Source: Bryobacterales bacterium (GTDB taxonomy: Bacteria; Acidobacteriota; Terriglobia; Bryobacterales; Bryobacteraceae). Taken from it: a stretch of DNA of 64,000 nt. Under the pieces are notes generated by a model. The model worked only from the letters and a program-made list of their open reading frames with translations, made no database searches and had not been told where the DNA came from. The position numbers and the translations under genes are program-made. Position 1 is the stretch's first letter. Each line of letters starts with the position of its first letter. The stretch is taken from assembly GCA_003164035.1 (NCBI GenBank), contig PLRS01000048.1, positions 1 through 64,000 of the forward strand. The letters are read 5' to 3'. This document shows positions 1-64,000 of the stretch, one piece after another.

Positions 1-70
1 CTTGGAACCATTTTCTTTTTGTGGGGCTTTTCCTGGGGACTGTCAGGAGACATCCGCGCCAGTCATCGGC

Positions 71-151
71 AACCGCTCCTCATCGCGGTCGCGGCTCGGC
101 AACGGGCGTTGCGTGTTTCCTGTCGCTCACCGAGCCGCGACCGCGAGAAGT
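71..151. repeat. Palindromic repeat F1, degenerate copy
   Basis: Left arm AACCGCTCCTC.TCGCGGTCG then CGGCTCGG, a loop of about 35 nt, then right arm CCGAGCCGCGACCGCGAGAAG. It matches the perfect copy at 20801-20885 in arms and, in reverse orientation, in the loop (compare GTGTTTcC..TCaCT with the loop of the copy at 33103). It lies directly upstream of the esterase, so the longer open frame back to position 19 is repeat sequence and not protein. Confidence 0.75.
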
Positions 152-177
152 TGATGCTGAGCTTCGTGCATTCCTCT

Positions 178-1095
178 ATGGCGCCCTACCCAACCAGATT
201 CATGCTTGCCGCGACCCTTCTGGCGCTTTCGGCTTCTGCCGCCGATTCACGCCAGCCCACCCAGGATGGGCTGGTCTATGGCGAGGCCGATGGCCAGCGG
301 CTCACCATGGACTATTACGCTCCGAAGGGGCCCGGCATCCATCCCATCGCCATTGTCATCCACGGCGGCGGCTATCGGCGCGGCGATAGCAAGAGCGGCA
401 GCGAGGCCTATTGCGCGGACTTCCTGGCGCCGGCCGGATACGCCGTGTTCTCCATCAATTACCGCCTTGCGCCCCTGTACCCCTATCCGTATATGGTCTA
501 CGACGTCGAACGCGCCGTCCGCTATCTTCGTCATCATGCCGCCAACTGGAATGCGGACTCGGCCAGGATCGCCTTGGTGGGAGGCTCCGCCGGCGGATTC
601 CTCAGCAACATGGTGGGTCTGGTCGGCGCGCCCGGCGATCCCAAAGCCGCCGATCCGGTGGACCGGGAAAGCGCCAAAGCCCAGGCCGTGGTCACTCTGT
701 TTGCGCAGAGCAGCTTCGCCACCGTCCCCTTAAATGCGGATGTGCATGCCCTGCTCGATCCCTTGATCCGGCAAAAAGGCGAGACCGAAGCTCTCAAAGA
801 AGCGTCTCCGATTACCTACGTGACCGGGAACGCGCCGCCGTTTCTCCTTATCCTGGGCGACAAGGACGAGTACATTCCGTTTACCGAGGCGACCAATCTC
901 CAAACCGCGCTGCGGCATGCCGGCGTGGTTTGCGACATTATCCGAATTCCCAATGGCACCCACGGTACCGGCGCCTGGCACACGATCCCGAACGTCCCCG
1001 ATTGGGAACGCCAAATGACCGAGTGGCTAAACCGGACCCTGCGCCACCAGGGCCCGGTGGGAGAGGGTATTCGCCAACGCCAGCCCAAGCCCTGA
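178..1095 (+). CDS. Secreted alpha/beta-hydrolase (BD-FAE/HSL-type esterase)
   Basis: Predicted carboxylesterase of 305 aa with an N-terminal signal peptide (hydrophobic MLAATLLALSASAA). The oxyanion-hole motif HGGG sits near residues 62-65, the nucleophile elbow GGSAGG has Ser at about 137, the acid lies in the GDKDEYIP segment near 230, and the catalytic His is in NGTHGTG near 262. This triad order is typical of the hormone-sensitive-lipase/BD-FAE esterases, which hydrolyse short acyl or acetyl esters, often on plant polysaccharides. ATG codons occur at 154, 178 and 202 and none has a clear Shine-Dalgarno sequence; 178 was chosen because it leaves a normal signal peptide and excludes the repeat upstream. 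The substrate cannot be read from sequence. Confidence 0.85.
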   Translation: MAPYPTRFMLAATLLALSASAADSRQPTQDGLVYGEADGQRLTMDYYAPKGPGIHPIAIVIHGGGYRRGDSKSGSEAYCADFLAPAGYAVFSINYRLAPLYPYPYMVYDVERAVRYLRHHAANWNADSARIALVGGSAGGFLSNMVGLVGAPGDPKAADPVDRESAKAQAVVTLFAQSSFATVPLNADVHALLDPLIRQKGETEALKEASPITYVTGNAPPFLLILGDKDEYIPFTEATNLQTALRHAGVVCDIIRIPNGTHGTGAWHTIPNVPDWERQMTEWLNRTLRHQGPVGEGIRQRQPKP

Positions 1096-1201
1096 CGGTG
1101 GGATATGCTTTAGCCTGCCCGCTTGGAGCTCTCGAGCCCTCTCCATTACCGTGCGTAGGATACTGTTGATCCGGGTCGAGTAACCCGGGCCGTACGGCCT
1201 C

Positions 1202-1612
1202 TCAAAGGAAGAGGTCGGCAGGCACGTGGAACAGCTCGGCGAGCTTCTTCGCCTGCGCCTTGCTGATGGCCCGCTTTCCACTCACAACCTCGGAGGCTAT
1301 GCCGCGGGAACTAAACACGTCGAGCAGGTCGCGCTGGCGCAGGTCGTGTTCTTCCATGAGGCTGCGCAACCGGCTGTCGGGCGTCGATCCTTCGAGGGCG
1401 TAGTTGGCGTCCTCGAAGGCTTCGATCAGCACTGTCAGGAGCTCGGAGTATTCCCGCTCTTCCGGCGTGAGCTGGTCATGGCGATTGTCGAGTTGCTCCA
1501 GCTCGGCGATTAGGCGCGCATTCTCTTCCTCGGTACGAATGACAGCCGGCACCTTGCGCGCCAGCAGACGGCCGTAGCGCTTTGGATCTACTTCGAGCAC
1601 GGAATTCTTCAT
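1202..1612 (-). CDS. higA: HigA-type antitoxin (XRE helix-turn-helix)
   Basis: 136-aa antitoxin and likely autorepressor. The C-terminal half is a helix-turn-helix of the HigA kind (LRQRDLLDVF...SRGIASEVVSGKR), with an acidic helical N-terminal part that should wrap the toxin. Its ATG overlaps the stop of the upstream toxin gene as ATGA, and GGAGGA lies about 12 nt upstream, so the pair is translationally coupled. Toxin-first order is the rule for HigBA. The palindrome at 1906-1926 in front of the toxin gene is the probable binding site. Confidence 0.85.
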   Translation of the reverse strand: MKNSVLEVDPKRYGRLLARKVPAVIRTEEENARLIAELEQLDNRHDQLTPEEREYSELLTVLIEAFEDANYALEGSTPDSRLRSLMEEHDLRQRDLLDVFSSRGIASEVVSGKRAISKAQAKKLAELFHVPADLFL

Positions 1613-1905
1613 CGCTTCTTCCAATCCTCCCTGCTGTATTCCTCGTGCGTCAACATGTGGCGAATGTAGACCTTGCCAGTTTGAAAGTTGATGCGCGTGG
1701 CCAGCCGGTACTTGTCCCCCCCAATGTTGAAGATCGTGAACTCACCGACCGCATCGGCGTGCGGATATGTCCTGCGCACATCCACGATACTAGTCCATCG
1801 CAATCGCTTCGCTATCCGATACCAGTCATCGAGCGGCGTCTCCGCGTCCTTGTGCGCGTCGGCGAACTCGCGAAGCGCCTTGCGGCTGATGACGCGCACG
1901 ACCAT
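1609..1905 (-). CDS. higB: HigB-type mRNA interferase toxin
   Basis: 98-aa RelE/HigB-fold toxin (HigB_toxin family). Typical elements are DDWYRIAKRLRW at the N-terminus, then DVRRTYPHAD, the central strand VGEFTIFNIGGDKYRLA, and the C-terminal GKVYIRHMLTHEEYSREDWKK. The family cleaves ribosome-bound mRNA; catalytic residues are usually His/Asp/Lys of this last segment, which is intact. The length is normal for the family. The ATG follows the operator palindrome directly, so there is no ordinary leader; GAGAG inside the palindrome, 3 nt from the ATG, is the only Shine-Dalgarno-like element. Confidence 0.88.
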   Translation of the reverse strand: MVVRVISRKALREFADAHKDAETPLDDWYRIAKRLRWTSIVDVRRTYPHADAVGEFTIFNIGGDKYRLATRINFQTGKVYIRHMLTHEEYSREDWKKR

Positions 1906-1926
1906 ATGCTCTCAAAATGAGAGCAT
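1906..1926 (-). promoter_or_regulatory. higBA operator palindrome
   Basis: Perfect 9-bp inverted repeat with a 3-bp spacer (ATGCTCTCA-AAA-TGAGAGCAT) touching the higB start codon. A consensus -35 (TTGACA, minus strand, 1929-1934) lies just upstream, so the palindrome fills the region between -35 and start. A HigA dimer bound there would block the promoter. The poor -10 match (GAGCAT at spacing 17) makes the transcription start uncertain. Confidence 0.7.
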
Positions 1927-2015
1927 GTTGTCAAGAGTGGGAGGAGACGAGACCGCAGGAGCATGCTGCTGGCGAAAGCGCCTGCGCCACGATCGGAAGT
2001 CGGGCGGGCGCCGCT

Positions 2016-3173
2016 TTAGGCTGTGGTTTCTTCTACTGCCAACTCCGCCCAACCCGGCAGCGTTGCCGGCCGATTGTTCAGAAACACAATCTTCCGCGTC
2101 TTGGGGAAGGGCAAATTGGTCGCGAGCGCGCGGTTATACAGATTGTAGGCGTTCAGAATCTGGCGATACTCGGGATTGGTGGTGTCGAGCCAGGAACTCT
2201 TGGCGGGCAAGCCGCCGCCCCAGCCTATCGAGATCACGCAAGCGCCTTTTTCGCGGGCGGCAGCCAGGTGTTGCTCCAGTTCTGTCAGGCTCTTGTCCAG
2301 CAATCCGAGACCAGACCAGGAAGCGTACTGGCGCTGCAGGGCCAGCAGGCCGGCGGCGTAGATATTGGCGGCTTCGAAGATTTTGGCGCGGCCGAAGCCG
2401 TCGGGCCAGCGCACGGCACGGCGAATTTCAGGCTGCAGAAAGAACGCCCGTTCGTCCCAGCGGCCGGTGAACGTGGAACCGGGAACGGCCATTTCGGCGA
2501 AGAACGGCGTACTGTCGTCGGGGCGGTTGCCATCCACCGCGCCGCGCGGGCTTTGCTTCCACCCCAGCGCATAGCCGGCGCCGCGTGCCGCCAGCGTCGA
2601 AGTACGCAGCAGGTGGACCTTGAACTGGCCGGTGGCGACGGTAGCCGAATCGCCGGTTCCCACGAAACGCATGCGGTTCGAGCCGGCCGGCCCGAGCGCA
2701 TGTTCTTCCACGGCTTCGGCCGGATGGCGCGGCGGACGCTCGCCCTGCATGCGCTTTACCGTATCTTCCAGCAGGCCGGCGCGCCAACTGGCGAACAGCA
2801 TGCCGGTGCGCAGCGCGCCTTTGATGGCGGCCCCGGGCAAATACGGTCCCGATGGGCCGGCGGCAAACGTCGGAATGTGGAGGCTATCGCCGGCGGCGCG
2901 GTTCCAATACTGTGAATAGGCGGCGTTTTCGAAGGGAATGCGGCGGCCGGCAAAATTCTGCGCGAACCCGCCCCAGGACGCAAAATCGAGTTTTTCGGCC
3001 TTTTTCAATTGCGCCAGATAGCCCTCCAGGCGCGGGCCCTTGGCCAGCAGGCGGAAGATGCGCCACTGGTCGAGCACATTCACATGGTCCTTCCACACCA
3101 TGTAGTCGATGGGGCTGAGCTTGCGGCCATCGCCTACCAGCAGCGGGGTAAGACAGGTCAGGCGGTAACGCAT
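2016..3173 (-). CDS. csm5: Csm5, type III-A CRISPR RAMP protein
   Basis: 385-aa Cas7-family RAMP protein that caps the crRNA 3' side of the Csm complex. The N-terminus MRYRLTCLTPLLVGDG is the first RAMP strand, and YLPGAAIKGALRTG (residues about 114-127) is the characteristic Csm5 motif. The start is set by a one-base overlap with the csm4 stop (TGATG); the open frame continues about 72 codons upstream, but that part is the shadow of csm4. Last gene of the operon cas10-csm2-csm3-csm4-csm5. In other systems Csm5 recruits the nuclease that trims crRNA 3' ends. Confidence 0.88.
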   Translation of the reverse strand: MRYRLTCLTPLLVGDGRKLSPIDYMVWKDHVNVLDQWRIFRLLAKGPRLEGYLAQLKKAEKLDFASWGGFAQNFAGRRIPFENAAYSQYWNRAAGDSLHIPTFAAGPSGPYLPGAAIKGALRTGMLFASWRAGLLEDTVKRMQGERPPRHPAEAVEEHALGPAGSNRMRFVGTGDSATVATGQFKVHLLRTSTLAARGAGYALGWKQSPRGAVDGNRPDDSTPFFAEMAVPGSTFTGRWDERAFFLQPEIRRAVRWPDGFGRAKIFEAANIYAAGLLALQRQYASWSGLGLLDKSLTELEQHLAAAREKGACVISIGWGGGLPAKSSWLDTTNPEYRQILNAYNLYNRALATNLPFPKTRKIVFLNNRPATLPGWAELAVEETTA

Positions 3174-4630
3174 CAACCCACCTCCGGAAGCGGAACGGAA
3201 ACGGCGAATCCGGCGCGGAAAACGGGGTGGGCGGCGCCATCCGGGGCCACGTCCCGCGCGCCGCCGCTCGGAGCCGAAGCGGCGAAAAGCACCGAGCCTT
3301 CGGCGACCAGTTGCGCGGTCTTCTTGAGTTCTCCGGAACTCACCACGCGGCCGGCGCGGGTTACCAGCATATAATTGCCGCGCGTCCAATCCACGGTGTC
3401 GGCGGGCGCGGGCGTGAAAAGGGAAAGCAGCCAGTGCGCGGTGGCCGGGGCGGGGCGTTCGAGCGATCCCTTGGGCTTAAGTGCCGGAGCAGGCGACTCG
3501 GGTGGTTCGGGCGTGGGCGTGGGTGACGGCTCGACGGCTCCCTCGGAGTTGGGAGCCGGATTCGCGGATTCGGGTGGTTCGGGCGTGGGCGACGGCTCGA
3601 CCACTCCCTCACGGTCGCGGCTCTGACTGGCGGCCTCGGGGACCGGCGATGGGACCGGCTCGGGGGACCCGGGGTCGGGCGCGGACGACGATTCGACGGC
3701 TCCCTCGGAGTTGGGGGCCGGATTCGGGGATTCCGGTGGTTCGGGCGCAGGTGACGGCTCGACCGCTTCCTCACGGTCGCTCTCGCTCGGGCTTTCGGGC
3801 ACCTGGGAGGGCGCGGGCGGTACCGGAATTGGTGCAACCAGCGGCGCCACCTCGATCTTTTGGCGGACCGAGGCTTCGGCGGATTTCGGCGCCGGAGCGG
3901 GCAAGATCATTTCCGGCAACCAGCCTTCGGTGAATTCCGGCGGCGCGGCGTGGCCCCATCCTTGCGAGCGTTCGCCTCCGAAGCCGCTATCGGCCAACAG
4001 GCGAAAAGCTGCCTTCACCCGATCGCTCCAGCGCTCGCGGGAGGCTTCATCGGCGAAGGAAACCAGGGTCCACAAGCCGGCGCCCGGGCGAAATTCCAGG
4101 CACGCCACCGAGTGCCGCTCGCCCAGGCCGGTGAGACGGTCCACGGCGGCATGAAAGCGCAGGCTGGAACGGAACGGACCCGTCTTGCCAACCGGCAGCA
4201 GGCACTGGCTGGCGCCATCCACGGTCCACGCCGAATCCACCAGCGGTGCCGCGGCAACCAGCGACGGGATCAAGCTCAGCGGCACGAAGCGGGCGCTCTT
4301 CCAACGCACCCGGGAAGACAGCAGCGCGGGCGACGACGGCGGCCACAAGGTGCGCGGAGGAACCACCAGGTTCACCTCTTCCACGAACGGGTAGCATGAG
4401 CTGAACGCCACAGCCGCGACGCTGCTGCGGGCGGTCGCTCCCAGCCACTCGTCGAAGGTGCCGAGCCGTTCCATGGCCGCCGAAACGGCGCCGTACAGCG
4501 AATCGCTGTGATACACCGCATCGACGTGATTGCGCGCGCCGGAATCGGGACCGATCCGCCACGGGCCGGCAGGGGTTAGCCGCACGATCATGCCCGGTTT
4601 GATAGCCGGCTTGTTCGAACCTGGTTGCAT
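3173..4630 (-). CDS. csm4: Csm4, type III-A CRISPR RAMP protein with long Pro/Glu-rich insert
   Basis: 485 aa against roughly 300-350 for usual Csm4, the Cas5-like subunit that binds the crRNA 5' handle and Cas10. Recognisable parts are HSDSLYGAVSAAMERLG near the N-terminus, the glycine-rich loop DSGFGGERSQGWGHA near 220, and a C-terminal WLLSLFTPAP..DTVDWTRGNYMLV segment typical of Csm4. Between them, at about residues 245-400, lies a low-complexity insert rich in Pro, Glu, Ser and Ala. It contains two imperfect 28-aa repeats (each starting R-E-x-V-V/A-EPSP and ending NSEGAVE), and the DNA under the SRDREG stretch matches one arm of the dispersed palindrome F1. Whether the insert alters assembly is unknown. 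Confidence 0.85.
   Translation of the reverse strand: MQPGSNKPAIKPGMIVRLTPAGPWRIGPDSGARNHVDAVYHSDSLYGAVSAAMERLGTFDEWLGATARSSVAAVAFSSCYPFVEEVNLVVPPRTLWPPSSPALLSSRVRWKSARFVPLSLIPSLVAAAPLVDSAWTVDGASQCLLPVGKTGPFRSSLRFHAAVDRLTGLGERHSVACLEFRPGAGLWTLVSFADEASRERWSDRVKAAFRLLADSGFGGERSQGWGHAAPPEFTEGWLPEMILPAPAPKSAEASVRQKIEVAPLVAPIPVPPAPSQVPESPSESDREEAVEPSPAPEPPESPNPAPNSEGAVESSSAPDPGSPEPVPSPVPEAASQSRDREGVVEPSPTPEPPESANPAPNSEGAVEPSPTPTPEPPESPAPALKPKGSLERPAPATAHWLLSLFTPAPADTVDWTRGNYMLVTRAGRVVSSGELKKTAQLVAEGSVLFAASAPSGGARDVAPDGAAHPVFRAGFAVSVPLPEVG
3481..3780 (-). repeat. In-frame imperfect tandem repeat inside csm4
   Basis: Blocks that read GGGTGGTTCGGGCG..GGTGACGGCTCGAC on the plus strand recur at about 3500, 3571 and 3737, and GGCTCCCTCGGAGTTGGG recurs at about 3536 and 3697. 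F1-arm-like sequence (CTCCCTCACGGTCGCGGCTC) lies at 3604-3623, and a weaker one (TTCCTCACGGTCGCTCTCGC) at about 3767-3786. All units keep the reading frame. Unit spacing is irregular and there are no unique spacers, so this is not a CRISPR array. Confidence 0.8.
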
Positions 4631-4645
4631 GAAAACCCGGATTCC

Positions 4646-5482
4646 TTATTCCTCGCGCAGGAAGGCGAAGGCGGATTCCTGTACGGCGGATTGCACCGCG
4701 GCCAGGGTCGCGCCCGCCGCGATTTCCTTTTCGGCCGCGCCGGAGGCGTAATAATTCCTGCCGCGCCACGCCAGCCGCAGGCCGGAGAAGCCGATCCGTC
4801 CGCTGCCGCGCGAACCGCCGCCGCCCAGAGAATCGTCTTCCAGCAAACGCAAGCCTTCGAGCACGCGCAGGAATAGCGGCGCATCCTCCTCGCAAAGCAC
4901 GTCCATCACCAGGCGAACCTTGAAGCGCGCCCCCGCGGGAACCCGCTCGAGAGTGCGCGGGTTAGCCTGGGAGGTGATGCGGTCGATGGCGTTTTCGCTC
5001 TTGACCTCGGTCAGCTCGTCGTCCAGGTTCTCGCGCATCTGCGGGGTGATGCTTTCCGGATCGAGCGGCGCGTCGAATACGCTCAGCCGGGCGGGAGTCG
5101 CCTGCGAGGTTTCCAGCGTTTCCCCCTGCACGCGTTCCATCCGGCCGGGACTGCGGCCGAACAGCAGGCAGATTTCGTCGTCGGGCCGGTCGCTCTGGTG
5201 AATGCGCACTTCCTGGCCTTTGCGGCGGGAAAGGTAGACCAGTTCGGCGGGGACCGCCAGGCCGGAACTTTGTTCGAGCAGGGAGCGGATCTTGCCGCGC
5301 AGCGAACTGCCGGGCACGTAGGGACGCCCAAACGCGTCTTTCACCACGGGATTGTCCGAGCCGCCGATTTCGAGCGAGCCCTTGCCGGCGCCCACGTGCA
5401 GGCCCGTCTCGCACGCCAGAACGCCTTCCAGAATCAGCTTACCGATGAGTTTCAACTCGGTTTGAGAGGTATGTGCGCTCAT
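4646..5482 (-). CDS. csm3: Csm3, Cas7-type backbone and target-RNA nuclease
   Basis: 278-aa Cas7 RAMP subunit forming the Csm filament; the family cuts target RNA at 6-nt intervals. The N-terminus has GLHVGAGKG, then GGSDNPVVKD, then PYVPGSSLRGKIRSLLE. Asp43 in SDNPV aligns with the catalytic Asp33 of Streptococcus thermophilus Csm3, so RNase activity is expected. The C-terminal DSLGGGGSRGSGRIGF is the usual glycine-rich loop. It begins 3 bp after the csm2 stop. Confidence 0.93.
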   Translation of the reverse strand: MSAHTSQTELKLIGKLILEGVLACETGLHVGAGKGSLEIGGSDNPVVKDAFGRPYVPGSSLRGKIRSLLEQSSGLAVPAELVYLSRRKGQEVRIHQSDRPDDEICLLFGRSPGRMERVQGETLETSQATPARLSVFDAPLDPESITPQMRENLDDELTEVKSENAIDRITSQANPRTLERVPAGARFKVRLVMDVLCEEDAPLFLRVLEGLRLLEDDSLGGGGSRGSGRIGFSGLRLAWRGRNYYASGAAEKEIAAGATLAAVQSAVQESAFAFLREE

Positions 5483-5485
5483 GCT

Positions 5486-5977
5486 TTACTCGTTGTAGGC
5501 CACAATGGCCTCGAACAAATCCTTGAACCGCTCGTAGCCGCGGGAATCGTTCTTGCGGGTGACCTGCAGCAGCAGCTTTTCAAGCTGGTCGAGACTGCGC
5601 AGGCCGTGACGCGCGATGGTGTAGGCCAAACGCGCGCGCAACATCACGAACTCATGCTGGCGCTCGCCTTCCGGCGCGCGCACGGCGCGGCGAACCGCAC
5701 TGTAGAGGCGGCGCAACTGAGTCTTGGTGCCGGAATCCATATCGCGCATGCGGCTGACCACCGCGTGCGCCTGGTTGTCGAGATAAAGACTGTCCTGGAT
5801 AAGCTTGTCCAGGTCGATTTCGGGAGGCCCCTCAGGGCGTCCGCGGTCGAAGCCGCGCCGGTCTCCCCGGTCTCCGCGTTCACCACCCCGCTCGCCGCCG
5901 CCCCGTTCACCGCCAGGACCGCGCCCTTCGCGCGGCGGACGGCTTTCCCGATTGCGTTGTTCCGTTTCCTGTGCCAT
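5486..5977 (-). CDS. csm2: Csm2, small subunit with RG-rich N-terminal tail
   Basis: 163 aa. Residues from about 55 to the end form the alpha-helical Csm2 domain (LDKLIQDSLYLDNQAHAVVSRM, ..LRARLAYTIARHGLR.., ..YERFKDLFEAIVAYN), which lies along the target RNA in the Csm complex. The first 50 residues are a disordered Arg/Gly tail (for example GERGGGERGGERGDRGDRRG), resembling an RGG-box RNA-binding region that ordinary Csm2 proteins of 120-140 aa lack. It is separated from cas10 by 54 bp containing a half copy of repeat F1. The family call rests on position in the operon and the helical pattern. Confidence 0.85.
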   Translation of the reverse strand: MAQETEQRNRESRPPREGRGPGGERGGGERGGERGDRGDRRGFDRGRPEGPPEIDLDKLIQDSLYLDNQAHAVVSRMRDMDSGTKTQLRRLYSAVRRAVRAPEGERQHEFVMLRARLAYTIARHGLRSLDQLEKLLLQVTRKNDSRGYERFKDLFEAIVAYNE

Positions 5978-6001
5978 CTGCTAAACCTCTTGGAACGAGC
6001 C

Positions 6002-6034
6002 GAGGGTCCGTTCCCCAATGTCGCGGCTCGGTTA
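6002..6034. repeat. Half copy of repeat F1 between cas10 and csm2
   Basis: On the minus strand AACCGAGCCGCGACATTGGG continues to GAACGGAC, matching the right arm of F1 with changes. It overlaps the cas10 stop codon and fills most of the cas10-csm2 gap. Confidence 0.5.
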
Positions 6035-7480
6035 AACCTCCGTCACCAGGCGGGCCCATTCGAGAGCCACCAGGCCGGCCGGGCGAAGCTTGATTTCGGC
6101 CGTCTTGCGTCCCGCCAGCTCGCTGATCAGGTGGGAACGCAGTTTTTGAAATTCGCGGTCGCGCGTGCCGCTCAAAATACGGTTGAAACGCCGCTGAAAT
6201 TGCCAGCTATGCTGGGTCTCGCTGTCGTCGGCGTCGCGCCGGTAGAAGGCGCGCAACTGGTACAGAAGCTGTTTGGACATGCGGAAATCCCGCACCAGGC
6301 GGGTGACGGTATCCTTCAGCTCCGACGCGTCGGAGAGGCGGCGCCATTCCAGCACCCGCCCCAGCAGATAAATGCAATCCTTGTCCGCGCTCTTGGCCAG
6401 CTCCAGGTTGCGGCCGGCCTCCTCGTAAACCGAAGCCAGCGGGTAGTAGGTCTCCGGCGCCAGCGCGATCGCCATGGAAATTGTCTTACCCTCGGGGCCG
6501 GGATAGTCCTTCAGGTTCTCTTCGGTAAAGCGATGGAAGAGGCGCTGCACCTCGCGGGCCAGCGCGATCAGCGAGTCCCACGCGCCGTATACCGCGAAAT
6601 CGTCGCCCCCGCAATAAATAATGCTGACCTTCTTCCAGAATTCGGGCAGGGAACAGATCACTTCCAATTCGCCTGCGAAAAACTGCTTATACAGAACCGA
6701 CAGCGGCACGTGCTCTTCGATAGAATGCACGCGGCGGAGCCGCAACCCGAAATTGTCCACGTCGCCGCGAAGCACACCCCACGCCGAACGGCCTTGGGCG
6801 CGGCGCGCCAGGGTTTGCACCGGTGCGGCGGCTTTGCCGTCGTCGGAGGGCGCGGCATGGCGAGCCAGCAGGATCCCGTCCGGCGACAGATTGGGCGTGA
6901 TGCTCCAGCTATACTTACCCGGACCAGGCGTGACTTTGCCGGGTTCCTCCGGCGACCAGCCGACTTCGGACGCTTCGCGGAGCTTGGCCCCGAGCTCTTT
7001 GGCGAAATAAGCGTCGCCGGTGGTGTTGGAGGCACGCGCGCGGGGATCGAAGGCGCCGGCCGCCGAGGCCCCCAGCGGTGCGTTGCGCTTCCGGTGCAGC
7101 TCTTCGTTGAGCCGTTTGCGGATCACCGCCCAATCCCCCAGATTGTCGGTGATGCCCCAGATCAGGCGCACCACGCCGGCGCTCCAATCCGCGATTTGCG
7201 CCGCGGCGGCGGATAAAAACGCTTCGGCGGCCGTGCGCGCTTCTCCGGGCAGCACCACCAGGAACTGCCCGCCTCCGCTCGAACCAAGCAGAATGCGGGC
7301 CAGACCGAGATCGGCCAGCAGCGCCCTAGGCAACACTTCGCATAGCAAAGAGATCCACTGGGAGCGGCCGGTAACAAGGTCTTCACCCGCCGAACGGGCG
7401 GGGCGCGCCTCGGCCGCGCCGGCCAACAGAAACTCTTCCGTTCCCAGGATTTTGCCTTGCAGCAGGATTTGTTCCGCCAT
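6032..7480 (-). CDS. cas10: Cas10/Csm1, HD-less type III-A large subunit
   Basis: 482 aa, much shorter than the usual 700-850. The protein begins at the first palm domain (LGSSGGGQFLVVLPG, about 65-79), has LRGDVDNFG (237-245) and the cyclase motif YCGGDDFAVYG with GGDD at 291-294, and ends in the helical D4 region. GGDD predicts synthesis of cyclic oligoadenylate on target RNA binding. Nothing resembling the N-terminal HD nuclease is present and no separate HD gene lies upstream; the Cys pairs of the usual inter-palm zinc finger are also absent. DNA cleavage by this complex is therefore not expected. First gene of the operon, divergent from the BON-domain gene. Confidence 0.92.
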   Translation of the reverse strand: MAEQILLQGKILGTEEFLLAGAAEARPARSAGEDLVTGRSQWISLLCEVLPRALLADLGLARILLGSSGGGQFLVVLPGEARTAAEAFLSAAAAQIADWSAGVVRLIWGITDNLGDWAVIRKRLNEELHRKRNAPLGASAAGAFDPRARASNTTGDAYFAKELGAKLREASEVGWSPEEPGKVTPGPGKYSWSITPNLSPDGILLARHAAPSDDGKAAAPVQTLARRAQGRSAWGVLRGDVDNFGLRLRRVHSIEEHVPLSVLYKQFFAGELEVICSLPEFWKKVSIIYCGGDDFAVYGAWDSLIALAREVQRLFHRFTEENLKDYPGPEGKTISMAIALAPETYYPLASVYEEAGRNLELAKSADKDCIYLLGRVLEWRRLSDASELKDTVTRLVRDFRMSKQLLYQLRAFYRRDADDSETQHSWQFQRRFNRILSGTRDREFQKLRSHLISELAGRKTAEIKLRPAGLVALEWARLVTEV

Positions 7481-7504
7481 CTAACCGGGGCCTTTTGAAT
7501 GCTA

Positions 7505-7513
7505 ACTGTAGCA
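7505..7513 (-). promoter_or_regulatory. Possible extended -10 for the csm operon
   Basis: Minus-strand TGCTACAGT (TGn plus TACAGT) lies about 25 nt upstream of the cas10 ATG. No convincing -35 accompanies it, so this is only a candidate. Confidence 0.3.
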
Positions 7514-7556
7514 CAGAATCTTGAGAGGGAAGGCGCTTTCGGCCGACTCTACTTGT

Positions 7557-8141
7557 ATGAGAGATAGACCCGCCGCGCGAAACCGTAAAGAAGAGGGACG
7601 CCGGGTACAGCGCCGTTCCCTTGCCGCCGGTTTGGGGATTTGGCTGGCGCTCGCCGCAATTTCGACCGCATGGGCGCCCCTAGGCTGCGCGCAAACTCCG
7701 ATGCGAGCCCGCGTGGCGCCCGCCCGGCCAGCGGCGATGGATCACCTGACCGATGCGCAATTGGAGGCCGAGATTCACGCCCGGCTGGCGCGGTCGAAAA
7801 TCGGCGCGGATAAATTCCAGGTCCATGTGCAAGGCGGGGTGGCGACGATCGATGGGAAAACCGATGTGTTGCAGCACAAAGGCGCGGCCACGCGCATGGC
7901 GAAGTCCGCGGGCGCGTTGAGCGTCCGCAACCGGGTCCAGTTGAGCGACGCCGCCAGACAGCGCGCGTCCGCCAACCTGGCGGAAGGCCGCCGGCGGGCG
8001 CAGATCAGCCGCGGAGAGCCCCGCAGCGAACCGCGTGGCGCCGCGCGCTCCGCCAATATCGCCCCTAAAGCCGCGCCGCCCGTGCGACCCCGGCCGGGAA
8101 CGTCGGCCAACGCAGGCGGCACCGCGGGGCAAAGCCGCTAA
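7557..8141 (+). CDS. Secreted or anchored BON-domain protein
   Basis: 194 aa with a basic N-terminus, a hydrophobic signal or anchor segment (AAGLGIWLALAAISTAWA) and a BON domain at about 62-130 (LTDAQLEAEIHARLARSKI..FQVHVQGGVATIDGKTD..HKGAATRMAK). BON domains occur in periplasmic OsmY-like proteins and are thought to bind membranes or other envelope parts. The tail of about 60 residues is Arg/Ala/Pro-rich and likely disordered. The open frame begins at a TTG (7521), but the ATG at 7557 is the more natural start. Divergent from cas10; a functional link is not implied. Confidence 0.75.
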   Translation: MRDRPAARNRKEEGRRVQRRSLAAGLGIWLALAAISTAWAPLGCAQTPMRARVAPARPAAMDHLTDAQLEAEIHARLARSKIGADKFQVHVQGGVATIDGKTDVLQHKGAATRMAKSAGALSVRNRVQLSDAARQRASANLAEGRRRAQISRGEPRSEPRGAARSANIAPKAAPPVRPRPGTSANAGGTAGQSR

Positions 8142-8184
8142 ATACACGGCCCGTCGCCGCTTGTTTACCGAGCCGCACCGCCGA

Positions 8185-8261
8185 GTGGGACAGGCCTCCT
8201 GGCCTGTCGGCGGCTGGAAGAGCCGTTTGGCGGCTACGACAGGCCGGCAGGCCTGTCCCAC
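8185..8261. repeat. Palindromic repeat F2
   Basis: Outer arms GTGGGACAGGCC and GGCCTGTCCCAC (with small differences) enclose an inner palindrome GACAGGCCTCCTGGCCTGTC. The same core recurs at 15846, 58476 and, degenerate, at 39907. An F1-like scrap (TTTACCGAGCCGCACCGC) sits just upstream at 8163. Confidence 0.85.
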
Positions 8262-8319
8262 CAAGTACGTCACCGTAGTTCCGAACGCGAGCAGTAAGGA
8301 TAGGTTACACTCCTGTCTA

Positions 8320-9795
8320 ATGGCCCTGAACCGCAGAGCGTTCGGCGCCGCGATGGCGGGCGCCCTCGCGGGCGTTGCCGCGCGCGCCATTCCACGCCGG
8401 CCCCAACTGACGGTCTGCATTCTGCTGGAGCATTTCCAGCCCGATCTGGTGGATTCCGCATGGCAGCGCCTCGCTCCCGGCGGTTTCCGCCGGCTGCTCG
8501 AGCATGGCGCTTACTTCCCCGATTGCCGCCACCTGGCCAGTACCTTTTCTTCCACCACCCTGGCCACTCTGGCCACCGGTGCCTGGCCCACGCAGCACGG
8601 CATCGTGGCGGATTGGTGTTACGACCGCGCCACCAGGAAACCGCTGCGTCTCGGCTACGAGGAACTGCTGGCCACCACCCTCGCCGAACAGGTGGCGGCG
8701 CAGGATCGCACCCGTGTCACCGCGGTGACGCTCGATCCATTGCATGCCCGGCTCGTTACCGGCTTCACCCCGGCCAGCCGCTACTGGATGGACGACAGCG
8801 GCCGCTTTGCCGCTTCCGGTTCCGAGCCCGATTGGCTCGACCCGTTCAACCGCAGCCATTCGCCCGACGCTCTGCGCGACGCCCGTTGGATGGCTCAGGG
8901 CGCCCGCCCCGAGGCGCCTCCCCTCCGCGTCCTGCGCTATGATGCCGCCCGCCCCAGGGAGTTCCTGGAACTGTACCGGGCGTCGCCGTTCGCCCAGAAC
9001 ACCCAGATTGAACTGGCCTCCGAGGCGATCCTGCGCGAGGGCCTGGGCCGCAACGGCATCTTCGACCTGGTGTATCTGGTGGTTTCCTCCTCCGCCCTCC
9101 TCGGCTACGAAACCGGATCGCGATCCCCCTTGCTGCAACAAATGATTCTGCGCCTGGACCGGGATCTGGCCAGCCTGGTGGACCTTCTGAGCCGCGAATT
9201 TGGCGATGCCGGCTTCAACCTGATTCTCGCCGGTGGCCACGGCGCCCCGCCGCTGCCCTCCGACGCCGCCCGAACCCGCCTGGCCGTCAACGGCGAATCC
9301 GTGGCCCAGACCATCGAAAAAGCCCTGGCGGCGGCCAAACTGGGGCACGTGGCCGCTTACCTTTACCCCTTTGTCTACCTCGATCCGGACCCGGCCGCGA
9401 ATCTCGACACCGTACGCGACCGCGCCGCCTCGGCCGCCATGACCCACCCGGCCGTCGCCGCCGCGTTCACCGCTTCCGGCGCCTGCTCGGTCCATAATCA
9501 ATGGGAAGAACGCTTTCGCAACAGTTTCCATCCCAAGCGCTCCGGCGACCTGATGCTCTCCTACCAGCCCGAGTACGTCGAAGACTACGGCCAGAAGCGC
9601 GGCATTTCCTACGGCTCTCTCTATAACTACGACGCTCGCACCCCGCTGTGCCTCTATGGGCCGCAGTTTGTCTCCGGCGTCTTCGATCAGCCGGTCGAAA
9701 GCGTCGATCTGGCGCCCACTCTGGCCCGCGCCCTCGGCGTGGCCTCGCCCTCCTCCGCCGCCGGCAGGGTCTTGAGCGAGGCCCTCATCGAATGA
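8320..9795 (+). CDS. Alkaline-phosphatase-superfamily protein with lost metal ligands
   Basis: 491 aa with a Tat-like N-terminus (NRRAFGAAMAGALAGVAA). The fold signature matches the type I phosphodiesterase/PafA group: a first strand (TVCILLEHFQPDLV), the nucleophile region STFSSTTLATLATGAWPTQHG, FDLVYLVVSSSALLGYE, NLILAGGHGAP and YNYDARTPLCLYGP. In active members the corresponding motifs carry Asp in the first strand, a D..GH pair in the fourth segment, DHG in the fifth and His before PL in the last. Here these are Glu, Ser..Tyr, GHG and Arg, so the two-zinc site seems destroyed. It may bind rather than hydrolyse phosphate esters. The ATG at 8320 excludes upstream repeat sequence from the frame. 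Confidence 0.72.
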   Translation: MALNRRAFGAAMAGALAGVAARAIPRRPQLTVCILLEHFQPDLVDSAWQRLAPGGFRRLLEHGAYFPDCRHLASTFSSTTLATLATGAWPTQHGIVADWCYDRATRKPLRLGYEELLATTLAEQVAAQDRTRVTAVTLDPLHARLVTGFTPASRYWMDDSGRFAASGSEPDWLDPFNRSHSPDALRDARWMAQGARPEAPPLRVLRYDAARPREFLELYRASPFAQNTQIELASEAILREGLGRNGIFDLVYLVVSSSALLGYETGSRSPLLQQMILRLDRDLASLVDLLSREFGDAGFNLILAGGHGAPPLPSDAARTRLAVNGESVAQTIEKALAAAKLGHVAAYLYPFVYLDPDPAANLDTVRDRAASAAMTHPAVAAAFTASGACSVHNQWEERFRNSFHPKRSGDLMLSYQPEYVEDYGQKRGISYGSLYNYDARTPLCLYGPQFVSGVFDQPVESVDLAPTLARALGVASPSSAAGRVLSEALIE

Positions 9796-9820
9796 CCCGC
9801 CGCCCTTCTTCTTTCGTAGC

Positions 9821-9848
9821 GCCGGCGATCTTGTCGCCGGTGTTTTTT
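9821..9848 (+). terminator. Rho-independent terminator after the phosphatase-like gene
   Basis: Stem CCGGCGA/TCGCCGG (9822-9828 with 9834-9840), loop TCTTG, followed by TGTTTTTT. It lies in the gap before pyrD. Confidence 0.6.
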
Positions 9849-9892
9849 GGTTGCGGACACACCACTCCGGGCGCGCCCTCGCCTGAACCCCT

Positions 9893-10828
9893 ATGAGCGC
9901 TCCCGATTCCCTTCTCTCCACCAGCCTCTGCGGCATCCCCCTCCGCAACCCCATCCTGGCTGCCTCCGGTACCTTTGCCTATGGCGTCGAATTCGCCGGC
10001 ATGGTGAACCTGGAGGCCCTGGGCGGCCTGGTCGTCAAAGGACTGTCCCGCGAGCCCATCGAGGGCAATCCGCCGCCCCGCGTGGTTGAATCTTCCGCCG
10101 GCATGATCAACTCCATCGGCCTCCAGAACATCGGCGTGCGGGCCTTCGTCAAGGACAAGCTTCCCCAATTGGCCAGGATCGATACCGCCGTCTTCGCCAA
10201 CGTCTTCGGCTACGAAATCGCCGACTACTGCGAAACGATTCGGGTGCTCGAAGACCACCACGGCCTGGCCGGCTACGAGCTCAACGTCTCCTGCCCCAAT
10301 ACCAGCCACGGCGGCATGTTTTTCTCCAGCGATCCCAGCCTGCTGGCCGAGGTGGTCCAGGCGGCGAGACGGGTGGCGCACCGGCCTCTGATCGTCAAGC
10401 TGTCTCCCAATGTGGCCGCCATCGAACCACTGGCTCGCGCCGCCGAACAGCACGGCGCCGACGCTCTCTCGCTGGTCAACACCTTCCTGTCCCTTTCGGT
10501 CGACGCCCGCACCCGCCGGCCCCGCATCGGAGCCGGTTTCGGCGGTCTTTCCGGCCCCGCTATCAAGCCTTTAGCCCTCCGCCTGGTTTACCTGGCCGCT
10601 AACGCCGTCAAGATTCCCGTGGTCGGTTTGGGCGGCATCGCCTCGGGAGAAGATGCCGCCGAATTCCTGGTCGCGGGCGCTACCGCCGTCGAGGTTGGTA
10701 CCGCATCCTTCTGGAATCCCGCCGCAACCGTCGCCATTGCCCGCCAATTAGGCGCATTTTGTCGCCGCGAAAGACTCCGTAGCGTAACTGAATTGGTCGG
10801 TTCTTTACAGTTCCGTCAGGGATTGTAA
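9893..10828 (+). CDS. pyrD: Dihydroorotate dehydrogenase, class 1 (1B-like)
   Basis: 311-aa FMN enzyme of pyrimidine synthesis, oxidising dihydroorotate to orotate in the cytoplasm. Motifs are NPILAASGTFAYGVEF near the N-terminus, the substrate loop GMINSIGLQN, ELNVSCPNTSHGG with the class 1 catalytic Cys in SCPN, IVKLSPN and the FMN phosphate loops VGLGGIASGEDAAEFL and AGATAVEVGT. The catalytic Cys (rather than Ser) and the sequence type point to class 1B, which normally pairs with PyrK; no pyrK is in the window. Full length. Confidence 0.93.
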   Translation: MSAPDSLLSTSLCGIPLRNPILAASGTFAYGVEFAGMVNLEALGGLVVKGLSREPIEGNPPPRVVESSAGMINSIGLQNIGVRAFVKDKLPQLARIDTAVFANVFGYEIADYCETIRVLEDHHGLAGYELNVSCPNTSHGGMFFSSDPSLLAEVVQAARRVAHRPLIVKLSPNVAAIEPLARAAEQHGADALSLVNTFLSLSVDARTRRPRIGAGFGGLSGPAIKPLALRLVYLAANAVKIPVVGLGGIASGEDAAEFLVAGATAVEVGTASFWNPAATVAIARQLGAFCRRERLRSVTELVGSLQFRQGL

Positions 10829-10908
10829 ATCTATGTAAGAATCCTCGTAAGTATTGCAAGTAATTGAGTTAAGATCCATTAACAATCCACACAATAAAAA
10901 ACTTCGAT

Positions 10909-10937
10909 TTGGTTTGAAATCCCATCTGACGTATCAT
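10909..10937 (+). promoter_or_regulatory. Sigma-70-type promoter for the small secreted protein gene
   Basis: TTGGTT (10909-10914), 17-bp spacer, TATCAT (10932-10937), in an AT-rich stretch of 110 bp after pyrD. Transcription would start near 10944, giving a leader of about 67 nt. Confidence 0.55.
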
Positions 10938-11010
10938 GAATTTAGAAACGGCAAACGTCCCGGACGCCGATTGCAGGTTCTACAAAAAACCGCAAGGAAT
11001 GACAAAACCT

Positions 11011-11340
11011 ATGAAGAAATCGCTGCTTTTGATTGGATTAGTGTCTCTTTCGAGCCTCAGCTTCGCCGGAACGAAAATCTACGAGTTGACTCTGGTTTCA
11101 ACCTCCCAGGTGGGCACGGCGCAACTGCCGGCTGGCAACTACAGACTGAAGCTCGATGGCAGCACGGCCATCTTCACCAACGCGCGCACCGATAAGTCGG
11201 TGTCGACCGCCGTGAAGTTGGAAACCAATGCCAAGAAATTCTCCAACACAATAGTGGATTCGATTAAGGACGGCGCTGCGGACCGTGTCGAGTCGATCAA
11301 GTTAGGCGGCTCCACGACCCAGCTCGACTTCAGCTACTAA
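11011..11340 (+). CDS. Small secreted protein, unknown function
   Basis: 109 aa starting MKKSLLLIGLVSLSSLSFAG, a clear Sec signal peptide. The mature part of about 90 aa is a Thr/Ser/Val-rich likely beta protein with the phrase QLPAGNYRLKLDGSTAIFTN, a pattern I associate with short secreted acidobacterial proteins of unknown role. AAGGA at 10994-10998 is 12 nt from this ATG; an ATG at 10999 is possible but would sit directly on the AAGGA. It has its own promoter and a likely terminator. No function is assigned. Confidence 0.7.
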   Translation: MKKSLLLIGLVSLSSLSFAGTKIYELTLVSTSQVGTAQLPAGNYRLKLDGSTAIFTNARTDKSVSTAVKLETNAKKFSNTIVDSIKDGAADRVESIKLGGSTTQLDFSY

Positions 11341-11354
11341 CTTACAAGTTCTCG

Positions 11355-11408
11355 AGCGCGGACACGCGCGGCAGGCGTTCGCTGGCCGCCGCGTGTGCCC
11401 GCGGTTTA
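11355..11408 (+). terminator. Imperfect hairpin terminator between convergent genes
   Basis: CGCGGACACGCGCGGC pairs with GCCGCGTGTGCCCGCG (two mismatches) and is followed by GTTTATTT. It separates the small secreted protein gene from the convergent ccmD-like gene. Confidence 0.45.
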
Positions 11409-11612
11409 TTTCTGCTTTTCCTCCAGCATTACCTTCAGTCCGGCAATTTCGCGCTTCAGTCTTTTCTCCCTCCCCACCAGCAGCAAAACATAGACCACCA
11501 CAATCGCCCAAGCCACGATCATGGCGGCGCTCAGAAATCGGTAGCCGTGCTGTAGCCGGGCGATCTCGCGCGCAACATCGTCGGAAGTAAGTTGAGCAAA
11601 CAGGTATGGCAT
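11406..11612 (-). CDS. ccmD: CcmD-like cytochrome c maturation subunit
   Basis: 68 aa with one membrane helix (about residues 27-46, FLSAAMIVAWAIVVVYVLLL) followed by a charged cytoplasmic helix GREKRLKREIAGLKVMLEEK, the standard CcmD layout. CcmD stabilises the CcmABC/CcmE haem handling complex. It lies 92 bp downstream of ccmC on the same strand, which supports the call; sequence alone would not. Confidence 0.72.
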   Translation of the reverse strand: MPYLFAQLTSDDVAREIARLQHGYRFLSAAMIVAWAIVVVYVLLLVGREKRLKREIAGLKVMLEEKQK

Positions 11613-11640
11613 AAGTATTTCGAAAGTAACTTAGCATCCG

Positions 11641-11702
11641 GCGATCAGCTCTCAGCTAAACCGAAAGAGCTGATCGCCGACCGCTGATCGCTGAACGCTT
11701 TC
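11641..11702. repeat. Dispersed repeat F6 in the ccmC-ccmD gap
   Basis: Contains a perfect 13-bp inverted repeat GGCGATCAGCTCT/AGAGCTGATCGCC and then GACCGCTGATCGCTGAACGC. Related sequence with CAGCTCTCAGC and GACCGCTGAT words recurs at 22036-22107 and 49256-49317. Confidence 0.6.
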
Positions 11703-11703
11703 T

Positions 11704-12378
11704 TCAAAACGCGTGCGCCATGCGCCGCATCGCGTCCAGTTCCCGCTGCGCGTCCTCCTGCCGTAAACGAACCATGGTCAGAACCGCGCCTAGCAGAACC
11801 ATGGCAGCCATGTTCCACAGAAACACCCCGAGCCACTCGGCCGGAAAACTGCCACCGCCCCAGAAAACCGGCTGCGGGTGCTGGGTCCGCCACCATTTGA
11901 TCGAGAAAATCACGATTGGCACGTCGATAAACGCCAAAATAGAAAATACCGCGGCGAAAGTGGCCCGCTGCGTCGGCTCCTCGATCGCCCGGCGCAGCAT
12001 CATGTAGCCGGCGTAAAGCAGCCAACACACCAACGCCGACGTCAGCCGCGCGTCCCACGCCCACCATACGCCCCAGGCGACTCGGCCCCAGATCGACCCG
12101 GTCACAAGATTTCCCGCCAGCAGCACCAATCCCACTTCGGTCGCCGAAACCGCCAGCGCGTCGTAACGAAAGTTTCTCGTCGCCAGGAAAAGCACGCTCG
12201 CGACCAGCGCGACGAACGAGCCCAGCATCGCCGCAATCGCCATCGGCACATGAAAGAAAATGATTTTGAAGATGATTCCCTGACTCGCTTCTTCCGGCAG
12301 CCCCGCAATCACGTAAATATCGCGGGCAAAAATGACGATTGCCGCCGCGCCCGCCAAGTAAACAATCTTGTCGCGCAT
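11704..12378 (-). CDS. ccmC: CcmC haem exporter/delivery protein
   Basis: 224-aa integral membrane protein with six predicted helices and the tryptophan-rich WWD motif (WGVWWAWDARLTSALV) that binds haem at the periplasmic face. Flanking His residues are in FFHVPMAIAAM and WWRTQHPQPV, as in CcmC, which loads haem onto CcmE during cytochrome c maturation. An ATG at 12408 is in frame; 12378 was preferred because GGAAGAGGG stands 4 nt upstream. ccmA, ccmB and ccmE are not in the window. Confidence 0.9.
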   Translation of the reverse strand: MRDKIVYLAGAAAIVIFARDIYVIAGLPEEASQGIIFKIIFFHVPMAIAAMLGSFVALVASVLFLATRNFRYDALAVSATEVGLVLLAGNLVTGSIWGRVAWGVWWAWDARLTSALVCWLLYAGYMMLRRAIEEPTQRATFAAVFSILAFIDVPIVIFSIKWWRTQHPQPVFWGGGSFPAEWLGVFLWNMAAMVLLGAVLTMVRLRQEDAQRELDAMRRMAHAF

Positions 12379-12502
12379 CGCGCCCTCTTCCTTTCCAGCC
12401 AGATCCAAATATATCGCACCGCGGCCGCCCGGAGCCGGCCGCCCTTCGTTGACTTCCCAACTTTCAACGTGCTAAAGGTTAGCGGTTGCCCGAGCCAACG
12501 CC

Positions 12503-13543
12503 GTGAGCCATCCACTAAAACCCGTCCTCGACGGTCGCGAGACAGTCGACCCGAACCTGGTGCCCAGACGCATCCTCCATACCGGTGCGCAGATGCCGGC
12601 CATCGGACTGGGTACCTTCGGTTCCGACCACGTTAGCGCCGAACAGGTAGCCGAAGCCGTCAACGCCGCGGCCGCCATCGGTTACCGTCACTTCGATTGC
12701 GCTTCCGTCTACGGTAACGAAGCCCGTATCGGGGAATCCTTCCGCCAGATCATGGCCAGCGGCATCGGGCGCCGCGAATTGTGGGTCGCCTCTAAGCTAT
12801 GGAACGACAAGCACGCCGAATCCGACGTCGTTCCCGCCTGCCGCCAATCGCTCCAGCACCTGGGCCTCGACTATCTGGACATGTACCTGGTCCACTGGCC
12901 CTTTCCCAATTTCCATCCGCCCGGCTGCGACGTTTCCTCGCGCAGCCCCAATGCCCGCCCGTATGTCCATCAGGAGTTCATAAAAACCTGGCGGCAAATG
13001 GAAAAGCTGGTGGAGTTGGGGCTCACCCGCCACATCGGCACTTCCAACATGACCATCCCCAAGCTGGAACTGCTGCTCGGCGACGCCCGCATCCGGCCGG
13101 CCGTTAACGAAATGGAGTTGCACCCCCACTTCCAGCAGCCCGAACTGTTCGACTATGTTCGCCGCCACGGCATAGAACCGGTGGGCTTTTGCCCGGTCGG
13201 CTCGCCCGGCCGTCCCGACCGCGATCGCACCCCACAGGATACCGTCGATACCGCGGACCCGGTCATCGTGCGCATTGCCCGGCGTCTCGGCGTGCACCCG
13301 GCGGTAATCTGTGTCAAATGGGCGGTTCAGCGCGGCCAGACGCCGATTCCCTTTTCCGTCAATCCCAATAACTTCCTCGCCAACCTGCGGGGGGTGGTGA
13401 GCCAGCCGCTCACCATCGGCGACATGCGCGACATCGGCGCCATCGACCGCAATTGCCGCCTTATCAAAGGCCAGGTATTCCTCTGGAAGGCGGAGCAATC
13501 GTGGGAAGCCCTGTGGGACCTCAATGGAGCGATCGAGTCATGA
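12503..13543 (+). CDS. Aldo/keto reductase
   Basis: 346-aa NADPH-dependent TIM-barrel reductase. The catalytic tetrad is visible as Asp and Tyr in GYRHFDCASVYGNE, Lys in VASKLWN and His in YLVHWPFP, and the family strand TRHIGTSNM follows. The C-terminal cofactor loop is less typical (TPIPFSVNPNNFLANL). It starts with GTG at 12503, and its stop overlaps the next ATG by ATGA, so it is coupled to the alcohol dehydrogenase. Together they may interconvert a sugar or polyol; the substrate is unknown. Confidence 0.9.
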   Translation: MSHPLKPVLDGRETVDPNLVPRRILHTGAQMPAIGLGTFGSDHVSAEQVAEAVNAAAAIGYRHFDCASVYGNEARIGESFRQIMASGIGRRELWVASKLWNDKHAESDVVPACRQSLQHLGLDYLDMYLVHWPFPNFHPPGCDVSSRSPNARPYVHQEFIKTWRQMEKLVELGLTRHIGTSNMTIPKLELLLGDARIRPAVNEMELHPHFQQPELFDYVRRHGIEPVGFCPVGSPGRPDRDRTPQDTVDTADPVIVRIARRLGVHPAVICVKWAVQRGQTPIPFSVNPNNFLANLRGVVSQPLTIGDMRDIGAIDRNCRLIKGQVFLWKAEQSWEALWDLNGAIES

Positions 13544-14610
13544 GTTCAGCCGCCGTGATGCTGGGCGCCTACCTGCCCGGCGATAGCACCACCCAGCTCA
13601 AGCAGGTGCCCGTTCCCGCGCCCGGCCATGGTGAAGTGCTCCTCCGCATGAAGGCCTCCACCATCTGCGGCTCCGACATCCGCTGCATTTACCACCAGCA
13701 CCTGGGTAAGGGCCCGGAAGGCTACCAGGGAGTGGTCGCCGGCCATGAACCCTCCGGCGAGATCGTCCGCGCCGGCCCCGGCTGCCGCCGCTTCGGGGTG
13801 GGCGATCGCGTCATCGTCTATCACATTTCCGGCTGCGGCCTCTGCAACGATTGCCGGCGCGGTTACATGATCTCCTGCACCAGCGCCCGCTACCGGCGCG
13901 CCTACGGCTGGCAGCGCGATGGCGGCATGGCCGACTTTCTGCTGGCCGAAGAGAAGGACCTCATCTGGCTCCCGCCCGAGCTCAGCTTCACCGACGGCGC
14001 CCAGGTGGCTTGCGGCTTTGGCACCGTCTACGAGGGACTGGAAAAGATCGGCATCGGCGGCAACGACGCCGTGCTGATTACCGGACTCGGCCCCGTCGGC
14101 CTGGCCACCGGCGCTCTCTGCCGCAAGTTGGGGGCACGCAAAATCATCGGCATCGACGTGGTGATGGAGCGCATCAACCTGGCCCGCGACCTCGGCCTTT
14201 GCGACGAGGTCCTTCTCAGCGGCCCCGACAACGTCGCCGACGTCCTCCGCTTGACCGGCGGCGCCGGCGTCGAACGCGCCGTGGATTGCTCCGCCCACGA
14301 TGGCGCCCGCGCCACCGCCATTCGCGCCACTCGCAAATGGGGCCGTATAGTCTTTCTGGGCGAAGGCGGCCGCGTCGAGTTCAACCCCTCGCCCGACATC
14401 ATCCACGACCAGAAAACCATCTTCGGCTCCTGGGTAACCTCCACCTGGCGCATGGAAGAACTCGTCGAACGCCTGGTGGCGTGGAAACTCCACCCGGCCG
14501 ATCTGGTGACCAACCGCTTCCCGCTCGATCGCGTCTCGGAAGCCTATACCCTGATGGCCGGCGGGAAGTGCGGCAAAGTGGCCGTCTGTTTCGACGAAGA
14601 ACTGACCTAG
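13540..14610 (+). CDS. Zinc-dependent alcohol/polyol dehydrogenase (MDR family)
   Basis: 356 aa. Catalytic zinc ligands appear in TICGSDIR and VVAGHEPSGE; the structural zinc lobe is CGLCNDCRRGYMISC with four Cys; the Rossmann motif is ITGLGPVGLATG. This is the medium-chain dehydrogenase layout shared by sorbitol, threonine and glucose dehydrogenases. The open frame extends upstream, but the ATGA overlap with the reductase fixes the start at 13540. Confidence 0.9.
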   Translation: MSSAAVMLGAYLPGDSTTQLKQVPVPAPGHGEVLLRMKASTICGSDIRCIYHQHLGKGPEGYQGVVAGHEPSGEIVRAGPGCRRFGVGDRVIVYHISGCGLCNDCRRGYMISCTSARYRRAYGWQRDGGMADFLLAEEKDLIWLPPELSFTDGAQVACGFGTVYEGLEKIGIGGNDAVLITGLGPVGLATGALCRKLGARKIIGIDVVMERINLARDLGLCDEVLLSGPDNVADVLRLTGGAGVERAVDCSAHDGARATAIRATRKWGRIVFLGEGGRVEFNPSPDIIHDQKTIFGSWVTSTWRMEELVERLVAWKLHPADLVTNRFPLDRVSEAYTLMAGGKCGKVAVCFDEELT

Positions 14611-14641
14611 CACCATGACCGGGAGATCCGGTGCCAATCAG

Positions 14642-14700
14642 CAACCGCTTGCTGACGCGCGCGGCTCGGTTACGAGCCACGACCGTAAGGGAGTGGTTTC
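14642..14700. repeat. Repeat F1, shortened copy
   Basis: CAACCGCTTGCTGACGCGCG then CGGCTCGGTTACGAGCCACG then ACCGTAAGGGAGTGGTTTC: both arms are recognisable but the usual loop of about 30 nt is missing. It lies between the Zn-dehydrogenase and the GGDEF gene, two convergent genes. Confidence 0.65.
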
Positions 14701-14788
14701 ACGCTAGCGCACAAAATCATGCGGTCAGAGACCTAGAGCCCGAACGGCGATAGATAGTAGCCCATGGCGTGAGCCGTGGGTGCCGTCT

Positions 14789-15784
14789 TTATCCCAGTGA
14801 CTTGATCTCCGCGTCCAGCCGCACCAGAGTTTGGTCCAGGGCGGCGGCGCCGTTCGCGCACACCCGGTTTCGGCCCGTGCGCTTGGCCTCGTACAGCGCT
14901 TCGTCGGCGCCGTGGATCAACCCCGGCGCATCGCCGGCTCCCGATGCGGACCAGGCGCAAACACCCGTGCTGCAGGTCACTTCCACCAATTTGTCCCCTG
15001 CCGCTACCTCCGCGCCTTCAATCGTCTGCCGGATTCGCTCCGCTTGCACCATCCCGCCGGCCAGGTCGGTCGCCGGCAACACCACTAGGAATTCCTCTCC
15101 GCCATAACGCCCGACCGTGTCGTACCGCCGGATAGCCGACCGGATATGGTGCGCCACATCCCGTAGTACCGCGTCGCCCGCCTGGTGCCCGTGCGTGTCG
15201 TTCACCAGCTTGAAGTGGTCCACGTCGATCATGAGCATCGCCAGCGGATGCCCCTCGCGCTTCGCCCGCACCAGCTCCTTATCCAGCGTCTCCAGAATCG
15301 ACGCCCGGTTCCACAGCCCGGTCAGGCTGTCGTGGGTGGCTTGCACCCGCAACTCCTCGCGCGCATCCAGCAATTCCCGCTGTAATTCCAAAATCCTCCA
15401 TCCGGCCCGCATCCTTACCCGCAACTCCTGCGGGTGGAACGGCTTGGTTAGGTAATCGTCCGCGCCCGCATCCATTCCGTGTACCAGATCCTGCGATTCG
15501 GTTCGCGCCGTCAGAAGCACTATGTAAATGTATGGCTCCCGTGCCGCCGCGCGGACCCTTCGGCAAACCTCCACCCCATCGATGCCCGGCATCATCCAAT
15601 CCATGACCGCCAGCCGCGGCGGATCGGCCGATTCCAGGACGCTGCATGCCGATATCCCATCGGATACCTCCACCGCCTGGTATCCCCATTTCCCGAGCAT
15701 GGTCCGCAACATGCACCGGAAAACGGGATTGTCGTCGGCAACTAGCACCTGCAACCCCGCGCCGTCCGGCTGGCTCGTACCCAA
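14789..15784 (-). CDS. Response regulator with GGDEF diguanylate cyclase domain
   Basis: 331 aa. The REC domain (about 10-130) has acidic ADDNP, phospho-acceptor Asp in LAVMDWMMPGIDG and Lys in LTKPF. The GGDEF domain (about 165-320) has an active-type site RYGGEEFLVVL and, just before it, RRYD in the spacing of the RxxD inhibitory site. It should make cyclic di-GMP when phosphorylated and be product-inhibited; a sensor kinase is not adjacent. The start is a TTG at 15784 placed 6 nt after GGGAGGGC; the frame further upstream is translated repeat F1/F2 and is not protein. Confidence 0.88.
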   Translation of the reverse strand: MGTSQPDGAGLQVLVADDNPVFRCMLRTMLGKWGYQAVEVSDGISACSVLESADPPRLAVMDWMMPGIDGVEVCRRVRAAAREPYIYIVLLTARTESQDLVHGMDAGADDYLTKPFHPQELRVRMRAGWRILELQRELLDAREELRVQATHDSLTGLWNRASILETLDKELVRAKREGHPLAMLMIDVDHFKLVNDTHGHQAGDAVLRDVAHHIRSAIRRYDTVGRYGGEEFLVVLPATDLAGGMVQAERIRQTIEGAEVAAGDKLVEVTCSTGVCAWSASGAGDAPGLIHGADEALYEAKRTGRNRVCANGAAALDQTLVRLDAEIKSLG

Positions 15785-15790
15785 GCTGCT

Positions 15791-15798
15791 GCCCTCCC
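15791..15798 (-). promoter_or_regulatory. Ribosome binding site that sets the REC-GGDEF start
   Basis: Minus-strand GGGAGGGC ends 6 nt before the TTG at 15784, the only well placed Shine-Dalgarno near the REC domain. Confidence 0.6.
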
Positions 15799-15845
15799 AA
15801 AACCTTATCGGCAGAATTTGTCGGATCCTTGATGCCGGGGTTTTC

Positions 15846-15957
15846 GTGGGACAGGCCTCCTGGCCTGTCAAGCCTCGGGTGCTTAACCGGGCGGCTCGGT
15901 AAGTGATTGAAAACACGCGGCGCCTGTAACCGAGCCGCGACCGCCAGGGAGCGGTTG
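15846..15957. repeat. Adjacent F2 core and F1 copy
   Basis: 15846-15869 is the F2 core (GTGGGACAGGCCTCCTGGCC plus TGTC). 15885-15957 is F1 with a shortened left arm (TAACCGGGCGGCTCGG), the conserved loop AAGTGATTGAAAACACGCGG and a full right arm (AACCGAGCCGCGACCGCCAG then GGAGCGGTT). Confidence 0.8.
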
Positions 15958-16073
15958 TACGCACCTGAACTGCCGAATCCCCCAAATCGGTCCCTCAAGC
16001 CTCGGCCCCTCCCCGCCCCCGCGCCGCCCCGAAAGTTGTGGGACAATTGCGAATTAAATCCAAGGAATTCAAA

Positions 16074-17009
16074 GTGCCTGAAACCCCTTCCCGCCGCGCC
16101 GTCCTGGTTTCCGCCGCCTCGGCCGGCGCTGCCCTTCTTGCCCATGCCGCGCCGGCCCCTCCCGACCAGCACACCACCCGTCCCAAGCTCAAGGTGGCCA
16201 TTTTCTCCAAGCACCTCCAGTTCGTCCAGGGTGAAGACCTCGCCCAAGCCGCCGCCAGCCTGGGCTTCGATGCCGTCGATATCACCGTCCGCAAGGGCGG
16301 CCACGTGGACCCGGTCCGCGTCCGCCAGGATCTGCCCCCGCTCGTCGCCATCCTCCGCCGCCATGCTCTCGATGTGCCCATGATCACCACCGATATCGTG
16401 GATGCCGATACCCCCCACGCCGAAGACGTCCTGGCCACCATGGCCGACCTCGGCATCCATCGCTACCGCTGGGGCGGTCTCACCTACGCGCCCGGCCAGC
16501 CCTACCCCGCCCAGCTCGATCGCATGAAGCCGCGCATTGCCCGCCTCGCCGCTCTCAACTCCCGCTACCGGGCCTGCGCCATGTATCACACTCATTCCGG
16601 CAGGAACCTGGTGGGCGCTTCCATCTGGGATCTTTATATATTGCTCAAGGATTACGACCCCGCCGCCGTCGCCGTCAATTTCGATATTGGCCACGCCGTG
16701 ATCGAGGGCGGTCTCGGCGGCTGGATCAACTCCTTCCGCATCACCGGCCCACGCCTCCGCGGCATTGCCGTCAAAGACTTCGTCTGGGCCCAGGAACCTG
16801 GCCACAACTGGAATCCGCAATGGGTACCTCTGGGCCAGGGCATGGTCCCGTTTGCCGAGTTCTTCGCGATGGTGGCCGCGGCGAATTTCGACGGCCCCGT
16901 CCAGGTTCACTTCGAATATCCCCTCAGCGAGCAGCCGGAGGAAGTCTACCCAGCCATGAAACGCGACCTCGCCCAGCTCCGCCGCTATCTCGCCCAGGCT
17001 AAGCTCTGA
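16074..17009 (+). CDS. Sugar phosphate isomerase/epimerase-like TIM barrel, Tat-exported
   Basis: 311 aa with a twin-arginine leader (SRRAVLVSAASAGAALLAHA) and a xylose-isomerase-like barrel (AP_endonuc_2 type): KVAIFSKHLQFV, FDAVDITVRKGGHV, ACAMYHTHSGRN, VNFDIGHAVIEGG and VQVHFEYPL. Metal-ligand candidates are the Glu/His/Asp residues of the last strands. Such proteins isomerise or epimerise keto-sugars; exported acidobacterial ones are mostly uncharacterised. The GTG at 16074 follows AAGGA at 16062-16066 with 7-nt spacing, better than the GTG at 16038. It is 2 bp upstream of the enolase-superfamily gene. Confidence 0.82.
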   Translation: MPETPSRRAVLVSAASAGAALLAHAAPAPPDQHTTRPKLKVAIFSKHLQFVQGEDLAQAAASLGFDAVDITVRKGGHVDPVRVRQDLPPLVAILRRHALDVPMITTDIVDADTPHAEDVLATMADLGIHRYRWGGLTYAPGQPYPAQLDRMKPRIARLAALNSRYRACAMYHTHSGRNLVGASIWDLYILLKDYDPAAVAVNFDIGHAVIEGGLGGWINSFRITGPRLRGIAVKDFVWAQEPGHNWNPQWVPLGQGMVPFAEFFAMVAAANFDGPVQVHFEYPLSEQPEEVYPAMKRDLAQLRRYLAQAKL

Positions 17010-17011
17010 AA

Positions 17012-18409
17012 ATGCGGCGCCGCGAATTCCTCGCCTTGCCCGCCGTTCTGGCCGCCCCGCTAGCCACCGACGCGCGCGTTACCGAAATCCAAATCGCCTT
17101 TGAGGATTATCGCTACAGGGCGCCCTACAAATTCGGCGGTAAGGAGGTGGATCGCGTCACCCTCCTTAACGTACACTGCCGCCTCGAAACCAGGGCCGGC
17201 AAATCCGCCGCCGGTTTCGCCTCCATGCCCCTCGGCAACGTCTGGTCCTTTCCCGCTCCGGACATCTCCTACGGCGATACCCTGGCCGCCATGCAATCGC
17301 TGGCCGGCAAGATCGCCCGCATCACCCTCGGCTACCGCGAGTACGGCCATCCGCTCGACTTCAACCTCGCCCTGGAGCCCGAATACCTGAAAGCCGCCGC
17401 CGATGCCACCCGCGAGCTCCGCCTGCCGCGGCCCATCCCCAAGCTCTGTACCCTGGTCACGGCGAGCCCTTTCGATGCCGCTCTCCACGACGCCTTCGGC
17501 CGCCTCCACGGCCGCAACAGCTTTCGCGTCTGCGGCCGCGAGTTCGTACGCTTCGACCTGGCCCACTACCTCAATCGCGAATTTCGCGGCGAATTCCTGG
17601 ACAATTACCTCCTGCCCAGCCCCACCCCGCGCATCCTCATGTATCATTCCGTAGGCGCGTCCGACCCCCTCACCGCGGCCGACCGAAGCCGTCCCATCGG
17701 CGACGGCTTGCCCGAAACCCTGGAAGATTGGATTCCCTACAACGGCGTTCGCGCCATCAAGATCAAGCTCAACGGCAACGACCTCGCCTGGGACGTGGAC
17801 CGCGTGGCCGCCATCGACCGCGCCGCCGCCGCCGCCGAAGCCCGCCGCGGCCTCTCCGGCTGGCTCTATTCCCTCGATTTCAACGAGCGTTGCCCCAACG
17901 TCCAGTACCTGCTCGATTTCGAGCGCGGCCTCAAAGCCAAAGCCCCGGCTGCTTTCGGCCGTGTCCAGTACATCGAGCAGCCCACCGCCCGCGACCTGGC
18001 CTCCGACCGCCAGAACACTATGTTCGAAGCCGCCCGGCTCAAGCCCATCGTCATCGATGAATCCCTCACCGGCCTGGATGCCCTTCTACTCGCCCGCGAG
18101 ATGGGCTACACCGGCGTCGCCCTCAAGGCCTGCAAAGGCCAGTCCCAAACCGTGCTGCTGGCCGCCGCCGCGCAAAAGTACAAAATGTTCCGCTGCGTCC
18201 AGGACCTCACCTGCCCCGGCGCTGCCCTGGTCGATTCCGCCGGCATTGCCGCCCACATCCCCGGCGTTACCGCTCTCGAAGCCAACGCCCGCGAATACGT
18301 TCCCGCCGCCAATCGCGGGTGGGAAAAGAAATTTCCCGGCATTTTCCAGGTCAAAGACGGCTACCTCTACACCACCGCCCTCGACGGCCCCGGTTTGTGC
18401 ACCAGCTAA
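17012..18409 (+). CDS. Mandelate racemase/muconate lactonizing (enolase superfamily) protein, Tat-exported
   Basis: 465 aa with Tat signal MRRREFLALPAVLAAPLA. The C-terminal barrel shows the lysine motif IKIKLNG, the first metal Asp in LYSLDFNE, Glu in VQYIEQP, Asp/Glu in IVIDESL and the distal lysine region VALKACKGQSQ, as in the MR/MLE subgroup. Members dehydrate or epimerise sugar acids and related hydroxy acids. It is co-transcribed with the preceding TIM-barrel protein, so both probably act on the same periplasmic sugar or sugar acid. The length is somewhat above the usual 370-430, partly because of the leader. Confidence 0.83.
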   Translation: MRRREFLALPAVLAAPLATDARVTEIQIAFEDYRYRAPYKFGGKEVDRVTLLNVHCRLETRAGKSAAGFASMPLGNVWSFPAPDISYGDTLAAMQSLAGKIARITLGYREYGHPLDFNLALEPEYLKAAADATRELRLPRPIPKLCTLVTASPFDAALHDAFGRLHGRNSFRVCGREFVRFDLAHYLNREFRGEFLDNYLLPSPTPRILMYHSVGASDPLTAADRSRPIGDGLPETLEDWIPYNGVRAIKIKLNGNDLAWDVDRVAAIDRAAAAAEARRGLSGWLYSLDFNERCPNVQYLLDFERGLKAKAPAAFGRVQYIEQPTARDLASDRQNTMFEAARLKPIVIDESLTGLDALLLAREMGYTGVALKACKGQSQTVLLAAAAQKYKMFRCVQDLTCPGAALVDSAGIAAHIPGVTALEANAREYVPAANRGWEKKFPGIFQVKDGYLYTTALDGPGLCTS

Positions 18410-18419
18410 TGTAGCCACC

Positions 18420-18690
18420 GTGGCGCAGGCATTCGTGCCCCTGCATTTCGCGCCCTGAAAGGAAAATAAGGTGACCCAATTTTTGTGGGGCAGGTTGTCC
18501 AACCTGCGGACCGATTGTCAATCGGTCCCGCCGGGCGTCAGCCCGGCCGTGCGCTGGCCGGTACGAAACTTGGGTCAACCTAAATTTCCCCGAATTCAGG
18601 AGTTCGGAGATTCGTCTCGACACTTCTTCCGGGCTGCGACACAGTGTCGGAGGCAGACGTCGGCATGACTGCCTGCGCCACGACACGGCA
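18420..18690. repeat. Composite palindrome region (F3-like arms around small hairpins)
   Basis: GTGGCGCAGGCATTCGTGCC (18420-18439) has a partner GGCATGACTGCCTGCGCCAC (18662-18681), resembling the outer arms of F3 at 50812-50925. Between them lie three small hairpins in a row: GCAGGTTGTCCAACCTGC, GACCGATTGTCAATCGGTC and GCCGGGCGTCAGCCCGGC. The right part underlies the first codons of the membrane-protein frame that begins at 18644. Confidence 0.55.
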
Positions 18691-20413
18691 CCATAGCCTC
18701 TGTGAGAAATGCCGGTCAGATCCGGCTTCGCCGGGTGCTACTCTCGACTGCGTGGAGCGCTTCCAAACTAACGCCTGGCCGCGGAGTTTTCCATGGAGGT
18801 CCCATGCCGCCCCTCTCCTATTAGGCCTTTCCTTTTTTGCCGTGAATGAGGCGCCGGTTCTGCGCGGGTACCTGGCGCCCCCTCCCGGGTACGTCGCAGG
18901 CTTCATTCCACAGAACCTGGATTGTTTTCAGTACCAAACCTGGGTCAGCGCCTACCGCCGCGCCAATGTCTGGCTGCTTCCCGACTACCATGCTCCTTGG
19001 GTGACCGAACCAGCCCTGTCGAATCCATACTTCTGGTTCATCGGCCGGACGAGTGCAATACTCGGGATCGATCCTCTCTGGATCTATCATTTTCTTTATC
19101 TGGCCCTCCACATCGCCGCTGGGTACGCGCTGTTCTTCGCCTTGCGCGGATTTACCGACTCGCGGCTCGAAGCGCGGCTGGCGCTCCTGGTTTCCTTCTG
19201 CTCGGTCCCCATCGCGTCGGTGCTGGCGATTGCGACCTTTCCGCTCGCCAAATCCGGTCCCTTGCACGATCTTCTCTGGTTTGCCACCAGGGTCCACGGC
19301 CGCTATAACTCCGACTCCTTTTTCAATGGCATTTCGGGAAGCCCACTGCTGCTGTTCGGCACCGTCTCAATCCTCCTGTGCATGGGCCTGCTGGCGGGCC
19401 ATCTCCGAACGAACTCGCCAAAGTACCTATGGTGGGCCGGCCTGGTTGGCGCCGTCGGCGCGTTTCTCCACCCCTTCGAGATTTTCATTATTGTGGGAGC
19501 CGGCGGGCTGGCGCTTCTGATGCGCAGGGATCGGCCCTTGGCTCAGTCGATCGCAGAAGTGGCGCGCTTCGTTCTTCCGGGCCTGGCCGGCCTGGCGCCA
19601 CACCTGTACGCGCCTCTCCACCACGCCTGGATCAGAGAGGCCGCCGTGCAGAGCCACTGGATACCGTTTTCGCCACCCATGCTCCTGGCGTTGCTCGGCC
19701 TTCCCACCCTGTTCTGTCTCATATCCTATGCGATGCCACTCGGGAAGCGATCCGTCACCGATCCTCTACTCCATTGCTGGTTCATCGGGGTGCTGGTGGC
19801 TTTTTACATTCCCTGGGTGCCCTGGGCTCACCATCTGCTCGACGGTTTCTTTTATGCGGCCGCCATACTGCTGGTACGCCAGGCGGCCCGTTCCCATGTC
19901 CTGCGGCGCCTTTGGGTCGAGCGCCGGCTTCTTGTCAGCCTCTCGATTGGAGCCTGGGTTACCCTCTCCCTGGCGGCGCACGGAGTTTCTTTGGCGGATG
20001 CTTTAGCGGGCGCCAATGTGCCGGGCGGCACGGCAGTGGTGTCGACCACCGACCGCGATGTCCTGACCTGGCTTCGGGAGCACGCCGCCGATAGCGACTT
20101 GGTTCTCTCGCCCAAAGCCAGCGCCGGATTGTTCGCGATGGTGCCCATGCACAGTTTTGCCAGCCACTGGCTGTTCAGCCTCACCTACGACGAGCAGATA
20201 CGCCTGTCGGATGGGTTTTACAGTGGGGCGCTGGACCCGAGCGCGGCGAACGCTCTACTCACCGGCTATGGCGTCAGGTACGCGGTAGTACCGAACGGAT
20301 CTCCCGCCGCGCGCTATTTCTCTGGTCCAGCCAAGACCGTCCGAATCGGATCGGATACGATTTATTCGATACCGAACGCCGCCATGCGACCCTTCACTCC
20401 CCTTCATCGATAG
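18644..20413 (+). CDS. Polytopic membrane protein, unknown function
   Basis: Up to 589 aa, with about ten predicted membrane helices from residue 55 on (for example AAPLLLGLSFFAV, IYHFLYLALHIAAGYALFFAL, LLLFGTVSILLCMGLLAG) and a soluble C-terminal part of about 120 residues. The layout (large first periplasmic loop, many helices, C-terminal domain) resembles GT-C type glycosyltransferase-like proteins, but I see no diagnostic catalytic motif and do not assign one. The first 45-50 residues overlap a repeat region and have no membrane character, so the true start may be downstream of 18644. Confidence 0.6.
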   Translation: MSEADVGMTACATTRHHSLCEKCRSDPASPGATLDCVERFQTNAWPRSFPWRSHAAPLLLGLSFFAVNEAPVLRGYLAPPPGYVAGFIPQNLDCFQYQTWVSAYRRANVWLLPDYHAPWVTEPALSNPYFWFIGRTSAILGIDPLWIYHFLYLALHIAAGYALFFALRGFTDSRLEARLALLVSFCSVPIASVLAIATFPLAKSGPLHDLLWFATRVHGRYNSDSFFNGISGSPLLLFGTVSILLCMGLLAGHLRTNSPKYLWWAGLVGAVGAFLHPFEIFIIVGAGGLALLMRRDRPLAQSIAEVARFVLPGLAGLAPHLYAPLHHAWIREAAVQSHWIPFSPPMLLALLGLPTLFCLISYAMPLGKRSVTDPLLHCWFIGVLVAFYIPWVPWAHHLLDGFFYAAAILLVRQAARSHVLRRLWVERRLLVSLSIGAWVTLSLAAHGVSLADALAGANVPGGTAVVSTTDRDVLTWLREHAADSDLVLSPKASAGLFAMVPMHSFASHWLFSLTYDEQIRLSDGFYSGALDPSAANALLTGYGVRYAVVPNGSPAARYFSGPAKTVRIGSDTIYSIPNAAMRPFTPLHR

Positions 20414-20518
20414 TGGTACCGAATCCCCAGCTACGGAGCCGCTCCGAGGCACCATGCACAAAGGCGTGGCCATGGCCGTACCGAGAACGCTCGAAAGGCG
20501 CACAAAAATGCACAAAGA

Positions 20519-20563
20519 CGTGGAGCGGACCCTCGGTCTGCCACGCCGGGACTCATCCCGGCG
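20519..20563. repeat. Repeat F4, copy 1
   Basis: 45 bp including the hairpin CGCCGGGACTCATCCCGGCG. Its reverse complement recurs at 52459-52503 with only two differences. Confidence 0.75.
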
Positions 20564-20800
20564 CCCTTGGTTGCGGCGACGCTGCGCTGCGGGGCAGCCA
20601 ATCATGGCTGCAGCCGCCTTTCAGGCGGCTCTTTCCTTCGCGCAGCTGCCCACCTATTTCGTGGAGGCTCCCCCGGTAAGGCCCGGCCGGTTTCGTTGCG
20701 GAAGATTGGTGAACTTTCGAATTTTACTTACCCAATTCGCTTCAACGGGTTACAAGCAACCTGCCCGCCCTTTTCGATCTGGGGGAAATTCGTCCCGGGA

Positions 20801-20885
20801 AACCGCTCCCTCGCGGTCGCGGCTCGGTAAGTGACTGAAAACACGTGGCACTCGTAACCGAGCTGCGACCGCGAGGGAGCGGTTT
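20801..20885. repeat. Palindromic repeat F1, best copy
   Basis: Arms AACCGCTCCCTCGCGGTCGC plus GGCTCGGT and the inverse ACCGAGCTGCGACCGCGAGG plus GAGCGGTT (one mismatch) enclose a loop of about 28 nt (AAGTGACTGAAAACACGTGG..). It serves as the reference for all F1 copies. Confidence 0.9.
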
Positions 20886-21076
20886 TCGCGCCTAAACTGT
20901 GAAATCCCCAGATCGGTTAAGCACGCGCCACGCCCCAACCTATGGTCACGCTGCACAAGAATGCACAAAAGTGACCAACTCAAGCCGGCCCATCGGCTCG
21001 GCCGCCGTTGGCTATTCGTTGGCCATTTTCGGAACAGCAACCGCCGGCAATGCGTTATTTAGGTAGAGATCTCGAT

Positions 21077-21271
21077 ATGGTGAAGCTCTTGCTCTGGTGT
21101 ATCTTGGCGGTGCTGTGCTGGCCGTTGGCGCTGGTCGCGCTGGTGCTCTATCCGTTGATTTGGTTACTGTTGCTGCCGTTTCGGCTGGTGGGAATCGCCG
21201 TCGAAGGGGCGCTGGGACTGGTAGTGGCGTTAATCACCCTGCCACTTCGAATGCTGCGCGCAATCGTATAG
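21077..21271 (+). CDS. Small hydrophobic membrane protein
   Basis: 64 aa, almost entirely hydrophobic, with two likely membrane segments (LLLWCILAVLCWPLALVALVLY and ALGLVVALITLPLRML) joined by a short basic loop (LPFRLVG). AGGTAGAG lies 9-16 nt upstream of the ATG at 21077; ATG 21050 is an alternative. No family recognised. It is convergent with the PilZ gene. Confidence 0.5.
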   Translation: MVKLLLWCILAVLCWPLALVALVLYPLIWLLLLPFRLVGIAVEGALGLVVALITLPLRMLRAIV

Positions 21272-21290
21272 GCCGACAGGGAGCCGGAGA

Positions 21291-21662
21291 CTAAACGTGC
21301 AGACGGAGATCCGCCCCGGCGTGGCTGAGCTGCGGTTGCGGCTGGCGGCCCATGGTGCGGAATTCGTAACGCTCGATGGCCACGGCGGCGCCTTTCTCGT
21401 TGCTACGAACGACGCAGCCGTAAATCATGAGCTTCATGGCGCAGGAGTCGTTGAGCAGGACTGGCCACGTCATAGACAGTTCAATGGGCATGCCGGTGGC
21501 AAGCATGCTATCCGTGGTGAACCAAACTCCGCCACTGGAAATATTGAGCGTACGACCCGTGCCGGTTTCGGCGATCCGCTGGCCGTACAGCATCTTGTAC
21601 CGCACTTCCTGTTCGATCTGGAAGCGGCGTTTCACTCGCCGCTCACGCTCGCCGTTGGTCAT
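21291..21662 (-). CDS. PilZ-domain protein
   Basis: 123 aa from ATG 21662. The c-di-GMP-binding elements are an arginine motif (RERRVKRRF) at the N-terminus and the NISSGGVWF motif (consensus D/NxSxxG) about 25 residues later, followed by the beta-barrel strand LMIYGCVVRSNEKGAAVAI. A receptor for cyclic di-GMP is likely; the REC-GGDEF protein at 14789-15784 is a possible source. The frame extends to 21800, but the extra 46 residues do not resemble PilZ. Confidence 0.78.
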   Translation of the reverse strand: MTNGERERRVKRRFQIEQEVRYKMLYGQRIAETGTGRTLNISSGGVWFTTDSMLATGMPIELSMTWPVLLNDSCAMKLMIYGCVVRSNEKGAAVAIERYEFRTMGRQPQPQLSHAGADLRLHV

Positions 21663-21899
21663 TGACCGCTCATCCTGTATTTCGATCACGGGCGTCACCT
21701 GTTTGCAAGATACCTTGCCGGAGCCGAATCCCTCAATATGTCTTTGGTTAGGCAGGTTTTCCGTACTGGCCCAGTACCGTGGTTCCAGCGGCAATTGCAT
21801 AAGTTACATGTTTGTAATAACTTACGCGTGGGATGGCGGTTAATGGGGACGGCCGGCAACGGGTCGTTTTCCGGGGGGAAAATATTTTGCAAAAATTAC

Positions 21900-21928
21900 T
21901 GGACAACAAGGTCTTAAATTGCTAATAT
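21900..21928 (+). promoter_or_regulatory. Strong sigma-70 promoter of the small-RNA candidate
   Basis: TGGACA (21900-21905), a 17-bp spacer, and TAATAT (21923-21928) preceded by TGC, which makes an extended -10. Five of six bases fit the -35 consensus and five of six the -10. Predicted start is about 21935. No open reading frame follows. Confidence 0.7.
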
Positions 21929-21934
21929 TAAATC

Positions 21935-22026
21935 AACACAGACAGCATCCCTGGCGGCGAGTCCCCTCCCGCCGCCAACCCCTCTGAGTGCAAGAGCCCC
22001 GAGTGATCCACTCGGGGCTTTTTCTT
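21935..22026 (+). ncRNA. Small-RNA candidate, about 90 nt
   Basis: The transcript predicted between the promoter at 21900-21928 and the terminator at 21995-22026 has no ATG and no coding potential. It folds into a first hairpin (GGCGGCG at 21953-21959 with CGCCGCC at 21970-21976) whose 10-nt loop AGTCCCCTCC contains CCCCTCC, complementary to Shine-Dalgarno sequences. A single-stranded AACCCCTCTGAG follows, then the terminator hairpin. This is the organisation of C-rich-loop regulatory RNAs that block translation starts. It lies between pilZ (divergent) and lptD (convergent). It is a prediction from sequence only. Confidence 0.65.
21995..22026 (+). terminator. Rho-independent terminator
   Basis: Perfect 11-bp stem AGCCCCGAGTG/CACTCGGGGCT with a 3-nt loop, followed by TTTTTCTTTTTT. 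It is oriented for plus-strand transcription; in the other direction no T tract follows, so it does not serve lptD. Confidence 0.92.
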
Positions 22027-22035
22027 TTTTCAAAG

Positions 22036-22107
22036 CTATCAGCGTTCAGCACTCAGCTTTCGAACTGCCTTGCGCGGTCGCGTTAGCCGACCGCTGATTG
22101 CTACTCA
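22036..22107. repeat. Dispersed repeat F6-related
   Basis: TATCAGCGTTCAGCACTCAG..and GCCGACCGCTGATTGCTACT resemble the words of 11641-11702. It overlaps the 3' end of lptD slightly. Confidence 0.45.
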
Positions 22108-24708
22108 GAACAGCCGATCCTGCGTCCGCAGCGTCCCGAAAGTCCCAATGTTTGCAATCGAAAAGGCGAACATGAACTGGGTTTCGTCGCGTATCCCATA
22201 GTGTAAGCGGCGCTCCTCCACGCTGAATCCGCAGCAATCGGTGTTGTAGGTGACCTGAAAGCTGGACGCCAGCGTGTAGCCGAAATGGATGTCGTACACT
22301 TCGCTATACGCCCCACTCCATCCGCGATGCTGCTGATTGCCGAATCCTACCCGGAAATTGGGCTGGTTGGCCAGACCCGTAGGCGGCAACAGAATGGGGT
22401 TGACATGCAGATAGCCATCGCCCGCCGAGAGAAAGAAGTTTTTCCAGCGGTAGTCCCCCTGAATGTATTCATCCACGATGCGGTGATAGGTGGTGTCGTA
22501 CTCCGCTTGCCAGTTCACCGACAACCCCGGTATCGGCGTCGCGCGCAGGTTTGAGACGATGGGCGAATACTTGCGAGGCCCCACCAGGAAGGCGTAGCCG
22601 GTCAAATCCTCGGTAGCCGCATAAACATTCGGCTGGCCGGAGAGCACCGCGCCGCCGAAAGTCGGGTCGAAGTAGCGCTTGGCCGCCAGTTCCCAGGAAA
22701 GAATCTCCTGCGTATCGTTGCCGCGTTTGGCGTAGAGCCGGTTGGTGATCGAAGCCTCGACTTCGTTGGTATTGGCCAGGATGTCGGTCTGGTCGAACCG
22801 AAGGGCCCGGTAAAACTGGCCGTCGATGCCGGTCACGTACTTGTAAGTCAGGCGCGGCTCGACAACGTGCTTCAGCTTGTCGCCGAAGATCGTTCTGCGG
22901 TTGAAAACCCGTTCGATGGAGGGCAGCAGCACATCCATCGAAAAATCCCGCTCGCTGCGCATCAGGCTGGTGCTGACGGCCTGGAAGATCACCGGGTCGG
23001 TCGGCGTGCTCAGTGGCGAGATCACCTGGCTGCCGCCGTAATAGGTTTCGTCCAAGCCGATGCTGGGGACGAAATCCATGTGCCAGAAATGCGCCGCCGT
23101 GGTGAGGTGCGGGGCAAAGTCGAGCCGGGGCGTGAACTGGCGGGTGGTGAAATCCTCGAGCAAGCTATAGTTGACGATGTTGCCGCTCGAATTGAGGTTC
23201 GAATTCAGGATCGGCTCGGACCGGTAGAGCAGGCCGGCCGCGGAGTAAAACGAGAGCCAGATCGGCAGGTTCTGAAACAGCGGACGGTCGGCGGAGGAAA
23301 AGCTGGCCTCGGGCAGTTTGTGGATCAGGATCGCGTTGCGTTCGTTCACCGTGCTGCCGTCAGCCTGGAGCACCGGCACTTCGTCACTCTGGAAATTCTC
23401 GAGCCGGCTCAGCGCGATGTCGAAGACGTAGCCATCCCAGCGTTTGTCGACAAACCCCACCGCGTGAATTTCCGAGCTGACCGCTTCGTTATACGACCCC
23501 GACCAATACTGGCGAAAATCGAAGGAGCTGATGTAGTTGACGAATCCGTTGGCGGTCCAGCCCTTGCCCAGCTCGCTGTGGGCCACCAGGTTGAGACTGA
23601 AGCCGGGATACTTGGCGGCCGGAGGCTTGCCCACAACTCCCCCTTCGTCCTGCACGCCGTAGAAAATCAGGTTGAAATCGCTGCCTGGCCGCGGCTTGCC
23701 TCGGAAGTTCACGTTGTGGCCGAACGCGTTGGTGTTGTAGTCCTGAAACAGGTAGGTGAGGTCGTAACTGCGGTTGATGGCCCAAAAGTAGCCCAGCCCC
23801 ACCATGAAACCGCGCTGCGAACGGGGGACCAGGTTGGGAATCAGAAAACCGCTGTGCCGCGGCTGCTTTTCGAGCGAGTGATAAAAATAGGGCGTGTAGA
23901 AAATCGGAATCGAGTGAAGCAGGAAGGTGCTGTCATAGGCGATGGCGCGGTCTCCGGGGATGATATCGAACTTGGGACCGTTCATCCGCCACCACGGTTT
24001 GGGCATCTTGCAGTTGGTAATCCAGCCGTTATAAAGGATGTATTTGGCGCCCAGCCGTTCGGCCCATTCGCCTTCGAAATGAAACGGGCTATTGCCGCTC
24101 AAAATGCCCCGCCGCACCACGATCCGCGGCATGGCCTCGCCGCGTACGTCCCAAAACTTCCCGCGCTCGTTCTCGGTGTCGTATTCCAGGCTGTCGCACC
24201 AGATCTGCTCGTTCTTGGCAAACCCGTGATAGTAAACGCTTCCGGTGGCGCGGACCAGCTTGGTGTCTTCGTTGTATTCGATTTCGTCGGCACGCAGCAG
24301 CAAGGTGTTGTCTTCCATTTCCGCATGTCCGCGCAAGATCTTGACCGGCCCGTTGCTATCCATTTGAATGGCATGCATCACCCACATGCCGCGGGACAGC
24401 GTGCTGGGGGCGGGTAGGGGAGCGGCGGTAACCTGCTGCTGGGGAACGGCCGTAACCTGGCCGGCATCCGCGGCGCGCACGAGAACGGGTGGGGTCTGAG
24501 CCGGCATTAGTTGAGTTAAACTCAGCAATCCCAACACGCCAGCCAATAAAATATATGTAAAACTAGAAGATTCTTGCTGACAAAAATCTGCCGATATGTT
24601 AAGAGAAAGAAGGTGGGTTTGCGGAGAGGGCCCCAAGCCGCAACGGTAACATGATTTGTCGGCCTGAAGCGGGTGCTTACGCACAAAACCGAGGGATATG
24701 ACCTGCAT
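22105..24708 (-). CDS. lptD: LptD, LPS-assembly outer-membrane protein
   Basis: Outer-membrane barrel that inserts lipopolysaccharide on the cell surface together with LptE. The N-terminal OstA/LptA-like domain (ILRGHAEMEDNTLLLRADEI.. EYNEDTKLVRATGSV) is followed by a large beta-barrel. Cys residues at ITNCKMPKPWW and the C-terminal pair TDCCGFSVEE correspond to the disulphides of E. coli LptD. The frame of 867 codons begins at 24708 and overlaps the divergent RDD gene by 11 bp, so the real start probably lies nearer the signal-like segment YILLAGVLGLLSLTQL (around 24540-24600), perhaps at TTG 24546 or GTG 24537; none has a clear Shine-Dalgarno. Confidence 0.9.
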   Translation of the reverse strand: MQVISLGFVRKHPLQADKSCYRCGLGPSPQTHLLSLNISADFCQQESSSFTYILLAGVLGLLSLTQLMPAQTPPVLVRAADAGQVTAVPQQQVTAAPLPAPSTLSRGMWVMHAIQMDSNGPVKILRGHAEMEDNTLLLRADEIEYNEDTKLVRATGSVYYHGFAKNEQIWCDSLEYDTENERGKFWDVRGEAMPRIVVRRGILSGNSPFHFEGEWAERLGAKYILYNGWITNCKMPKPWWRMNGPKFDIIPGDRAIAYDSTFLLHSIPIFYTPYFYHSLEKQPRHSGFLIPNLVPRSQRGFMVGLGYFWAINRSYDLTYLFQDYNTNAFGHNVNFRGKPRPGSDFNLIFYGVQDEGGVVGKPPAAKYPGFSLNLVAHSELGKGWTANGFVNYISSFDFRQYWSGSYNEAVSSEIHAVGFVDKRWDGYVFDIALSRLENFQSDEVPVLQADGSTVNERNAILIHKLPEASFSSADRPLFQNLPIWLSFYSAAGLLYRSEPILNSNLNSSGNIVNYSLLEDFTTRQFTPRLDFAPHLTTAAHFWHMDFVPSIGLDETYYGGSQVISPLSTPTDPVIFQAVSTSLMRSERDFSMDVLLPSIERVFNRRTIFGDKLKHVVEPRLTYKYVTGIDGQFYRALRFDQTDILANTNEVEASITNRLYAKRGNDTQEILSWELAAKRYFDPTFGGAVLSGQPNVYAATEDLTGYAFLVGPRKYSPIVSNLRATPIPGLSVNWQAEYDTTYHRIVDEYIQGDYRWKNFFLSAGDGYLHVNPILLPPTGLANQPNFRVGFGNQQHRGWSGAYSEVYDIHFGYTLASSFQVTYNTDCCGFSVEERRLHYGIRDETQFMFAFSIANIGTFGTLRTQDRLF

Positions 24709-25576
24709 CTATTGTGGTGCCCATAATATGGACGACAACCGGCGCTGTGAACGCTGCGGCCGTAAGCCCGGCGACACGCTTTCCGGTCAGGCCTCGCAAC
24801 TGCGGACCGAAGGAGCGCTGGCGGCGGTGGCCGTGCCCCAGGCGGTCGCAACCCAACCCGCCGAGCATCGCAACCTTTCCCGCGCCGTGCAGGGCCTGTT
24901 GTTTCCCAAGAGGCCCGATTCCAAGGTGATTCCTTTCGACTCCTATTTCGCCGCAGCCATGGGCAAGCCTGTCCGGCAGCCTCGCGCCAGCACCGGTACG
25001 CAGGAAGCGCCTCGCAAGCCGGCGCGCCCGCCCGCCCGCCGAACGACGGAGAAGCAGGCGTGGCTGAACCCCGAATGGGCTCCCGCGAAAGAACTGCCGC
25101 CGCGAACTTTGACCACCACGGTGGAGGCCAAGATTTATTGCGACGTGCCGGTGGCCGCCAGGGTACACCGTGCCGTATCGGCCGCGCTCGATTGGAGCAT
25201 GGTTTTACTGGGCTACGCTCTACTGCTGACCGCTTATGGCCTGCTCGGTGGCGGGTTTCAGATCAACCGGCTGAACACAACGGTGTTCGCCGGTATGCTG
25301 GGCGTGGTGGCCTTCACCTATGGCTTTCTGTTTGCGCTGGCCGGCAAGGAAACTCCCGGCATGAACTGGACCCACTTGCGCCTGACCACGTTTGAAGGTT
25401 TCCGCCCTAGTCTGCGGCAGCGGATCTATCGCTTCCTGGGCTCGTGCCTCAGCCTGTCGACGGTGTTTGGCATGGCGTGGCCGTTGTGCGACGAAGAGAG
25501 CCTGAGCGTGCCCGACCACATCTCGCGCACCTTCCCCACGGCCGCCATAAATGCCGCCGTCTTCCGCCAGGGATAA
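24698..25576 (+). CDS. Zinc-ribbon plus RDD-domain membrane protein
   Basis: 292 aa. The N-terminus is a zinc ribbon (CIYCGAHNMDDNRRCERCGRK: two CxxC pairs). A Pro/Arg-rich linker of about 100 residues leads to an RDD domain (about 155-270) with the Arg and Asp of RAVSAALDW, helices LLGYALLLTAYGLLGGGF and GMLGVVAFTYGFLFALAG, and LRQRIYRFLGSCLS. RDD proteins are membrane proteins of mostly unknown role, some implicated in transport. GAGGG lies 2 nt before the ATG. Divergent from lptD. Confidence 0.8.
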   Translation: MTCIYCGAHNMDDNRRCERCGRKPGDTLSGQASQLRTEGALAAVAVPQAVATQPAEHRNLSRAVQGLLFPKRPDSKVIPFDSYFAAAMGKPVRQPRASTGTQEAPRKPARPPARRTTEKQAWLNPEWAPAKELPPRTLTTTVEAKIYCDVPVAARVHRAVSAALDWSMVLLGYALLLTAYGLLGGGFQINRLNTTVFAGMLGVVAFTYGFLFALAGKETPGMNWTHLRLTTFEGFRPSLRQRIYRFLGSCLSLSTVFGMAWPLCDEESLSVPDHISRTFPTAAINAAVFRQG

Positions 25577-25587
25577 CGGCGCTTCTC

Positions 25588-27714
25588 TTATCTCACTTCT
25601 TCCGGATGTAGATTTTCGGCGAAGAAATCGTCCACCCTCCGCCAGGCGTCGCGCAGCACGTGCGCCCGCGTGAAGTAATGAAACTCGCCAGGGTAAACCA
25701 TGAAGGTGACCAGGTCGCCCTTGCCCAGCTTCAACACCTGGTCGATCAGCCGCACGGATTCCAGGTATGGCACGTTCACGTCGGCCGTGCCGTGCAGCAC
25801 CAGCAGCGGGTGTGCCAGCCGGTCGACATGCGAAATGGGCGAAGCGTTCGCGTATACTTGCGGGTTCTGTTCCGGAGTGCCGATGCGGCTTGCCGTCCAC
25901 GCCCCATGATACGGGTCGCTGTAGTACATCGCGTAGTCCACCACTCCAGCCACATCTACCCCCGCGCGAAACAAGTTCGGTTGGTCCGTCATCGCGATCA
26001 AGGTGAAGAACCCGCCGTAACTCAGCCCCCAGACGCCGATCCGTTCCGGGTCCACGTAGGGAAGAGCCTTCAGATAATTGGCGGACATCCAGGCATCCTT
26101 GGCGTCCTTGCCGCCGACGTCCATGTAAACCCCGTTTCGCCAGGCGCGGCCGTAGCCGATGCTGCCGCGATAATCCGGCGCGAACACCACATATCCCTTC
26201 TGCAGCAAATACTGGTGAAAGCTGTAGTACACGGCATAATTCCGTTGCACGTGCCAGCCGTCGTAGTTCTGGTTGATGCCGTCGCCGTGGAACCAGACAA
26301 TGGCGGCGTGCTTTTTGGTTCGATCGAGGTTCCTGGGGACGAACAGCCACCCCGGCACGGGCTGGCCGTCCGGTCCCGGAAAGTGAACATACTCCGGCTC
26401 GACCAGGGCCTCGCGGTGGATGCCAGCGGGCATGGAATCGGACAGCCGCACCGGCGTGGCTGCCGGCCTCGCGCCAACAGCGAACAGGTCGGCTGAGTTT
26501 TGCCAGTCGGTGTGCTGGTACGCCAGTCGGCTATCGTCGGGCGACCACACCGGCGCCGTGTCGGTGCCGCGGCCGGCGGTGAGATAAGTGACCGCGGCGT
26601 GCGCCGGTCCATCGCTGAGGTCGGCCACGCCCAGGCGGCGATCGCCAGGCTTGTCCGGCTCGTTCGCGTCGAACGCGATTTTCCTGCTGTCGTGCGACCA
26701 CGCCGGCCGCCACGCTTCGTACCGGCCCCTGGTAATCTGTATCGCTTCGCCGCCCGCGGCGGCCACCACGTAAAGCTGATCCCAGCCGTCGCGGTCGCTC
26801 AGAAACGCTACCCACTTGCCGTCGGGCGACGGTTGCCCGGCCGATCCGGCGTTGCCCGGAATGCTCCAGAACTGTTCTTCCACGTCCTCGTGGATAGCGT
26901 GTGACACGCCGCTCGCGATGTCCGCCACCAGGATCGTACGCCGCTTGAAATCGTCCGACTCCCGTTCGAAAACCAGCTGAGAATTGCCAGCCCAGCGCGC
27001 TCCTCCGAAGCCCGCCCGAACGTTGAGAGGCACAGGCTTGCCGCCGCCGGATGGAACCACGAATAACTCCCCCGGCGTGCGCTCGGTAATCGTGTAGATA
27101 ATCTTCGCTCCGGAATACTCCGGCGCCTCATTGTGAGGAATGGTGCGCGACCCGGCCGAGTAAGCCAAATGCGCTCCGTCGGGAGACCAGGCGAGCCCGC
27201 TGATACCGGATGCGTCGTGTACCAGGTGCGTTTCCGCGCCGCCGGCAAGCAAGCGTACATAAAGATCGTGGCCGGCCGCCCCGCTCGAGCGAACAAACGC
27301 CACGCGCGCACCGTCGGGCGACAACGCCATGTCGCTCTCCCGCTCCGGCGTAGTCCAAACCGGCTGGGCCTGCCCGCCCGTTGCGGAAACCTCCCAAAGA
27401 TCGCCATTGCGAGGAAAGTAGAGAGACTTGCCATCGCGCTCCCAGAATGCGCCGGCGATCTGTCCTTCCGAAAACGACGTTACCGCCGCCGGTTTCACCT
27501 CTCGCCGGTCCGCGTCGGCAACATATAAGTTGCTCACTCCGGCCAAATCCCAGGTAAAGGCGATGCGACGCCCATCCGGCGACCAGATCGGGTCGGAAGG
27601 ATGCCTGATTCCGATCAGGTTTTCAATGGTCAGGCCGGCTGTCTCCAGGATCGCCGGAGGGACCGCCCAAGCGGCGATTGCCAGGGTCGCACAGAGAAAA
27701 ATTCGGCGATTCAT
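25588..27714 (-). CDS. S9 family peptidase (prolyl oligopeptidase/DPP-like), secreted
   Basis: 708 aa with a signal peptide (RRIFLCATLAIAAWAVPPA). The N-terminal two thirds is a beta-propeller with repeated SPDG words (IWSPDGRRIAF, ALSPDGARVAF, AWSPDGAHLAY, PAWSHDSRKIAF, PVWSPDDSRLAY). The C-terminal alpha/beta-hydrolase has Ser in GVWGLSYGGFF, Asp in HGTADVNVPY and His in YPGEFHYF. It should cleave peptides in the periplasm. It begins 13 bp after the TonB receptor stop, so receptor and peptidase probably form an operon that imports and processes peptides or related compounds. Confidence 0.92.
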   Translation of the reverse strand: MNRRIFLCATLAIAAWAVPPAILETAGLTIENLIGIRHPSDPIWSPDGRRIAFTWDLAGVSNLYVADADRREVKPAAVTSFSEGQIAGAFWERDGKSLYFPRNGDLWEVSATGGQAQPVWTTPERESDMALSPDGARVAFVRSSGAAGHDLYVRLLAGGAETHLVHDASGISGLAWSPDGAHLAYSAGSRTIPHNEAPEYSGAKIIYTITERTPGELFVVPSGGGKPVPLNVRAGFGGARWAGNSQLVFERESDDFKRRTILVADIASGVSHAIHEDVEEQFWSIPGNAGSAGQPSPDGKWVAFLSDRDGWDQLYVVAAAGGEAIQITRGRYEAWRPAWSHDSRKIAFDANEPDKPGDRRLGVADLSDGPAHAAVTYLTAGRGTDTAPVWSPDDSRLAYQHTDWQNSADLFAVGARPAATPVRLSDSMPAGIHREALVEPEYVHFPGPDGQPVPGWLFVPRNLDRTKKHAAIVWFHGDGINQNYDGWHVQRNYAVYYSFHQYLLQKGYVVFAPDYRGSIGYGRAWRNGVYMDVGGKDAKDAWMSANYLKALPYVDPERIGVWGLSYGGFFTLIAMTDQPNLFRAGVDVAGVVDYAMYYSDPYHGAWTASRIGTPEQNPQVYANASPISHVDRLAHPLLVLHGTADVNVPYLESVRLIDQVLKLGKGDLVTFMVYPGEFHYFTRAHVLRDAWRRVDDFFAENLHPEEVR

Positions 27715-27727
27715 GAGCGTCCTCTCG

Positions 27728-30562
27728 TCAAAAGCTGAATTTCATCCCGATTCTCGCCAGAAAGGGGTTGATGGTGGCGCTGGGGCGCAGATAGTTCGAC
27801 CCGTAAGTGGTCACTTCCGAAACCACAGTCTGGCTGTTGGTGATGTTGAACAGGTCGAGCATCGGCTCTAAATGGTAGTGTTCCTTCCAGGTGAAGGTGC
27901 GCGCGACCCGCAGATCCAGCAGCTTCACGCTCGGCAGACGAATCATCCCGGCGGGCGCCAGCGCCACCGTCTCCGTTGTCTGCGCCAGTTCGGGACCCCG
28001 GAAGACTTCCGTGGGCCGGATGGGGTAGCCGGTCAAGTGCTGGAAATTGACGCTGGCGCGGAAACCAAACGGCAGGTTGTACGTACTGTCGGCTTTGAAA
28101 ACGTACGTCGCATCCATATTCAAATAGTTGTTCTGCCGGTTTATGTTCAGGTTGGGGTCGTTGAAATCGTCGCTGAGGGCCTCGTCCGAGCTGCCCAATC
28201 CATAGGTTCCCTTCTCGCGCTGCGCGGTGAACCCGGCCAACAACATCCAATGCTGCGACATCCGCTTGGTTGCGGTAAGCTCGATCCCGTTATAAGCTTC
28301 CGTATCCAGAGCGGGAATGTTCGTGATCAAGTAATTCGTCTTTCCCACCAGGGAAGGCGACAAGCTATATAAGTTCATCGCCTGACCGGTGAGCGGGTTG
28401 GTAATCGGGTTACCGTTCAGGACCGTAATCGGCGTGTAATCGGAAGCCGAGTGGTCCAGGTTTTCCCGCCCAATTAAGTCGCTCTTGTGCCGATGGTAGT
28501 AAGATGCGCTCACTACCAGGTTCTGCCATATCAGCCTTTGGATACCCACGGTGGTCTCGGTGGAATACGGCCGCTTCAGATTCGGATCGAGATGGGTGAC
28601 CACACCGCCGCTCTGAGCGATGAGGTTGGAAGGGCTGAGAAACCCGGTGGGGATTCCATTGGCGCCGATCGCTCCGTTCCAGGTGTACGTCTGTGAGTCG
28701 AGCCCGTTCGGATTAACGGCTTCGACCAGTTGCGTCCCCTCCATCAGATAGAACCGGCTATAACCGAAACGAAGCACCGTGTTCCCTTTGCCGGTCGGAT
28801 CGTAAGCGGCGCCGAGCCGCGGAGAGAGATTGTTCCAATCGACCAGGTTGCCCGACGCTTGATAAGTCGTCACCGGGTAGATCTGGGGCCAGGTCGGATT
28901 CTGGCTGGTCGATTCCTGCGGATAATAAGAGGTGAACCGGTCGTAGCGTATGCCCAGATTGAGTGTCAGCCGCCGCTTGATGGTCCAGGCGTCCTGTAGG
29001 AAGATACTGGCGTCGTTGAAGTAAGTGTATTCGGAAAAGGGGGTGTTATATACCACCACGTCCAGCGGCACGCCGCTCGAGTACTGTTCGTGGATGCCGC
29101 CGGTCATCGAGTAAATGTACGGGTTGCTGTTCTTGCCGATTTCGAAGCCGAACTTGATATCGTGGCTGCCTCCCATTCCGCCCTTGAACCATGAGAACGT
29201 CGGAGCGAACTTCCGCACCCAGGCCGGGTTGACGCGGTCGTAGGGGGCCGCGCCGGATTCGGTGGAAAGCGTTACGTCCTGCACCGTAATCGCTCCCGCC
29301 GCGGTGGTAGGCTGATAAGCCAGCGGGAACACTTCCTTGTTGTAGCCGAAGCGGAAGTCCAGCAGCAGGTTGCTGGTAATCTGGCTGGTCCACAGGCCCT
29401 GCAGTATATAAGCCGGCTCAATCTGCAGCCAGCTTGCATTCTGGTTGACAAAGGCATAGGAGGTGTCGCGGCGAAAGAAGCGGTTCTCTTCGTTATAGAG
29501 CCACACGAAGCTGGCGCGGTTGCGGCCGTTGACTTGCCAATCGCTGCGGGTGGAAGTATTGGTCTGGTGGTTGGCGTCCACCGTGGGCTGCCCGTCCTGT
29601 TGGCGCACCGAAAGCACGTCTTCGCGCAGATCGTAGCGCCGGTAAGATTGGAAAAGCCACCATCGGTTCTTGATGATGGCGCCGCCCACGTCGCCCGACA
29701 CGTCGCCATCGATCACGATCGGCGATCCGGGAGTGACCGCCGCGCCGTTGAACATCAGCGGCTGCGAACCTGCCTGCATCCCGGCCGTCGCGTAGTATGC
29801 CGCCACCTGGCCGTGCAGTTCGTTCGATCCCGACTTGGTCACCATGTTCATGTAGACTCCGCCGATCGGCACCGAAGCCGGGGCGTTGTCGGAAACCAGT
29901 TGGAATTCGTCGAACGAATCGTGATCGGTATAGAACTGCGTGTAACCGCCGTTGGAACCCGGCCAGTTCAGGTCCAGGCCGTTGAAACTGAACGACTGTT
30001 CGCCAGGCGTGCTCCCATGAACCTGCATGGTGGATTGCTGATAGCTTTGGTTGCCGCCCACGTCGAAGGTGCTGATAGCCGCGCCGGGCACCTGGGCCAC
30101 GGTGGACCACGGATCCCGGCCGCTCGGTATGTTCTGTAACAGACTCTGGTCGAAGGTGGTCGACCCCTCCGTTCCCTTCACATCCACGGCCGGCGCTTCC
30201 GACGTCACGTTGACGACGTCCGTCGCGGCGCCTACTTCCAACTTCGCGTTGATAGTCGCCGTAAAGCCCGCCGTCAGCACGACCCCGCCTTCGGAGAAAA
30301 GCTTGAACCCGACCGCTTCCGCCGTGACCTCATAAGTCCCCGGCGGCAGCAGGTCGAAAAGATAGCTTCCATCGCTTTGCGCCAGCGTGCTTCGTGGGCT
30401 CATCAGGGCGCTTCCTTTGGCCGTCACCTTTGCGTTTGGAACGACCGCTCCGGACGCGTCCGTTATGGTCCCCGTAACTTTTCCCGTGATCGCGGCTTGC
30501 GCGAATGCGAACCGAGCCGCGCAGGTCAACAGCAGAACGGCAACTCCCAGTGGTTTGGGCAT
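27728..30562 (-). CDS. TonB-dependent receptor with carboxypeptidase-regulatory-like domain
   Basis: 944-aa outer-membrane receptor. After the signal peptide (ending ARFAFAQ), residues about 25-110 form a CarboxypepD_reg-like domain (VTGTITDASGAVVPNAKV.. DGSYLFDLLPPGTYEVTAEA). A plug domain follows (about 115-240, SFNGLDLNWPGSNGG.., IGGVYMNMVTKSGSNELHG), then a beta-barrel ending ..PFLARIGMKFSF with the aromatic C-terminus required for outer-membrane insertion. The architecture is the Oar-like type abundant in Acidobacteria. GGAGGGG precedes the ATG by 2 nt. Confidence 0.88.
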   Translation of the reverse strand: MPKPLGVAVLLLTCAARFAFAQAAITGKVTGTITDASGAVVPNAKVTAKGSALMSPRSTLAQSDGSYLFDLLPPGTYEVTAEAVGFKLFSEGGVVLTAGFTATINAKLEVGAATDVVNVTSEAPAVDVKGTEGSTTFDQSLLQNIPSGRDPWSTVAQVPGAAISTFDVGGNQSYQQSTMQVHGSTPGEQSFSFNGLDLNWPGSNGGYTQFYTDHDSFDEFQLVSDNAPASVPIGGVYMNMVTKSGSNELHGQVAAYYATAGMQAGSQPLMFNGAAVTPGSPIVIDGDVSGDVGGAIIKNRWWLFQSYRRYDLREDVLSVRQQDGQPTVDANHQTNTSTRSDWQVNGRNRASFVWLYNEENRFFRRDTSYAFVNQNASWLQIEPAYILQGLWTSQITSNLLLDFRFGYNKEVFPLAYQPTTAAGAITVQDVTLSTESGAAPYDRVNPAWVRKFAPTFSWFKGGMGGSHDIKFGFEIGKNSNPYIYSMTGGIHEQYSSGVPLDVVVYNTPFSEYTYFNDASIFLQDAWTIKRRLTLNLGIRYDRFTSYYPQESTSQNPTWPQIYPVTTYQASGNLVDWNNLSPRLGAAYDPTGKGNTVLRFGYSRFYLMEGTQLVEAVNPNGLDSQTYTWNGAIGANGIPTGFLSPSNLIAQSGGVVTHLDPNLKRPYSTETTVGIQRLIWQNLVVSASYYHRHKSDLIGRENLDHSASDYTPITVLNGNPITNPLTGQAMNLYSLSPSLVGKTNYLITNIPALDTEAYNGIELTATKRMSQHWMLLAGFTAQREKGTYGLGSSDEALSDDFNDPNLNINRQNNYLNMDATYVFKADSTYNLPFGFRASVNFQHLTGYPIRPTEVFRGPELAQTTETVALAPAGMIRLPSVKLLDLRVARTFTWKEHYHLEPMLDLFNITNSQTVVSEVTTYGSNYLRPSATINPFLARIGMKFSF

Positions 30563-30921
30563 ACCCCTCCTTCAAGATTCGAATGGAAGCAAGTTGCAAT
30601 CGCGCGCGAACTTAGGCGCTGCTCCGCACCGTGGACGCGTGCCCGCCATCCACGCCAGGCGGAGCCGGTTCCTTGATGCCTGGAGACCTACAATGTCCCA
30701 GCTTGGATCTAGAAGCTTATAACGAGTTCTTTGAAATGAATTATAGATTGACCCTATTAGAAGTCAAGAAGAAACAAGCATTCGAACCGGCACTAAGTAA
30801 AAAAGCTAACAGTTTGTCGGCGTTCGGACCCCATTTTTAGGTTGCGCATTAGCTCCCTGTTTCGCAATTATGGTGACGTATTTGGCAACCGCTCCCTTTA
30901 CGGTCGCGGCTCTGACCCGAG
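30563..30921. other. Leader of the TonB receptor operon and short non-coding gap
   Basis: The interval holds a minus-strand promoter (30740-30767), a leader of about 170 nt, and half a copy of repeat F1 at 30889-30915 (AACCGCTCCCTTTACGGTCG then CGGCTCT). I see no gene in it. Confidence 0.6.
30740..30767 (-). promoter_or_regulatory. Sigma-70 promoter for the TonB receptor-peptidase operon
   Basis: Minus strand TTGACT (30762-30767), 16-bp spacer, consensus TATAAT (30740-30745). Predicted start near 30733, giving a leader of about 170 nt before the receptor ATG at 30562. Confidence 0.7.
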
Positions 30922-32778
30922 TTAGTGTACCTGGTGCGTGTAAAACCGCACGTTGCCCAGCTCCAGCCACGTTTCGCTTCCCGCCGGTCCGGACAGCTCA
31001 AACGCCAGCGCTCGCACCGCGCGCGGGTCCCAGGGTTTCCTGCCCTTGATTTCGGTGAAGGGCACTGCGAGCGTCTCCCATTCGCCGCTGGTGGAGAATG
31101 GGCGCTCGAAGCGATCGGCTCCTTCATCGCCGAGGCCGTAAAGCAGCAGCCGGAAGACCCCATGGCCGCGGACATCGAACGCCACGCCGCGATAGCCGCG
31201 GAGGTCGGCCGCATCCACCGCGCCGGGTGAGAGCGGCAATTCCACCCGCACAAAAGGATGCGGCCGCGGTGCCATGCGCGCCTCCACCATGAGGGCGTGA
31301 TTGCCGGGAGCGCGCTCGACCGGTAGAAACATCAGGGTGGAGTGATCCACGCCCGCGTCGGTGCTGTCGACGCGCAGCGTGCCCAGCGAAGTGCGGCCAT
31401 CGGCGGTTTCCATGTCGTCCACCAGCGTGGGAACCGGATGCGCGGGCACGGTGCTGAGCGAGGCGGACTGAATCTCGCCTTGTATTGCCTTCAGATCGAG
31501 TTGGGCGCCGCCCAGGAAGACACGGTGGGTCTTCTCGATATCCGCGATGTTCTCGTCGGGGCGGCCGGAGACCAGCAGCAGGTCGGCGATTTTCCCCGGC
31601 TCGATGCGGCCCAGATCGGCATCCACGCCCAGCGCGCGGGCGCTCACGCCGGTAGCCGCCGTGAGCGCTTCAAGCGGGGTGAGGCCGGCCTCCACCAGCA
31701 GTTCCAGTTCATGCAGCGTGGCGTAGCCGTGGTAGGTGCCGGGCATGCCCGCGTCCGTGCCCACCGCTACCGGCACGCCGGCCTGGCACAGCCGGCGCAC
31801 GTTGGCGAGCATGATCTGCCAGCGCTTGCTCCGCGCCGGCGAGATTGCGGCTGGAGCGGCTGCGGCCATAGCCGCGCGCACCCGCGGCCAAACCACGCTG
31901 GCCAACCGATCCGGGACGCTCTCCGGCCGGCGCGGTTCGTAGACCGCCAGGGTTGGAACGTAGAATGTGCCTTTCGCCTTGAGCAGGGCGACCAGTTCCT
32001 CGTCGGCCTCGGCATCGCCCGCGCCGTGCGCCAGCACGTCCACGCCGGCGCGCGCGGCGATCTTGTCCCCCTCCACCGTGACCGTATGGGTGAAGACCTT
32101 GATGCCGGCGGCGTGCGCGTCCGCCACCATGGCGCCGAGCGTCTCCACGTTCATGCTGGAAAGGTTGGGAGCGGCGCCGTAGCGCCAGCCGTCGCTGAAC
32201 ACCTTAATCACATCCGGCCGGTACGCCAGCACGGTTTTCATGCGAGCGTGGGCCTCTTCCGGCGTAGCCGCGGTGAGAGTCATGAAATCGCCCCAGCCCG
32301 ATTCGGTTCCGTGCCCGCCGGGAGTGCTGAGCCGGGCCGCGAAGTGGACCCGAAGCCCCGGAGCCACGCCGGCCGCCAGCCATTGCCGCAGCGGCGCGAA
32401 CATCTCGCCGTAAGTGGAAAAATCGTTGACCGTCGTCACGCCGCAAGCCAGATACGCGCGAACGCTTTTGCCCCAATCGCCCGGCACGCCATTGGCGGCC
32501 GAGGCCGTCAGGTGGGTATGCAGGTCGAACAGGCCGGGCAGCAGCGTGTCGCCGGAAGCGTCGATTACGCGCGCACCTTCCGGAACCGCCAGGTCTTCGC
32601 CCACCGCCGCAATGCGCCCGTTGCGCACGATCACGGTTTCCACTCGCGCCTCCGCCCCGCTGCCGTCGATGACCCGCGCTCCGCGAATCGCGATCACCGG
32701 AGCCGAGGCGGGGAAGACGGCCGGGAGCATGGCCAGCGCAAGCAGTGGGAGAATTCGTCGGCACAGGGAGAATTTCAT
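30922..32778 (-). CDS. Secreted amidohydrolase with C-terminal CIA30-like domain
   Basis: 618 aa with a signal peptide ([18 protein letters not shown]). The amidohydrolase/imidazolonepropionase-like barrel has [11 protein letters not shown] (metal HxH), Lys in DVIKVFSDG, His in [18 protein letters not shown] and the final Asp in [11 protein letters not shown]. Residues from about 455 form an extra beta domain ([18 protein letters not shown].. [20 protein letters not shown].. [13 protein letters not shown]) with the pattern of CIA30/galactose-binding-like domains. The substrate is unknown. The fused domain may bind a ligand or surface. Confidence 0.85.
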
Positions 32779-32790
32779 AGGAAACAGTCA

Positions 32791-32994
32791 TTATCCGATC
32801 CGCACTGTGCCTTTGACAACCATAATCGCCCGGCTTCACGGCTGTGATGCGGAAGCTGCCGTGGGAATCGGTGGTGGCGCGAAACGGACCGCCGATCAGC
32901 AACACCTGAACGTTGCCGAGAGACTCGCCGCGCTCGCATCCACGACCGAACCGCGAACTTCGCCGCCCCGCGGCCAGGCCGGCATTGCCGCCAT
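32791..32994 (-). pseudogene. Frameshifted small carboxypeptidase-regulatory-like protein
   Basis: Three pieces in two frames give one coherent domain: MAAMPAWPRGGEVRGSVVDA.. in the first frame, LGNVQVLLIGGPFRATTDSH plus GSFRITAVKPGDY in another, and VVKGTVRIG followed by TAA back in the first frame. The first shift is at a CTCTC run. The joined product of about 65 aa would be a single CarboxypepD_reg domain. It lies just upstream of the amidohydrolase on the same strand. Two compensating indels could be decay or sequencing error. Confidence 0.6.
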
Positions 32995-33102
32995 GGCAAG
33001 ACAGGCGAGCCAATATCCTGGCCTCACGATGCCACGATGATAGCGGATTCCATGGGCTGATCGGGGGGCTTAAACGATCTCGGGATTTCGCAGCTCAGGC
33101 GC

Positions 33103-33191
33103 GGCGACCGCTCCCTGACGGTCGCGGCTCGGTTACGGACGCCGCGTGCTTGCAGTCACTTACCGAGCCGCGACCGTCAGGGAGCGGTCGC
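33103..33191. repeat. Palindromic repeat F1, perfect covarying copy
   Basis: Arms GCGACCGCTCCCTGACGGTC then GCGGCTCGGT and ACCGAGCCGCGACCGTCAGG then GAGCGGTCGC are exact inverse complements. Where the copy at 20801 has CTCGCGG/CCGCGAG this one has CTGACGG/CCGTCAG, so changes occur in pairs. The loop is in inverse orientation relative to 20801. Confidence 0.9.
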
Positions 33192-33237
33192 CGGCGGGAG
33201 TGACATGTTACACTGTGGAAAGTCGCAGAGCCTCGTC

Positions 33238-34113
33238 ATGAAATCATTGGTTCTTGTTCTACTGGCCGGGGGCGTGGTGTGGGCCCAGACGGCGCCACCC
33301 GCCACGCAGCCGCTCGTGCTGCCTGCCAACGTGCCCGATACCGCGGTTATCGCCGTGTTTTCCGATGACAGCGTGCAGTTTACGGCGGGAGACTTGCGCA
33401 AGCTGTATCCCGTGCTGCCGCCGCCGCTGCAACAAGCGGTAAATAAGGACACCAAGGAGTTCTTTCACGAATGGGCCATGGTTCGCCACATGGCCAAGCT
33501 GGCGGAAAAACGGGGGCTGGACAAACAGGAGCCTTACGCCGCCGCGATCGAATCCGCCCGGCTGCTGACTCTGTTTCAGGCCGAGCTCGACGGCGCCTAC
33601 CGGAATGCCGAGGTGCAGCCGGCGGACATCGTGAATTACTACGGCGCTCACAAGGCCGACTATCAACAAATCAAGGTGCAGGCCATCTATCTTCCGTTTG
33701 CCGACGCCAAGGAAGAAGAAGTCAAGGCGAAAGCTTATCGCGTGGCTACCGAGATCCGCGGCGGCGCCGATTTCGCGAAGATGGTCCAGCAGTATTCCGA
33801 GGACGAGACATCCAAAGCCAAGGGCGGAGAGTTCGCCACCCTTCGGGCGAACGATCGCCAGTCGCTGCCCGAGGTGGTCCAGAAGGCGGTGTTCGCCCTC
33901 AAGCAGGGAGAAATCAGCGACCCGGTGCGCCAGGCCCATGGCTATTACATTTTCAAGGCGGCGGAAGTTGGTTTCCGGCCGCTGTCGGAAGTGCGCGACG
34001 AAATCTTCACCGCGCTGAAGCAGAGTGAGGGCCGGGACTGGTACAATCGCGTCAGTGAAGAGACCAAGGTAGAGTTCCCGAACCCTGCCTATCCCGGGAC
34101 CGGCAGCAAATAG
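33238..34113 (+). CDS. Parvulin-type peptidyl-prolyl isomerase, exported
   Basis: 291 aa with signal peptide (MKSLVLVLLAGGVVWAQ). An N-terminal SurA-like helical region (residues about 40-130) precedes a rotamase domain at about 150-255: ADFAKMVQQYSEDETSKAKG then GEFATLRANDRQSLPEVVQK, VFALKQGEISDPVRQAHGYYIFKA. These are the usual parvulin strands and the QyS-D/KggdLG region. It should act as a folding catalyst or chaperone in the periplasm. The frame extends 11 codons upstream; ATG 33238 starts the signal peptide. Confidence 0.87.
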   Translation: MKSLVLVLLAGGVVWAQTAPPATQPLVLPANVPDTAVIAVFSDDSVQFTAGDLRKLYPVLPPPLQQAVNKDTKEFFHEWAMVRHMAKLAEKRGLDKQEPYAAAIESARLLTLFQAELDGAYRNAEVQPADIVNYYGAHKADYQQIKVQAIYLPFADAKEEEVKAKAYRVATEIRGGADFAKMVQQYSEDETSKAKGGEFATLRANDRQSLPEVVQKAVFALKQGEISDPVRQAHGYYIFKAAEVGFRPLSEVRDEIFTALKQSEGRDWYNRVSEETKVEFPNPAYPGTGSK

Positions 34114-34167
34114 CCGCCGGGGCCGCAGCCGTATTTCGCCGTCGCATTTCGTCAACAGAGAAACCGC

Positions 34168-35793
34168 TTGCTTTCGATTAATAACATTTCCATGCGCTAC
34201 GGCGCCAGAATCCTGTTTGAAGACGTCACCAGCACGTTTCTGCCCGGTCGGCGCTACGCCATCACGGGTCCCAACGGCGCGGGTAAATCGACCCTCATGA
34301 AAATCCTGACGGGCGAAATCGAACCCGCCAAGGGATCGGTGACGCGTCCCAGGAAGCTGGGCGTCTTGCGGCAGGACCAGTTTGCGTTCGACGAGTTCCG
34401 CGTCATCGATACCGTGATCATGGGCAACGCGCCGCTTTGGAAGGCGCTCCAGGAGCGGGAAGCCTTCTACGCCAAACCGCCCGAAGAGCTGACCGACGAA
34501 GAGGGCATGCGGCTGGGAGAACTGGAAGGCATCGTGGGCGAGGAAGGTGGCTATACCGCCGAGGCCGATGCCGCGGCGCTGCTGGACGGGCTGGGCGTGG
34601 ACGATTCCCTGCAATCGCGCCGGATGGGCGAGTTGCAGGGCGGCCAGAAGGTCCGCGTGCTGCTGGCGCAGGCCCTGTTCGGCGACCCGCCGGCTTTGCT
34701 GCTGGACGAGCCCACCAATCACCTCGACCTGGACTCCGTGCACTGGCTGCAGGATTATCTGCGCGCCTACCAGGGCGTGCTGATCGTGATTTCGCACGAC
34801 CGCCATTTTCTGAACAGCGTTTGCACCCACGTGGCCGATATCGACTACGAAACCGTGATCTCCTACACGGGCGGCTACGACGACATGGTGCTGGCCAAGA
34901 CGCAGGTGCGCTCGCGGGTGGAAGCGGAGAACGCGCAGCGCGAAAAGAAAATCGCCCAGCTCAACGAATTCATCGCGCGCTTTTCGGCGGGCACGCGGTC
35001 GAGCCAGGTGATGTCGCGTAAGAAAGAGGTAGAGCGGCTGCAGACTTCCGAGCTGGCGAAGTCGAATATTCAGCGCCCCTACCTTCGTTTCGATATGAAG
35101 CGGCAATCGGGGCGGCATCCGCTCGAGATCAAGGACCTCCGCAAATCCTACGGCGAGCGAAAGGTAATCGGCGGATTCACCGCCAGCGTTTCGCGCGGCG
35201 AAAAGGTCGCCCTGATGGGCCGCAACGGCGCCGGCAAAACCACCCTGTTGCGATCGCTGATCCGCACTGCGCCGGGATACGTAGAGGATGCCGAGCGGGA
35301 TTTCGCCGTGGACGGCGGCACGGTAGCCTGGGGCCACGAAGCCGCGGTGGGATATTTCGCCCAGGACCACACCGATTCGATCGCCAAAGATACCACCGCC
35401 ATGGCGTGGCTGCACGAGTTCGATCCGCAAGCCGGGCAGGAAGAACTGCGCGGGCTGCTGGGCCGGATGCTGTTCAGCGGCGAAGATGCGCTCAAGCCCA
35501 CGCGCGCGCTTTCCGGCGGCGAAGCGGCGCGTCTCATCTTCTGCCGCCTGATGCTGCAGAAGCCCAACGTGCTGGTGCTCGACGAGCCCACCAATCACCT
35601 CGACCTGGAATCCATCAACGCCCTCAATTTCGCGCTGCAGAAATATGAGGGCACGGTCTTCATCGTGACCCACGATCACGACCTGATCGACGAAGTCGCC
35701 ACCCGCATCTGGGACTTCCAGGACGGCGGCATCGAAGACTTCAAGGGCCCGTACCAGGAATACCTGGTCTACGCGGAAGAAAAGGCGTCATAA
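34168..35793 (+). CDS. ABC-F family ATPase (YbiT-like)
   Basis: 541 aa with two ABC domains and no membrane part. Walker A is GPNGAGKST and GRNGAGKTT; signatures are LQGGQKVRVLLAQALF and LSGGEAARLIFCRLML; Walker B is LLLDEPTNHLDL and LVLDEPTNHLDL. The interdomain linker (RVEAENAQREKKIAQLNEFI.. TRSSQVMSRKKEVERL) is the ABC-F P-site-interacting motif. Its start, MLSINNISMRYGARILFEDV, most resembles YbiT. ABC-F proteins act on ribosomes. TTG start at 34168. Confidence 0.9.
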   Translation: MLSINNISMRYGARILFEDVTSTFLPGRRYAITGPNGAGKSTLMKILTGEIEPAKGSVTRPRKLGVLRQDQFAFDEFRVIDTVIMGNAPLWKALQEREAFYAKPPEELTDEEGMRLGELEGIVGEEGGYTAEADAAALLDGLGVDDSLQSRRMGELQGGQKVRVLLAQALFGDPPALLLDEPTNHLDLDSVHWLQDYLRAYQGVLIVISHDRHFLNSVCTHVADIDYETVISYTGGYDDMVLAKTQVRSRVEAENAQREKKIAQLNEFIARFSAGTRSSQVMSRKKEVERLQTSELAKSNIQRPYLRFDMKRQSGRHPLEIKDLRKSYGERKVIGGFTASVSRGEKVALMGRNGAGKTTLLRSLIRTAPGYVEDAERDFAVDGGTVAWGHEAAVGYFAQDHTDSIAKDTTAMAWLHEFDPQAGQEELRGLLGRMLFSGEDALKPTRALSGGEAARLIFCRLMLQKPNVLVLDEPTNHLDLESINALNFALQKYEGTVFIVTHDHDLIDEVATRIWDFQDGGIEDFKGPYQEYLVYAEEKAS

Positions 35794-35824
35794 GCTAGCG
35801 CGGTTCGACTGCTAAGATGGAAAC

Positions 35825-36667
35825 GTGGATGGGAACGAAGCGACCACTGAGCAGGCCCTACCGCCGGAACCGGGTCCCGCCTGGCGCCGGGTATTGTTGG
35901 CGCGCCATCCAAAACGACCCCATTCGCTGGACTACATCGAGCGGATCTTCACGAATTTTCAGGAGATCCACGGCGACCGCGCCTTTGGGGACGATGCCGC
36001 GATCGTGGCGGGGATGGCTCGATTCGAGGATGCCCCCATTGTCGTCGTAGCCGAGCAAAAGGGCCGCGACACCAAGCAGCGGATGTACCGCAACTTCGGC
36101 ATGCCGAAGCCGGAAGGCTATCGTAAAGCCCTCCGGGCGATGCAGTTAGCCGCCAAATTCGGGCGCCCGATCGTGACCTTGCTGGACACTCCGGGCGCTT
36201 ACCCCGGCATTGACGCGGAGGAACGCGGCCAGGCCGAAGCCATCGCGCGCAATCTAAGGGAGATGGCCCGCCTTTCGGTTCCGGTGATCGCGGTTTGCAT
36301 CGGCGAAGGCGGCTCCGGCGGCGCGCTGGCGTTGGGAGTCGGGAACGTGGTCCTGATGCTCGAAAACGCGGTCTACAGCGTCATTTCGCCGGAGAGCTGC
36401 GCATCCATTATTTATCGCGATTCGGGGAAGGCGGAAAGTGCCGCGGCCTCGCTGCGTTTGACCGCCGAGGACCTGCTCCAGCTTGGCCTGATCGACCACA
36501 TCGTGCCCGAACCGGTTGGCGGGGCGCAGGAAGATCCGGCCCTGGCGGCCGAAAATCTGCGGCTGCACCTACGGCGCCATCTCAGCGAACTGGCTTCCAT
36601 GAACGGCCCCGAGCTGATCTCCCACCGCTACGAGAAGTTCCGCAAGATGGGCGATTGCTTCGTTTAG
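35825..36667 (+). CDS. accA: Acetyl-CoA carboxylase carboxyltransferase subunit alpha
   Basis: 280 aa, slightly shorter than the usual 315-320 because the N-terminal helical part is reduced. Hallmarks are [43 protein letters not shown], the oxyanion and CoA loops [19 protein letters not shown] and [13 protein letters not shown], and [16 protein letters not shown]. With AccD it transfers carboxyl from biotin to acetyl-CoA for fatty acid synthesis; accD is not in the window. GTG start at 35825. Confidence 0.94.
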
Positions 36668-37710
36668 GCGTGCGCTGGAAGCGATCCCAGATTCGGACAG
36701 ACAAATCCGAAGCCGTACGGCCAGCGGGTTGCATGGTGGGGCAGGCCCTCGGCCCGCGGCGGCCTCCCAGGCCGCCCGGCTGCAGCCACACCGAGCCGGC
36801 GGAAGGAGGCTTCGTAAGGTGCGCGACTCAGGATCATGTTCGGATGGTGTCATGCGGTGGTGCGGCCTGGGAGGCCGCGGGTCGACGCCTCCGCTACACC
36901 AGGGAAACCCTGCGAGTTGGCTGTCGCCGCTGGTCTTCGGTTGCGGCTCCGCCGCCTTGTGGGGCAGGCGCTTTCGCCGGCGGTTCCGCCTGCCCGTGCA
37001 TCGGCGAAGCCAGCGGTTTCGGAGCCCGACAGGGCGATAGAGCGTAGCCGAGCGCGTCAGCGCCGGTTCAGCGTGAAGTGGAGACCGCGCGTTTCCTCGT
37101 TCAGCCCCCCAAATCCCGGTCACAGACCTTCTCAAATTATTTCGGCGCCAAAATCGTTTCCCCTCACCGCTACCGCCCCGTTGAACCGCACCCGACTCCT
37201 GGTCGTCGTGATACATCTCAAGTAGGAGGCAGCGAGCGCCGGTCGGCGGGTCGGAACGGACCCAAATCGAAGATCCCGAACGAGCCCACTTTCGGCCGCA
37301 ACAAAAAGAAACCACGGAACTTATTCCACATCGATGCAGCCAATTCCCGGCCCCAACCCAAACCCAAACCGGCACGCGGCATGCAACCGAAAACTTGCAC
37401 AAAAATGCACAACGATGCACAAATCGCGCGAATGGCCAGCCTCGGCAATGCCCGCCCCATCCGCCCGCGCCCGTATTTCTCGGCGTTCCCGACCGGCTCC
37501 GAAACTTTCCCAAAGATGCACAACGATGCACAAACGCCGGCCCCGCCATCATCCGGAAAGACATAGGACCGGCGGCTAATCTTTTCGCTGCTCGCGCGTC
37601 TCTAATCTGAGAACGTGTGGACGTGTGTCCAAACCGAAAGCCGAGCCGGATACAATAAGGGTTGAACTCCGCCCCGTCCGGTTGCGTAAGCGAATGATAG
37701 GGATTACGTC
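36668..37710. other. Non-coding, repeat-rich interval of about 1 kb
   Basis: No convincing gene on either strand. It holds several palindromes: GCGGCCTCCCAGGCCGC (about 36758) and its inverse GCGGCCTGGGAGGCCGC (about 36862), an F2-like GTGGGGCAGGCCCTC at 36736, and GGGGCAGGCGCTTTCGCCGG to CCGCCTGCCC at about 36960-36995. TGCACAA words cluster at 37397-37422 and 37516-37532. Adaptor gene transcription must start near the right end. Confidence 0.7.
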
Positions 37711-39141
37711 GTGAAAACCAAGTGGAAGATCGTCACAACTATAGGTGTTGTATTGGTTGCCGCCGTCGGCGTATACGCCAGCACGGTTTATAGCAAACGA
37801 GGCGTGGTAACGGTGCAGACCGGGCGCGTCGTCCGCCAGGATCTGACCAGTCTGGTGACTGCGTCGGGCGAGATTAAGCCTAAGAACTACATCAACATCG
37901 GCGCCAACGCCATGGGCGACCTGACGGCCATTCTGGTCAAGGAAGGGGACCACGTGCGCAAGGGCCAGTTGTTGGCGCGCATCGAAGACGTGCAACCCGC
38001 CGCCGACGTGGCCGCTTACCAGGCGTCGCTCAGTTCGGCGGAAGCCGATGCCGCTGCGGCCGAGGCCGGGCTGAAAGCCGCCGACGACAATATCCAGACC
38101 ATGCGCGCCGCCCTCGATCACGACAAAGCCGACCTGGACCGGATGAAGGCGGACTACGACCGCAGCAAGCAGCTTTTCGACGAAAAACTGCTGGCCAAGC
38201 AGGACTACGAGCTGAAACGGTACACCTACGAAGCGCAGGTAGCGGCCATTCGCCAATCCGAAGCCAAAATCACGCAGTCGCAGGCGCAACGCGAGCAGAA
38301 TGCCGCGCAGCTCGCCGGAACTCAGAAACGAATTGCCGTATCTCGAGCCAATCTGGCCCGTTTCAACGATGTTCTGCGGAAGTACGATTCCTATGCCCCG
38401 CTGGACGGAGAGGTGACCGATCTGCCGGTCCGGGCCGGGGAATCGGTGGTGCCGGGGCTGCAGAATCAAACCGGCACCATCATCATGACCATCGCCGACA
38501 TGTCGCTGATCACGGCGGAAGTCAAGGTGGATGAGACCGACATCGTCAATATCCATCTGGGGCAGGTGGCCGACATTACCATAGACGCTATCCCCAACAA
38601 GACCTTCAAAGGCCACGTAACCGAAATCGGCGATACGGCGATTTTGCGCTCCACCGGCGTGGCGGCTTCGCAAAGCGCGATTTCGAGCCAGGAAGCCAAG
38701 GATTTCAAGGTGGTGGTGGCCATGGACAATCCGCCCGAGGAGGTCCGTCCCGGCCTTTCCTGCACGGCCAAGATCACCACCGCGGTTCGCCAGACCGCAT
38801 TGACCATCCCCATTCAGGCGCTCACGGTTCGCCAGAAGGGCGACCTGGAGCCGGCCAAACCGGTTGCGAGCGGCGCCGCGCAGGCGGCAACCGTCGACCC
38901 GGCCACGGCCAAAGCCAATAAAGAAGAGATTCAGGGCGTGTTCGTCGTCAACGCGGGCAAGGCCGAATTCCGCAAGGTCGACACCGGCATCACCGGGGCC
39001 ACGGATATCGAGGTAGTGTCGGGCCTGAAGGATGGCGACCAGATCGTCACCGGCAGCTACCAGGTGATCCGCACCATCAAGAACCACTCCCAGGTGAAGG
39101 TGGACAACACGCCGCCCCCGGTAACGCCAGCCGCCAGTTAG
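37711..39141 (+). CDS. MacA/HlyD-type periplasmic adaptor
   Basis: 476-aa membrane fusion protein. One N-terminal helix ([18 protein letters not shown]) anchors it. The lipoyl half-motifs ([35 protein letters not shown] and [20 protein letters not shown]) flank a long coiled-coil hairpin (about 95-225). Beta-barrel segments such as [19 protein letters not shown] and a membrane-proximal domain follow. It pairs with the ATPase 23 bp downstream and a MacB-like permease for export. GTG start preceded by GGGA. Confidence 0.9.
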
Positions 39142-39164
39142 GCCGCCAGGAAACGGAAAAATTC

Positions 39165-39905
39165 ATGTCAACAGCGGTCGCAACGTCGGCTATCGAGCGG
39201 GGCCAGCAGCTCAAACGCGAAGGCGTGGTCATCCGCACCTACGATCTGTGGAAGACGTACGTGATGGGCGATCAGGAAATCCACGCGGTTTCGGGGGTGG
39301 ATATCGAGATCCACCGCGGCGAATACGTGGCCATCATGGGGCCGTCCGGGTCCGGCAAGTCGACGCTCATGAACCTGATCGGCTGCCTGGATACGCCCAC
39401 CAGGGGCCAGTATTACATCAACGGGAACCTGGTGAGCGAGATGACCGACGACGAGCTGGCGCGCATCCGCAACAAAGAGATCGGCTTCGTATTTCAGACC
39501 TTCAACCTGCTGCCGCGCGCCACGTCCCTGCATAACGTGGAGTTGCCGTTGATCTATGCCGGCATACCGGCCGCGGCGCGGCTGGAGCGGGCCCGCCACG
39601 CGCTGCGCCAGGTGGACCTGGAAAAGCGCATGGATCATAAGCCCAACGAGCTGTCCGGCGGCCAGCGCCAGCGCGTGGCCGTGGCCCGGGCCTTGGTCAA
39701 CGACCCCTCCATCCTGCTGGCCGACGAGCCCACCGGAAACCTCGATTCCGCCACCGGAAACGAAATCATGGCCCTGTTCGCGCGCCTGCACGAGCAAGGC
39801 AACACCATCGTGCTGGTAACCCACGAGCACGACATCGCCGTGCACGCCCACCGCGTCATTTCCATCCGCGACGGCAAAGTGGAAAAAGACGAAAAAGTCA
39901 GGTAG
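39165..39905 (+). CDS. MacB/LolD-type ABC transporter ATPase
   Basis: 246 aa. Walker [11 protein letters not shown]-loop [12 protein letters not shown], signature [16 protein letters not shown], Walker [13 protein letters not shown] and switch His VTHEHD are intact. It is the MacB/LolD/FtsE subgroup of ATPases that drive mechanotransmission permeases rather than import. It is joined to the adaptor gene; the permeases that could complete the system start about 1 kb downstream. Confidence 0.93.
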
Positions 39906-39906
39906 G

Positions 39907-39960
39907 TAGGACAGGCCTCGTGGGCTGCCGGGCCTGGCCGGCCCGTTCCGCCGTGTTGCC
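39907..39960. repeat. Degenerate F2 repeat cutting a toxin gene
   Basis: TAGGACAGGCCTCGTGGGCT then GCCGGGCCTGGCCGGCCCG resembles the F2 core at 8185. It begins at the ATPase stop and ends where the toxin fragment at 39964-40051 loses similarity to its family. Confidence 0.5.
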
Positions 39961-39963
39961 TCC

Positions 39964-40051
39964 GAGCATAATTCTTGGTGGCGAGATCTTGAACTTCAAC
40001 TGGCAGCGCCTGGAACAGTACCCAGAACCGCCGGGTGGCGGCCGATTTCAC
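39964..40051 (-). pseudogene. Truncated RelE/HigB-like toxin
   Basis: Only about 29 residues remain, reading SAATRRFWVLFQALPVEVQD then LATKNYA, the N-terminal helix pair of a RelE-type toxin. The GTG start overlaps the antitoxin stop as GTGA, the expected coupling. Past NYA the frame runs into repeat F2 and then into the antisense of the ATPase gene. The fragment lacks the catalytic core. Confidence 0.6.
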
Positions 40052-40260
40052 TCTTGAGACGGCCACTTGCGAAGAAGGCCCTTTTCAGACTCACCGTCGG
40101 CTTCGTCAAAAAGGAAATCGAGCTTACCCGCGGAGGAGTCGGCGTCCATCTGCTCGTCCCATCGCGCTTGTTCCCGTACCCGAAACCATTGGACGATGCG
40201 CCGGTATTCTTCCTGGGGCAGACCATCTATCGCCGCCTCGATCTCCTCAACTCGGCTCAT
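40048..40260 (-). CDS. Orphan antitoxin of an addiction module
   Basis: 70 aa, acidic, with an N-terminal helix (VEEIEAAIDGLPQEEYRRIVQW) and the C-terminal pattern ARWDEQMDADSSAGKLDFLF..GLLRKWPS, common to short antitoxins encoded before RelE-like toxins. No DNA-binding motif is obvious. Its toxin partner downstream is broken, so it may persist as an orphan that could neutralise related toxins encoded elsewhere. Confidence 0.68.
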   Translation of the reverse strand: MSRVEEIEAAIDGLPQEEYRRIVQWFRVREQARWDEQMDADSSAGKLDFLFDEADGESEKGLLRKWPSQE

Positions 40261-40322
40261 ACTTGAAGTCTAACACCACCGCCTTCGCCCTTTTTGACGT
40301 GCCTGATTTCCCCAAGGCCCGT

Positions 40323-40670
40323 CTAGCTGCCCCTGAAGTCTCGAATAACGGTGCGAACGACGAACAGACCGCCGCGAATGATCAGCCAAGCGCCCGCTGC
40401 AAGCGTCGACGGCCCAGTAATGCCGATCCCCCAAGCTATTCCCCATCCTGCCCAACAATCGTAATTTCCGTAGGGATGCGGGTAGATTCCACTCAGCCAA
40501 TCGACGATGAACAACGGCACCCATCCAATCGTAAGGAAGCAGAAAAGCAGCCACGGACTCGCCGTTTTCCTATAGACCTTCTTCCAAAACATCGAGCGTT
40601 CCGAAGTACGCCTTTGGATCTCTATCGTGCCGCTCAAGGGTGCTTCAGATTGCCCGTTGTTTTCTGCCAT
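40323..40670 (-). CDS. Small membrane protein, unknown function
   Basis: 115 aa with a charged N-terminus and two or three hydrophobic segments (SPWLLFCFLTIGWVPLFIVDWL, WGIAWGIGITGPSTLAAGAWLI), ending in a basic tail. No family recognised and the Shine-Dalgarno is weak, but amino-acid composition looks protein-like, unlike the frames on the other strand. Confidence 0.45.
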   Translation of the reverse strand: MAENNGQSEAPLSGTIEIQRRTSERSMFWKKVYRKTASPWLLFCFLTIGWVPLFIVDWLSGIYPHPYGNYDCWAGWGIAWGIGITGPSTLAAGAWLIIRGGLFVVRTVIRDFRGS

Positions 40671-40947
40671 TTCGATTCTTTGGAATTATAGATCAGTTGC
40701 AGCAGAACGAACAGCCGCCCTCGAAAGAGACCTCCTTCGGGACACCGTCTGAGTGCTCCGCCCTGCTCCTACCAAGCCTGGGAGCGATATGTCTTTGTCC
40801 TGTATCGGAAACTGGCCCGGCGGGTTCCCCAACACTAATTCCCGGCCGAACAGACCCCTAACCCCAGACCTAGGCCTCGTCCGCCCTCCGCATTTCGGAG
40901 GAGCGCCCTTCCCCTAACCTTACCCTCTCCCGCCGCGTCTAACGTCC

Positions 40948-43407
40948 ATGCAAGACCTGAAATACGCCCTCCGGAACCTCTGGAAGGCGAAGGGCTTCGC
41001 CGCGGTCGCGGTGCTGACCCTGGCGCTCGGCGTGGGCGCTAACACGGCTATTTTCAGCATCATCGATACCATCCTGCTGCGGCCGCTACCGTTTCACAAT
41101 CCGGACCAACTGGTGCGGCTGTTTGAAACCGAATCGGCGCCGGGGAGTTATCCATTTGCCGGGCCGGACCTGGGCGACTGGCGCGCGCGGAATCATACTT
41201 TTCAGGATATGGCCATGTATGGCTGGCCGCACGATATGAATGCCAGCCAGGACGGCCGGGCGGACCACATTCTGGGCGTCCCCACCGAGGTGAATTTCTT
41301 CGATGTCCTGGGAGTTCGGCCGCTGGTGGGTCGCACTTGGGCCTCCGGCGAAGGTCAGCCGGGGAAGGACCGTGTGGTGGTGCTCAGTTACGCCTTTTGG
41401 CAGGGCCGTTTTGCCGGCGATCCGCGTGCGATCGGCCAAGGCATCGAACTGAACGCACGTAAATACACCATCGTGGGCGTGATGCCGCCAAGCTTTCGCT
41501 ACCCCGTTTCGCGGGCGCAACTGTGGATGCCGGAGGAGATGGTGCATAACGAATACTCGCGCGGTTCGCATTGGGCCAGCGCCGTCGGAAGAATGAAACC
41601 GGGCGTGGGCATTAAGGCGGCGCTGGCGGACCTGACGGTGATCGCCTCGGCCCTCGAAAAGGCCTATCCGGACAGCAATTACAAGGTCGGCGCGAAAGTC
41701 GTCTCGCTGCGCGACGATCTGGTGGGCGATTCGCGCGGCTCGCTGCTGATGATGCTGTGGGCGGTGGCGCTGGTGCTGCTGATCGCCTGCGCCAACGTGG
41801 CTAACCTGCTGCTGTCGCGGGCCGTGTCGCGGCAGAAAGAGATGGCCGTGCGTAGCGCGCTGGGAGCGGGGCGGAGCCGGCTGGTGCGGCAGTTGCTGAC
41901 CGAGAGCGTGCTGCTGGGGGTGGTTGGCGGCGCCATGGGGCTGCTGCTCGGATGGGGCATCGTGAGCCTGTTCTCCCACGCCAAGAGTTTCGCCCTGCCG
42001 CAATTCAACGTCATCCAGTTGAACGGCACGGTGCTGGCGTTTACCTTCGTCCTGGCGCTGGCGACCGGGGTGCTGTTCGGCCTGGTACCGGCGGCGCGGA
42101 CGTCGCGGCCCGACCTGCACGACGAGCTCAAAGGCGGCGCGGGCAGTTCCGTGAGCCCATCCCGAAAGCGGCGCTTCGCCAGCAACTTCCTGGTGGTGGG
42201 CGAGGTCGCGCTCTCGTTGCTGTTGCTCTCCGGCGCCGGCCTGCTTCTCAAGGATTTTGTCAAGCTGCGGAACGTGGAGGTCGGGGTGCGGCCGGAAGGC
42301 GTATGGACGGCTGCCGTGCAGCTTCCCAAAGCCCGTTATGACGGCGACGCGCCGCAGCTCCAGTTCGCCCAGGCGCTGCTCGATAGGGTGCGGCACATTC
42401 CCGGTGTCGATGCGGCGGCGCTCACCAGCGTTCTGCCGCTCGAGGGCGGTAGCAACAGCTACTTCAGCCTGCGTGGGCATCCTTCGGGATCGAATGAAGG
42501 CCCCTTGGTGGAGGTACACTCCGTCTCGCCAGATTATTACCGCGCCATGGGCGTGCACCTGATCTCGGGCCGCTGGTTCACTCCGGCGGACGTGGAGCTG
42601 ACCGCGAAGTTGGATCTCACGGCACATGCGGCGCGGCTAAAAAAGACAAAGCTGCCTCCGGGCGAGAGCAATACAATGGTGTACCCGACGGTGATCAACC
42701 AGAGCATGGCCCACTACTTCTGGCCGAATCAGAATCCGGCGGGCCAGATGTTCGGGCAGGGCGATACCGGACCCTGGCACCAGGTGATCGGGGTGGTCGG
42801 CGATGTGAAAGAGTGGGGCCTGACGCACGCGCCGGTGCCGGAAGCTTACTCGGCTTTCGACGGCAGCGGGCGTTTCTTCGTGGTGCTGCATACTCCCATG
42901 CCCCCCTCCAGCCTAACTCCGCCGGTGCGACAGGCGCTGGCCCAACTGGACGCGAGCCTGCCCCTGTTCAACGTGCGAACCATGGCCGAAGTGATCGGCG
43001 ATGGCGCCCAGGGATCGCAGTTTCTGAGCGTGCTGGTGGGATCGTTCGCTGGATTTGCGGCGCTGCTGGCCGCCATCGGAATCTACGGCGTGCTGTCGTA
43101 CCTGGTAAGTCAGCGGACGCGGGAAATCGGCATCCGCATGTCGCTCGGCGCCAGCCGCGGGCGTGTGTTGGCGCAAGTGATCTGGGAAGGCATGCGGCTG
43201 GCTACGGCGGGGTTCGCCATCGGGCTGGCGGGCGCGTATGCCGCCGGGAAGGTGATGGCGAGCCTGCTGCACGAAGTCGAGCCCCGCGACCCCGGCGTGC
43301 TGCTGGGAACCACTGGGCTGCTGGCGTTGGTCACCCTGGCGGCGTGCTACGTTCCGGCGCGCCGGGCGGCGCGGCTCGACCCCATGGCCGCCCTGCGCCA
43401 GGAATGA
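40948..43407 (+). CDS. ADOP-family ABC permease (MacB/FtsX type)
   Basis: 819 aa. Two MacB/FtsX modules: an N-terminal helix (VAVLTLALGVGANTAIFSII) and periplasmic core domain, three helices around 270-400 (LLMMLWAVALVLLIACANVA, ..), a second helix and periplasmic domain, and three terminal helices ending ACYVPARRAARLDPMAALRQE. The duplicated layout with no fused ATPase is the acidobacterial duplicated orphan permease (ADOP) type. Substrates are unknown; export or envelope lipid/peptide transport by mechanotransmission is likely from MacB homology. An ATPase and adaptor lie 1 kb upstream. Confidence 0.92.
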   Translation: MQDLKYALRNLWKAKGFAAVAVLTLALGVGANTAIFSIIDTILLRPLPFHNPDQLVRLFETESAPGSYPFAGPDLGDWRARNHTFQDMAMYGWPHDMNASQDGRADHILGVPTEVNFFDVLGVRPLVGRTWASGEGQPGKDRVVVLSYAFWQGRFAGDPRAIGQGIELNARKYTIVGVMPPSFRYPVSRAQLWMPEEMVHNEYSRGSHWASAVGRMKPGVGIKAALADLTVIASALEKAYPDSNYKVGAKVVSLRDDLVGDSRGSLLMMLWAVALVLLIACANVANLLLSRAVSRQKEMAVRSALGAGRSRLVRQLLTESVLLGVVGGAMGLLLGWGIVSLFSHAKSFALPQFNVIQLNGTVLAFTFVLALATGVLFGLVPAARTSRPDLHDELKGGAGSSVSPSRKRRFASNFLVVGEVALSLLLLSGAGLLLKDFVKLRNVEVGVRPEGVWTAAVQLPKARYDGDAPQLQFAQALLDRVRHIPGVDAAALTSVLPLEGGSNSYFSLRGHPSGSNEGPLVEVHSVSPDYYRAMGVHLISGRWFTPADVELTAKLDLTAHAARLKKTKLPPGESNTMVYPTVINQSMAHYFWPNQNPAGQMFGQGDTGPWHQVIGVVGDVKEWGLTHAPVPEAYSAFDGSGRFFVVLHTPMPPSSLTPPVRQALAQLDASLPLFNVRTMAEVIGDGAQGSQFLSVLVGSFAGFAALLAAIGIYGVLSYLVSQRTREIGIRMSLGASRGRVLAQVIWEGMRLATAGFAIGLAGAYAAGKVMASLLHEVEPRDPGVLLGTTGLLALVTLAACYVPARRAARLDPMAALRQE

Positions 43408-43430
43408 AGAACTGAAAACTGAAAACTCCT

Positions 43431-45935
43431 ATGCTTCCTTCCATCGCTTCAGACATCTGGTACGGCCTTCGGCAACTGCGCCAGCGCCCTGGATTCACCA
43501 TTACGGCGGTGCTCTCGCTGGCCTTGGGCATCGGCGCTAATACCGCCATCTTTCAACTGGTGGACGCCATCCGCCTGAAAACCATCCCGGTGCGCGACCC
43601 CCAGAAACTGGCCAACATCGTTTTCGCCAAGGGCTCGACGCGGTCGGGTAATTGGTCCTCGCGCAGCGCCGAGTTTACCTCGGCTCAATTGGAAGAGATC
43701 GGCCGCCAGCAGCAGGCCTTCAGGGGCCTCGCCGCATGGAGCGCGACCCGCTTCAACCTGGCGCCGGGAGGCGAAGCCCGCTACGCCGAGGGCCTCTGGG
43801 TGAACGGCGATTTCTTCCGCGTCCTTGGCGTCGACACGCTCGTGGGCCGCACCTTCACTCGGGAGGACGATACGGCCGCCTGCGGCAATCCTAGCGCGGT
43901 GGTCAGCTACGCTTTCTGGCAACGCGAGTTCGGCGGCGATAGCGGCGTGCTGGGCCGCACGGTCCTTCTCGATGGACATACCCTGCCCGTAATCGGTGTC
44001 ACTCCAGCCGCGTTTTTCGGCGTGGACGTGGGCCATCGTTACGATGTAGCCATCCCCATGTGCGTCGACCGGGCTTTCTCCGACAACGGCAAGGGCCGGA
44101 TTCCGTCCCGGACCGACTGGTGGATGTCCATCCTCGGCCGCCTCAAACCGGGCTGGACTCTGGAGAGGGCCAATGCCCACCTCCATGCCATCTCGGCTGG
44201 CATCATGCAGGCCAGTTTGCCGCCCACCTATCGCCCGGACACTTCCAAGGGGTACCTGAAGAACAAATTGGAAGTCGCTGCCGGCGGCACCGGGGTTTCC
44301 GGTTTGCGGCGCGAATATGAACAGCCGCTATGGCTGTTGATGGCCACTACCGGCCTGGTGTTGCTGATCGCCTGCGCCAACCTGGCCAACCTGCTGCTGG
44401 CGCGCGCCAGCGTGCGCGAACGGGAGATCGCCGTGCGGCTGGCCATGGGCGCGTCCCGCGGACGGCTGGTCCGCCAATTGCTCTCCGAAAGCCTGCTGCT
44501 GGCTTTGTTCGGCGCCGGTCTCGGAGTCGCCATCGCCCAGGCGTTGAGCCGCGGTCTGCTGTCTTTTCTCAGCACTCCCGGCAACCCGGTCTTCGTTGGC
44601 CTGGCGCTCGATTGGCGAATCCTCGGCTTCACTGCCGCCCTGGCTGTCCTCACCTGCATTCTCTTCGGCCTGGCACCCGCTCTGGGCGCCACCCGCCAAT
44701 CGCCCGCCGCCGCCATGCGCGCGGGTGGACGCGGCACCACGGCCGGGCGCCAGCGATTCGGTTTGCGCCGCGCCCTGGTCAGCACCCAGGTCGCTCTTTC
44801 GCTGGTGCTGCTGGTCGGCGCGCTGCTCTTCGTCCGCAGCCTGCAGGGGCTCATGAATATCGATGCCGGGTTCCAGGCCGAGGGTGTCATGTCGGTCGAT
44901 ATCGATTTCAGCCGCGCCCAGTATCCCATCGCCCGCAGGCAAGGCATATTCCAGGAGTTGCACGACCGGTTCGCTTCGCGCCCCGGCGTGGTTTCGGTGA
45001 CGCAGGTTTACTTCACTCCAGTGAGCGGTTCCGGCTGGAACGACGACATCGGCCCGGATGGGTCGGTCGCCGCCGGCAGCCATAAAGATACGCTGTTCAA
45101 CCGCGTCTCGCCCGGCTATTTTCGAACCATGGGCGTTCGCCTCCTGACTGGCCGCGATTTCAACGAGCACGACAACCTGAATTCTCCCAAGGTGGCCATC
45201 GTGAACGAGATGTTCGCGAAGAAGTTCCTCGGCGGCGTGAATCCCGTGGGCCATACCTTCAATCTGGAGGCCGCCGCGGGCAAGCCGGAAACGCTGTACC
45301 AGATCGTGGGCATGATGCGCAACGCCAAGTACTACGAGTTGCGCGAGGAGTTTCGCCCGGTCGCTTTCCTTCCCATGGCGCAGGATGCCGAACCCGGTCC
45401 CGGCGGCACCTTCGTGCTGCGCGTTGCCGGCTCGCCCGGCGCGGTGATGAGCGAAGTGAAGGCCGCCGCGGCAGAAGTGAATCCGACCATGAGCATCGAG
45501 TTTCACACGCTGTCCCGCCAATTGCAGGATTCCCTGCTGCGGGAAAGGCTGATGGCAACTCTTTCCGGCGCTTTCGCGCTGCTGGCGGGGTTGCTGGCGA
45601 CTTTGGGGCTCTATGGCGTCATTTCTTATATGGTTGCGCGGCGGCAAAACGAAATCGGCGTTCGCATGGCCCTCGGCGCTGACCGAGTGCGGGTGGTCCG
45701 CCTGATACTGCGGGAAGCTGTCTGGCTGCTGGCCGTGGGCTTGGTTTTCGGCATCGCCATCGCTCTCGCGGCCGGCCGCTTCGCCGCCACGCTGCTGTTC
45801 GGTTTGAAGCCGTACGACCCGGTCTCGATGATCGCCGGCGTGGCGCTGCTGGCAATCGTGACGCTCGGCGCCAGCTACTTCCCCGCGCTTCGGGCCGCCC
45901 GGCTGGACCCGATGACGGCGCTCCGCGACGAGTAG
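43431..45935 (+). CDS. ADOP-family ABC permease, tandem copy A
   Basis: 834 aa of the same two-module architecture. It starts MLPSIASDIWYGLRQLRQRP and then GFTITAVLSLALGIGANTAI, and ends SYFPALRAARLDPMTALRDE. It is nearly identical to the next gene over most of its length, but the second periplasmic domain (about residues 515-650) differs clearly. It starts 23 bp after the preceding permease, so the three genes likely form an operon. Confidence 0.92.
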   Translation: MLPSIASDIWYGLRQLRQRPGFTITAVLSLALGIGANTAIFQLVDAIRLKTIPVRDPQKLANIVFAKGSTRSGNWSSRSAEFTSAQLEEIGRQQQAFRGLAAWSATRFNLAPGGEARYAEGLWVNGDFFRVLGVDTLVGRTFTREDDTAACGNPSAVVSYAFWQREFGGDSGVLGRTVLLDGHTLPVIGVTPAAFFGVDVGHRYDVAIPMCVDRAFSDNGKGRIPSRTDWWMSILGRLKPGWTLERANAHLHAISAGIMQASLPPTYRPDTSKGYLKNKLEVAAGGTGVSGLRREYEQPLWLLMATTGLVLLIACANLANLLLARASVREREIAVRLAMGASRGRLVRQLLSESLLLALFGAGLGVAIAQALSRGLLSFLSTPGNPVFVGLALDWRILGFTAALAVLTCILFGLAPALGATRQSPAAAMRAGGRGTTAGRQRFGLRRALVSTQVALSLVLLVGALLFVRSLQGLMNIDAGFQAEGVMSVDIDFSRAQYPIARRQGIFQELHDRFASRPGVVSVTQVYFTPVSGSGWNDDIGPDGSVAAGSHKDTLFNRVSPGYFRTMGVRLLTGRDFNEHDNLNSPKVAIVNEMFAKKFLGGVNPVGHTFNLEAAAGKPETLYQIVGMMRNAKYYELREEFRPVAFLPMAQDAEPGPGGTFVLRVAGSPGAVMSEVKAAAAEVNPTMSIEFHTLSRQLQDSLLRERLMATLSGAFALLAGLLATLGLYGVISYMVARRQNEIGVRMALGADRVRVVRLILREAVWLLAVGLVFGIAIALAAGRFAATLLFGLKPYDPVSMIAGVALLAIVTLGASYFPALRAARLDPMTALRDE

Positions 45936-45958
45936 GAGGTTTTGAGGAAAGGTTGATC

Positions 45959-48460
45959 ATGTTTCGTTCCGTCGCGTCAGACCTGTGGTACGGGCTCCGG
46001 CAATTACGCCAGCGCCCCGGATTCACCGTTACGGCGGTGCTCTCGCTGGCCTTGGGTATCGGCGCCAATACCGCCATCTTTCAACTGGTGGATGCCATTC
46101 GCCTGAAAACCATCCCGGTGCGCGACCCTCAGGAGCTGGCCTCCATCCATTTCGCCGAAGGGTCGTCGAAGTCGGGCAATTGGTCCTCGCGTAGCGCCGA
46201 GTTCACTTACGCCCAATGGGAGGAGATCGGCCGCCAGCAGCAGGCGTTTAGCGGCCTGGCGGCGTGGAGCGCGACTCGCTTCAACCTGGCGCCCGCCGGC
46301 GAAGCGCGCTACGCCGAGGGCCTCTACGTGAGCGGCGATTTTTTCCGCGTTCTGGGCGTCAACGCGCTGCTGGGCCGCACCTTCACGGCGTCCGACGACA
46401 CACCCGCCTGCGCCAACCCTGGCGCCGTGCTGAGCTACGCTTTCTGGCAGCGCGAGTTCGGCGGCGATGAGGCCGTGCTGGGCCGGCCGGTCTGGCTCGA
46501 TGGACACACGCTGCCCGTAATCGGCGTCACGCCGCCGGCGTTTTTCGGGGTGGAAGTGGGCCATCGCTACGACGTGGCCATCCCGCTATGTGCCGACGCA
46601 GCCCTCGCCATCGACGGCAAAGGCCGCATACCGGTCCGGTCCGACTGGTGGCTGTCCGTCCTCGGCCGCCTCAAACCAGGCTGGACGCTGGAACGGGCCG
46701 ACGCCCACATCCGCGCCCTCTCCGCCGGCATCATGCAGGCCAGTTTGCCGCCTTCCTTTCGGCCGGATACCGCGAAGGATTATCTGAAGGGCAAATTGGC
46801 AGCTTCCGCCGGAGGCACCGGCGTTTCCGATTTGCGGCGCGGTTATGAACAACCCCTGTGGCTGCTGATGGCCATCACCGGTCTGGTGCTGCTGATCGCC
46901 TGCGCCAACCTGGCCAACCTGCTGCTGGCGCGCGCCAACGTACGTGAACGGGAGATCGCCGTGCGTCTGGCCATGGGCGCGTCGCGCGGGCGGTTGGTCC
47001 GCCAATTGCTCTCGGAAAGCTTGTTGCTGGCGGTATTCGGCGCCGGGCTCGGAGTCGCGATCGCCCAGGCGTTGAGCCGCGGTCTGCTGTCCTTTCTCAG
47101 CACTCCTGGCAACCCCGTCTTCGTCGGCTTGGCCCTCGATTGGCGAATCCTCGGTTTCACCGCCGCTCTCGCCATTCTGACCTGCATTCTCTTCGGCCTG
47201 GCGCCCGCTTTAGGCGCCACCCGCCAATCGCCCGCCGCCGCCATGCGCGCAGGCGGACGCGGCGCCACGGCCGGGCGACAGCGATTCGGTTTGCGCCGTG
47301 CCCTGGTCAGCACTCAGGTGGCGCTCTCGCTGGTGCTGCTGGTCGGCGCGTTGCTCTTCGTTCGCAGCCTGCAAGGGCTCATGAATATCGACGCCGGCTT
47401 TCAGGCCGAGGGCATCATGTCGGCCGGTGTAGACTTCAGCCGCGCGCAGTATCCCGTCGCTCGCAGGCAGGGCATCCTTCGGGAACTGCAAGACCGGTTC
47501 GCGTCCCTCCCCGGCGTGGTCTCGGCGGCGCAGGTCCTCATGACCTCGGTGAGCGGGTCCTGGAACGACTTCATCGGTCCGGATGGCTCGGTGGCCGCCG
47601 GCAGCCACAAGCTTTCGTTCTTCAACCGCGTCTCGCCGGGCTACTTCCGTACCATGGGTACGCGCCTGATGGCTGGCCGCGACTTCAACGATCACGACAA
47701 TCTGGATGCGCCCAAGGTCGCCATCGTGAACCAGACGTTCGCGAAAAAGTTCCTGGGCGGCGCCAATCCCGTGGGCCACACTTTCTATCAGGAAGCGCCC
47801 GCCGGTAAGCCGGAGCAGTTATATCAAATCGTAGGCTTGGTGCGGGATACCAAGTACCGCGAGCTACGCGAGGAGTTTCTGCCGGTCGCCTTCGTAGCCG
47901 TGGCGCAGAACCCCGAGCCCGACCCCGGCGGCACCTTCGTGCTGCGCGTGGCCGGCTCGCCCGGCGCGGTGATGAACGAAGTGAAAGCCGCCGCGGCCGA
48001 AGTGAATCCGACCATGAGCCTGGAATTCCACACGCTGTCCCGCCAATTGCAGGATTCCCTGCTGCGCGAGCGGCTGATGGCGACGCTTTCCGGCGCCTTT
48101 GCCCTGCTGGCGGGGTTGCTGGCGACTTTGGGGCTCTACGGCGTCATTTCTTATATGGTTGCGCGACGGCAAAACGAAATCGGCATTCGCATGGCCCTCG
48201 GTGCCGACCGCGCCCGCGTGGTCCGGCTGGTGCTGCGAGAAGCGGTGTGGCTGCTCGGGGTTGGGCTGGTTTTCGGCATCGCCATCGCTCTCGCCGCCGG
48301 TCGCTTCGCCGCCACGCTGCTGTTCGGTTTGAAACCGTACGACCCGGTCTCGATGATCGCCGGCGTGGCGCTGCTGGCAATCGTGACGCTCGGCGCCAGC
48401 TACTTCCCCGCTCTTCGCGCCGCCCGATTGGACCCCATGACGGCGCTCCGCGACGAGTAG
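45959..48460 (+). CDS. ADOP-family ABC permease, tandem copy B
   Basis: 833 aa from ATG 45959, preceded by AGGAAAGG. Same order of helices and periplasmic domains as copy A. Differences concentrate in both periplasmic domains, for example VSAAQVLMTSVSGSWNDFIG here against VSVTQVYFTPVSGSGWNDDI in copy A, while membrane helices and termini are almost unchanged. A recent tandem duplication followed by divergence of the ligand-facing parts is the simplest reading. Confidence 0.92.
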   Translation: MFRSVASDLWYGLRQLRQRPGFTVTAVLSLALGIGANTAIFQLVDAIRLKTIPVRDPQELASIHFAEGSSKSGNWSSRSAEFTYAQWEEIGRQQQAFSGLAAWSATRFNLAPAGEARYAEGLYVSGDFFRVLGVNALLGRTFTASDDTPACANPGAVLSYAFWQREFGGDEAVLGRPVWLDGHTLPVIGVTPPAFFGVEVGHRYDVAIPLCADAALAIDGKGRIPVRSDWWLSVLGRLKPGWTLERADAHIRALSAGIMQASLPPSFRPDTAKDYLKGKLAASAGGTGVSDLRRGYEQPLWLLMAITGLVLLIACANLANLLLARANVREREIAVRLAMGASRGRLVRQLLSESLLLAVFGAGLGVAIAQALSRGLLSFLSTPGNPVFVGLALDWRILGFTAALAILTCILFGLAPALGATRQSPAAAMRAGGRGATAGRQRFGLRRALVSTQVALSLVLLVGALLFVRSLQGLMNIDAGFQAEGIMSAGVDFSRAQYPVARRQGILRELQDRFASLPGVVSAAQVLMTSVSGSWNDFIGPDGSVAAGSHKLSFFNRVSPGYFRTMGTRLMAGRDFNDHDNLDAPKVAIVNQTFAKKFLGGANPVGHTFYQEAPAGKPEQLYQIVGLVRDTKYRELREEFLPVAFVAVAQNPEPDPGGTFVLRVAGSPGAVMNEVKAAAAEVNPTMSLEFHTLSRQLQDSLLRERLMATLSGAFALLAGLLATLGLYGVISYMVARRQNEIGIRMALGADRARVVRLVLREAVWLLGVGLVFGIAIALAAGRFAATLLFGLKPYDPVSMIAGVALLAIVTLGASYFPALRAARLDPMTALRDE

Positions 48461-48552
48461 GCGGTTTGAAAAATCAAATTAGAGCCGCCGGGGAACGCAG
48501 CTAAGACGCTTATTTTCGTGAGACCTCCGCGCCGCGCATTACAATAGGATCG

Positions 48553-49029
48553 ATGGCGGACGGCTTGCGGTTCGAATGTCAGAAGGGTTGCACGGCTTGC
48601 TGCGAGCAACCCGGGTTTGTCTACCTGACGGAAGAAGATCTTCGCCGCGCGGCGGAATTTCTGGGTATGAAACCCAAGGAGTTCGAGCGGCGATACGTCT
48701 ACCGCACCACTCACAAGCTGCGGCTACGGGTGCCGGCGGAAGCGCGATGCCCTTTCCTTGAAGCCACCGGCTGCTCCATTCACCCGGCCAAGCCTACCCA
48801 GTGCCGCATCTTTCCGTTCTGGCCGGAATACGTGGACAGCGCGCGCGAATGGAAAAAAGCCGCGCGATTCTGCCCCGGCATCGACCAAGGGCCGCTGATC
48901 CGGATCGCGTCGGCCCAGGCGCAGGCCGCCCAGATGCGCGCGGCGTATCCGCACGCTTATGAAGGCGTAGTCAGTATTGAGCCGGCGAACCGGCGACCTC
49001 CCGATGCCGCGGATCCACCGACTGGTTAA
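48553..49029 (+). CDS. YkgJ-like cysteine-cluster protein (CxxCxxCC family)
   Basis: 158 aa. The N-terminal metal motif is FECQKGCTACCEQPG, followed by RCPFLEATGCSIHPAKPTQC and then RIFPFWP, giving the eight-Cys pattern of the CxxCxxCC zinc- or iron-cluster family (UPF0153). The role of the family is unknown. It stands alone after the permease operon. Confidence 0.85.
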   Translation: MADGLRFECQKGCTACCEQPGFVYLTEEDLRRAAEFLGMKPKEFERRYVYRTTHKLRLRVPAEARCPFLEATGCSIHPAKPTQCRIFPFWPEYVDSAREWKKAARFCPGIDQGPLIRIASAQAQAAQMRAAYPHAYEGVVSIEPANRRPPDAADPPTG

Positions 49030-49168
49030 CCTGACGAATGGCAAGCACCAGGCTGTGCCGCATCCTGTCCATGCGCAGCCGCCGGCGGCGCCTTTGGCGC
49101 AAATAGACCAGCAGAAGCAGATCCGCCGACGCCAAAGTTACGAGCAGCATTAAGTCCACCCAGTCCAT
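48971..49168 (-). CDS. Possible small membrane protein
   Basis: 65 aa with one hydrophobic helix (LMLLVTLASADLLLLVYL) followed by an Arg-rich stretch (RQRRRRRLRMDRMRH), an inside-positive topology. It overlaps the 3' end of the YkgJ-like gene by 59 bp on the other strand, which weakens the case. No family recognised. Confidence 0.35.
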   Translation of the reverse strand: MDWVDLMLLVTLASADLLLLVYLRQRRRRRLRMDRMRHSLVLAIRQVNQSVDPRHREVAGSPAQY

Positions 49169-49255
49169 GGCTCCATTGCATCACCTTTCAGGGGAATCAT
49201 CTAGTCTTTTGGGTAACAGGTAGGGCATAGGACTACGGTCGGGACTTCGCCGTGC

Positions 49256-49317
49256 CGGCTCTCAGCAATCGCCGGTCAGCCACTCGCTGCCAGCTTCAAC
49301 CGAGAGCTGACCGCCGA
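49256..49317. repeat. Dispersed repeat F6-related
   Basis: GGCTCTCAGCAATCGCCGGT..GAGAGCTGACCGCCGATGCC, similar in words and symmetry to 11641-11702. It is in front of the HDOD gene and inside the untranslated part of its open frame. Confidence 0.45.
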
Positions 49318-49407
49318 TGCCTGAAAGCTCTCCTTATTCGTACTGCAAAACCCCGACAACTAACGAGACTGTCAAGGAAATCGCGCGACCCGACGATCAG
49401 ATTGAGC

Positions 49408-50304
49408 ATGAAGTCCAATATCCAGGATACGGATTCCCAAGGGCTGGGAGCCGCTCTCTGCCGCATTCCGGTCTTTCGCCCGGTTGCGTTGGAGCTGCTG
49501 CGCGTGCTCGATGACGAAAGAACCAGCGTGCTCGAGGTCGCCGACCTGGTCGGCTCGGATCCCGCCTTGTGCACCGAATTGCTGATTACCTCGAATTCGG
49601 CAGCCTATGGGACCAGGCGAGCCGTCAACACGGTTCCCAAAGCGATTGCGGTTCTGGGAATCGAAAAAACAAAAGCGATTGCGCTGCGGGCTTCACTCGA
49701 GGCCATGCAGCGCACTATCGGCAAGTGCCGCGCGGTGGAGAACACTTGGGCGCACAGCCGCGCGGCGGGAGTTATCGCCGAATGGCTGGCTCCGTTTTAT
49801 CGTTTCCACCCGGATCGGGCCTATATCGCGGGGCTGCTACACGATATCGGCCGCTTGGGCCTGCTGGCAATCGATCTGGAGCGCTACGGTGCCCTGCTCG
49901 AACGGGCGTCCGGGAACGAAGACGACCTGCTCGATGCCGAGCGCGCCTTATTCCGGCTGGACCATTGCGAGGCGGGGTTGTGGCTGACGCGCACCTGGGG
50001 ATTGCCGCAAGAGCTGTGGACGATTTGCTCCCAGCACCATTCCGAGAGGGTCGCCCTGGAAGATGACGTGCTCACCATCCCCCGGCTTGCCTGCGCCCTG
50101 GCGCACGGTCTGGGTTATCGGGCCGCACCTGGCGTTCATGGGCGTGAGTTTACCGAGATCCTGGCCGAGTTGCCGGCCGGGCCGCTGCCGGCGCCCAGTT
50201 TCCCCGAGTCGGTCCTGTGGACTCGCCTGAAGCAGGAAGTCGGTTTTGAACCTCACGACTTGAACAGCGCTACCCTGGCCGGCACCAGCCTAGCGATAAA
50301 CTGA
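49408..50304 (+). CDS. HDOD-domain signalling protein
   Basis: 298 aa. The HDOD domain spans about 15-210 (LCRIPVFRPVALELLRVLDD.. VADLVGSDPALCTELLITSNS.. VNTVPKAIAVLGIEKTKAIAL.. AYIAGLLHDIGRLGLLAID). HDOD domains are catalytically degenerate HD relatives in regulatory proteins of chemotaxis, motility and c-di-GMP networks. No partner domain is recognisable. The frame goes back to 49252 through repeat sequence; ATG 49408 is the first start consistent with the domain. Confidence 0.85.
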   Translation: MKSNIQDTDSQGLGAALCRIPVFRPVALELLRVLDDERTSVLEVADLVGSDPALCTELLITSNSAAYGTRRAVNTVPKAIAVLGIEKTKAIALRASLEAMQRTIGKCRAVENTWAHSRAAGVIAEWLAPFYRFHPDRAYIAGLLHDIGRLGLLAIDLERYGALLERASGNEDDLLDAERALFRLDHCEAGLWLTRTWGLPQELWTICSQHHSERVALEDDVLTIPRLACALAHGLGYRAAPGVHGREFTEILAELPAGPLPAPSFPESVLWTRLKQEVGFEPHDLNSATLAGTSLAIN

Positions 50305-50321
50305 GTTGCCAGGTCCCGCCA

Positions 50322-50432
50322 AGCCTGGGCGGTGCAGCGGTTGTGCTGGCCGCGGTATCTACCCTGGCGGCGTTTGTTCCCGCCCGCCGCGCCGCGGCCA
50401 TCGATCCGGTCGAATCGATGCGGGCGGAATAG
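50322..50432 (+). pseudogene. C-terminal remnant of a MacB/ADOP permease
   Basis: About 36 codons read SLGGAAVVLAAVSTLAAFVP then ARRAAAIDPVESMRAE and TAG, the last helix and tail of a MacB-like permease (compare CYVPARRAARLDPMAALRQE at 43347-43404). No start or upstream part exists; the frame meets the HDOD gene end. Confidence 0.8.
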
Positions 50433-50446
50433 GGAGAAGACGGCTC

Positions 50447-50474
50447 AGTACTTATTATAGTACGTATAGTACTT
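50447..50474 (+). promoter_or_regulatory. Operator-like repeats upstream of the 102-aa gene
   Basis: AT-rich stretch with TATAGTAC twice (50456-50463, 50465-50472) and AGTACTT twice (50447, 50468), 20-50 nt before the start codon. TATAGT can also serve as a -10. Confidence 0.4.
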
Positions 50475-50496
50475 CATATCTTTGGTTAGCTGCGTC

Positions 50497-50805
50497 ATGC
50501 TGAATTTAGATATGGAAAAATGTGAAGTTTGCCGGCTGCTCGAGGCACATTATCACCGGTGCAAAGAGAACGCTCTGGAAGCTAAGCGCCAACTCGGCCG
50601 GGCCACGACTTCCGAACAAGCCGAATGCGCGGCCGCCTGGTTGCGCCGGGCGGAAGAGCACTGGCTGGCGGCGATTAACGAGTTACTGACGTCTCCGCGC
50701 AGTTGTGCGTGCGAGCGGCCGGAACTGGCCGATGTCTTTGCGGACTATCGAACCGTGGAGCGCGCCGGCTCGGAACCGCAACCTATCTCCAGTTATGTCC
50801 AGTAA
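50497..50805 (+). CDS. Small Cys-containing helical protein, unknown function
   Basis: 102 aa. The start region has CEVCRLLEAHYHRCKENALE followed by a long amphipathic helix (CAAAWLRRAEEHWLAAINEL) and a CAC near the C-terminal third. CxxC plus further Cys/His could bind a metal. ATG 50497 or 50512. It ends 7 bp before repeat F3. No family recognised. Confidence 0.55.
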   Translation: MLNLDMEKCEVCRLLEAHYHRCKENALEAKRQLGRATTSEQAECAAAWLRRAEEHWLAAINELLTSPRSCACERPELADVFADYRTVERAGSEPQPISSYVQ

Positions 50806-50811
50806 TCCGAT

Positions 50812-50925
50812 GTGGCGCGCGCACTCGTGCGTGCCGCGTCGGCACTTTTGCCGACGCCCGGTGTACCGTACGCAAGCGGGTGTCGAGAAGAGTCTCGACA
50901 CGGCACGCACGAGTGCGTGCGCCAC
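50812..50925. repeat. Cloverleaf-like repeat F3
   Basis: Outer arms of 25 bp (GTGGCGCGCGCACTCGTGCG then TGCCG, and the inverse CGGCACGCACGAGTGCGTGC then GCCAC, one mismatch) enclose two inner hairpins: CGTCGGCA-CTTT-TGCCGACG (50837-50856) and GTGTCGAGA..TCTCGACAC (50880-50901). It ends 21 nt before the monooxygenase ATG. F3-like arms also occur at 18420-18681. Confidence 0.88.
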
Positions 50926-50946
50926 GTCGGGCTCCAGGATTTGGCA

Positions 50947-52269
50947 ATGACTTGCCTTATCGGCGCGGGCGCGGCGGGCATCGCCACTGCCTACGCGTTC
51001 AGCCGGGCGGGCATTGCCTTCGATTGGTTTGAAGCCGGCTCCGCGCCAGGCGGGCTGTGGCGCTACGACAACGACACCGGCAAATCGGCGGTATACGCGT
51101 CGCTCAAAACCAATACTTCGGCGCCCAACATGCGCCTGTTTGGCTACCAGATGCCGGAGTTGGGCGACGACTACCTGTGCCCCGGCGACGTGGTTCGCTA
51201 CCTGGATTCTTTCATCGATTTCGCCGGACTGGGAGCGCGCCTGCGGCGATCGACCGCAATCGAGACTGTGGAGCCGCTCGCCGCGGGAGGATTTTGCGTC
51301 ACCGGACAGCCACGTCACGGCGCCCGGTTTGCGGCAATCTACCACCATGTGGTGGTGGCAAATGGGCGCAACTGGGACCCCGTGATTTTGCAGGTTCCTG
51401 GGGAGTTTCACGGGCAGACGCTGCATGCGCTCTACTACAAGACGCCTGCCACGCTGGCGGACAAACGGGTGGTGGTTGCGGGATTTGGCAACACCGGAGC
51501 GGACATCGCCGTGGACGCCGCCAGCGTGGCTCGCGGCGTGATTCTATCGACCCGCACCGGTGGGCACCTTTCCAGCCGCTATCGCAGCGGCGTGCCCGCC
51601 GATCGGGAAACTGGCGGCGCAGGTTTGGGCAAAATTGTGCGGGACCGCGCCCGTCTGCTGCCCAGGCCGGTCCGCAATTGGCTGGCCGCCAGGCGCCTGT
51701 CGAAACGGGGCCTGTCCCCCAAAGTGGTGGCCGCTCTGGAAGCCGGAGCGAAGTTTCGGGCCAAGCCGCCTATCATCAACGACCGCATCGCGGGATTGAT
51801 CGATGCCGACCTGGTCCAGGTGCGTCCCGGAATCCGCGCTTTCGAGGGCGGCACGGTTCGCTTTGAAGACGGTTCCGCGGCGGAAGCCGATCTGGTGATC
51901 TGGGCTACCGGCTATCGCACCTCGTTTCCTTTCTTTTCAGATGCCATGGCCGAATCGAACGGCCAGTTTCGCGACCGCTATCTGCGCGTGGCGGCGCCGC
52001 ACCAGCCGGGCTTGTACTTCGTGGGCCACGCAGCCGTGATCGGCCCGGTTTTCCCGGTGCTCGAAGCGCAGGCCAGAGCCGTGGCGGCGTGGATCGGCGG
52101 AAACTGCCATCTGCCGGATGGCGACGAGTTGGCGAGAGAAGCCAGGCGCGAGTCCGAAAGCGCCCGTAAGACATGGCCGGAAATCTCGCGCGCCGAGGAC
52201 ACGCTGGAAACATACCCTTATCTGCGCCTGCTCGGCCGCGAATTGCGGCGCCTCAGGGCTTCGCCCTGA
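50947..52269 (+). CDS. Flavin-containing monooxygenase (class B type)
   Basis: 440 aa. The FAD Rossmann motif is TCLIGAGAAGIATAYAF at the start; the NADPH motif is VVVAGFGNTGADIAVDAA near 180; the ATG motif is VIWATGYRTSFPFF near 317. The region PGEFHGQTLHALYYK occupies the place of the FMO identifying sequence. It should oxygenate N, S or ketone substrates with NADPH and O2. The frame extends 45 codons upstream into repeat F3; the Rossmann strand begins at ATG 50947. Confidence 0.87.
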   Translation: MTCLIGAGAAGIATAYAFSRAGIAFDWFEAGSAPGGLWRYDNDTGKSAVYASLKTNTSAPNMRLFGYQMPELGDDYLCPGDVVRYLDSFIDFAGLGARLRRSTAIETVEPLAAGGFCVTGQPRHGARFAAIYHHVVVANGRNWDPVILQVPGEFHGQTLHALYYKTPATLADKRVVVAGFGNTGADIAVDAASVARGVILSTRTGGHLSSRYRSGVPADRETGGAGLGKIVRDRARLLPRPVRNWLAARRLSKRGLSPKVVAALEAGAKFRAKPPIINDRIAGLIDADLVQVRPGIRAFEGGTVRFEDGSAAEADLVIWATGYRTSFPFFSDAMAESNGQFRDRYLRVAAPHQPGLYFVGHAAVIGPVFPVLEAQARAVAAWIGGNCHLPDGDELAREARRESESARKTWPEISRAEDTLETYPYLRLLGRELRRLRASP

Positions 52270-52601
52270 ATATCCCTTCGGGATATGGAAGTCGAGGAAG
52301 ACAGAAGGGTGCGCGACATGAGTGGAGGCCAGCGCGATTCATTTCATTAGTAAAACGCCTGGAAACCCAGCGTACGTGAACGCAAGGCAGCGTAGCCGCG
52401 AACTAAGGCGCGGGTCGTCTCCGCGTTCGCGGGAGTACGGCAGGCTATGCGAAAGAAGCGCCGGGATGAGTCCCGGCGTGGCAGACTGAGAGTCCGCTCC
52501 ACGAAGAAGCCATTGCAGCCACTTCTATGTCGCGCAGGAGCTAACGGCCGGAGTCCTTCTGTCTTCTCCCCTTCTGCCTTCCTCAACTTCCACACCGCGA
52601 C
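52270..52601. other. Non-coding interval with hairpins and repeat F4
   Basis: 332 bp. ATATCCCTTCGGGATAT (about 52269-52286) is a perfect hairpin just after the monooxygenase stop. Repeat F4 copy 2 lies at 52459-52503. I see no gene. Confidence 0.65.
52459..52503. repeat. Repeat F4, copy 2
   Basis: CGCCGGGATGAGTCCCGGCG followed by TGGCAGACTGAGAGTCCGCT and CCACG: inverse of 20519-20563 with two differences in 45 bp. Confidence 0.75.
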
Positions 52602-53390
52602 CTAGAAATGGTCCCGGCGATCCGGTTCGACGGTGCCGAGGCCGGCGTATTCTTCTTTCACTTTCACCACCTTGTCGCCCACGAAGGTGACGAAGCTGAT
52701 CTTGCCCGGCGCGGTGCCGTACACCCAGTCTTCGAACTCGGTGCCGTCCTTGGTTTCTCGCGACTTGTGCTCGGGGCGCCCCATCGCCATCAAGACCTGC
52801 TCGCGCGTCATGCCCTCGCGGGCGCGCCGTTCCTTGATCGCCTTCCGGACCACCGGCGGGAGGTTCTCCGCATAGATCTCGGTGGCGCTATGGGGGTCGA
52901 AATCGAGAATCGGCGCCAGCATCTTCTTGACTTCCGCCGCTTTAACCGGATCGAGAGGCTTATGGAACAGAATGACGATGGTGGTGCCGGCGGGAGCGTT
53001 GGAATCGCCCTGGTCGAGCGGCACGGTATTGCCCATGGCGCCAACCACCTGCGCGCCGCTGTACCAATGCCGGCCGCCGTTGAAGCCGCCATTCAGTTGC
53101 AGCACCAGGCGATCGCTCTCGATCTCCACCTTGGTGATCTGGATCATGTCGCCCAGGCGCGCGGCCGGTCCGTTCTGGTGGGCCACATCGGCCCACGCCT
53201 GCTTGTCCCAGGTGCCTTTGGCGTCGAATTCCAACGGTTTCCTGGCGCGCGGCACCAGCACCTTGGCCTTGGCGTACTCGGCCATCAGCCCGCGCGTCAG
53301 CTCCACGCGGTCCTGGAAGGTGAGCTTGTCCGCCGCGGGGCAAAAACCGGGCGACAAGCTCAGGATCGCAATGGCGGCGACGACGCGCAT
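52602..53390 (-). CDS. Secreted protein with BamE-like C-terminal region, unknown function
   Basis: 262 aa with a signal peptide (MRVVAAIAILSLSPGFCPA). The middle has conserved-looking acidic and Gly-rich segments (LQLNGGFNGGRHWYSGAQV). The C-terminal 60 residues, REGMTREQVLMAMGRPEHKS.. FEDWVYGTAPGKISFVTFVG, follow the pattern of BamE/SmpA domains, which occur in outer-membrane lipoproteins. No lipobox is evident. It overlaps the end of the CPBP protease gene by 31 bp, so the two are co-transcribed. Confidence 0.6.
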   Translation of the reverse strand: MRVVAAIAILSLSPGFCPAADKLTFQDRVELTRGLMAEYAKAKVLVPRARKPLEFDAKGTWDKQAWADVAHQNGPAARLGDMIQITKVEIESDRLVLQLNGGFNGGRHWYSGAQVVGAMGNTVPLDQGDSNAPAGTTIVILFHKPLDPVKAAEVKKMLAPILDFDPHSATEIYAENLPPVVRKAIKERRAREGMTREQVLMAMGRPEHKSRETKDGTEFEDWVYGTAPGKISFVTFVGDKVVKVKEEYAGLGTVEPDRRDHF

Positions 53391-54241
53391 ACGGCAAGCT
53401 CCGCTGGCGGATCGAGTATCGGCGAGAACTGCCGGCGAACCGGCGCCCGAAAAAGATACGCGAACAGCGCCACTAATACTCCGCCGGTGAGAACGCTAGC
53501 TTCCGGGCCGTATTGGCCCCCGCTCCACAGCGGTCCGGCGGACCACGACAATTCGTAACCCGTCACATTCATTGTAAGCCCGCTGACGTTCACGCCCAAC
53601 AGCGGCAGCGAGAGGTTCCACCCGAAATGCAGGCCGAAGGGAAGCCACAGATCGTGGCTGCGCAAATAAGCGTAGCCGAAGAGAATCCCGAAGCCGGCCG
53701 TATTCACCACACTGAACCAACTCGCATGGGGATTGCGCGCGTGCATCAGGCCGAAGATCAAACCCGCCGGCAGCACCGTGGCCCAGCCGCCGGCCCGCGC
53801 CACCACGGCCTGAAATCCGTAGCCGCGAAAGAACAATTCCTCGCCCGCCGCGCCGAACGCCAATAGTCCGGCCAACACCAGCGTGCTCACTGCCGACCAC
53901 GATTCCCCGGGGACGTGTACCAGCCGAGCCGCGCCGAAGGCCAGCGCCGGGACAGTCACCAGCAAAGCGGCCGCGATTCCGCCGCCCAGGCCCAGCGCCA
54001 GGTTGTCGGCCGAGGCGCGCGACCAGCGTATTCCAGCGTCCGCCAGCGGCCGGTCTTCGAAGATGCGCAGCGCCAGCCAGTTGGTGAAGATGGCCCCAAC
54101 CAGCGCCGTGGTGGTGATCCCGACCAGAAATCCGCCCAGCCAGGCCAGCAACGGCCCGAACAGGTTGATGCTCAGAAAATAGAGCACCAGGTAAACGGCG
54201 ACGTGAACGGCGATCCGGATGGGATCGTTGCGGCCAGCCAT
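53360..54241 (-). CDS. CPBP family intramembrane metalloprotease
   Basis: 293 aa, about eight membrane helices. The three CPBP motifs are GEELFFRGYGF (EExxxR), FGLMHARNP (FxxxH) and LPFGLHFGWNL (HxxxN-like), as in Rce1-like proteases and putative CAAX proteases. GGAGAG stands 2 nt before the ATG at 54241. Substrate unknown. The long C-terminal tail of about 50 residues after the last helix overlaps the next gene. Confidence 0.88.
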   Translation of the reverse strand: MAGRNDPIRIAVHVAVYLVLYFLSINLFGPLLAWLGGFLVGITTTALVGAIFTNWLALRIFEDRPLADAGIRWSRASADNLALGLGGGIAAALLVTVPALAFGAARLVHVPGESWSAVSTLVLAGLLAFGAAGEELFFRGYGFQAVVARAGGWATVLPAGLIFGLMHARNPHASWFSVVNTAGFGILFGYAYLRSHDLWLPFGLHFGWNLSLPLLGVNVSGLTMNVTGYELSWSAGPLWSGGQYGPEASVLTGGVLVALFAYLFRAPVRRQFSPILDPPAELAVCASSPPLRS

Positions 54242-54603
54242 GCTCTCCAGTATGGCAGTTGGAGGGGTCGGTTTTCGCAAAGGTTCGCGATCCCAGTCCT
54301 GCGCCGGCCCGAGTGAGCGGGGCGCCAGCTTGACCCGCGTGCAGAATCCGTTCCTTGGAGTGCAAGGTTTGCACCGCGAGGCCAGTCGTCAAAATCGGCA
54401 CCGAGCTGCTCTGGCGCTGTTGAGACGGCAAGAGGCCGTGGACTGACGGGATCTTGCCATGTGAGCGGCGGCTTACGTTCCATGGGCATCCAGTGCGCGC
54501 TCCGCGCTTCCACGTTGACGATTCGTTGGCTCGGGAGTCAATTCAGGACGCATCCCCGAAAGACGTCACCGATACACATGGAGATTTGGTGGGCTTCGTG
54601 CAC
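54242..54603. other. Non-coding interval between divergent genes
   Basis: 362 bp without a recognisable gene, repeat or promoter of good quality. Confidence 0.5.
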
Positions 54604-55392
54604 ATGAGACGAGCGATGACTACGCTTCTTAAAGCAGGAAACACGATATGCGTAGCGGAAAGCTGCCGTTCGCGACGGGCGCTGGAGCGCCAAATCGGGC
54701 TCTTGCTGTCGGTAATCGCGAGTCTCGCAACCCTCCCGGTGCCGGCAAGGGCGCAACCCCTGCCCGATTCCGAAGATCCCCCCGGCACGGCTGTAAACAC
54801 AACCCCGGCGCAACCGTACCTGCCATACACTCGTCCGACGCAGACAATCAAGCTCCACAACTACCTCTTCGACGCGTTCGGCCCCTATCCCATCGCCGGG
54901 GCAGCCATGGCGGCTGGCATTAGCCAGGCCGGCCATGGAATTCCGGAGTGGCGGCAAGGCGCCGAGGGCTACGGCAGGCGTTTCGGGTCCGACTTCGGAA
55001 TCACGGTGGTAACGAATACCACGCGCTACGCGCTGGCGGAAGCCTTCAAGCAAGACGCGTTGTACTACCGCTGCGATTGCACCGGCGTGTTTCCACGCTT
55101 AAGGCATGCCGTGGTTTCCACCGTGACGGCACGGCGTGGCGCCGACGGCCACCGCGTCTTCTCCGTTCCCGCGCTGGTTGCGCCTTATGTAGGCACGATG
55201 GCGGCCGTCTATGCCTGGTTCCCCGACCGCTACGGCGCCAAGGATGCGCTCCGTATGGGCAACTACAACCTGCTGGCATATGTGGGCGCCAACATCGCCC
55301 TGGAGTTTCTCTATAGCGGATCCCACTCCTTGCGTTCCCGAATGCACTTAAACAACAGACACGGAGCGCCAACTCCGGGGTCGAATCCATGA
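54604..55392 (+). CDS. Exported protein of unknown function
   Basis: 262 aa with a signal peptide whose hydrophobic core is IGLLLSVIASLATLPVPARA. The mature part has hydrophobic glycine-rich stretches (YPIAGAAMAAGISQAGHGIP, VPALVAPYVGTMAAVYAWFP) and a YYRCDCTGVF element. I recognise the type from acidobacterial proteins of unknown function but cannot name a role. ATG 54604 or 54616; the longer frame from 54454 lacks signal-peptide features. It ends 64 bp before the Mla operon. Confidence 0.62.
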   Translation: MRRAMTTLLKAGNTICVAESCRSRRALERQIGLLLSVIASLATLPVPARAQPLPDSEDPPGTAVNTTPAQPYLPYTRPTQTIKLHNYLFDAFGPYPIAGAAMAAGISQAGHGIPEWRQGAEGYGRRFGSDFGITVVTNTTRYALAEAFKQDALYYRCDCTGVFPRLRHAVVSTVTARRGADGHRVFSVPALVAPYVGTMAAVYAWFPDRYGAKDALRMGNYNLLAYVGANIALEFLYSGSHSLRSRMHLNNRHGAPTPGSNP

Positions 55393-55456
55393 TTGACGGA
55401 GACTTCAGGGCGGCCGCGGGCATGGCCCCCCACTTCCCCGGCTAAGGGCCTTACTC

Positions 55457-56239
55457 ATGTCCCCCACTGTCAGTTCCTCCAAAAACCCGATCAATGAGTT
55501 TTTCGAGTGGTTCGGCGATCTGGGTATATTCTTCTGGCAAGTTATGCGGGCCGCGGTGACGCCGCCGTTCGAATTCCGCGAACTGTTTCGACAACTCGAC
55601 GAGATCGGATCGAAGTCCCTGCCTTTGGTCGCCGCGGCCGGCGCCGCTATCGGAGTTGTGCTCTCGCTTGAGACTCGTCACAGCCTAATTCGATTCGGGG
55701 CCAAATCGATGCTTCCCACCGCCATCGTGTTTTCCGTGGTTCACGAGATGGGTCCGATCGTCACCGGTCTGATAGTGAGTGGCCGGGTAGGCGCCGGCAT
55801 CGGAGCGGAATTGGCGTCGATGAAAGTGACCGAGCAGATCGACGCCATCGAGGCATCCGCGGTAAACCCTTATCGGCTACTGGCGGCGACCCGCATCCTG
55901 GCCTGCATCCTGATGCTGCCTCTCCTGACCCTCACCGCCGATTTCTGCGCCTTGATGATGGGCTGGGTTTCGCAGGCTCTAGCCGAGCCGATCTCTTTAT
56001 ATAAGTTTATCAACGACGGTTTTAGGGGCGCCAACTTCAACGACTTACTGCCACCCACGCTTAAGACCGCGATGTTTGGCCTGATCATTGGGCTGATCGC
56101 GTGTTTTCAGGGAATGCGGACACGGGGCGGCGCCGGAGGCGTGGGCCGTGCGGCCATGAACTCGGTGGTCTTGTCGTCTCTGTTCGTGATTTTGGGAAAT
56201 GTTGTGCTGGTGAAATTAATCATTATCTTTTTCCCGTAA
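55457..56239 (+). CDS. mlaE: MlaE-type ABC permease (lipid transport)
   Basis: 260-aa permease of the MlaE/YrbE family. Typical words are VMRAAVTPPFEFRELFRQLDEIG, AAAGAAIGVVLSLETRHSLI, HEMGPIVTGLIVSGRVGAGIGAEL reduced to its core EMGPIVTGLIVSGRVGAGI, SMKVTEQIDAIEASAVNPYR and ACFQGMRTRGGAGGVGRA. With MlaF and the MCE protein that follow it forms an inner-membrane complex moving phospholipids between membranes. Confidence 0.93.
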   Translation: MSPTVSSSKNPINEFFEWFGDLGIFFWQVMRAAVTPPFEFRELFRQLDEIGSKSLPLVAAAGAAIGVVLSLETRHSLIRFGAKSMLPTAIVFSVVHEMGPIVTGLIVSGRVGAGIGAELASMKVTEQIDAIEASAVNPYRLLAATRILACILMLPLLTLTADFCALMMGWVSQALAEPISLYKFINDGFRGANFNDLLPPTLKTAMFGLIIGLIACFQGMRTRGGAGGVGRAAMNSVVLSSLFVILGNVVLVKLIIIFFP

Positions 56240-56270
56240 GCGCTTGGTCAAACACCTCGCGAAACAAGTT

Positions 56271-57089
56271 ATGGTTACAACCGATCGGATTGCGACGAAG
56301 CAAGAAAAAGCCGAGGATGACGGCAATGGACCAGTTGTCGCCGTCGAAGACTTGCATAAGTCCTTCGGCAGTCAAAAGGTTTTGAACGGGATCGGCTTGA
56401 CTGTGAGCCGTAGCGAGACCCTGGCGGTGCTGGGGCGCAGTGGTACCGGTAAGAGCGTATTGCTGAAGCTCATCATCGGCCTGCAGAAGCCCGACTCGGG
56501 ATCGATTCGCATCCACGGTCGGGACATCGCCGGCCTGGCTCTCGACCAGATCGGCGAAATCAGGAAGAAAATCGGGTTTCTGTTTCAGCGGGGCGCGCTT
56601 TACGATTCGCTGACCGTCGGGCAGAACGTCGCCTTTCCGCTGCAGCACCATACGAAAGAAATGTCGAGGTCCGAGCGGGCCGGCCGCGTCAGGGAGTTAC
56701 TGGCGGAAGTGGGAATGGAAGGCGACACCGAGAAGATGCCTTCGGATATCTCCGGTGGCATGCAGAAACGGGTAGGGCTGGCGCGTGCGCTGGCTTTGGA
56801 GCCGGATATTCTGCTGCTCGACGAGCCGACGGCCGGGCTCGACCCCATCAGTGCCGGCGAGATCGACGATCTGGTTCTCAGACTCGAAGAGGAACATCAC
56901 ATGGCATCCATCGTAGTGACTCACGATCTGCACAGCGCGAAGGCGATCGCGGACCGTCTGATTCTGCTCCATGAGGGAAATGTCGTGATCGAAGGTACCT
57001 TTGAAGAACTCCAGAAAAGTGACGACGAGTTTGTTAAGGCGTTTGTAAGACAATCGTGGGAGGACATATGTCGAGAGCGGCGCGTTTAG
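56271..57089 (+). CDS. mlaF: MlaF-type ABC ATPase
   Basis: 272 aa. Walker A GRSGTGKS, Q-loop LFQRGALYDSLTV, signature ISGGMQKRVGLARALA (the SGGM form of MlaF), Walker B ILLLDEPTAGLDP and switch VVTHDLHSA. Preferred start ATG 56271; TTG 56244 is possible. It energises the MlaE permease. It overlaps the MCE gene by 22 bp. Confidence 0.94.
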   Translation: MVTTDRIATKQEKAEDDGNGPVVAVEDLHKSFGSQKVLNGIGLTVSRSETLAVLGRSGTGKSVLLKLIIGLQKPDSGSIRIHGRDIAGLALDQIGEIRKKIGFLFQRGALYDSLTVGQNVAFPLQHHTKEMSRSERAGRVRELLAEVGMEGDTEKMPSDISGGMQKRVGLARALALEPDILLLDEPTAGLDPISAGEIDDLVLRLEEEHHMASIVVTHDLHSAKAIADRLILLHEGNVVIEGTFEELQKSDDEFVKAFVRQSWEDICRERRV

Positions 57090-58264
57090 GAGCTTTCATC
57101 GTTGCGACACTGGCAATTCTCGCGGCCGGTGTCTTCATTGTCGGGAGCAAGCGGTATCTCTTCAGCTCCACGTACCAATTGAAGACGCAATTCAAGGATG
57201 TGGCGGGCCTGGCGGTGGGAGACGATGTGCGGGTGGGAGGGGTTCACAGTGGAACCGTGCGCGACATCGCGTTGCCTCACAGACCGGGCGAAACGATTAC
57301 CGTAGCGATGGATCTCGGCAAGTCGACCCACGAAATCGTCAAGCGGGACTCCGTGGCCTCAATCGAAACCGAGGGCATGGTGGGCAGCCAGTATCTGGCC
57401 CTCTCCTTTGGATCCTCCGGGTCAGCCGACGTTCGCGATGGCGATAGCATCGCCAGTCAGCCGCCGCTCGAAATGGCAGCCCTGTTCAAAAAGGCGAGCG
57501 ATATTTTGGATAGCAGCCAGCAGTCCGCCCAGTACGCCACGCAAGCGACGGCCAATATCGCCTCGATTAGCGCCAAGATCGATGGCGGACAGGGAACCGT
57601 GGGAGCACTGGTCAACGACAAACAGCTCTATAACAACCTGGAACAGACGACCAGCGCTTTGCACGACACCATGCTCCATGCGCAAGAAGGGGTTACCGAC
57701 TTCCAGGAGAATATGGAGGCCATGAAGCACAACTTCCTGTTGCGCGGTTTTTTCAAGAATCGCGGCTACGAGGATTCCGCCGAACTGGCAAAGAATGAAA
57801 TCGAACGGCTGCCGCAAGGCACGCCGATGAAGGAGTTTACGTACCCGGCGAAGCAGCTCTTCGACAAGCACGATACAGCCGAGTTGAAGAACCAGAAATC
57901 TCTAAACGCCGGCGGCGGGTTCCTGGCCAATAACCAGTTCGGGATTGCGGTAGTCGTGGCATCGGCCGGCATGGAAGGCGATACGCAGAAGGACCTGGTG
58001 CTTACCGAAGCCCGGTCCATGGTGGTGCGCGAGTACCTGGTCGAGACCTTTGAATTCGACGATAGCCAGCTTAAAACTCTGGGAATGGGCAAGCAGACAG
58101 GCGCGGCCTTGGATGCCGGCTGGGGTACGGTACGGATTCTCATCTATCCGGCCGGAACCGAGATTCCGCCTAACAAACAGGCGCAGGTGGGAACCTCGTC
58201 CAAAGCGACCTCAAATCAACCGCTTCAAGCCCCTGTGTCCACAACGCCGAAACCACTGCGGTGA
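57068..58264 (+). CDS. mlaD: MCE/MlaD protein fused to an OmpA-like C-terminus
   Basis: 398 aa. An N-terminal anchor helix (FIVATLAILAAGVFIVGS) is followed by the MCE domain at about 35-115 (TYQLKTQFKDVAGLAVGDDV then RVGGVHSGTV; ETEGMVGSQYLALSFG). A helical region of about 100 residues carries coiled-coil potential. The last 110 residues (GIAVVVASAGMEGDTQKDLV, LTEARSMVVREYLVETFEFD, LKTLGMGKQ, GTVRILIYP) follow the OmpA-like peptidoglycan-binding fold. Ordinary MlaD ends after MCE and a short helix. GGAGGA lies 5 nt before ATG 57068. Confidence 0.85.
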   Translation: MSRAARLGAFIVATLAILAAGVFIVGSKRYLFSSTYQLKTQFKDVAGLAVGDDVRVGGVHSGTVRDIALPHRPGETITVAMDLGKSTHEIVKRDSVASIETEGMVGSQYLALSFGSSGSADVRDGDSIASQPPLEMAALFKKASDILDSSQQSAQYATQATANIASISAKIDGGQGTVGALVNDKQLYNNLEQTTSALHDTMLHAQEGVTDFQENMEAMKHNFLLRGFFKNRGYEDSAELAKNEIERLPQGTPMKEFTYPAKQLFDKHDTAELKNQKSLNAGGGFLANNQFGIAVVVASAGMEGDTQKDLVLTEARSMVVREYLVETFEFDDSQLKTLGMGKQTGAALDAGWGTVRILIYPAGTEIPPNKQAQVGTSSKATSNQPLQAPVSTTPKPLR

Positions 58265-58475
58265 TTGCCGTGACGGGCCAAGCTGGGGATGGTCAGCCTG
58301 CGCGGCCGGCTTTTCCCGGCTGCTCTGCAGGGCTGCCTGCTCCACGATTAGAGCCAAGGTTCCGTGAGAGATTCGCTTAACCAATCTGGAGATTCACTTA
58401 CCGAGCCGCGATCGCCAACGGAGCGGTTGCCCGGGAACCGACTTTCCCCGGTCGGTTGAGCACCCGTGGCCCTTA

Positions 58476-58554
58476 GTGGGACAGGCCTCCTGGCCTGTCG
58501 AGCCGAATGGAGAAACATTCAGCCTGTGCAGACGGGCCGGGATGCCTGTCCCGC
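58476..58554. repeat. Palindromic repeat F2
   Basis: Begins with the exact core GTGGGACAGGCCTCCTGGCC plus TGTC and ends GGATGCCTGTCCCGC, the inverse of its beginning with differences. The interior differs from the copy at 8185, so only the termini are conserved. Confidence 0.85.
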
Positions 58555-58798
58555 GTCCATGCCGGGAGGAGGCACCGGTTTTCGTCGGGTAGAAGAACGC
58601 AACATCCCTCCCTTTTGCCGTAGGGGAAAATTCTCCACAAGTAGTGGCGAATCGCAACGGGATGCGGGCGATTGTCCGGACTGGATTGGCGCCGCCGCCG
58701 AGGTTTCTGGCAAGGCACGCCGTTTTTTACAGAGATTTACGCACACGTTTCTTTTCTATGTTTTGGCGCTGTTTCATTCGATTGTGACCATTTAATTC

Positions 58799-58827
58799 TT
58801 GACCGGATCGAGAGAACCGCATATCAT
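58799..58827 (+). promoter_or_regulatory. Sigma-70 promoter of the giant TonB receptor
   Basis: TTGACC (58799-58804), 17-bp spacer, TATCAT (58822-58827); start near 58834. The same -10 hexamer and spacing occur at 10909-10937. The leader of about 69 nt ends with GGGGGAG 4 nt before the ATG. Confidence 0.7.
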
Positions 58828-58902
58828 CGTTCGGAAGAGTTTTCGATGAGGTGGAGCGAAAACTTGATAGAGCTACTGAGGTTAAGCTGAAAGGGGGAGT
58901 AC

Positions 58903-61900
58903 ATGCGCCGAGTCCGCACACGTTTCCATTCTTGCTGCACACGTTCCCATTTCAAGTTTTTGGCCGGCCTGCTGTTATGTATGGCCGTGGCCTTTGCACA
59001 AACCGATACCGGCTCCATTGGGGGGTTCGTTAAAGATCCTTCCGGGGGCGTCGTTCCCAAAGCCAAAGTCACCCTCAAGAATGAGGGCACCGGTGAAACG
59101 CACACTCTGACTACCGATGAAGCCGGCTACTACGTAGTGCCCGCCTTGCCGCCCGGCTTTTACACCATGACGGCGGAAACCGCCGGTTTTAAGCGCTTCG
59201 AAAGCAGACAGAACAAGCTCGATTCCAATACCGCTCTTTCCCTCAACGCCGATCTTGCCGTTGGCAACGCTACCGAAACCGTTGAGGTGACAGCCACGGC
59301 GGCCGTGCTGCAAACCGATTCCTCCGCGGTGCAGAGCGAGATCGGCGGCACCCAGGTGAATATGCAGGAACTGAACGGCCGCAATCCAATCTACGAAGCT
59401 CAGCTCCTGCCCGGTTTGCGCAGCGGTTCCACCATGGGCGATTTCAATTTCGCGGTCGGCGCCGGAGTCCCGTTTAATGTGAACGGCGCGCGGGCGCAAG
59501 ACACCCTGGTCACGTTCGACGGCGCCGATGCCGTTCGCACGCGCGCCAACGGAGCCGTCATCGGGGTCGCCAACACGGACGCCGTCGAAGAAATCCAGGT
59601 GATGACCGCCGACTACGCCCCTGAATACGGCCGCTCCTCCGGCGGCCAGATCCGCATCGTCAGCAAGGCCGGCACCAGGGATTTTCACGGCGGCCTCTAC
59701 GAGTACTTACGCAACTCCGACATGAACGCCAATACCTGGTCGCGCCAGCAGAGCGTCGTCACCGCCGCCGCCCAGCCGGTCCGCTACAACAATTTCGGCG
59801 GTACCATCGGCGGCCCCATGTGGGTTCCCGGCATGAACGAGAAGTTCCGCGAAAGGCTGTTCTTCTTCGTGGCCGAAGACTGGATCCGCTACCGGTACGG
59901 CGACTTCACCACCGAGGCCGTCCCCACCAACCTCATGCGTCAGGGGAATTTCAGCGAACTGCTGTCCTCCAATCCCTGGTATGCCGGAAGCCATGTCATC
60001 TATCAGCCTTCCAGTTGCCCGGTGTCCGGCGCCTCGACTTGCATTCCCTTCCCGAACAACATCATCCCCGCCAGCCAGTTGAGTTACAACGGGAACGCGA
60101 TTATCAACGCCTACCCGCAGGCCACGCCGGGGTTCCTCGTCGGTACCTCCAATTACATCGCCCAGGCCACCCACCCCATCAACCAGCGTAAAGGCACCGT
60201 CGACATCGACATTCTTCTCAATTCCAACGAGAAGCTCATCAGCCGCCGCACCGACGCCTCCTATTTCGAATACCAGCCCTTCGATCAAGGCTCGGGCCTT
60301 ACCGGCAAGTATTTCAACCGTCCCAACCAGACCAACGTCATCGCACTCACCTCCACCATCACTCCGACCCTGATGAACGAGGCGCGCCTCACCTTGAGCA
60401 TCGACGACGTCTACATCCCCGTGAACACCGCGCTGCTGGGCTTTAACACAAATGATTTGCCCATCCCCATCAACTTTCCCTACCTGATGCCCAACGGCAA
60501 AGATATTGTCCACAAAATTCCCACCGTCGCGGTGCCTAATTTTTATGGCTTGGCCGGCGGCCCTTACCCGTCGCATTCCTCCGGCACCATCTGGACCGGC
60601 TCGGATACAGTGACTAAGGTTGCGGGCAATCACACCATCAAGGCCGGCATCGCGTTCGAGTACTCCGGCGAGAACGATGGCGACGAGATCAACGTGAGCA
60701 CGGTTCCCGGCGGCGCCAGCAACCAGAACGGCAACTTCACCTTTACCGATGCGCGCACCGGCTTGGGCGCTACCTCCGGCATAGGGATGGCCAACCTAGC
60801 CTTGGGCCTGGCCGACAGCTACACCGAAATCGGCCCGCGCTCCCTGGTCATCTGGCGCTCCTGGATGTGGGAAGGTTTCGTGCAGGACTCCTGGAAGGTC
60901 AACTCGAAGCTGCACCTGGAATATGGCCTGCGCTGGACCAATATCGCCGGTAACCACGCGGTGTGGGGCAATAACGATTACTTCGACGGCAACGTCTACA
61001 ATCCGGCCACGGCCGTCCAGGTCTCTCCTAGTACCGGCAACGTCATCCTCGGTACCGGAAACCCCTATGACGGCATGGTCATCCCTGGCTATAGCTCATT
61101 CCCCGGCGCGGGCGGACGCATCGCCGCGTTCACTTCCAACCAATGCGACGGCGCATCTTGCAGCAGCATGCTCGATCCCAACCTTAGCAAGAACTATATC
61201 GCCAACACCAACACCTTCCAGCCAAGACTGGGCATCGCCTACCAGCTCACTCCGGCCACCGTCCTCCGCGGCGGAATCGGCAGCTTCACCACCAAGATGG
61301 GCCTGCTCGACAACGTCTTCCCGGGCGGCAATTCGCCCTTCCAGCCGTTCGTTACGGTCAACAACGTTTCGGTGGATAACCCGGGCGCCGCTTTGACCAC
61401 CGGAACCGCCGCGGCTCTCACCATTACTACCCTCAACCCCCACCTGAAACCCCCGGTGGCGTGGAACTGGAACCTCACCGCCCAACGCCAGCTCCCGCTG
61501 CATAGCGTGCTGACGGTTGCCTACGTGGGCCATCGCGGCAACCATGCCTGGCAGGTGTACGACATCAACGAGCCCACCGTGGGCGCGTTACAGGCCAACC
61601 CCGGCGTGAACGTCAACGCTCTCCGCCCCTACAAGGGGTACGCGGAAATTCAGGAAGAGGAGAGCGTGGTCAATTCCATGTACAAAGGACTGCAAATCCA
61701 ATGGGAGCGGCGGTTTACCAGCGGCTCCGCTTTCAGCTTTTCCTATACCCTTTCGAAGAGCATGGATAACGGGTCGAATTACCGCGACATCGTGCCCGAT
61801 ACCTACAACACGAGCAATCTGTGGGGTCCCTCCGAATACGACGAGCGCCACATTGTCCTGATCAACTACATCTACGCCCTGCCGTTCCTGAAGAACAACA

Positions 61901-62415
61901 AGGAGCTCACCGGCAAGATGCTGGGCGGATGGTCGCTCGCCGGCACGGCGCAATTCCAGACCGGCACTCCCTGCGGCATCGGCACCAACAACGATTTCGC
62001 CGGCGCGGGCGAGTACGGCAGTTTCGGCTGCGGCAGCGAAGGCCAGTTCTGGGTGCTGAACAGTCCCCCCACGATCAACACTGGAGCATTCGCGGGTCCC
62101 GTCACCAACTCCAGTTCGCCGAAGTACTTCACCGTGAACGCTACGGCGCCTCCCACCGGCACTTTCAATCTGTCGCCCGGCGTCCGCGATTCCATCTACC
62201 AGCCCGGCTTCCAGGATTGGAACCTGTCGCTGTTCAAGACCTTCCCCATCAACGAGCGGGCTGGCTTCCAGTTCCGCGCCGAGTCATACGACTTCCCCAA
62301 CCATCCGAACCTGAGCGGGCCGAATCTCAATCCCACGTCCAGCCAGTTCGGCATGATTACCAGCAAGACCGGCTTGAACCGCGCGATGCAGCTTTCCTTG
62401 CGGCTTTACTTCTAA
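58903..62415 (+). CDS. Giant TonB-dependent receptor (Oar-like) with carboxypeptidase-regulatory-like domain
   Basis: 1170 aa. The signal segment is KFLAGLLLCMAVAFAQ. Residues about 35-125 form the CarboxypepD_reg domain (GSIGGFVKDPSGGVVPKAKV.. EAGYYVVPALPPGFYTMTAE). The plug follows at about 135-260 (DTLVTFDGADAVRTRANGAV, YGRSSGGQIRIVSKAGTRDF then HG), and the rest is a 22-strand-type barrel ending MQLSLRLYF, an aromatic terminus. Receptors of this form take up oligosaccharides, peptides or other large molecules; no partner gene next to it reveals the substrate. Confidence 0.9.
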   Translation: MRRVRTRFHSCCTRSHFKFLAGLLLCMAVAFAQTDTGSIGGFVKDPSGGVVPKAKVTLKNEGTGETHTLTTDEAGYYVVPALPPGFYTMTAETAGFKRFESRQNKLDSNTALSLNADLAVGNATETVEVTATAAVLQTDSSAVQSEIGGTQVNMQELNGRNPIYEAQLLPGLRSGSTMGDFNFAVGAGVPFNVNGARAQDTLVTFDGADAVRTRANGAVIGVANTDAVEEIQVMTADYAPEYGRSSGGQIRIVSKAGTRDFHGGLYEYLRNSDMNANTWSRQQSVVTAAAQPVRYNNFGGTIGGPMWVPGMNEKFRERLFFFVAEDWIRYRYGDFTTEAVPTNLMRQGNFSELLSSNPWYAGSHVIYQPSSCPVSGASTCIPFPNNIIPASQLSYNGNAIINAYPQATPGFLVGTSNYIAQATHPINQRKGTVDIDILLNSNEKLISRRTDASYFEYQPFDQGSGLTGKYFNRPNQTNVIALTSTITPTLMNEARLTLSIDDVYIPVNTALLGFNTNDLPIPINFPYLMPNGKDIVHKIPTVAVPNFYGLAGGPYPSHSSGTIWTGSDTVTKVAGNHTIKAGIAFEYSGENDGDEINVSTVPGGASNQNGNFTFTDARTGLGATSGIGMANLALGLADSYTEIGPRSLVIWRSWMWEGFVQDSWKVNSKLHLEYGLRWTNIAGNHAVWGNNDYFDGNVYNPATAVQVSPSTGNVILGTGNPYDGMVIPGYSSFPGAGGRIAAFTSNQCDGASCSSMLDPNLSKNYIANTNTFQPRLGIAYQLTPATVLRGGIGSFTTKMGLLDNVFPGGNSPFQPFVTVNNVSVDNPGAALTTGTAAALTITTLNPHLKPPVAWNWNLTAQRQLPLHSVLTVAYVGHRGNHAWQVYDINEPTVGALQANPGVNVNALRPYKGYAEIQEEESVVNSMYKGLQIQWERRFTSGSAFSFSYTLSKSMDNGSNYRDIVPDTYNTSNLWGPSEYDERHIVLINYIYALPFLKNNKELTGKMLGGWSLAGTAQFQTGTPCGIGTNNDFAGAGEYGSFGCGSEGQFWVLNSPPTINTGAFAGPVTNSSSPKYFTVNATAPPTGTFNLSPGVRDSIYQPGFQDWNLSLFKTFPINERAGFQFRAESYDFPNHPNLSGPNLNPTSSQFGMITSKTGLNRAMQLSLRLYF

Positions 62416-62451
62416 GGAGAGCACTTTCCATCCAGCCGGCGGCCAATCCTT

Positions 62452-62868
62452 CTACGAGGATGCCGCCGGCTTTGCCGTTTCTTCCGGCTCGATTTCGCGT
62501 CGGCGCACCGCCAATTCGCCCGCATGCTCCTCTGCCCATCGGCCCAGCGCCAGAATCGGCGTCTCCAGCGAAAGCCCGAGCGGGGTCAGTGAATACTCTA
62601 CCCGCAAAGGCACCTCGGCATAGGCTTTGCGGCTGACCACGCCGATTTCTTCGAAGCGTTTGAGCGTCAGAGAAAGCTCCCGCTGGGTCACCCTCCCGAT
62701 CGCCTTCCGTAAAACTCCAAAGCGCAGCGGCCCCGGCGCCCGCAGCAGATGGTACAGCACCGGCATAGCCCACTTCGACGCCAGCAGGCCGATGAGCTTG
62801 GTCATCGGACAGTCTCCGGACAGATCGCCTTCGCACCGGGTATCTGGTTCCATACTAACTTCATTCAT
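62452..62868 (-). CDS. HxlR-family transcriptional regulator
   Basis: 138 aa. The winged helix is of HxlR type: KLIGLLASKWAMPVLYHLLR, GPLRFGVLRKAIGRVTQREL then SLTLKRFEEIGVV, EVPLRVEYSLTPLGLSL. Two Cys in the N-terminal extension (TRCEGDLSGDCPMTK) could sense redox or thiol-reactive compounds, as in some HxlR proteins. Divergent from the YceI gene; the shared 48-bp gap holds a palindrome. Confidence 0.9.
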   Translation of the reverse strand: MNEVSMEPDTRCEGDLSGDCPMTKLIGLLASKWAMPVLYHLLRAPGPLRFGVLRKAIGRVTQRELSLTLKRFEEIGVVSRKAYAEVPLRVEYSLTPLGLSLETPILALGRWAEEHAGELAVRRREIEPEETAKPAASS

Positions 62869-62877
62869 AATCCCTAC

Positions 62878-62911
62878 TTGTCAACCAACCTCTAGTATCC
62901 TTAATATACTA
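62878..62911 (+). promoter_or_regulatory. HxlR-YceI promoter and operator
   Basis: TTGTCA (62878-62883), 17-bp spacer, TTAATA (62901-62906), overlaid by the inverted repeat TAGTAT-N7-ATACTA (62893-62898 with 62906-62911). The YceI ATG is at 62917, leaving almost no leader and no Shine-Dalgarno. Confidence 0.55.
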
Positions 62912-62916
62912 TAAGT

Positions 62917-63462
62917 ATGCCGACAACCAAATGGACTTTCGACACCGTACATTCGAGCCTCGCGTTTTCCGTGCGCCATCTGATGATTTCCAAAGTCAGA
63001 GGCCGCTTTGACAAGTGGACAGGCACCCTGGATCTGGACGACGCCGATCCCACCGCTTCAAAGATCTCCATCCGCATCGAGGCCGCCAGCGTCAACACCC
63101 AGGAACAGCAACGCGACGACCACCTGCGCTCGGTCGACTTCTTCGATGCCGGCAACCATCCCGAAATCGCTTTCGAAAGCACCGGCGTGAAAAAGCTAAG
63201 TGAGCAGAATTACAACGTCACCGGCGATTTGACCATTCGCGGCGTGACCAGGGAAGTCGAGGGCGCAGTGGAAGTACTGGGCCGCGCCAGGGATCCATGG
63301 GGCGGCTTTCGCGCCGGCTTCTCCGCCACTACGTCCATCGACCGGAAGGACTTCGGGCTTCTGTTCAACGTTCCCCTGGATGGCGGCGGCGTGCTGGTGG
63401 GCGAAAAGGTCGAAATCGTCGCGGAGTTGGAAGCGGTCCAGGCCGTCGCCATCGGCGCTTGA
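62917..63462 (+). CDS. YceI-family lipid-binding-like protein
   Basis: 181 aa lipocalin-like beta-barrel: TTKWTFDTVHSSLAFSVRHL, KVRGRFDKWTGTLDLDD, NTQEQQRDDHLRSVDFFDAG, VTGDLTIRGVTREV, ATTSIDRKDFGL. YceI proteins bind polyprenoid-type ligands. This copy has no signal peptide, so it is probably cytoplasmic, unlike E. coli YceI. Likely controlled by the divergent HxlR regulator. Confidence 0.92.
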   Translation: MPTTKWTFDTVHSSLAFSVRHLMISKVRGRFDKWTGTLDLDDADPTASKISIRIEAASVNTQEQQRDDHLRSVDFFDAGNHPEIAFESTGVKKLSEQNYNVTGDLTIRGVTREVEGAVEVLGRARDPWGGFRAGFSATTSIDRKDFGLLFNVPLDGGGVLVGEKVEIVAELEAVQAVAIGA

Positions 63463-63540
63463 ACTCGCCCCATCCCAGGCAGGTGGTAACCCTCAGTCCC
63501 GGCCGCGCATCTACACCATAGCAACTCGTCGAGTCCAACT

Positions 63541-64000
63541 ATGCGTATCGAGATGTCGCGGCGTCGAATACTGGAATCGCTGGCGGCGGTCGCTTCCCTC
63601 CGCGCCCTGTGCGGGCAGCAGGGTCAGCCGCCCCAGCAGAATCCGCCACCCCCGGATAGTCAGCAGCCGCAACTGACACGGCCGGCTCCCAACCTTTCCG
63701 GCCAACAGGCGGAAAGTTCCACTTTTTCCACCGAGATCAAGGTGGTGAATGTGTTCGCCACGGTCCGGAAAGGCAAGGACGGCCCCATCGTCCATAACTT
63801 GACCAAGGACGATTTTGTGCTGGACGAAGATGGCCGCCCGGAAACTATCGCCTATTTTTCCCAGGAGAGCAACCTGCCTCTCACCCTCGGCCTGCTGGTG
63901 GATACCAGCGGCAGCCAGCGCCGCGTGCTCAACGACGAACGCACCGCCAGCCTGAAATTCTTCGACCAAATCCTGCGCGAAGATCGGGATCTCGCGTTCC
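63541..64000 (+). CDS. VWA-domain protein (acidobacterial type), cut by window edge
   Basis: First 153 codons only. The N-terminus MRIEMSRRRILESLAAVASL is a Tat-like leader, followed by a Pro/Gln-rich linker. The segment EIKVVNVFATVRKGKDG.. NLTKDDFVLDEDGRPETIAY is the pre-VWA strand pattern of acidobacterial VWFA-related proteins, and LGLLVDTSGSQ supplies the MIDAS motif DxSxS at the start of the VWA domain. The rest lies beyond 64000. A secreted metal-dependent adhesion or protein-binding role is usual for VWA. Confidence 0.8.
   Translation, partial: MRIEMSRRRILESLAAVASLRALCGQQGQPPQQNPPPPDSQQPQLTRPAPNLSGQQAESSTFSTEIKVVNVFATVRKGKDGPIVHNLTKDDFVLDEDGRPETIAYFSQESNLPLTLGLLVDTSGSQRRVLNDERTASLKFFDQILREDRDLAF

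Follow-up and report, generated by a model that had tools for sequence, protein, structure and literature searches.

A predicted C-rich small RNA family of the Bryobacteraceae, apparently encoded on the strand opposite to Rfam Acido-1 and served by two promoter classes

Described small RNAs and the Acido-1 element

By 2010 Acido-1 (RF01686) had been described as a probable RNA of Acidobacteria, one that probably does not act as a cis-regulator (Weinberg et al. 2010, PMC2864571), and among the matches listed in a literature search on Acido-1 only that paper concerns this RNA; its passages on the family are without the promoters and the sigma-54 control described here. Passages on Neisseria NmsR describe a UC-rich linker and a loop partly complementary to Shine-Dalgarno sites, with two tandem siblings sharing 70% identity (PMC5362039). 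Qrr of Vibrio, GlmY/GlmZ of enterobacteria and Pxr of myxobacteria are presented as small RNAs with sigma-54 promoters (PMC10162802, PMC4211561, PMC5568312), some of them in several or tandem copies.

The locus studied here lies in the window, the whole 64,000-nucleotide stretch of a Bryobacterales genome that was analysed. Its family shares with NmsR a comparable C-rich linker and loop layout and tandem siblings, and the loop AGUCCCCUCC is likewise an unpaired C-rich segment complementary to Shine-Dalgarno sites; NmsR differs in belonging to another phylum and in having targets reported in its description, the likeness drawn here being one of layout. Sigma-54 promoters and multiple or tandem copies connect the family with Qrr, GlmY/GlmZ and Pxr, whereas the window copy itself lacks a -24/-12 promoter (GG-N10-GC, TGGCAC-N5-TTGC) and carries a sigma-70-type one instead. 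Homology with these RNAs was checked by one means, the Rfam scan. SuhB/mmgR, anti-hemB and the Betaproteobacteria toxic sRNA are C-rich small RNAs of proteobacteria, and their models match the hairpin and terminator layout on the plus strand with 16.3 bits (RF00519, gathering score 41), 18.5 bits (RF02837, gathering score 49.5) and a value within 16-19 bits (RF02278, gathering score 50). Membership in these three families was rejected, the scores being far under the gathering scores.

The first-pass annotation had proposed an unrecorded small RNA. The element is in fact on record, since Acido-1 matches it above the gathering score (Table 1) and is the sole match at gathering threshold in the window. 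Both descriptions concern the same DNA element, two hairpins with a conserved linker between them, the difference being that the RNA predicted here runs on the opposite strand: taken as its reverse complement, the RF01686 consensus corresponds to the segment that spans hairpin 1 through the terminator hairpin, while promoter, T tract and G-U bias all indicate the strand opposite to that of Rfam. The Rfam model (64 positions) also omits the 5' segment, including the conserved GCAUCCC and the 5' hairpin found in many relatives. It detects 47 of 150 family genomes at E<=0.001, 25 of the 150 above its cut-off, and 0 of 14 control genomes, with copies of the second subfamily described below mostly falling under the cut-off, except for one at 56.2 bits (G089:C368).

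On the evidence of the sequences compared, the window element is best taken as the true-strand version of Acido-1, and the family as one of Bryobacteraceae. The Rfam reference family appears to lie on the wrong strand, so that annotations derived from it would describe a probably non-existent antisense RNA. Once the strand is reversed, the element reads as a full small-RNA gene, with its promoter classes, its tandem copies and an enhancer-like motif for sigma-54; what the analysis adds is the strand correction, the whole gene and two systems of promoters. Acidobacteria would thereby gain a concrete, testable small-RNA regulator, at present a predicted one, and a test case for a small RNA switching promoter class.

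Gene anatomy, distribution and conserved structure

The anatomy, strand, structure, distribution and promoter classes of the gene were established by computation. Sequence and comparison both support what the first-pass annotation had suggested, an independent plus-strand small RNA that has a promoter and an intrinsic terminator of its own, and the individual elements named in that annotation were recovered (Table 1): a -35 and a -10 hexamer separated by 17 bp with TG ahead of the -10, a GC hairpin (GGCGGCG/CGCCGCC) whose loop includes CCCCUCC, and a terminator with a perfect 11-bp stem (AGCCCCGAGTG/CACTCGGGGCT), or 14 pairs if one G-U is counted, followed by a T tract. Its statements that the locus has no open frame and no plus-strand protein gene within 700 bp before the terminator also hold. 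Neither an AUG nor a closed frame occurs in the 92 nt, which excludes a coding small RNA, and the next plus-strand ORF, a small one, ends at 21271, about 720 bp away; nearer plus-strand ORFs, with ends up to 21843, are antisense to the minus-strand gene at 21291-21800.

Table 1. Features of the predicted small-RNA locus, in window positions
Feature	Position	Strand	Basis or remark
A/T-rich UP-like tract, 5' of the -35	21880-21899	+	putative role; certain positions are A-rich throughout the 58 aligned promoters of subfamily A
-35 element TGGACA	21900-21905	+	TRGACA in relatives, with T and GAC preset by the alignment pattern
17-bp spacer with conserved AGGTCTTAAATTG (consensus RGRTCYKAAAYTG), possible operator	21906-21922	+	subfamily-A promoter alignment
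-10 element TAATAT, extended TG upstream	21923-21928	+	sequence and promoter alignment
Predicted small RNA gene, about 92 nt	21935-22026	+	start predicted from the -10
Conserved unpaired motif GCAUCCC	21945-21951	+	CATCC counts in both subfamilies
Hairpin 1	21953-21976	+	stem 21953-21959/21970-21976, loop AGUCCCCUCC at 21960-21969
Linker CCCCUCUGAGUG, predicted mostly unpaired	21979-21990	+	CTCTGA counts, alignments
Intrinsic terminator hairpin	21992-22022	+	sequence; covariation
T tract TTTTTCTTTTTT	22019-22030	+	T-rich in relatives too, often interrupted
Rfam RF01686 (Acido-1) match	21953-22022	-	same element on the other strand; 55.4 bits, gathering score 50

Promoter-like sites number 3 per 3 kb around the locus against 1.1 in shuffles, and terminator-like sites 5 in the same 3 kb against 3.1, so promoter and terminator taken alone are weak evidence for a gene. 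Because these matches barely exceed the regional chance level, relatives were needed as the deciding evidence, and a chance promoter or terminator is excluded by conservation in them. The 92-nt RNA has a folding energy of -44.2 kcal/mol (z = -6.0), which none of 200 shuffles equalled.

A BLAST search with the locus hit 91 of 200 family genomes at E<=0.1, with short matches to other repeats making up many of the weakest hits, and an exact-pattern scan of named genomes returned 51 records, all acidobacterial by title, with 35 titled Bryobacterales, Bryobacteraceae, Solibacter or Solibacteraceae. Near-full-length filtering and removal of duplicates retained 103 of 145 nhmmer hits; of the 58 cmsearch matches, spread over 39 loci, two that scored 15 bits were excluded. 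The covariance search in Acidobacteria that had been proposed as a check found a family: a model of 44 diverse copies, window included (R1), places the gene in 103 of 237 Bryobacteraceae genomes, spread over 47 of 76 genera, at E<=0.001, a count that includes training sequences, with no match in the other 134 of the 237. The window copy scores 91.1 bits with R1, of which it is a part. A model built from the second subfamily only, with the window left out (R2), recovers the window copy independently at 53.2 bits and finds the gene in 97 of 257 genomes of the order, the matching genomes listed being all Bryobacteraceae. Within a phylum sample of 396 genomes, 15 match including the window's own, and the other 14 score 22.7-30.4 bits; read at the exact match, CTCTGAG is found in 0 and GCATCC in 1 of these 14. 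They are taken as chance stretches and not as homologues outside Bryobacteraceae, since the conserved linker is missing. Copy number in relatives ranges from 1 to about 5, frequently with a tandem arrangement. A second copy was sought in the window's genome and rejected, the next matches having E-values of 0.16 and 0.91.

Lack of hairpin conservation in relatives had been named as an outcome that would speak against a small RNA; instead, the hairpins covary. In the R1 alignment, 96.6% of cells are paired and 14 of 17 pairs are changed on both sides, compared with a shuffled mean of 5.4 and at most 7 when partners are slid. Hairpin 1 has 99.1% of its cells paired and 6 of 8 pairs changed on both sides, and the terminator hairpin has 8 of 9 pairs so changed. 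The R2 alignment, which includes the 5' hairpin, shows 21 of 25 pairs changed on both sides (shuffled 12.6, slid at most 12).

Subfamilies, promoter classes and strand

The copies fall into two subfamilies. Subfamily A, which includes the window, has the loop AGUCCCCUCC and is without a 5' hairpin, whereas in subfamily B the loop is of the CCCAG type and a 5' hairpin is usually added, its own loop being mostly UCAU. CATCC ahead of hairpin 1 is shared by both (56 of 61 A copies, 75 of 81 B copies), as is the linker motif CTCTGA (58 of 61 and 55 of 81), while the linker motif GCCCCT marks B (78 of 81 copies, compared with 2 of 61 in A). Three divergent B copies (L214, L231, L232) have an altered 5' hairpin (TTAGTC...GACTAA) and the loop CCTAG, which makes them useful for covariation.

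One promoter motif with a conserved spacer fits 58 of 61 subfamily-A copies, the remaining 3 being unmatched, under a pattern with T, GAC and the -10 A preset. At spacer positions left free, a C and one A are present in 58 of 58 aligned promoters and a G in 54 of 58. Besides the -35, the -10 and the spacer (RGRTCYKAAAYTG), A-rich tracts upstream are conserved, and the extended pattern, allowing up to 2 mismatches, has a single occurrence in the 8.0-Mb genome, namely the window site. Such conservation could reflect a regulator specific to the family or a promoter of unusual strength. Promoters were scored after excluding 2 of 142 distinct copies with missing upstream sequence. A sigma-70 score of >=8/12 was reached on the plus strand by 59 of 60 subfamily-A copies and a score of >=9/12 by 37 of 60, as against 8.9% of mononucleotide shuffles.

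Sigma-54 sites scoring >=7/10 precede 43 of 61 B copies with a 5' hairpin, compared with 2.6% of mononucleotide shuffles and only 2 of 60 subfamily-A copies. Between the -12 GC and the 5' hairpin lie 17-25 bases, and 18-20 in 34 of 45 copies, one of the 45 distances (L207) being a false positive; the 5' hairpin therefore lies close to the transcript start. B copies sorted as lacking the hairpin reach a sigma-70 score of >=9/12 in 14 of 19 cases compared with 7.3% of shuffles, this group including two copies (L228, L237) with 5' hairpin and sigma-54 site that the automatic sorting misplaced. At three loci (L205:957-1358, L206:738-1145, L209:1043-1504), a copy without a sigma-54 site (sigma-70 7-8/12) is followed by a near-consensus sigma-54 copy.

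The half-site TGGGTG/CACCCA occurs upstream of 34 of 44 sigma-54-class copies, a non-redundant set with at least one chance-caught A copy (L026) among them, as opposed to 7 of 98 others and 4.6 in shuffled sequence (maximum 10), and 46 of 48 half-sites fall in the bins -120 to -51 relative to the -24 element. The degenerate dyad YGSGYG-N8-CRCSCR was counted 9 times in the 44 regions, compared with 0.1 in shuffles and once in the 98 others; with a 4-bp gap, the same half-sites were counted 4 times, compared with 0.1 in shuffles and 3 in the 98. From this spacing and enrichment we infer that the motif upstream of B copies is an enhancer site for an activator protein. RpoN is present in 13 of 13 family genomes, among 21 genomes searched. 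A gene for an enhancer protein beside the copies was sought by its motifs and rejected, with one motif match in 252 loci (L092).

The RNA gene very probably lies on the plus strand, which is favoured because promoters, head-to-tail arrays, T-rich tails and G-U bias agree. Tandem neighbours within 600 nt form 95 pairs on the same strand and 0 opposed, a count that takes in overlapping records of redundant loci, and T-rich tails, often interrupted, follow the second hairpin in relatives. An A-C at a paired column on the plus strand equals a G-U on the minus strand, and the plus-strand ratio of G-U to A-C is 14:1 in hairpin 1 in alignment A1 and 21:4 in alignment A3, two alignments that have some sequences in common; the 5' hairpin gives 14:1 in A3. 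For the terminator hairpin, the ratios of 10:10 (A1) and 27:13 (A3) are neutral to mildly favourable, and the neutral A1 value is probably due in part to alignment shifts. A functional G-rich Acido-1 RNA on the minus strand, the orientation given by Rfam, could draw on that equality in A1 and on the ability of both hairpins to fold on either strand. It is nevertheless highly improbable, given that promoters, sigma-54 sites and T tract all suit the plus strand, that the bias reaches 14:1 in hairpin 1 and in the 5' hairpin, and that the Rfam model stops short of the conserved GCAUCCC and the 5' hairpin.

Candidate mode of action and genomic surroundings

The best explanation overall, to which we give about an even chance (roughly 0.5), is a trans-acting, C-rich plus-strand small RNA that lowers translation. 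In this model, with expression and its level, Hfq use, pairing and targets all inferred, a sigma-70-type promoter would drive an RNA of about 92 nt that its own terminator ends. The RNA would most likely act in trans, probably with Hfq, and the unpaired C-rich GCAUCCC, the CCCCUCC loop and the linker CCCCUCUGAGUG would pair with G-rich mRNA stretches at or near translation starts, reducing translation of those mRNAs. In many genomes copies appear to be activated by sigma-54 and an enhancer-binding protein, and the family may thereby relay a regulated signal to mRNAs. The genome itself encodes Hfq (94.9 bits, G000:C45:94069-94254). Two weak Hfq-like matches of about 26 bits (cut-off 27) were also recorded in it (C93:76560-76706, C9:54372-54542).

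The pairing test used 437 predicted starts from 720,823 bases, about 9% of the genome, with crude start calling (a Shine-Dalgarno-like motif in 20% of starts and 9% of controls) and a binding threshold set at the energy met by 2% of internal, within-gene controls. The loop binds 17 of 437 start regions (3.9%), compared with a mean of 1.5% and a maximum of 3.2% for scrambled loops, and it binds 15 of 436 stretches 80-110 bases upstream of starts (3.4%); its mean energy at starts, -7.1, is weaker than upstream (-7.6) and internally (-7.4). The 5' motif binds 3.7% of starts against 2.5% upstream (scrambled mean 1.6%, maximum 3.9%), and the linker 1.6% against 1.6% (scrambled mean 1.4%, maximum 3.0%). 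Across these 437 genes, none of the three segments clearly prefers starts over upstream sequence. The first-pass proposal of an anti-Shine-Dalgarno loop is a possible reading that the pairing test does not uphold: AGUCCCCUCC is C-rich and complementary, and CCCCUCC is kept in subfamily A, but starts are not clearly preferred over upstream sequence. As a general feature of the family the loop fails, subfamily B having a CCCAG-type loop, and a single loop target common to both subfamilies is unlikely because the loop differs between them. TonB receptors were rejected as a target class, being unsupported on 8 genes (loop p = 0.32, 5' motif p = 0.47, linker p = 0.03 uncorrected).

Base pairing in trans is moderately probable, as the unpaired C-rich segments suggest, and pairing with mRNAs serves as the working explanation. 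Ribosome-binding sites as the main targets are a tentative and somewhat doubtful proposal, the odds being lowered because the upstream control nearly equals the starts. That absence of a general start-region preference would fit an RNA that mainly reaches a small set of particular mRNAs by way of the shared CAUCC and the CUCU-containing linker, both kept in the two subfamilies while the loop changes; with about 9% of the genome examined and a target not found there, this is rather unlikely. It would equally suit a plus-strand decoy with recurrent C-rich loops that capture a protein partner of RNA (Hfq, a cold-shock protein) or a different small RNA instead of mRNAs, since short C-rich segments recur in one molecule, gene copies are tandem, and a number of copies carry the CCCAG loop in both hairpins. 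The motifs, however, sit in differing settings and not as uniform repeats, and a decoy is unlikely. A broader form of the trans-acting reading, doubtful as it stands, would make the family a main regulator of Bryobacteraceae that moved between two promoter systems and throttles many mRNAs through several C-rich segments. One system would then combine sigma-54 with the 20-bp enhancer dyad, roughly TGGGTG-N8-CRCSCA; the other would be sigma-70-type, its spacer bearing an operator that is specific to the family and has no second occurrence in the window's genome, and the response might be to a nutrient or cell-density signal.

A survey of neighbours at 238 loci, overlapping records included, found the divergent upstream protein in 69, lptD in 26 and the small ORF in 48. 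The LptD match exceeds the cut-offs. The divergent neighbour (minus strand, 21291-21800), present beside many subfamily-A copies, has a weak PilZ likeness of 19.8 bits (cut-off 22.5). These neighbourhoods could suggest a cis effect on the divergent PilZ-like gene or the convergent lptD, either of which the transcription unit might insulate or repress: genes for the PilZ-like protein and LptD stand next to many subfamily-A copies, and an LptD gene adjoins a single B copy (L216). Such an effect is very unlikely, as the other B copies examined stand in varied gene contexts and the unpaired motifs are kept, which cis insulation would not need. Varied contexts suit a trans-acting RNA, the preferred reading.

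Several further features of the surroundings were recorded. The B copy L216 (G033:C12), which has a sigma-54 site and adjoins lptD, the typical neighbour of subfamily A, is a possible link between the two subfamilies. The plus-strand small ORF at 21068-21271 (67 aa from an inner ATG) is without a Pfam match, has tblastn similarity in 48 of the 238 loci, and is possibly a conserved small membrane protein. GGAGGGG, cited in the first-pass annotation, is present directly before the predicted start codon (30562, minus strand) of a TonB-type outer-membrane receptor of 944 aa at 27728-30562. An inverted repeat at 20800-20885, MITE- or REP-like, has 29-nt arms that are 97% complementary around a 28-nt middle; it has at least 79 matches in its own genome, corresponding to at least about 40 places with both palindrome orientations merged, a lower bound from scoring 40 of 508 first-look candidates. 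Right after the terminator, at 22032-22060, lies the repeat CAGCGTTCAGCACTCAGC, which BLAST finds elsewhere in the same genome and in many relatives.
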